Shown piece by piece: positions 1-11,707 of a stretch of DNA of 11,707 nucleotides. The stretch is taken from positions 1-11,707 of the forward strand of contig JAPHUI010000067.1 in NCBI GenBank assembly GCA_026193755.1, in the 5' to 3' direction. The DNA is from Ignavibacteriaceae bacterium. Its GTDB lineage: Bacteria > Bacteroidota > Ignavibacteria > Ignavibacteriales > Ignavibacteriaceae. A program made the translations under genes and the position numbers. Each line of letters opens with the position of its first letter. Positions within the stretch are counted from its first letter, which is position 1. Below the pieces are notes generated by a model. That model was not told where the DNA came from and did not search any database. It saw nothing but the letters and a program-made list of their open reading frames with translations.

Positions 1-5
1 AATCT

Positions 6-39
6 TCCCCGGATTAATTTCCGGGGATTTACATTTTTT
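6..39 (+). terminator. Intrinsic terminator of an upstream gene outside the window
   Basis: A perfect 7-bp GC-rich stem (TCCCCGG at 6-12 pairing with CCGGGGA at 21-27) with an 8-base loop is followed by a T-rich stretch, including six consecutive T at 34-39. The T tract is interrupted by ACA directly after the stem, so termination may be imperfect. It probably ends a plus-strand gene lying just before the window and separates it from the DUF6029-like gene. Confidence 0.5.
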
Positions 40-57
40 ACATTATTTTCATATACT
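28..57 (+). promoter_or_regulatory. Candidate promoter for the DUF6029-like gene
   Basis: TTTACA at 28-33 and TATACT at 52-57 are 18 bases apart and each differs from the sigma-70 consensus by one base. Initiation would fall near position 64, after the ATG at 59 and before the ATG at 131, which agrees with choosing the downstream start. The region is very AT-rich, so chance matches are likely, and the candidate rests on sequence alone. Confidence 0.3.
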
Positions 58-130
58 GATGATTTTCCTAAAGCAGTATTCTAATCGTTATGTAGCTGTT
101 AATCAATTGTTCCCCAAAAGTAAAAATCGC

Positions 131-1687
131 ATGAAAAATCCCATTTATTTTTTGTACATAATAATATTAACACTATTACTCCTTATAATAAACCAGCCGA
201 TTAATGCACAGACAGAATCTCCCTGGCTTACCTGGCCACAGGGATTAGGATTTTCAAACCAGCTTGAATATTCTTATAACATTGATACCAAACAGGAAAT
301 TTTTGAAAACTGGTTGAATCTCGATTATACACTTGGAATGTTTTCTTCAGGATTAAGATTAGATGTGTTTCAACCAAATGATCCCGATCCTTCAATCAGT
401 CGTGGAAAAGATAAATATGCTGAAATAGATTATATATATTTTAAAGCCGATATTGGTGAAAAGAATGAAGGAATTTCAGTTACAGGAGGAAACTTTTATA
501 CGTTATTTGGCAGAGGAATGGTATTAAAGAGTTATGAAGACAGGGCGATCAGGATAGATAATAATTTCTTAGGATTAAAAGTAACTGGTAAATATGATGG
601 TTTTGTATTAACAGGACTTTCCGGTATGGCTGCAAATTCTAATAATGAAAGAAAGGATATACTTCATGCTTTGGATCTTGAGTACCGTGGATGGCGACCC
701 TTGAAAGTTGGAGCCACGGTGGCTTCAAATTTTTCACCTTCTGAAGAAGCAGCTCGGACTACTCTTGCATCTTTAAGATTACTTCCAAGTTTTTGGAACA
801 TCGATATGTATGCAGAATACACGGCCAAGTTTAATGAGGATATAAAGCAGAGTATTTTTAATGGCTCAGAATCAATTGTTGGTCAGGGATTTTACGGTAA
901 CTTAAATTTTTATTTTGGTTCTCTTTCGCTGCTGGGTGAATATAAATATTATGATAACATAGCTTTCACTTCTCAGGATGGAACTATCTTTTATAATACT
1001 CCGCCCTCTGTTAGGCTTGAGTACACTTACATTTTACCAAACAGACACCCCTCTCCTTTAAACCAGGCAGACGAGCAAGGATTTCAGCTGGCAGTTGGTT
1101 ACAATTTAAGTGATGATACCTATCTGACCGCTGCATATACACAGACGAAAACTCTTCCCCCAAGTTCATACTATCAAACGGTTAGTCAAATTAATATTCC
1201 GGTCTCCACACAACTGAAAGAATTTTATGTTAGTGGGCAGCAAAACTGGAGTGAAGATTTAACTACAATTGCTGCCTTAGCGTATAACGAAGAGTTGGCA
1301 ACGAACACAAAAAATATTACTCCTATTCTTGAAAACAGATTTTATTTTGGAGAAGTTAATACAATAAAGATTATAATAGAGCACCAGCATGCCACAGACA
1401 GAACAACAACAGAACAATATTATTCAGATGTTCTTTCAGTCGAATATTTAAGATCACCGGGATTCAGCGTTGCTGTTGTTTCTGAACTTCAAACTAAAGA
1501 ACCTGAACCGGGGAGAACAGTTAGAAAATTCTGGGGTTTTATTCAGACGGGCTACAAATTTGGAGGACATACAGATATTAGTTTACTTGTAGGAACACGG
1601 CAGGCAGGTAACATTTGTATAGGTGGAGTATGCAGATATGAACCGGCGTTTCAAGGTGTAGAACTGAAACTTTTAACAAGATTGTAA
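131..1687 (+). CDS. DUF6029-like outer-membrane beta-barrel protein
   Basis: This 518-residue protein carries a signal peptide (MKNPIYFLY, a hydrophobic run, then INA before QTES), so it is exported. The rest is alternating polar/aromatic beta-strand sequence with no catalytic motif, as expected for an outer-membrane barrel. The segment at about residues 119-151 (GGNFYTLFGRGMVLKSYEDR and following) and the end with two close cysteines (C496 and C501, in NICIGGVCRYEPAF) resemble the DUF6029 family of Bacteroidota; this is recognised from memory, not searched. An in-frame ATG at 59 would add 24 residues ahead of the signal peptide, so the ATG at 131 is preferred; neither start has a clear Shine-Dalgarno sequence. 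A 383-base gap separates it from the next gene, so it is probably transcribed alone. Its molecular role is unknown. Confidence 0.75.
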   Translation: MKNPIYFLYIIILTLLLLIINQPINAQTESPWLTWPQGLGFSNQLEYSYNIDTKQEIFENWLNLDYTLGMFSSGLRLDVFQPNDPDPSISRGKDKYAEIDYIYFKADIGEKNEGISVTGGNFYTLFGRGMVLKSYEDRAIRIDNNFLGLKVTGKYDGFVLTGLSGMAANSNNERKDILHALDLEYRGWRPLKVGATVASNFSPSEEAARTTLASLRLLPSFWNIDMYAEYTAKFNEDIKQSIFNGSESIVGQGFYGNLNFYFGSLSLLGEYKYYDNIAFTSQDGTIFYNTPPSVRLEYTYILPNRHPSPLNQADEQGFQLAVGYNLSDDTYLTAAYTQTKTLPPSSYYQTVSQINIPVSTQLKEFYVSGQQNWSEDLTTIAALAYNEELATNTKNITPILENRFYFGEVNTIKIIIEHQHATDRTTTEQYYSDVLSVEYLRSPGFSVAVVSELQTKEPEPGRTVRKFWGFIQTGYKFGGHTDISLLVGTRQAGNICIGGVCRYEPAFQGVELKLLTRL

Positions 1688-1779
1688 AAAATGCTGAATA
1701 AAATCCTTAAAAATTGTTGTTATAGCATAATTATTGTATGTATAGATATTTTTAAAATAGGTTGACTTTATTCATAATT

Positions 1780-1808
1780 TTTACCACGTTGTAGTAACAA
1801 AATATATT
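1780..1808 (+). promoter_or_regulatory. Candidate promoter upstream of the leader ORF and receptor operon
   Basis: TTTACC at 1780-1785 and TATATT at 1803-1808 lie 17 bases apart, matching the sigma-70 consensus at 4 and 5 of 6 positions. Transcription would begin near 1815, just before the GGAGG at 1822-1826, giving a leader of about 255 bases before the receptor. No TAnnTTTG-type Bacteroidota element is seen in this gap. The call is weak because of base composition. Confidence 0.25.
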
Positions 1809-1829
1809 TTTTACAAAAAACGGAGGTTT

Positions 1830-1910
1830 ATGATACCATTTTACGCTTTTCTTAACACAAGTGTGTCTTTCTCATTTATCAAATCACGGGTTGCAATGAA
1901 TTCCTGCTAA
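1830..1910 (+). CDS. Possible 26-residue leader peptide
   Basis: An ATG at 1830 is preceded by GGAGG at 1822-1826 with a 3-base gap, closer than ideal, yet the strongest Shine-Dalgarno core in the window. The frame runs MIPFYAFLNTSV to ...MNSC and stops with TAA at 1908-1910, in the loop of a hairpin formed by 1896-1933. The peptide is serine- and phenylalanine-rich with no recognised family. Its position in the leader of the TonB-receptor operon would suit a translation-coupled attenuator or a small regulatory peptide. It could equally be a chance ORF, or the GGAGG could belong to an RNA structure. Confidence 0.25.
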   Translation: MIPFYAFLNTSVSFSFIKSRVAMNSC

Positions 1911-1933
1911 GGTTATCAAATGGCAGAATTCAT
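1896..1933 (+). repeat. Inverted repeat (hairpin) spanning the leader ORF stop
   Basis: ATGAATTCCTGC at 1896-1907 pairs with GCAGAATTCAT at 1923-1933, giving 11 base pairs with one bulged C and a 15-base loop. The leader ORF stop codon sits in the loop, so a ribosome finishing that ORF would disrupt the left arm. No T tract follows the right arm, so this is not an intrinsic terminator by itself. TTATCAAAT also occurs twice nearby (1876-1884 and 1913-1921), once in the loop. Confidence 0.4.
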
Positions 1934-1983
1934 CAGATAATATAACAATCAAAAATAACAGCGTCGTTAAAAGAAGTCTGTAA

Positions 1984-2017
1984 ATTGTATTATTATCGAA
2001 AATTCAAGACATACAAT
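1984..2017 (+). repeat. Short inverted repeat before the receptor gene
   Basis: ATTGTAT at 1984-1990 and ATACAAT at 2011-2017 are perfect 7-base inverted copies separated by 20 bases. The right arm contains TACAAT, which resembles a -10 hexamer but has no well-spaced -35. The pair could be an operator for a dimeric regulator, a weak RNA hairpin, or chance in AT-rich DNA. Confidence 0.25.
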
Positions 2018-2070
2018 AATTAACTAAAACTAATTCAATAATCATCATCCACTAATTTAGGAGAGAGATA

Positions 2071-5000
2071 ATGAATAGAATAACGACTGTTCTCCTTTTA
2101 CTTCTGTTATTACCGACATTAACTCTTGCCGGTACTACAGGAAAATTGAAAGGCAAGGTAACCGACAATGGAACGGGTGAGGTTCTGGTTGGAGCAAATG
2201 TAATTGTTCAGGGCACCTCCTTTGGAGCTGCTACCGATATCAACGGTGATTACACTATTACTAATCTCGATGCCGGTGTATATACAGTGAAATGTTCATA
2301 TATCGGCTATCAAGCATTCACCGTCTCGAATGTCCGTATAAATGCGGACCTTACCACGGAGTTAAACTTTCAACTGACTGCTGAAGGTGTACAGGTAGGC
2401 ACTGTTGAAGTTGTAGCTTTGAAACCCCTATTAAATAAAAGTAATACTAATGCCCAAAGAATAACAACGGCTGATGATATTGCAGCGCTTCCTGTAAGGG
2501 GCATTGAAAATATTTTGGCTCTTACTCCGGGCGTTGTTTTACAGGATAAATCAATTTACGTCCGTGGTGGTCGTCAGGATGAAGTAGGTTATTATGTTGA
2601 AGGAACAAATGTTACTAACCCCTATTTAGGCGGCACCAGTTTAAATTTTTCACAGGATGCTTTGGAAGAAGTTTCAGTACAGGCAGGCGGATATACTGCA
2701 GAATTTGGTGGTGCAAATGCTGGTATTATTCGCGGACAAATTAAATCAGGCACACCTAACTGGAAAGCAAGTGTAGAATATATTACAGATAATATTGGAT
2801 TTCAGGGAAGTGATCAACGCTTTAGCGGCGATAAGAATTGGTTAGGATCTTACTGGTATGGTTATACAGATTTTATTGCTACAGTAAGCGGACCCATTTT
2901 TACCCCTAAGGTAAAATTCTTTGGACTATTTGAAAATAATTTTCTAAATGATCAGGGACCACAACCTTATCCGGGTATTAACCTTGGTGTAGTCTCCGAT
3001 CCGAATGTTACACCCTTCACTGAAGTTGATGTTACTTATCCTGCCGGGGCAGTATTCAAAAATTCCTTACAATTATATTCTGGAACCGGTTCACTAACTT
3101 TTGATTTTAACCCGCTGCTTTTCAGACTGGTTGGTTCTTATTCCAGTACTGATACCTGGGAAGGGAATGGTTATGTTGATGCAGCGAATGGTCAGGCCGG
3201 TTATTCAGGTAACATTTTGAGAATACTTGATTTAGATAGGATCGGAAAGATAGATCAGACAAGTGGTGTGTTTAACCTTAAGATGACTCATATTTTAAAT
3301 TCGAACACATATTATGAACTGAATGGTGGCTATGCCTTTGATACTGACCACAGATACGATCCTTATCTAAAGGATGATTTTATAGGTTATGGTGACAGTG
3401 TTGCTAATGCAAATGTTGGCTGGACCTGGGTAAGACGGGAAGGTGAACCAACAGGTCAATATCGTACACCCTCACCATATCAGGTGTATACTTTTTCTTT
3501 CAACGCTCCGGGTGATGTAATATCACCGTACCTAAGGTCAAAAAGCGAAAATCTTAATTTTAGTGCTGCCTTCTCATCACAAGTAACTAAGGAACATTCA
3601 ATTAAAGTTGGTGGCGAATTACAGACATATACAATTCGCAATTTTGGAATTACAAACAGAAATGTAACTCCAATTGCAGGTCGTCTGAATGATCCTAATA
3701 GAACCCAGTCTTATAGAGAGATTATGACCAGTTTAGGAGTTAATAACTACGGATACGATTTGGAGGGTAATGTTTATGATGGAGAAGATAACTATGATAC
3801 AGGACAGATTGGACCAAAACAACCTTTATTTGGTGGCGCATATATCCAGGATAAAATGGAATTTCAAAACCTGATTATTAATGCTGGATTACGGTATGAT
3901 TATATTAATACGGATAACATATCTTTTATTAATCCACTACATCCTGAAGAATCAATTGATTTTAATACACAGGAAGTTAAACCGGAAGGTTTGGTAGAAA
4001 CCCCGGCCTTTAGTTCAGTAAGTCCGCGTTTAGGTTTTTCTTTCCCGATTACTGATGTAACAGTATTCCATGCTCAGTATGGTAAGTTTGTTCAACAAAC
4101 CAGGTTGAGAGATATTTATCTAGGTATGTATGCTATATCTTTTAATTTGCAGGGCAAGTTCTTTATCGGTACCCCTGTTGGCTATAATGTAAGACCAACA
4201 AGAACAACACAGTATGAAATCGGATTTACACAGCAAATTGGTGATTTTGCTTCATTCGATATCACAGGCTATTACAAAGACATACAGGATCAAGTTGTCT
4301 ATCGTCAGCAGAAGACGGGTTCAGCAGGCAATCCATCTCCATATCCTGCATATGCTTTATTAACAAATGGTGATTTCGCTACTACTAAAGGTGTTGAACT
4401 CTCCTTCAATATGCGTCGTGTGGAGAGATTTCTTATTAACGCTTCACTTTCATTCCAGGATGCCCGTGGAACCGGATCATATCCTAACGGACAAGCTGGT
4501 ATAGTTGGTGCACCACTTGATGGAGTTACTGTATTTGAACCGCAATATGTTACACCTCTTGACTATAACAAACCTTTTACCGGAAATCTTAATATCGATT
4601 ATCGCTTTGGTAAAGATGATGGTGGTCCAATACTTCAGGAATTAGGTGCATCAATACTGTTTCTTTTTGGAAGTGGTCATCCTTATACTACCGGCGAAGG
4701 AAAAGGAAATACACAGGGAAGTCTTGAAGGAGATGCACGTTTCAGGGCACCTACGGAACCATTGAATTCATCTTTAACACCTTCAACATTCCAGGTTGAT
4801 CTGAGAGTTGACAAAACAGTTAATCTGTTTGATGTATTAAATATGAATCTCTATGTATACGTTATTAACCTTTTTGATACTAAAATTGTTAAGAATGTAT
4901 TTCTCAGAACAGGTTCCCCAACAGATGATGGCTATTTAAGCCAATATGACCTTGGCGGACAATTGGCAGAACAAAACGGACCTGATTTTGTTGCGTTATA

Positions 5001-5130
5001 CAATGCAATCAATATTGATTATTTCCAGGCTTATCAAAGAGCTGGCGGACAAAACCAGGGCGCATCCGGATCTTCATTTTTATGGGGCCCGCCCCGTCAG
5101 ATCAGGTTTGGAATTAGATTGGAGTATTAA
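2071..5130 (+). CDS. TonB-dependent receptor with carboxypeptidase-regulatory-like N-terminal domain
   Basis: This 1019-residue outer-membrane protein should be an energised gated channel that imports or binds an unidentified ligand using TonB-ExbBD. A signal peptide (MNRITTVLLL... to TLTLA, residues 1-20) precedes a carboxypeptidase-regulatory-like beta-sandwich at about 24-105 (KLKGKVTDNGTGEVLVGANV, then DINGDYTITNLDAGVYTVKC). The plug follows at about 117-228, with ALPVRGIENILALTPGV, YVRGGRQDEVGYYVEG (VRGG at 164-167) and EEVSVQAGGYTAEFGG. The remainder is barrel, including NAGLRYDYI, SPRLGFSFPI and the terminal GPPRQIRFGIRLEY. Length and architecture suit the family. AGGAG lies 7 bases before the ATG. 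It is the first gene of a likely operon, 52 bases ahead of the secreted protein. No SusD homologue is adjacent, so SusC is not a justified name. Confidence 0.92.
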   Translation: MNRITTVLLLLLLLPTLTLAGTTGKLKGKVTDNGTGEVLVGANVIVQGTSFGAATDINGDYTITNLDAGVYTVKCSYIGYQAFTVSNVRINADLTTELNFQLTAEGVQVGTVEVVALKPLLNKSNTNAQRITTADDIAALPVRGIENILALTPGVVLQDKSIYVRGGRQDEVGYYVEGTNVTNPYLGGTSLNFSQDALEEVSVQAGGYTAEFGGANAGIIRGQIKSGTPNWKASVEYITDNIGFQGSDQRFSGDKNWLGSYWYGYTDFIATVSGPIFTPKVKFFGLFENNFLNDQGPQPYPGINLGVVSDPNVTPFTEVDVTYPAGAVFKNSLQLYSGTGSLTFDFNPLLFRLVGSYSSTDTWEGNGYVDAANGQAGYSGNILRILDLDRIGKIDQTSGVFNLKMTHILNSNTYYELNGGYAFDTDHRYDPYLKDDFIGYGDSVANANVGWTWVRREGEPTGQYRTPSPYQVYTFSFNAPGDVISPYLRSKSENLNFSAAFSSQVTKEHSIKVGGELQTYTIRNFGITNRNVTPIAGRLNDPNRTQSYREIMTSLGVNNYGYDLEGNVYDGEDNYDTGQIGPKQPLFGGAYIQDKMEFQNLIINAGLRYDYINTDNISFINPLHPEESIDFNTQEVKPEGLVETPAFSSVSPRLGFSFPITDVTVFHAQYGKFVQQTRLRDIYLGMYAISFNLQGKFFIGTPVGYNVRPTRTTQYEIGFTQQIGDFASFDITGYYKDIQDQVVYRQQKTGSAGNPSPYPAYALLTNGDFATTKGVELSFNMRRVERFLINASLSFQDARGTGSYPNGQAGIVGAPLDGVTVFEPQYVTPLDYNKPFTGNLNIDYRFGKDDGGPILQELGASILFLFGSGHPYTTGEGKGNTQGSLEGDARFRAPTEPLNSSLTPSTFQVDLRVDKTVNLFDVLNMNLYVYVINLFDTKIVKNVFLRTGSPTDDGYLSQYDLGGQLAEQNGPDFVALYNAINIDYFQAYQRAGGQNQGASGSSFLWGPPRQIRFGIRLEY

Positions 5131-5182
5131 TCGTGATTTTAATAATAATAACTCTATTAACAGAAAAGGAGTTTAAAAGCAT

Positions 5183-8100
5183 ATGAGATTAAGAACAATT
5201 AATTATTTTGTTGTTTTTGTGGTGAGCCTGCTTTTTATTTCTCAATCGGTTGTTAATGCCGAGGGTAATGAAAAGGGGAAAAAATCACTGCAAAAAGTTC
5301 AGCAACAGGTTCCTGTTTCGTACCTGGACATAAATAACATATTTACCGTTTTGAGAAACAATGGAATCTCGGATATAGATGTAAATCAGCAGAATTCAGG
5401 ACTGGTTTTTCCTAAAGGAAGCGGTAAAACTGCTGCTTTTACTTCAGGTTTACTCTGGGGTGCAAGAATACCCGGTGACCCTCAGGTAAGAGTTGGCGGT
5501 ACTGCTTATGCTACAGGACTTCAGCCCGGAGCTATACTGGCAGATGGAACGGCTGATGACCCAACTTTGGAAAAGTACAGGATTTACAGGGTTAGACCGG
5601 ATATTTATCCGGGTGGACCCGAAGTAGACCTTACTAACGATGCAACGTATGAACTTACCTCTGCCTCAGCTATTCGTGCTCAATATGAAACGGATTGGAC
5701 AGAGTGGCCGGCCGATCTAGGAGCACCATTTAATGATGTTGATGAAAATGGTGTTTATGATCCAACAGTAGATATTCCCGGAGTCCCAGGCGCTGATCAA
5801 ACTCTTTGGTGCATAACAAATGATCTGAACCCAACTAATACAGCCGATTTGTATGGTGCTTCTCCCATGGGTATTGAAGCACAAATTACTTATTGGGCTT
5901 ATAATCAAACGGGCGCACTTGGAAATATGTTTTTTAGAAAATATTTATTGGTTAATAAAGGAGCCCAGCAAGACACAATAACGGATATGTATGTCTCAAT
6001 GTGGTCTGATATTGATGATGGAAATGCAGGCGATGACTTTGTTGGTGTCGATACGGTTCTTAGTTTGCAATATTGTTATAATGCAAGCCCAACAGATGCA
6101 ACATATTCACCGCTTCCACCACCTGCAATTGGTTTTGACTTTTTCCAGGGTCCTTTGGTAAACGGTGTTGCAGGTGAAGATAGAAATAAAAATGGTATAG
6201 ACGATGCCATGGATTATGGTATTTTCAAAGGACAGGTAGTAGGACCTGGTAAGATTAACCTGCCAATGACTGCCGCTTATTATTTTGCAAATGGTGATCC
6301 TAATATTGGTGATCCGCCACAGGGAGATTTGGATGGCTCGACTCAATTCTACAATTTCTTCCAGGGTAAGTTTGGTTTATCCGGTGCGACTTTTACAGAC
6401 CTCAGTACAGGAGACCCTACAACTTACGCTCTGAACGGAGATCCATTATCTGGTACGGGTTGGTTGGATGGAGTACAGCTTCCACCTGGTGACAGACGAC
6501 AGGGAAGTTCTTCCGGTCCATTTACTCTTGCACCCGGTGATACTCAGGAAGTTGTTGTGGCTGAAATTTGTGCCGGCGCCCTTCCGAGTGTTAATAATAT
6601 CGCTGCAATCGGACTTTTAAAATATTATGATGGTTTGGCACAAGTAGCTTACGATAACTTCTTCGAGCTACCTCCAAATCCTGCTTTACCTAACGTGGAT
6701 GTTGTTGAACTTCCTAATCAGATCAATCTTGATTGGGGAGAAAATGTGGAGAGCATAAGTGAAACTGAAGGTTATGATATTATATTCAATGAGGAAAATT
6801 ATAAGTTCCAGGGATACAATGTTTACCAGCTTCCAAGTCAGAGTGCCTCTAAAGAGGAAGGAAGACTGATAGCTACTTTTGATGTACAGGATAATTTTCT
6901 GGTTATCATTGGTAAAGACTTCGACGCTACTACAGGCCAGATAGTATTGAGACCTCAGCAATTGGGCAACAATACAGGTATAAGTCGTTATTTAGAGATA
7001 ACTACTGATATTTTTACTGGCACACCTCTTATTAATGGGATAAAATATTATTTTGCTGTTACAGCATACGCAGTTTTACAAAGTTATGATAAAGATGTAC
7101 CAATTGATGAGTTCCCATTAATTACAAATGTTGAAAATGTTATCAGCATTTTAACTGTTGTTCCTCGTAGTCAAAATCCTGAAGAAATGTACACACCAAT
7201 TGGAGAGTTTACTGATATAACTCACGAAGGAACCGGAGACGGTGGACCAATACCTTATGTTGTTAATCCAATTGCATTAACAGGAGATGAATACGAGATT
7301 AATTTCACTCAGCGTCAGGAAATCAGAGATCCGAACGGTGATTGGGTACCCGCAAGCACTGTTATGAGGAAATCAGGTTTTGATGGTCCGGACACACTTA
7401 CTGGTTCATCCATTGACATTGCTGCTGTTTACGGACCACAGGCAGGCACATTGGAACTGCAATTTTCCTTAGACCTGGTATCTGTTGATTACGATTGGGC
7501 AGATGGTATCACGCTAACATTCCCTGCAGGAGTAACAATTCTTAGTGTGCCGGCTTTTGAGGCTGGTAATGGATCGATTTCTCCAGAGGTTGTTGGAAAT
7601 GTAATTAATATGGGTCTCGTCAATCATGAGTACACTCAGGATGGTGCGTTTACCGGTGGTGAAGAATGGAGCGTAATCGTGCAAGCGAGTGTTCCTCTCT
7701 CAGTTGACTGGATTATTTATGATGACGGATATGGCGGCGGCCCTGTTGATGCATCAGGTACAACATCCGTAACTAGTGTCGGTAATGCATCAAGATTAGC
7801 TAAATACTGGAACTTACTGAATGTAACAACTAGTGAGTTAAAACTTGAAAATCAGGGTCTTCTTCAAGGTACTATTCCATTTCCTCCACGCGATGATATT
7901 CCCGCAAATCAATTGGTAAACGTTCCACCAAGTTTACAGCCTATTGTTGATGGTTTCAGGATAGGCGTAGATGGAGGATATGCTGCCCCTACAACTATAT
8001 TTAGTTTAGAATTAAATGGTGCAAATTTAAGAATTAACAGAAGTAGCGCAGACTATCAAATGACTGATTTTACGTATTTTGGTTACGCAGATGGTTTTGC

Positions 8101-9004
8101 AGCAACCTCATTACCTTTATATGGAGGTATTGGGGGTACCACTGTTATCGAGGATCTACAACAGGATTATGAGCTGAGATGGACTGGTGAAACAGGTGAT
8201 ACTACAATAAATGGAAAAACTGTTGTTATAACAATATCCGGTGGTTCCATCGCGACCCTCATTGGTGCCAGCAATTATGATTTGGGAGATCATCCCTTAA
8301 ATCCGAATCCCGGTTCAACTGATCCATTCACTATAAGAATTCCTTTTGAGGTTTGGAATATTGATACTGACGAACAGGTAAACTTGCTGGTTTATGATAG
8401 AAATGCTGCTGCAGAAAATGACCCCTCTGTAGATGGTTTTAGGGTTTGGAATACACAAGATAGAATGTATACATGGACGGTTAATAACTCATATACTCCT
8501 ACTGTCATAGATCCTAATTCACAGGAAGTTGCTGATAATGCAACCTGGAATTGGGTATTCTTTCACTCCTACTTTACAACGGACGATGTTATAAAAGTTA
8601 GTTATGCCAATCCAATGCAGGTAGGTATTGATAAGTATACCTTTAGTCCAGGAGCAGCCACTTTCGCAAATACAGATAAAGCAAAGGATGAAATAAATAA
8701 AATAAATGTGTTCCCGAATCCATATTATGGAGTAAACTCCGAGGAGCTGAATAAGTATAACAGGTTTGTGACATTTAGTCACTTACCAACTAAAGCAACA
8801 ATTAGAATCTTTAATCTTGCAGGTGTTCTTGTAAAAACCATTGAAAAAGATAACATGGATCAATTCCAGAGATGGGATCTTGCAAATCAGAATGGATTAC
8901 CCGTTGCAAGCGGATTATATATAGCATATATCGATATGCCGGATCTTGGATCGACCAAAAATTCTGAAGGTGGCAATAATTCAAGAAGAACAAATTCTAG
9001 ATAG
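5183..9004 (+). CDS. Giant secreted protein with fibronectin-III-like region and (frameshifted) T9SS type A sorting domain
   Basis: The 1273-residue product has a signal peptide (to about residue 26, VVNA) and no long later hydrophobic segment, so it should be exported. Residues about 48-500 form a conserved-looking block (NNGISDIDV, SGLVFPKGSGKTAAFTSG, GAPFNDVDENG, PMGIEAQITYWAYN, MWSDIDDGNAGDDFVGVDT) that I recall from large secreted Ignavibacteria proteins of unknown function. DVDENGVYD (185-193) and DRNKNGIDD (333-341) look like calcium-binding loops. A fibronectin-III-like region lies at about 509-640 (FQGYNVYQLPSQ, KYYFAVTAYA). A T9SS type A domain starts at V1176 (VFPNPYYG, ATIRIFNLAGVLVKT, GLPVASGLYIAYID). 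The final strand is lost to an apparent extra A at 8957-8961; the as-read tail NSEGGNNSRRTNSR is atypical. AGGAG at 5167-5171 is 11 bases before the ATG. Surface exposure is likely if the sorting domain works; ligand and activity are unknown. Confidence 0.88.
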   Translation: MRLRTINYFVVFVVSLLFISQSVVNAEGNEKGKKSLQKVQQQVPVSYLDINNIFTVLRNNGISDIDVNQQNSGLVFPKGSGKTAAFTSGLLWGARIPGDPQVRVGGTAYATGLQPGAILADGTADDPTLEKYRIYRVRPDIYPGGPEVDLTNDATYELTSASAIRAQYETDWTEWPADLGAPFNDVDENGVYDPTVDIPGVPGADQTLWCITNDLNPTNTADLYGASPMGIEAQITYWAYNQTGALGNMFFRKYLLVNKGAQQDTITDMYVSMWSDIDDGNAGDDFVGVDTVLSLQYCYNASPTDATYSPLPPPAIGFDFFQGPLVNGVAGEDRNKNGIDDAMDYGIFKGQVVGPGKINLPMTAAYYFANGDPNIGDPPQGDLDGSTQFYNFFQGKFGLSGATFTDLSTGDPTTYALNGDPLSGTGWLDGVQLPPGDRRQGSSSGPFTLAPGDTQEVVVAEICAGALPSVNNIAAIGLLKYYDGLAQVAYDNFFELPPNPALPNVDVVELPNQINLDWGENVESISETEGYDIIFNEENYKFQGYNVYQLPSQSASKEEGRLIATFDVQDNFLVIIGKDFDATTGQIVLRPQQLGNNTGISRYLEITTDIFTGTPLINGIKYYFAVTAYAVLQSYDKDVPIDEFPLITNVENVISILTVVPRSQNPEEMYTPIGEFTDITHEGTGDGGPIPYVVNPIALTGDEYEINFTQRQEIRDPNGDWVPASTVMRKSGFDGPDTLTGSSIDIAAVYGPQAGTLELQFSLDLVSVDYDWADGITLTFPAGVTILSVPAFEAGNGSISPEVVGNVINMGLVNHEYTQDGAFTGGEEWSVIVQASVPLSVDWIIYDDGYGGGPVDASGTTSVTSVGNASRLAKYWNLLNVTTSELKLENQGLLQGTIPFPPRDDIPANQLVNVPPSLQPIVDGFRIGVDGGYAAPTTIFSLELNGANLRINRSSADYQMTDFTYFGYADGFAATSLPLYGGIGGTTVIEDLQQDYELRWTGETGDTTINGKTVVITISGGSIATLIGASNYDLGDHPLNPNPGSTDPFTIRIPFEVWNIDTDEQVNLLVYDRNAAAENDPSVDGFRVWNTQDRMYTWTVNNSYTPTVIDPNSQEVADNATWNWVFFHSYFTTDDVIKVSYANPMQVGIDKYTFSPGAATFANTDKAKDEINKINVFPNPYYGVNSEELNKYNRFVTFSHLPTKATIRIFNLAGVLVKTIEKDNMDQFQRWDLANQNGLPVASGLYIAYIDMPDLGSTKNSEGGNNSRRTNSR
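8957..8961 (+). other. Apparent single-base frameshift in an A5 run within the T9SS sorting domain
   Basis: The codons read GGA TCG ACC AAA AAT, giving GSTKN and then a polar tail ending at 9004. Omitting one A gives GSTK followed by ILKVAIIQEEQILDRF and a TAA at 9009-9011. That alternative ending is hydrophobic then charged, like the normal last strand of type A sorting domains in related proteins, while the as-read tail is not. The restored stop remains upstream of the next gene's AGGAG at 9029-9033. A sequencing or assembly error in the homopolymer is the simplest cause; a real mutation or recoding is possible. Confidence 0.75.
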
Positions 9005-9038
9005 ATTCTAAATAAAATCAAGTTTAATAGGAGTAAAA

Positions 9039-10067
9039 ATGAAAAAATTAATTAGTTTATTAACAGTAGTTTTTGCCCTCCTGCTTATGCTTGATGTTGC
9101 ATATGCCGGAGGTGGAAACAGGACAGGAACGGCTGGAGCGGCAGAGCTTCTTATCCCTGTAGGTCCCCGCGGAATTGCTATGGGTGAGGCCAATGTTGCA
9201 ACATCTTTTGGTTTAGAAGCATTATTCTGGAACCCTGCAGGTGTAGCAAAAATGGAAAACTCTTCACAAGTAATGTTCTCACATATGTCTTATATAGCAG
9301 ATATAGGTGTTGAATATGGTGCCGTTGCAGCAAATTTTGAAGGATTTGGTGTTGTGGCTTTAAGTGTTAAAGGTTTGTCTGTTGGTGATATACCAGTAAC
9401 GACCACACAAAGTCCCGATGGTACAGGTGCTACCTTCTCTCCACAGATGCTTGTAGCCGGATTGTGCTATTCGCGTCAATTAACTGACAGAATTTCGGTT
9501 GGATTAACCGGTAATTTCATAAGCGAAACAATGGGAGATGCTTCTGCTAGCGGTGTGGCATTCGATGTTGGTGTCATTTACGATAATCTCGCAGATTTAA
9601 ATGGCCTAAGCCTCGGAGTTGTGTTGAAGAATATCGGTACCCAAATGACATATTCGGGACCGGGTCTTCTTACTCTTGCTGAGGATCAGGGACTCAATCG
9701 TCCTCCACAATATTATAGAATTTCTGCTGCAGCTTTCGAGTTACCTTCTAACTTCCAGTTAGCAGCGGGTTACAGACCGGTTCTGGATGAGATGAATTCT
9801 CTGCAGTTCAGCGGTATTTACCAGAACAACAACTTTTCTGGTGATGAGGCGAAACTAGGTGCGGAATATGGTTATAATAACATGTTCTTTATTCGAGGTG
9901 GTTATCAGTTTGCGATGCAGGAATCTGATAATTACATCTACGGTTTCACCGCAGGTGCTGGTATAAATTATGATATCGAAGGATTCGGTATTAGGATAGA
10001 TTATGCCTTCAGAGACACTAAGTACTTTGACGGCAGCCACATATTTGCTCTGACATTAGGATTCTAA
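9039..10067 (+). CDS. PorV/PorQ-family outer-membrane protein
   Basis: This 342-residue protein has a signal peptide (MKKLISLLTVVFALLLMLDVAYA, cleavage before GGGNRTG) and the family's hallmark start of the mature region at about residues 40-72 (VGPRGIAMGEANVATSFG, then ALFWNPAGVAKM). The remainder is a FadL-like barrel pattern with the repeated strands LVAGLCYSRQL, ISVGLTGNFIS and FFIRGGYQFA, ending in aromatic F (HIFALTLGF) as outer-membrane barrels do. PorV in Porphyromonas binds T9SS sorting domains and brings cargo to the PorU sortase complex; PorQ is a related barrel. Placement directly after a T9SS cargo gene suggests a shuttle or surface partner for that cargo, which is inference. AGGAG at 9029-9033 lies 5 bases before the ATG. 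It is the last gene of the operon, followed by a strong terminator. Confidence 0.85.
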   Translation: MKKLISLLTVVFALLLMLDVAYAGGGNRTGTAGAAELLIPVGPRGIAMGEANVATSFGLEALFWNPAGVAKMENSSQVMFSHMSYIADIGVEYGAVAANFEGFGVVALSVKGLSVGDIPVTTTQSPDGTGATFSPQMLVAGLCYSRQLTDRISVGLTGNFISETMGDASASGVAFDVGVIYDNLADLNGLSLGVVLKNIGTQMTYSGPGLLTLAEDQGLNRPPQYYRISAAAFELPSNFQLAAGYRPVLDEMNSLQFSGIYQNNNFSGDEAKLGAEYGYNNMFFIRGGYQFAMQESDNYIYGFTAGAGINYDIEGFGIRIDYAFRDTKYFDGSHIFALTLGF

Positions 10068-10097
10068 TTCCTTAGAATTGAGCAAGTAAAAATTCGT

Positions 10098-10132
10098 ATC
10101 CGTGCGGTTCAATGAACTGCACGGATTTTTTT
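10098..10132 (+). terminator. Strong intrinsic terminator of the receptor operon
   Basis: ATCCGTGCGGTTC at 10098-10110 pairs with GAACTGCACGGAT at 10114-10126 over 13 positions with one G-U wobble and a 3-base loop. Seven T follow at 10126-10132. It lies 31 bases after the PorV-like stop. Read on the minus strand, the same hairpin is followed after five bases by a run of five T, so it may also serve, less well, as terminator for the convergent transporter gene. Confidence 0.9.
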
Positions 10133-10171
10133 GTTTAATCCACTGATATTTCCGATTATAGTATCAAGATT

Positions 10172-11524
10172 TCAGTGACGGGGATTATCCTCTTTATTAG
10201 AAGATATTTTTCTTTTTCTTTCGTTGATTGAATGAAACGAGAAAGGTGTTAAATATATGTTCGAAGCCAATCTGCCAGCAACAAAAGCTATTGTTGCTGC
10301 CACCGCACCTACCAGATTCATGTAATGAACAAAAATAATAAGTGAGAGAACGATTGTTAAAAATTCGGTTACCGTTCCTATTGTAATTGGCTTGGTATTT
10401 TTGGTGGCGACTAATACACCTCTTTGAATACTTATTAAAACAGTTAAAGCCGGGAAGAAAAACATAATCATAAGTGGCAGCCTGGCAAAATCTGTAAGTG
10501 AAATGGATAACCCGGATACGGTTTTAAACCAAAAATCAGCCAGAGGGGTAAAGGCAAACAGACCTAATAACGAAACCAGAATTCCTGCAAGAATCAATGC
10601 AAAATTAAAAAGAATATTAAACCCTTCTTTCTTTTCTCCAATAAGTGCAATCATAACTTCCTGATAAGATAGACCAAGCGCTCTGAAGACAAACACAAAA
10701 GATGTAACTACGGGTAGAACAGCAAGTGATTCTAAAGCCAACTTACTTTGTCCTACAAAAAATGTAACTAATGGCTGCACACCCAATCCGATCAATGAAG
10801 TTAAAGCTAAAGGATAGTAAAATTTTGATATCTCTCTATAAGTAAGTAATGGTTGAGTAGAATCCACAGTCAACTTTATTTTTTTTATTATCCCTTTTAC
10901 CATAATTCTGCTTGCTGCTGCTTCCATTGTTACACCAATTGAAAGTGATGCTGCACCGATGACAACACCATCAAAATCTCCCCAGATGTATAGCCCTAAC
11001 GCAGACAAAGACATTGCAGACAGTCTGGTAATTGTTCCATAAGCGACCCTCCTTGTGAGGTTATTTCTAATTAATAGTCCCTGGTAAAAACGTCGGTAGC
11101 CAATTGCCCCTGGCCAGGGAATTAAAATTATTGTGGCAATATGGGTTAGTTGAGAAACTTCTGCTGGTAATCCAATCAAATCTTCGGTAATAAAATAGAA
11201 TAGATTCGGTATTACAAGTATTATCATTAAAAGTGTAAGTAATCCGTTAGCAGTGTATGTATAGTTTCTTAGTTTTTTAAAAGAATGCTCGTCTCTCACA
11301 AGGGCAACTGAGGCACTCATAATCATAATTATAGGTGCCTCAATTATTAAGGCCAGTGAATATGCTACACCGTATGCTGCGAGATTAAATTTTGGTTCGG
11401 GCGATCTTGCTATTAACGCTGCGAGGTATGGTCCCTCGACGGACATCATTAACCACGTAGCGGCAAGAGGTAACCAGAAGTAAAATATTTTTTTGTATGT
11501 AAGTTGAGTTGAAGAGTCAGACAT
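10172..11524 (-). CDS. MATE-like (MOP superfamily) 12-segment membrane transporter
   Basis: This 450-residue inner-membrane protein shows about twelve hydrophobic segments in two halves. The halves begin alike: TYKKIFYFWLPLAAT near residue 9 and TYREISKFYYPLALT near residue 228, the two-fold repeat expected of MATE/MOP transporters, where each half forms a six-helix bundle. MATE members export drugs or other small molecules using H+ or Na+; relatives flip lipid-linked sugars. The wording of some segments (EGPYLAALIARSPEP, LAAYGVAYSLALIIEAP) also recalls the ANKH pyrophosphate/ATP-export family, so substrate cannot be assigned. The C-terminus is a charged cytosolic-type tail (NERKRKISSNKEDN). 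No clear Shine-Dalgarno precedes the ATG, and the nearest alternatives (M26, M27) would cut the first segment. It is convergent to the receptor operon and appears functionally separate from it. Confidence 0.75.
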   Translation of the reverse strand: MSDSSTQLTYKKIFYFWLPLAATWLMMSVEGPYLAALIARSPEPKFNLAAYGVAYSLALIIEAPIIMIMSASVALVRDEHSFKKLRNYTYTANGLLTLLMIILVIPNLFYFITEDLIGLPAEVSQLTHIATIILIPWPGAIGYRRFYQGLLIRNNLTRRVAYGTITRLSAMSLSALGLYIWGDFDGVVIGAASLSIGVTMEAAASRIMVKGIIKKIKLTVDSTQPLLTYREISKFYYPLALTSLIGLGVQPLVTFFVGQSKLALESLAVLPVVTSFVFVFRALGLSYQEVMIALIGEKKEGFNILFNFALILAGILVSLLGLFAFTPLADFWFKTVSGLSISLTDFARLPLMIMFFFPALTVLISIQRGVLVATKNTKPITIGTVTEFLTIVLSLIIFVHYMNLVGAVAATIAFVAGRLASNIYLTPFSFHSINERKRKISSNKEDNPRH

Positions 11525-11593
11525 TCAGTAAATTATTTTTATCTGAACCAAAATTAATGATATTATGTCAAACATCTTTTAGAGTTAATTGGG

Positions 11594-11624
11594 TTGAGAT
11601 AAATTTAAACACTTACTATTTTTG
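11594..11624 (+). promoter_or_regulatory. Promoter with Bacteroidota-type -7 element for the lipoprotein gene
   Basis: TTGAGA at 11594-11599 is followed after 17 bases by TATTTTTG at 11617-11624. This matches the Bacteroidota pattern (TTG at about -33, TAnnTTTG at about -7, with about 20 bases between) and is also readable as a weak sigma-70 pair. It sits 22 bases before the lipoprotein ATG, giving a short leader that contains the GAAGG ribosome site. Confidence 0.45.
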
Positions 11625-11645
11625 TGGAAAATTGAAGGTATAGCT

Positions 11646-11707
11646 ATGAAATATTTAATCTCTCCATTAGCTTTAATTTCTTTCATCATCTTTTTAAGTT
11701 GTACTGA
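11646..11707 (+). CDS. N-terminus of a probable lipoprotein (cut by window end)
   Basis: The first 20 codons read MKYLISPLALISFIIFLSCT, and the window ends inside codon 21. A lysine followed by a hydrophobic run and a cysteine at residue 19 (FLSC) is a lipoprotein signal peptide of the relaxed type common in this group, so Cys19 is the likely lipidated residue. GAAGG at 11634-11638 lies 7 bases before the ATG, and a good promoter lies further upstream. It is divergent from the transporter gene. The mature protein is outside the window, so the function cannot be stated. Confidence 0.65.
   Translation, partial: MKYLISPLALISFIIFLSCT

Follow-up and report, generated by a model that had tools for sequence, protein, structure and literature searches.

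A frame break in the sorting domain of a putative T9SS cargo gene of Ignavibacteria, most likely a contig error, beside a PorV-family barrel gene

Does the frameshift near the end of a large cargo-like gene, which changes the last residues of its C-terminal sorting domain, reflect biology or a fault in the contig? The window, i.e., the whole stretch of 11,707 nucleotides analysed here, is one entire contig (C139) of a 2.54-Mb MAG of 476 contigs that is 84% complete (G000), and its relatives among named records are Ignavibacteria. The cargo ORF (5183..9004, plus strand) encodes a large, T9SS-cargo-like protein of 1273 aa as read, with a start that looks by eye like a signal peptide. Upstream of it lie the genes for a DUF6029 outer-membrane-like protein (59-1687, listed on the minus strand) and a TonB-dependent receptor-like protein (2071..5130, plus strand; PF13715 and PF07715), the latter 100% identical across 1019 aa to entry P0241, which is found on three contigs, the window's own possibly counted. 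The next gene downstream encodes a PorV/PorQ-family outer-membrane barrel (9039..10067, plus strand; NF033709, 202.8 bits with a cut-off of 90; PF19572, 38.2 bits with a cut-off of 27), followed by a membrane protein of 450 aa with a weak ANKH match (10172-11524, minus strand).

The frameshift is truly present in the letters of the window. The sorting-type C-terminal domain extends over 8708..8959 (plus strand) as far as the frameshift, with a TIGR04183 match at 8708-8932 (23.5 bits) and a match to the C-terminal part of the PorZ model. The frame is lost at an A5 run (8957..8961, plus strand), and the window protein diverges at residue 1260 from P0003, an entry of the searched protein collection. 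As read, the cargo frame closes with ...GSTKNSEGGNNSRRTNSR and stops at 9002-9004, the polar tail NSEGGNNSRRTNSR and its stop occupying 8960..9004 (plus strand). The frame from 8958 gives KILKVAIIQEEQILDRF and a stop at 9009-9011 (8958..9011 in all, plus strand), the same ending as in P0003 and P0005. A sequence-only reading of this DNA had given the same run, restored frame and stop, all of which were confirmed on the sequence; it was also right that a -1 shift meets a TGA within three codons, as direct reading from 8959 gives AAA TTC TGA. Its view that so coherent an ending was not due to chance was borne out as well. The alternative-frame tail equals the end of P0003, residue for residue, which rules out chance coherence of the other frame; since the first 1259 residues of P0003 are also those of the window protein, the agreement is far beyond chance.

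We searched the protein collection with window residues 1100-1273, obtained 1388 proteins at E<=0.001 and inspected the best 120 of them. P0003 (1275 aa; found on five contigs, the longest of 20053) matches the window protein exactly over residues 1-1259, reads ILKVAIIQEEQILDRF thereafter and ends in KILKVAIIQEEQILDRF. The window's form (P0001) was found on one contig versus five for the form of P0003. P0002, on one contig and cut by the contig end, reads through the site in frame, and P0010 is cut before it. When the window's own entry and two cut ones were set aside from the 120, all of the other complete proteins (117/117 among the best 120 of 1388 matches) had the tail in frame, 108 by a strict pattern and nine by eye with a different residue before ILK. 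The polar tail was present in 0/119 other proteins listed among these best 120 of 1388; it was rejected as a natural variant, with 0/117 other complete proteins carrying it.

Alignment of 52 sequences (46 listed proteins and six loci) showed one K and one Q of the tail to be invariant in 52/52 rows, with F or Y as the last residue in 52/52. The tail was also in frame at 37/42 related loci, 32 with tail and body in one ORF and five through a tblastn segment that runs to the last residue; these 42 are not fully independent, as a few records are duplicated and two pairs (L016/L034 and L024/L036) have the same sequence in the compared parts. At the remaining five (L016, L034, L040, L044 and L045), homology ends between residues 320 and 708, before the tail. 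The homologues thus keep the restored ending in the comparison with relatives that had been proposed as a check. Three relatives (L023, L029 and L031) have an A5 run at the same place yet remain in frame, because the preceding codon ends in A. No near-identical copy was found in a scan of named genomes from which the records closest to the window's genome were possibly left out (best 57%). One cargo homologue (L011, G024:C15:159336-163073) has a single TGA within an otherwise matching frame.

We propose that the gene would be an ordinary Ignavibacteria T9SS-cargo gene, intact elsewhere, whereas this one contig carries a frame-breaking base at the A5 run, which is absent from otherwise identical protein copies. 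Its likeliest source would be a contig error, i.e., a read error or the assembler's consensus of a minor variant. We regard this account as probable, although not strongly so, and infer the error itself; the frameshift is most likely not biology. Sequencing error had been named earlier as the likeliest cause, and the finding of the frameshifted form on this contig only supports that view.

The strongest competitor is a real mutation that abolishes function, either present in a minor strain or fixed only recently in the lineage, with the cargo made and not exported. It would have to be very recent, since no protein difference from P0003 precedes the frameshift, and this identity is itself compatible with a real mutation. 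The contig count (one frameshifted, five intact) speaks against it and for an error, but P0002 and P0003 possibly derive from repeated assembly of one sample, and the independence of the five contigs is accordingly uncertain. The A5 run is short for a sequencing slip, which speaks against a contig error. The background of frame splits bears on the same choice. We compared 61 stretches of the window's own assembly (487 kb in total, partly masked) with proteins encoded in 1.2 Mb of G002, a congeneric genome in a single contig, and found no other frame-split gene within the 233.6 kb covered by G002 proteins. The scan recovered 70/121 implanted shifts and is blind to shifts as near the gene end as that of the cargo; with this sensitivity of 58%, splits up to about one per 45 kb remain possible (95% upper bound, our own arithmetic). 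An error-prone assembly was unsupported as an explanation, and the low background counts against a contig error and for a real mutation. A real mutation at low frequency would also yield the same data as a contig error. Weighing these points, we find that the data somewhat favour a contig error over a real private mutation, which we consider possible, at about half the likelihood of an error. Run in reverse, the scan gave four candidates on G002. Three of these candidate frame splits cluster within about 2 kb at one locus (L104, G002:C1, about 23500-26600), one of them on a distant match, and the gene there is perhaps decaying.

Phase variation, in which slippage at the run toggles surface display, had also been suggested. 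The frame change does fall inside an export signal, and both forms are present in the protein collection. However, A5 runs are short and common (the window has 21 A5 and six A6 runs), the off form was found in 0/117 other complete proteins among the best 120 of 1388, and the identical copies and 37 relatives are in frame. Sibling domains also argue against such a switch: 58/59 other sorting domains examined in the MAG, a subset of its 134 TIGR04183 matches chosen on the contigs retrieved, end intact, so there is no sign of a switched-off cohort of domains. We consider a switch very improbable. Programmed recoding, in which a +1 frameshift or transcriptional slippage would yield both tails, is the least credible reading of all, for the one point in its favour is the coherent tail in the +1 frame, whereas the otherwise identical P0003 and the 37 relatives that reach the tail encode it without a shift, and the in-frame A5 runs of L023, L029 and L031 indicate that the run itself forces none. 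The in-frame tail in 117/117 listed proteins and 37/42 loci disfavours recoding and natural tail variation alike.

Matches to only the C-terminal half of sorting domains had raised the suspicion of MAG-wide frameshifting in these domains. This was rejected: the orphan halves on contigs C381, C105 (4611) and C61 (844), which have no in-frame gene upstream, are cuts at contig edges or short relics, not full genes with shifted ends. Several other contigs of the MAG begin or finish inside sorting domains, as is expected from repeated sequence. The one exception among the 59 examined domains (G000:C2:6511-6714) lies in an ORF of 119 aa, with NKIKNLPDRVTNKEGRNC in place of the last strand and stop; it may be another broken domain or a relic.

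If the letters are taken at face value, the product would lose the last strand of the domain and the conserved terminal extension; the lost piece is placed as the last strand by analogy with published cargo structures and by alignment. Removal of two C-terminal residues from RgpB led to periplasmic retention, whereas removal of one did not; PPAD tolerated the loss of two residues but not four; and C-terminal extension of T9SS cargoes was tolerated (PMC11285876). Secretion defects are reported for cargoes shortened at the C-terminus by 2 to 4 residues (PMC11285876, PMC4804311). The as-read protein lacks all 16 residues past 1259, including the invariant K and Q, and loss of export is predicted on this basis; by analogy with the RgpB and PPAD truncations it would probably stay in the periplasm. 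The published truncations thus lend support to the secretion defect that the sequence-only reading had predicted. As for the machinery, SprA_N was found in G002 and G013 and not in the 84% complete G000, and Peptidase_C25 proteins were found in all three alike. If the mutation is real, it would be an ordinary loss of function. Annotation would yield a protein with an odd C-terminus that has lost its sorting signal, and this is not to be taken for a surface-display switch.

The domain had been described as a typical type A sorting domain. "Typical" claims too much, as the TIGR04183 score of the whole protein stays below the cut-off of 23 even when intact. This model had been proposed as a check on both endings and gave 19.9 bits for the as-read protein and 20.5 for the intact P0003; in the genome-wide scan, the window's domain reached 23.5 bits, barely above the cut-off. 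The same scan gave 134 matches in the MAG, 121 above the cut-off and the top one at 59.8 bits, placing the window's domain near the bottom of these; those that were read out mostly have KKMILLK-like terminal strands. The best NCBIfam match was to the PorZ model in its C-terminal part (NF052228; 33.2 bits for the as-read ending and 41.8 for the restored one, cut-off 260), and the intact tail extends this match to the last position of the profile (757/757). No Pfam model matched the sorting domain of the cargo at E<=0.001, type B sorting-domain models in NCBIfam or Pfam gave no match to the cargo at the same threshold, and solved structures gave no meaningful match (best E 0.13). The last strand of type A domains (motif E) is absent from the C-terminus as read, and the strand that closes P0003 has another motif. 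Judged by sequence, the domain is of a divergent, PorV-neighbouring class and not textbook type A. A conserved extension beyond the last strand occurs in two subfamilies, the window family (QEEQILDRF-like) and the G000:C397 family (MPQKQIQRF); other PorV-neighbouring domains have no extension, and many of them end in GKFAIIK-like strands.

The barrel at 9039-10067 belongs to the PorV branch, as its 202.8 bits with the PorV_fam model compare with 27.6 for the PorP/SprF family, below the cut-off of 90.55. Of the 42 related loci, 37 extend to the cargo end, and 34 of these have a PorV-like ORF directly after the cargo; of the other three, L026 and L033 end 18 and 102 bases past the cargo, and L039 has no match in 6.3 kb. 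Among the PorV-family loci of the genomes G000, G002 and G013 (L203-L232), 27 matches are above the cut-off, of which 17 lie directly after a sorting-domain gene, three are second in a tandem pair behind one and seven are neither. Most of them (20/27) are thus placed behind a class of sorting-domain proteins with poor scores in the standard model. Two of the 17 resemble what we take to be the known PorU-PorV order, judging from the upstream sequence and Peptidase_C25 matches just before. In G000, 6/7 PorV-family matches, one of them a fragment at a contig edge, are so placed, C79 being the exception; the PorV-neighbouring domains there have TIGR04183 scores of 23.5, 16.6 and 15.9 bits or are unlisted (C90:7007 and C442:164), and 0/7 PorV-family genes directly follow a high-scoring sorting domain. 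Domain and barrel distances correlated over 18 pairs (r of 0.92; 0 of 20000 permutations as high), and the correlation was 0.74 across 129 distant comparisons. This correlation of sequence distances shows long co-inheritance of cargo and barrel as a unit, not binding specificity.

These arrangements suggest that PorV-family genes adjoining divergent sorting-domain genes form dedicated cargo-shuttle pairs. Tentatively, and with somewhat less than even confidence, we propose a distinct Ignavibacteria T9SS signal class, each member with its own PorV-family shuttle downstream, in which the lost ending would be read by the barrel, the frameshift would uncouple the two, and cargo and barrel would form a PorV-branch equivalent of type B/SprF pairs. 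A review already speculates on cognate PorV-like barrels for PorZ/PorQ (PMC10202324). Such pairs in Ignavibacteria were not found in the literature searched, which covered few subscription papers. If the pairs are dedicated, recognition of all type A signals by PorV, as stated in PMC12618676, would have to be qualified for this group. The pairing of divergent sorting domains with PorV-family genes came as a by-product, yet it is of more interest than the frameshift and merits separate study.

Compared with known systems, the domain resembles type A (TIGR04183, PF18962) in its C-terminal position, its PNP start, its G(L/V)Y strand and a final hydrophobic strand of the kind required for export in studied cargoes. 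It differs in its sub-cut-off score, in its ending, where a conserved extension follows the last strand in place of KKMILLK, and in the PorV-family gene immediately downstream of the cargo. The C-terminal domain of PorZ (NF052228) is its best NCBIfam match, and the intact match runs to the profile end; however, this domain alone matches, its 41.8 bits lying below the equivalog cut-off (260), and the cargo is not a PorZ. Unlike in programmed frameshift genes, a shift site with an out-of-frame tail is not conserved, as the tail is in frame at 37/42 loci and the other five stop short. Nearest among known arrangements is that of type B cargo, as described for SprB/SprF of F. johnsoniae, in which the gene for the cognate PorP/SprF shuttle follows (PMC12618676, PMC9143113). 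The window is similar in that a PorV-like barrel gene directly follows the cargo gene, but the barrel falls in the PorV/PorQ branch (NF033709), and the cargo matches no type B model at E<=0.001.
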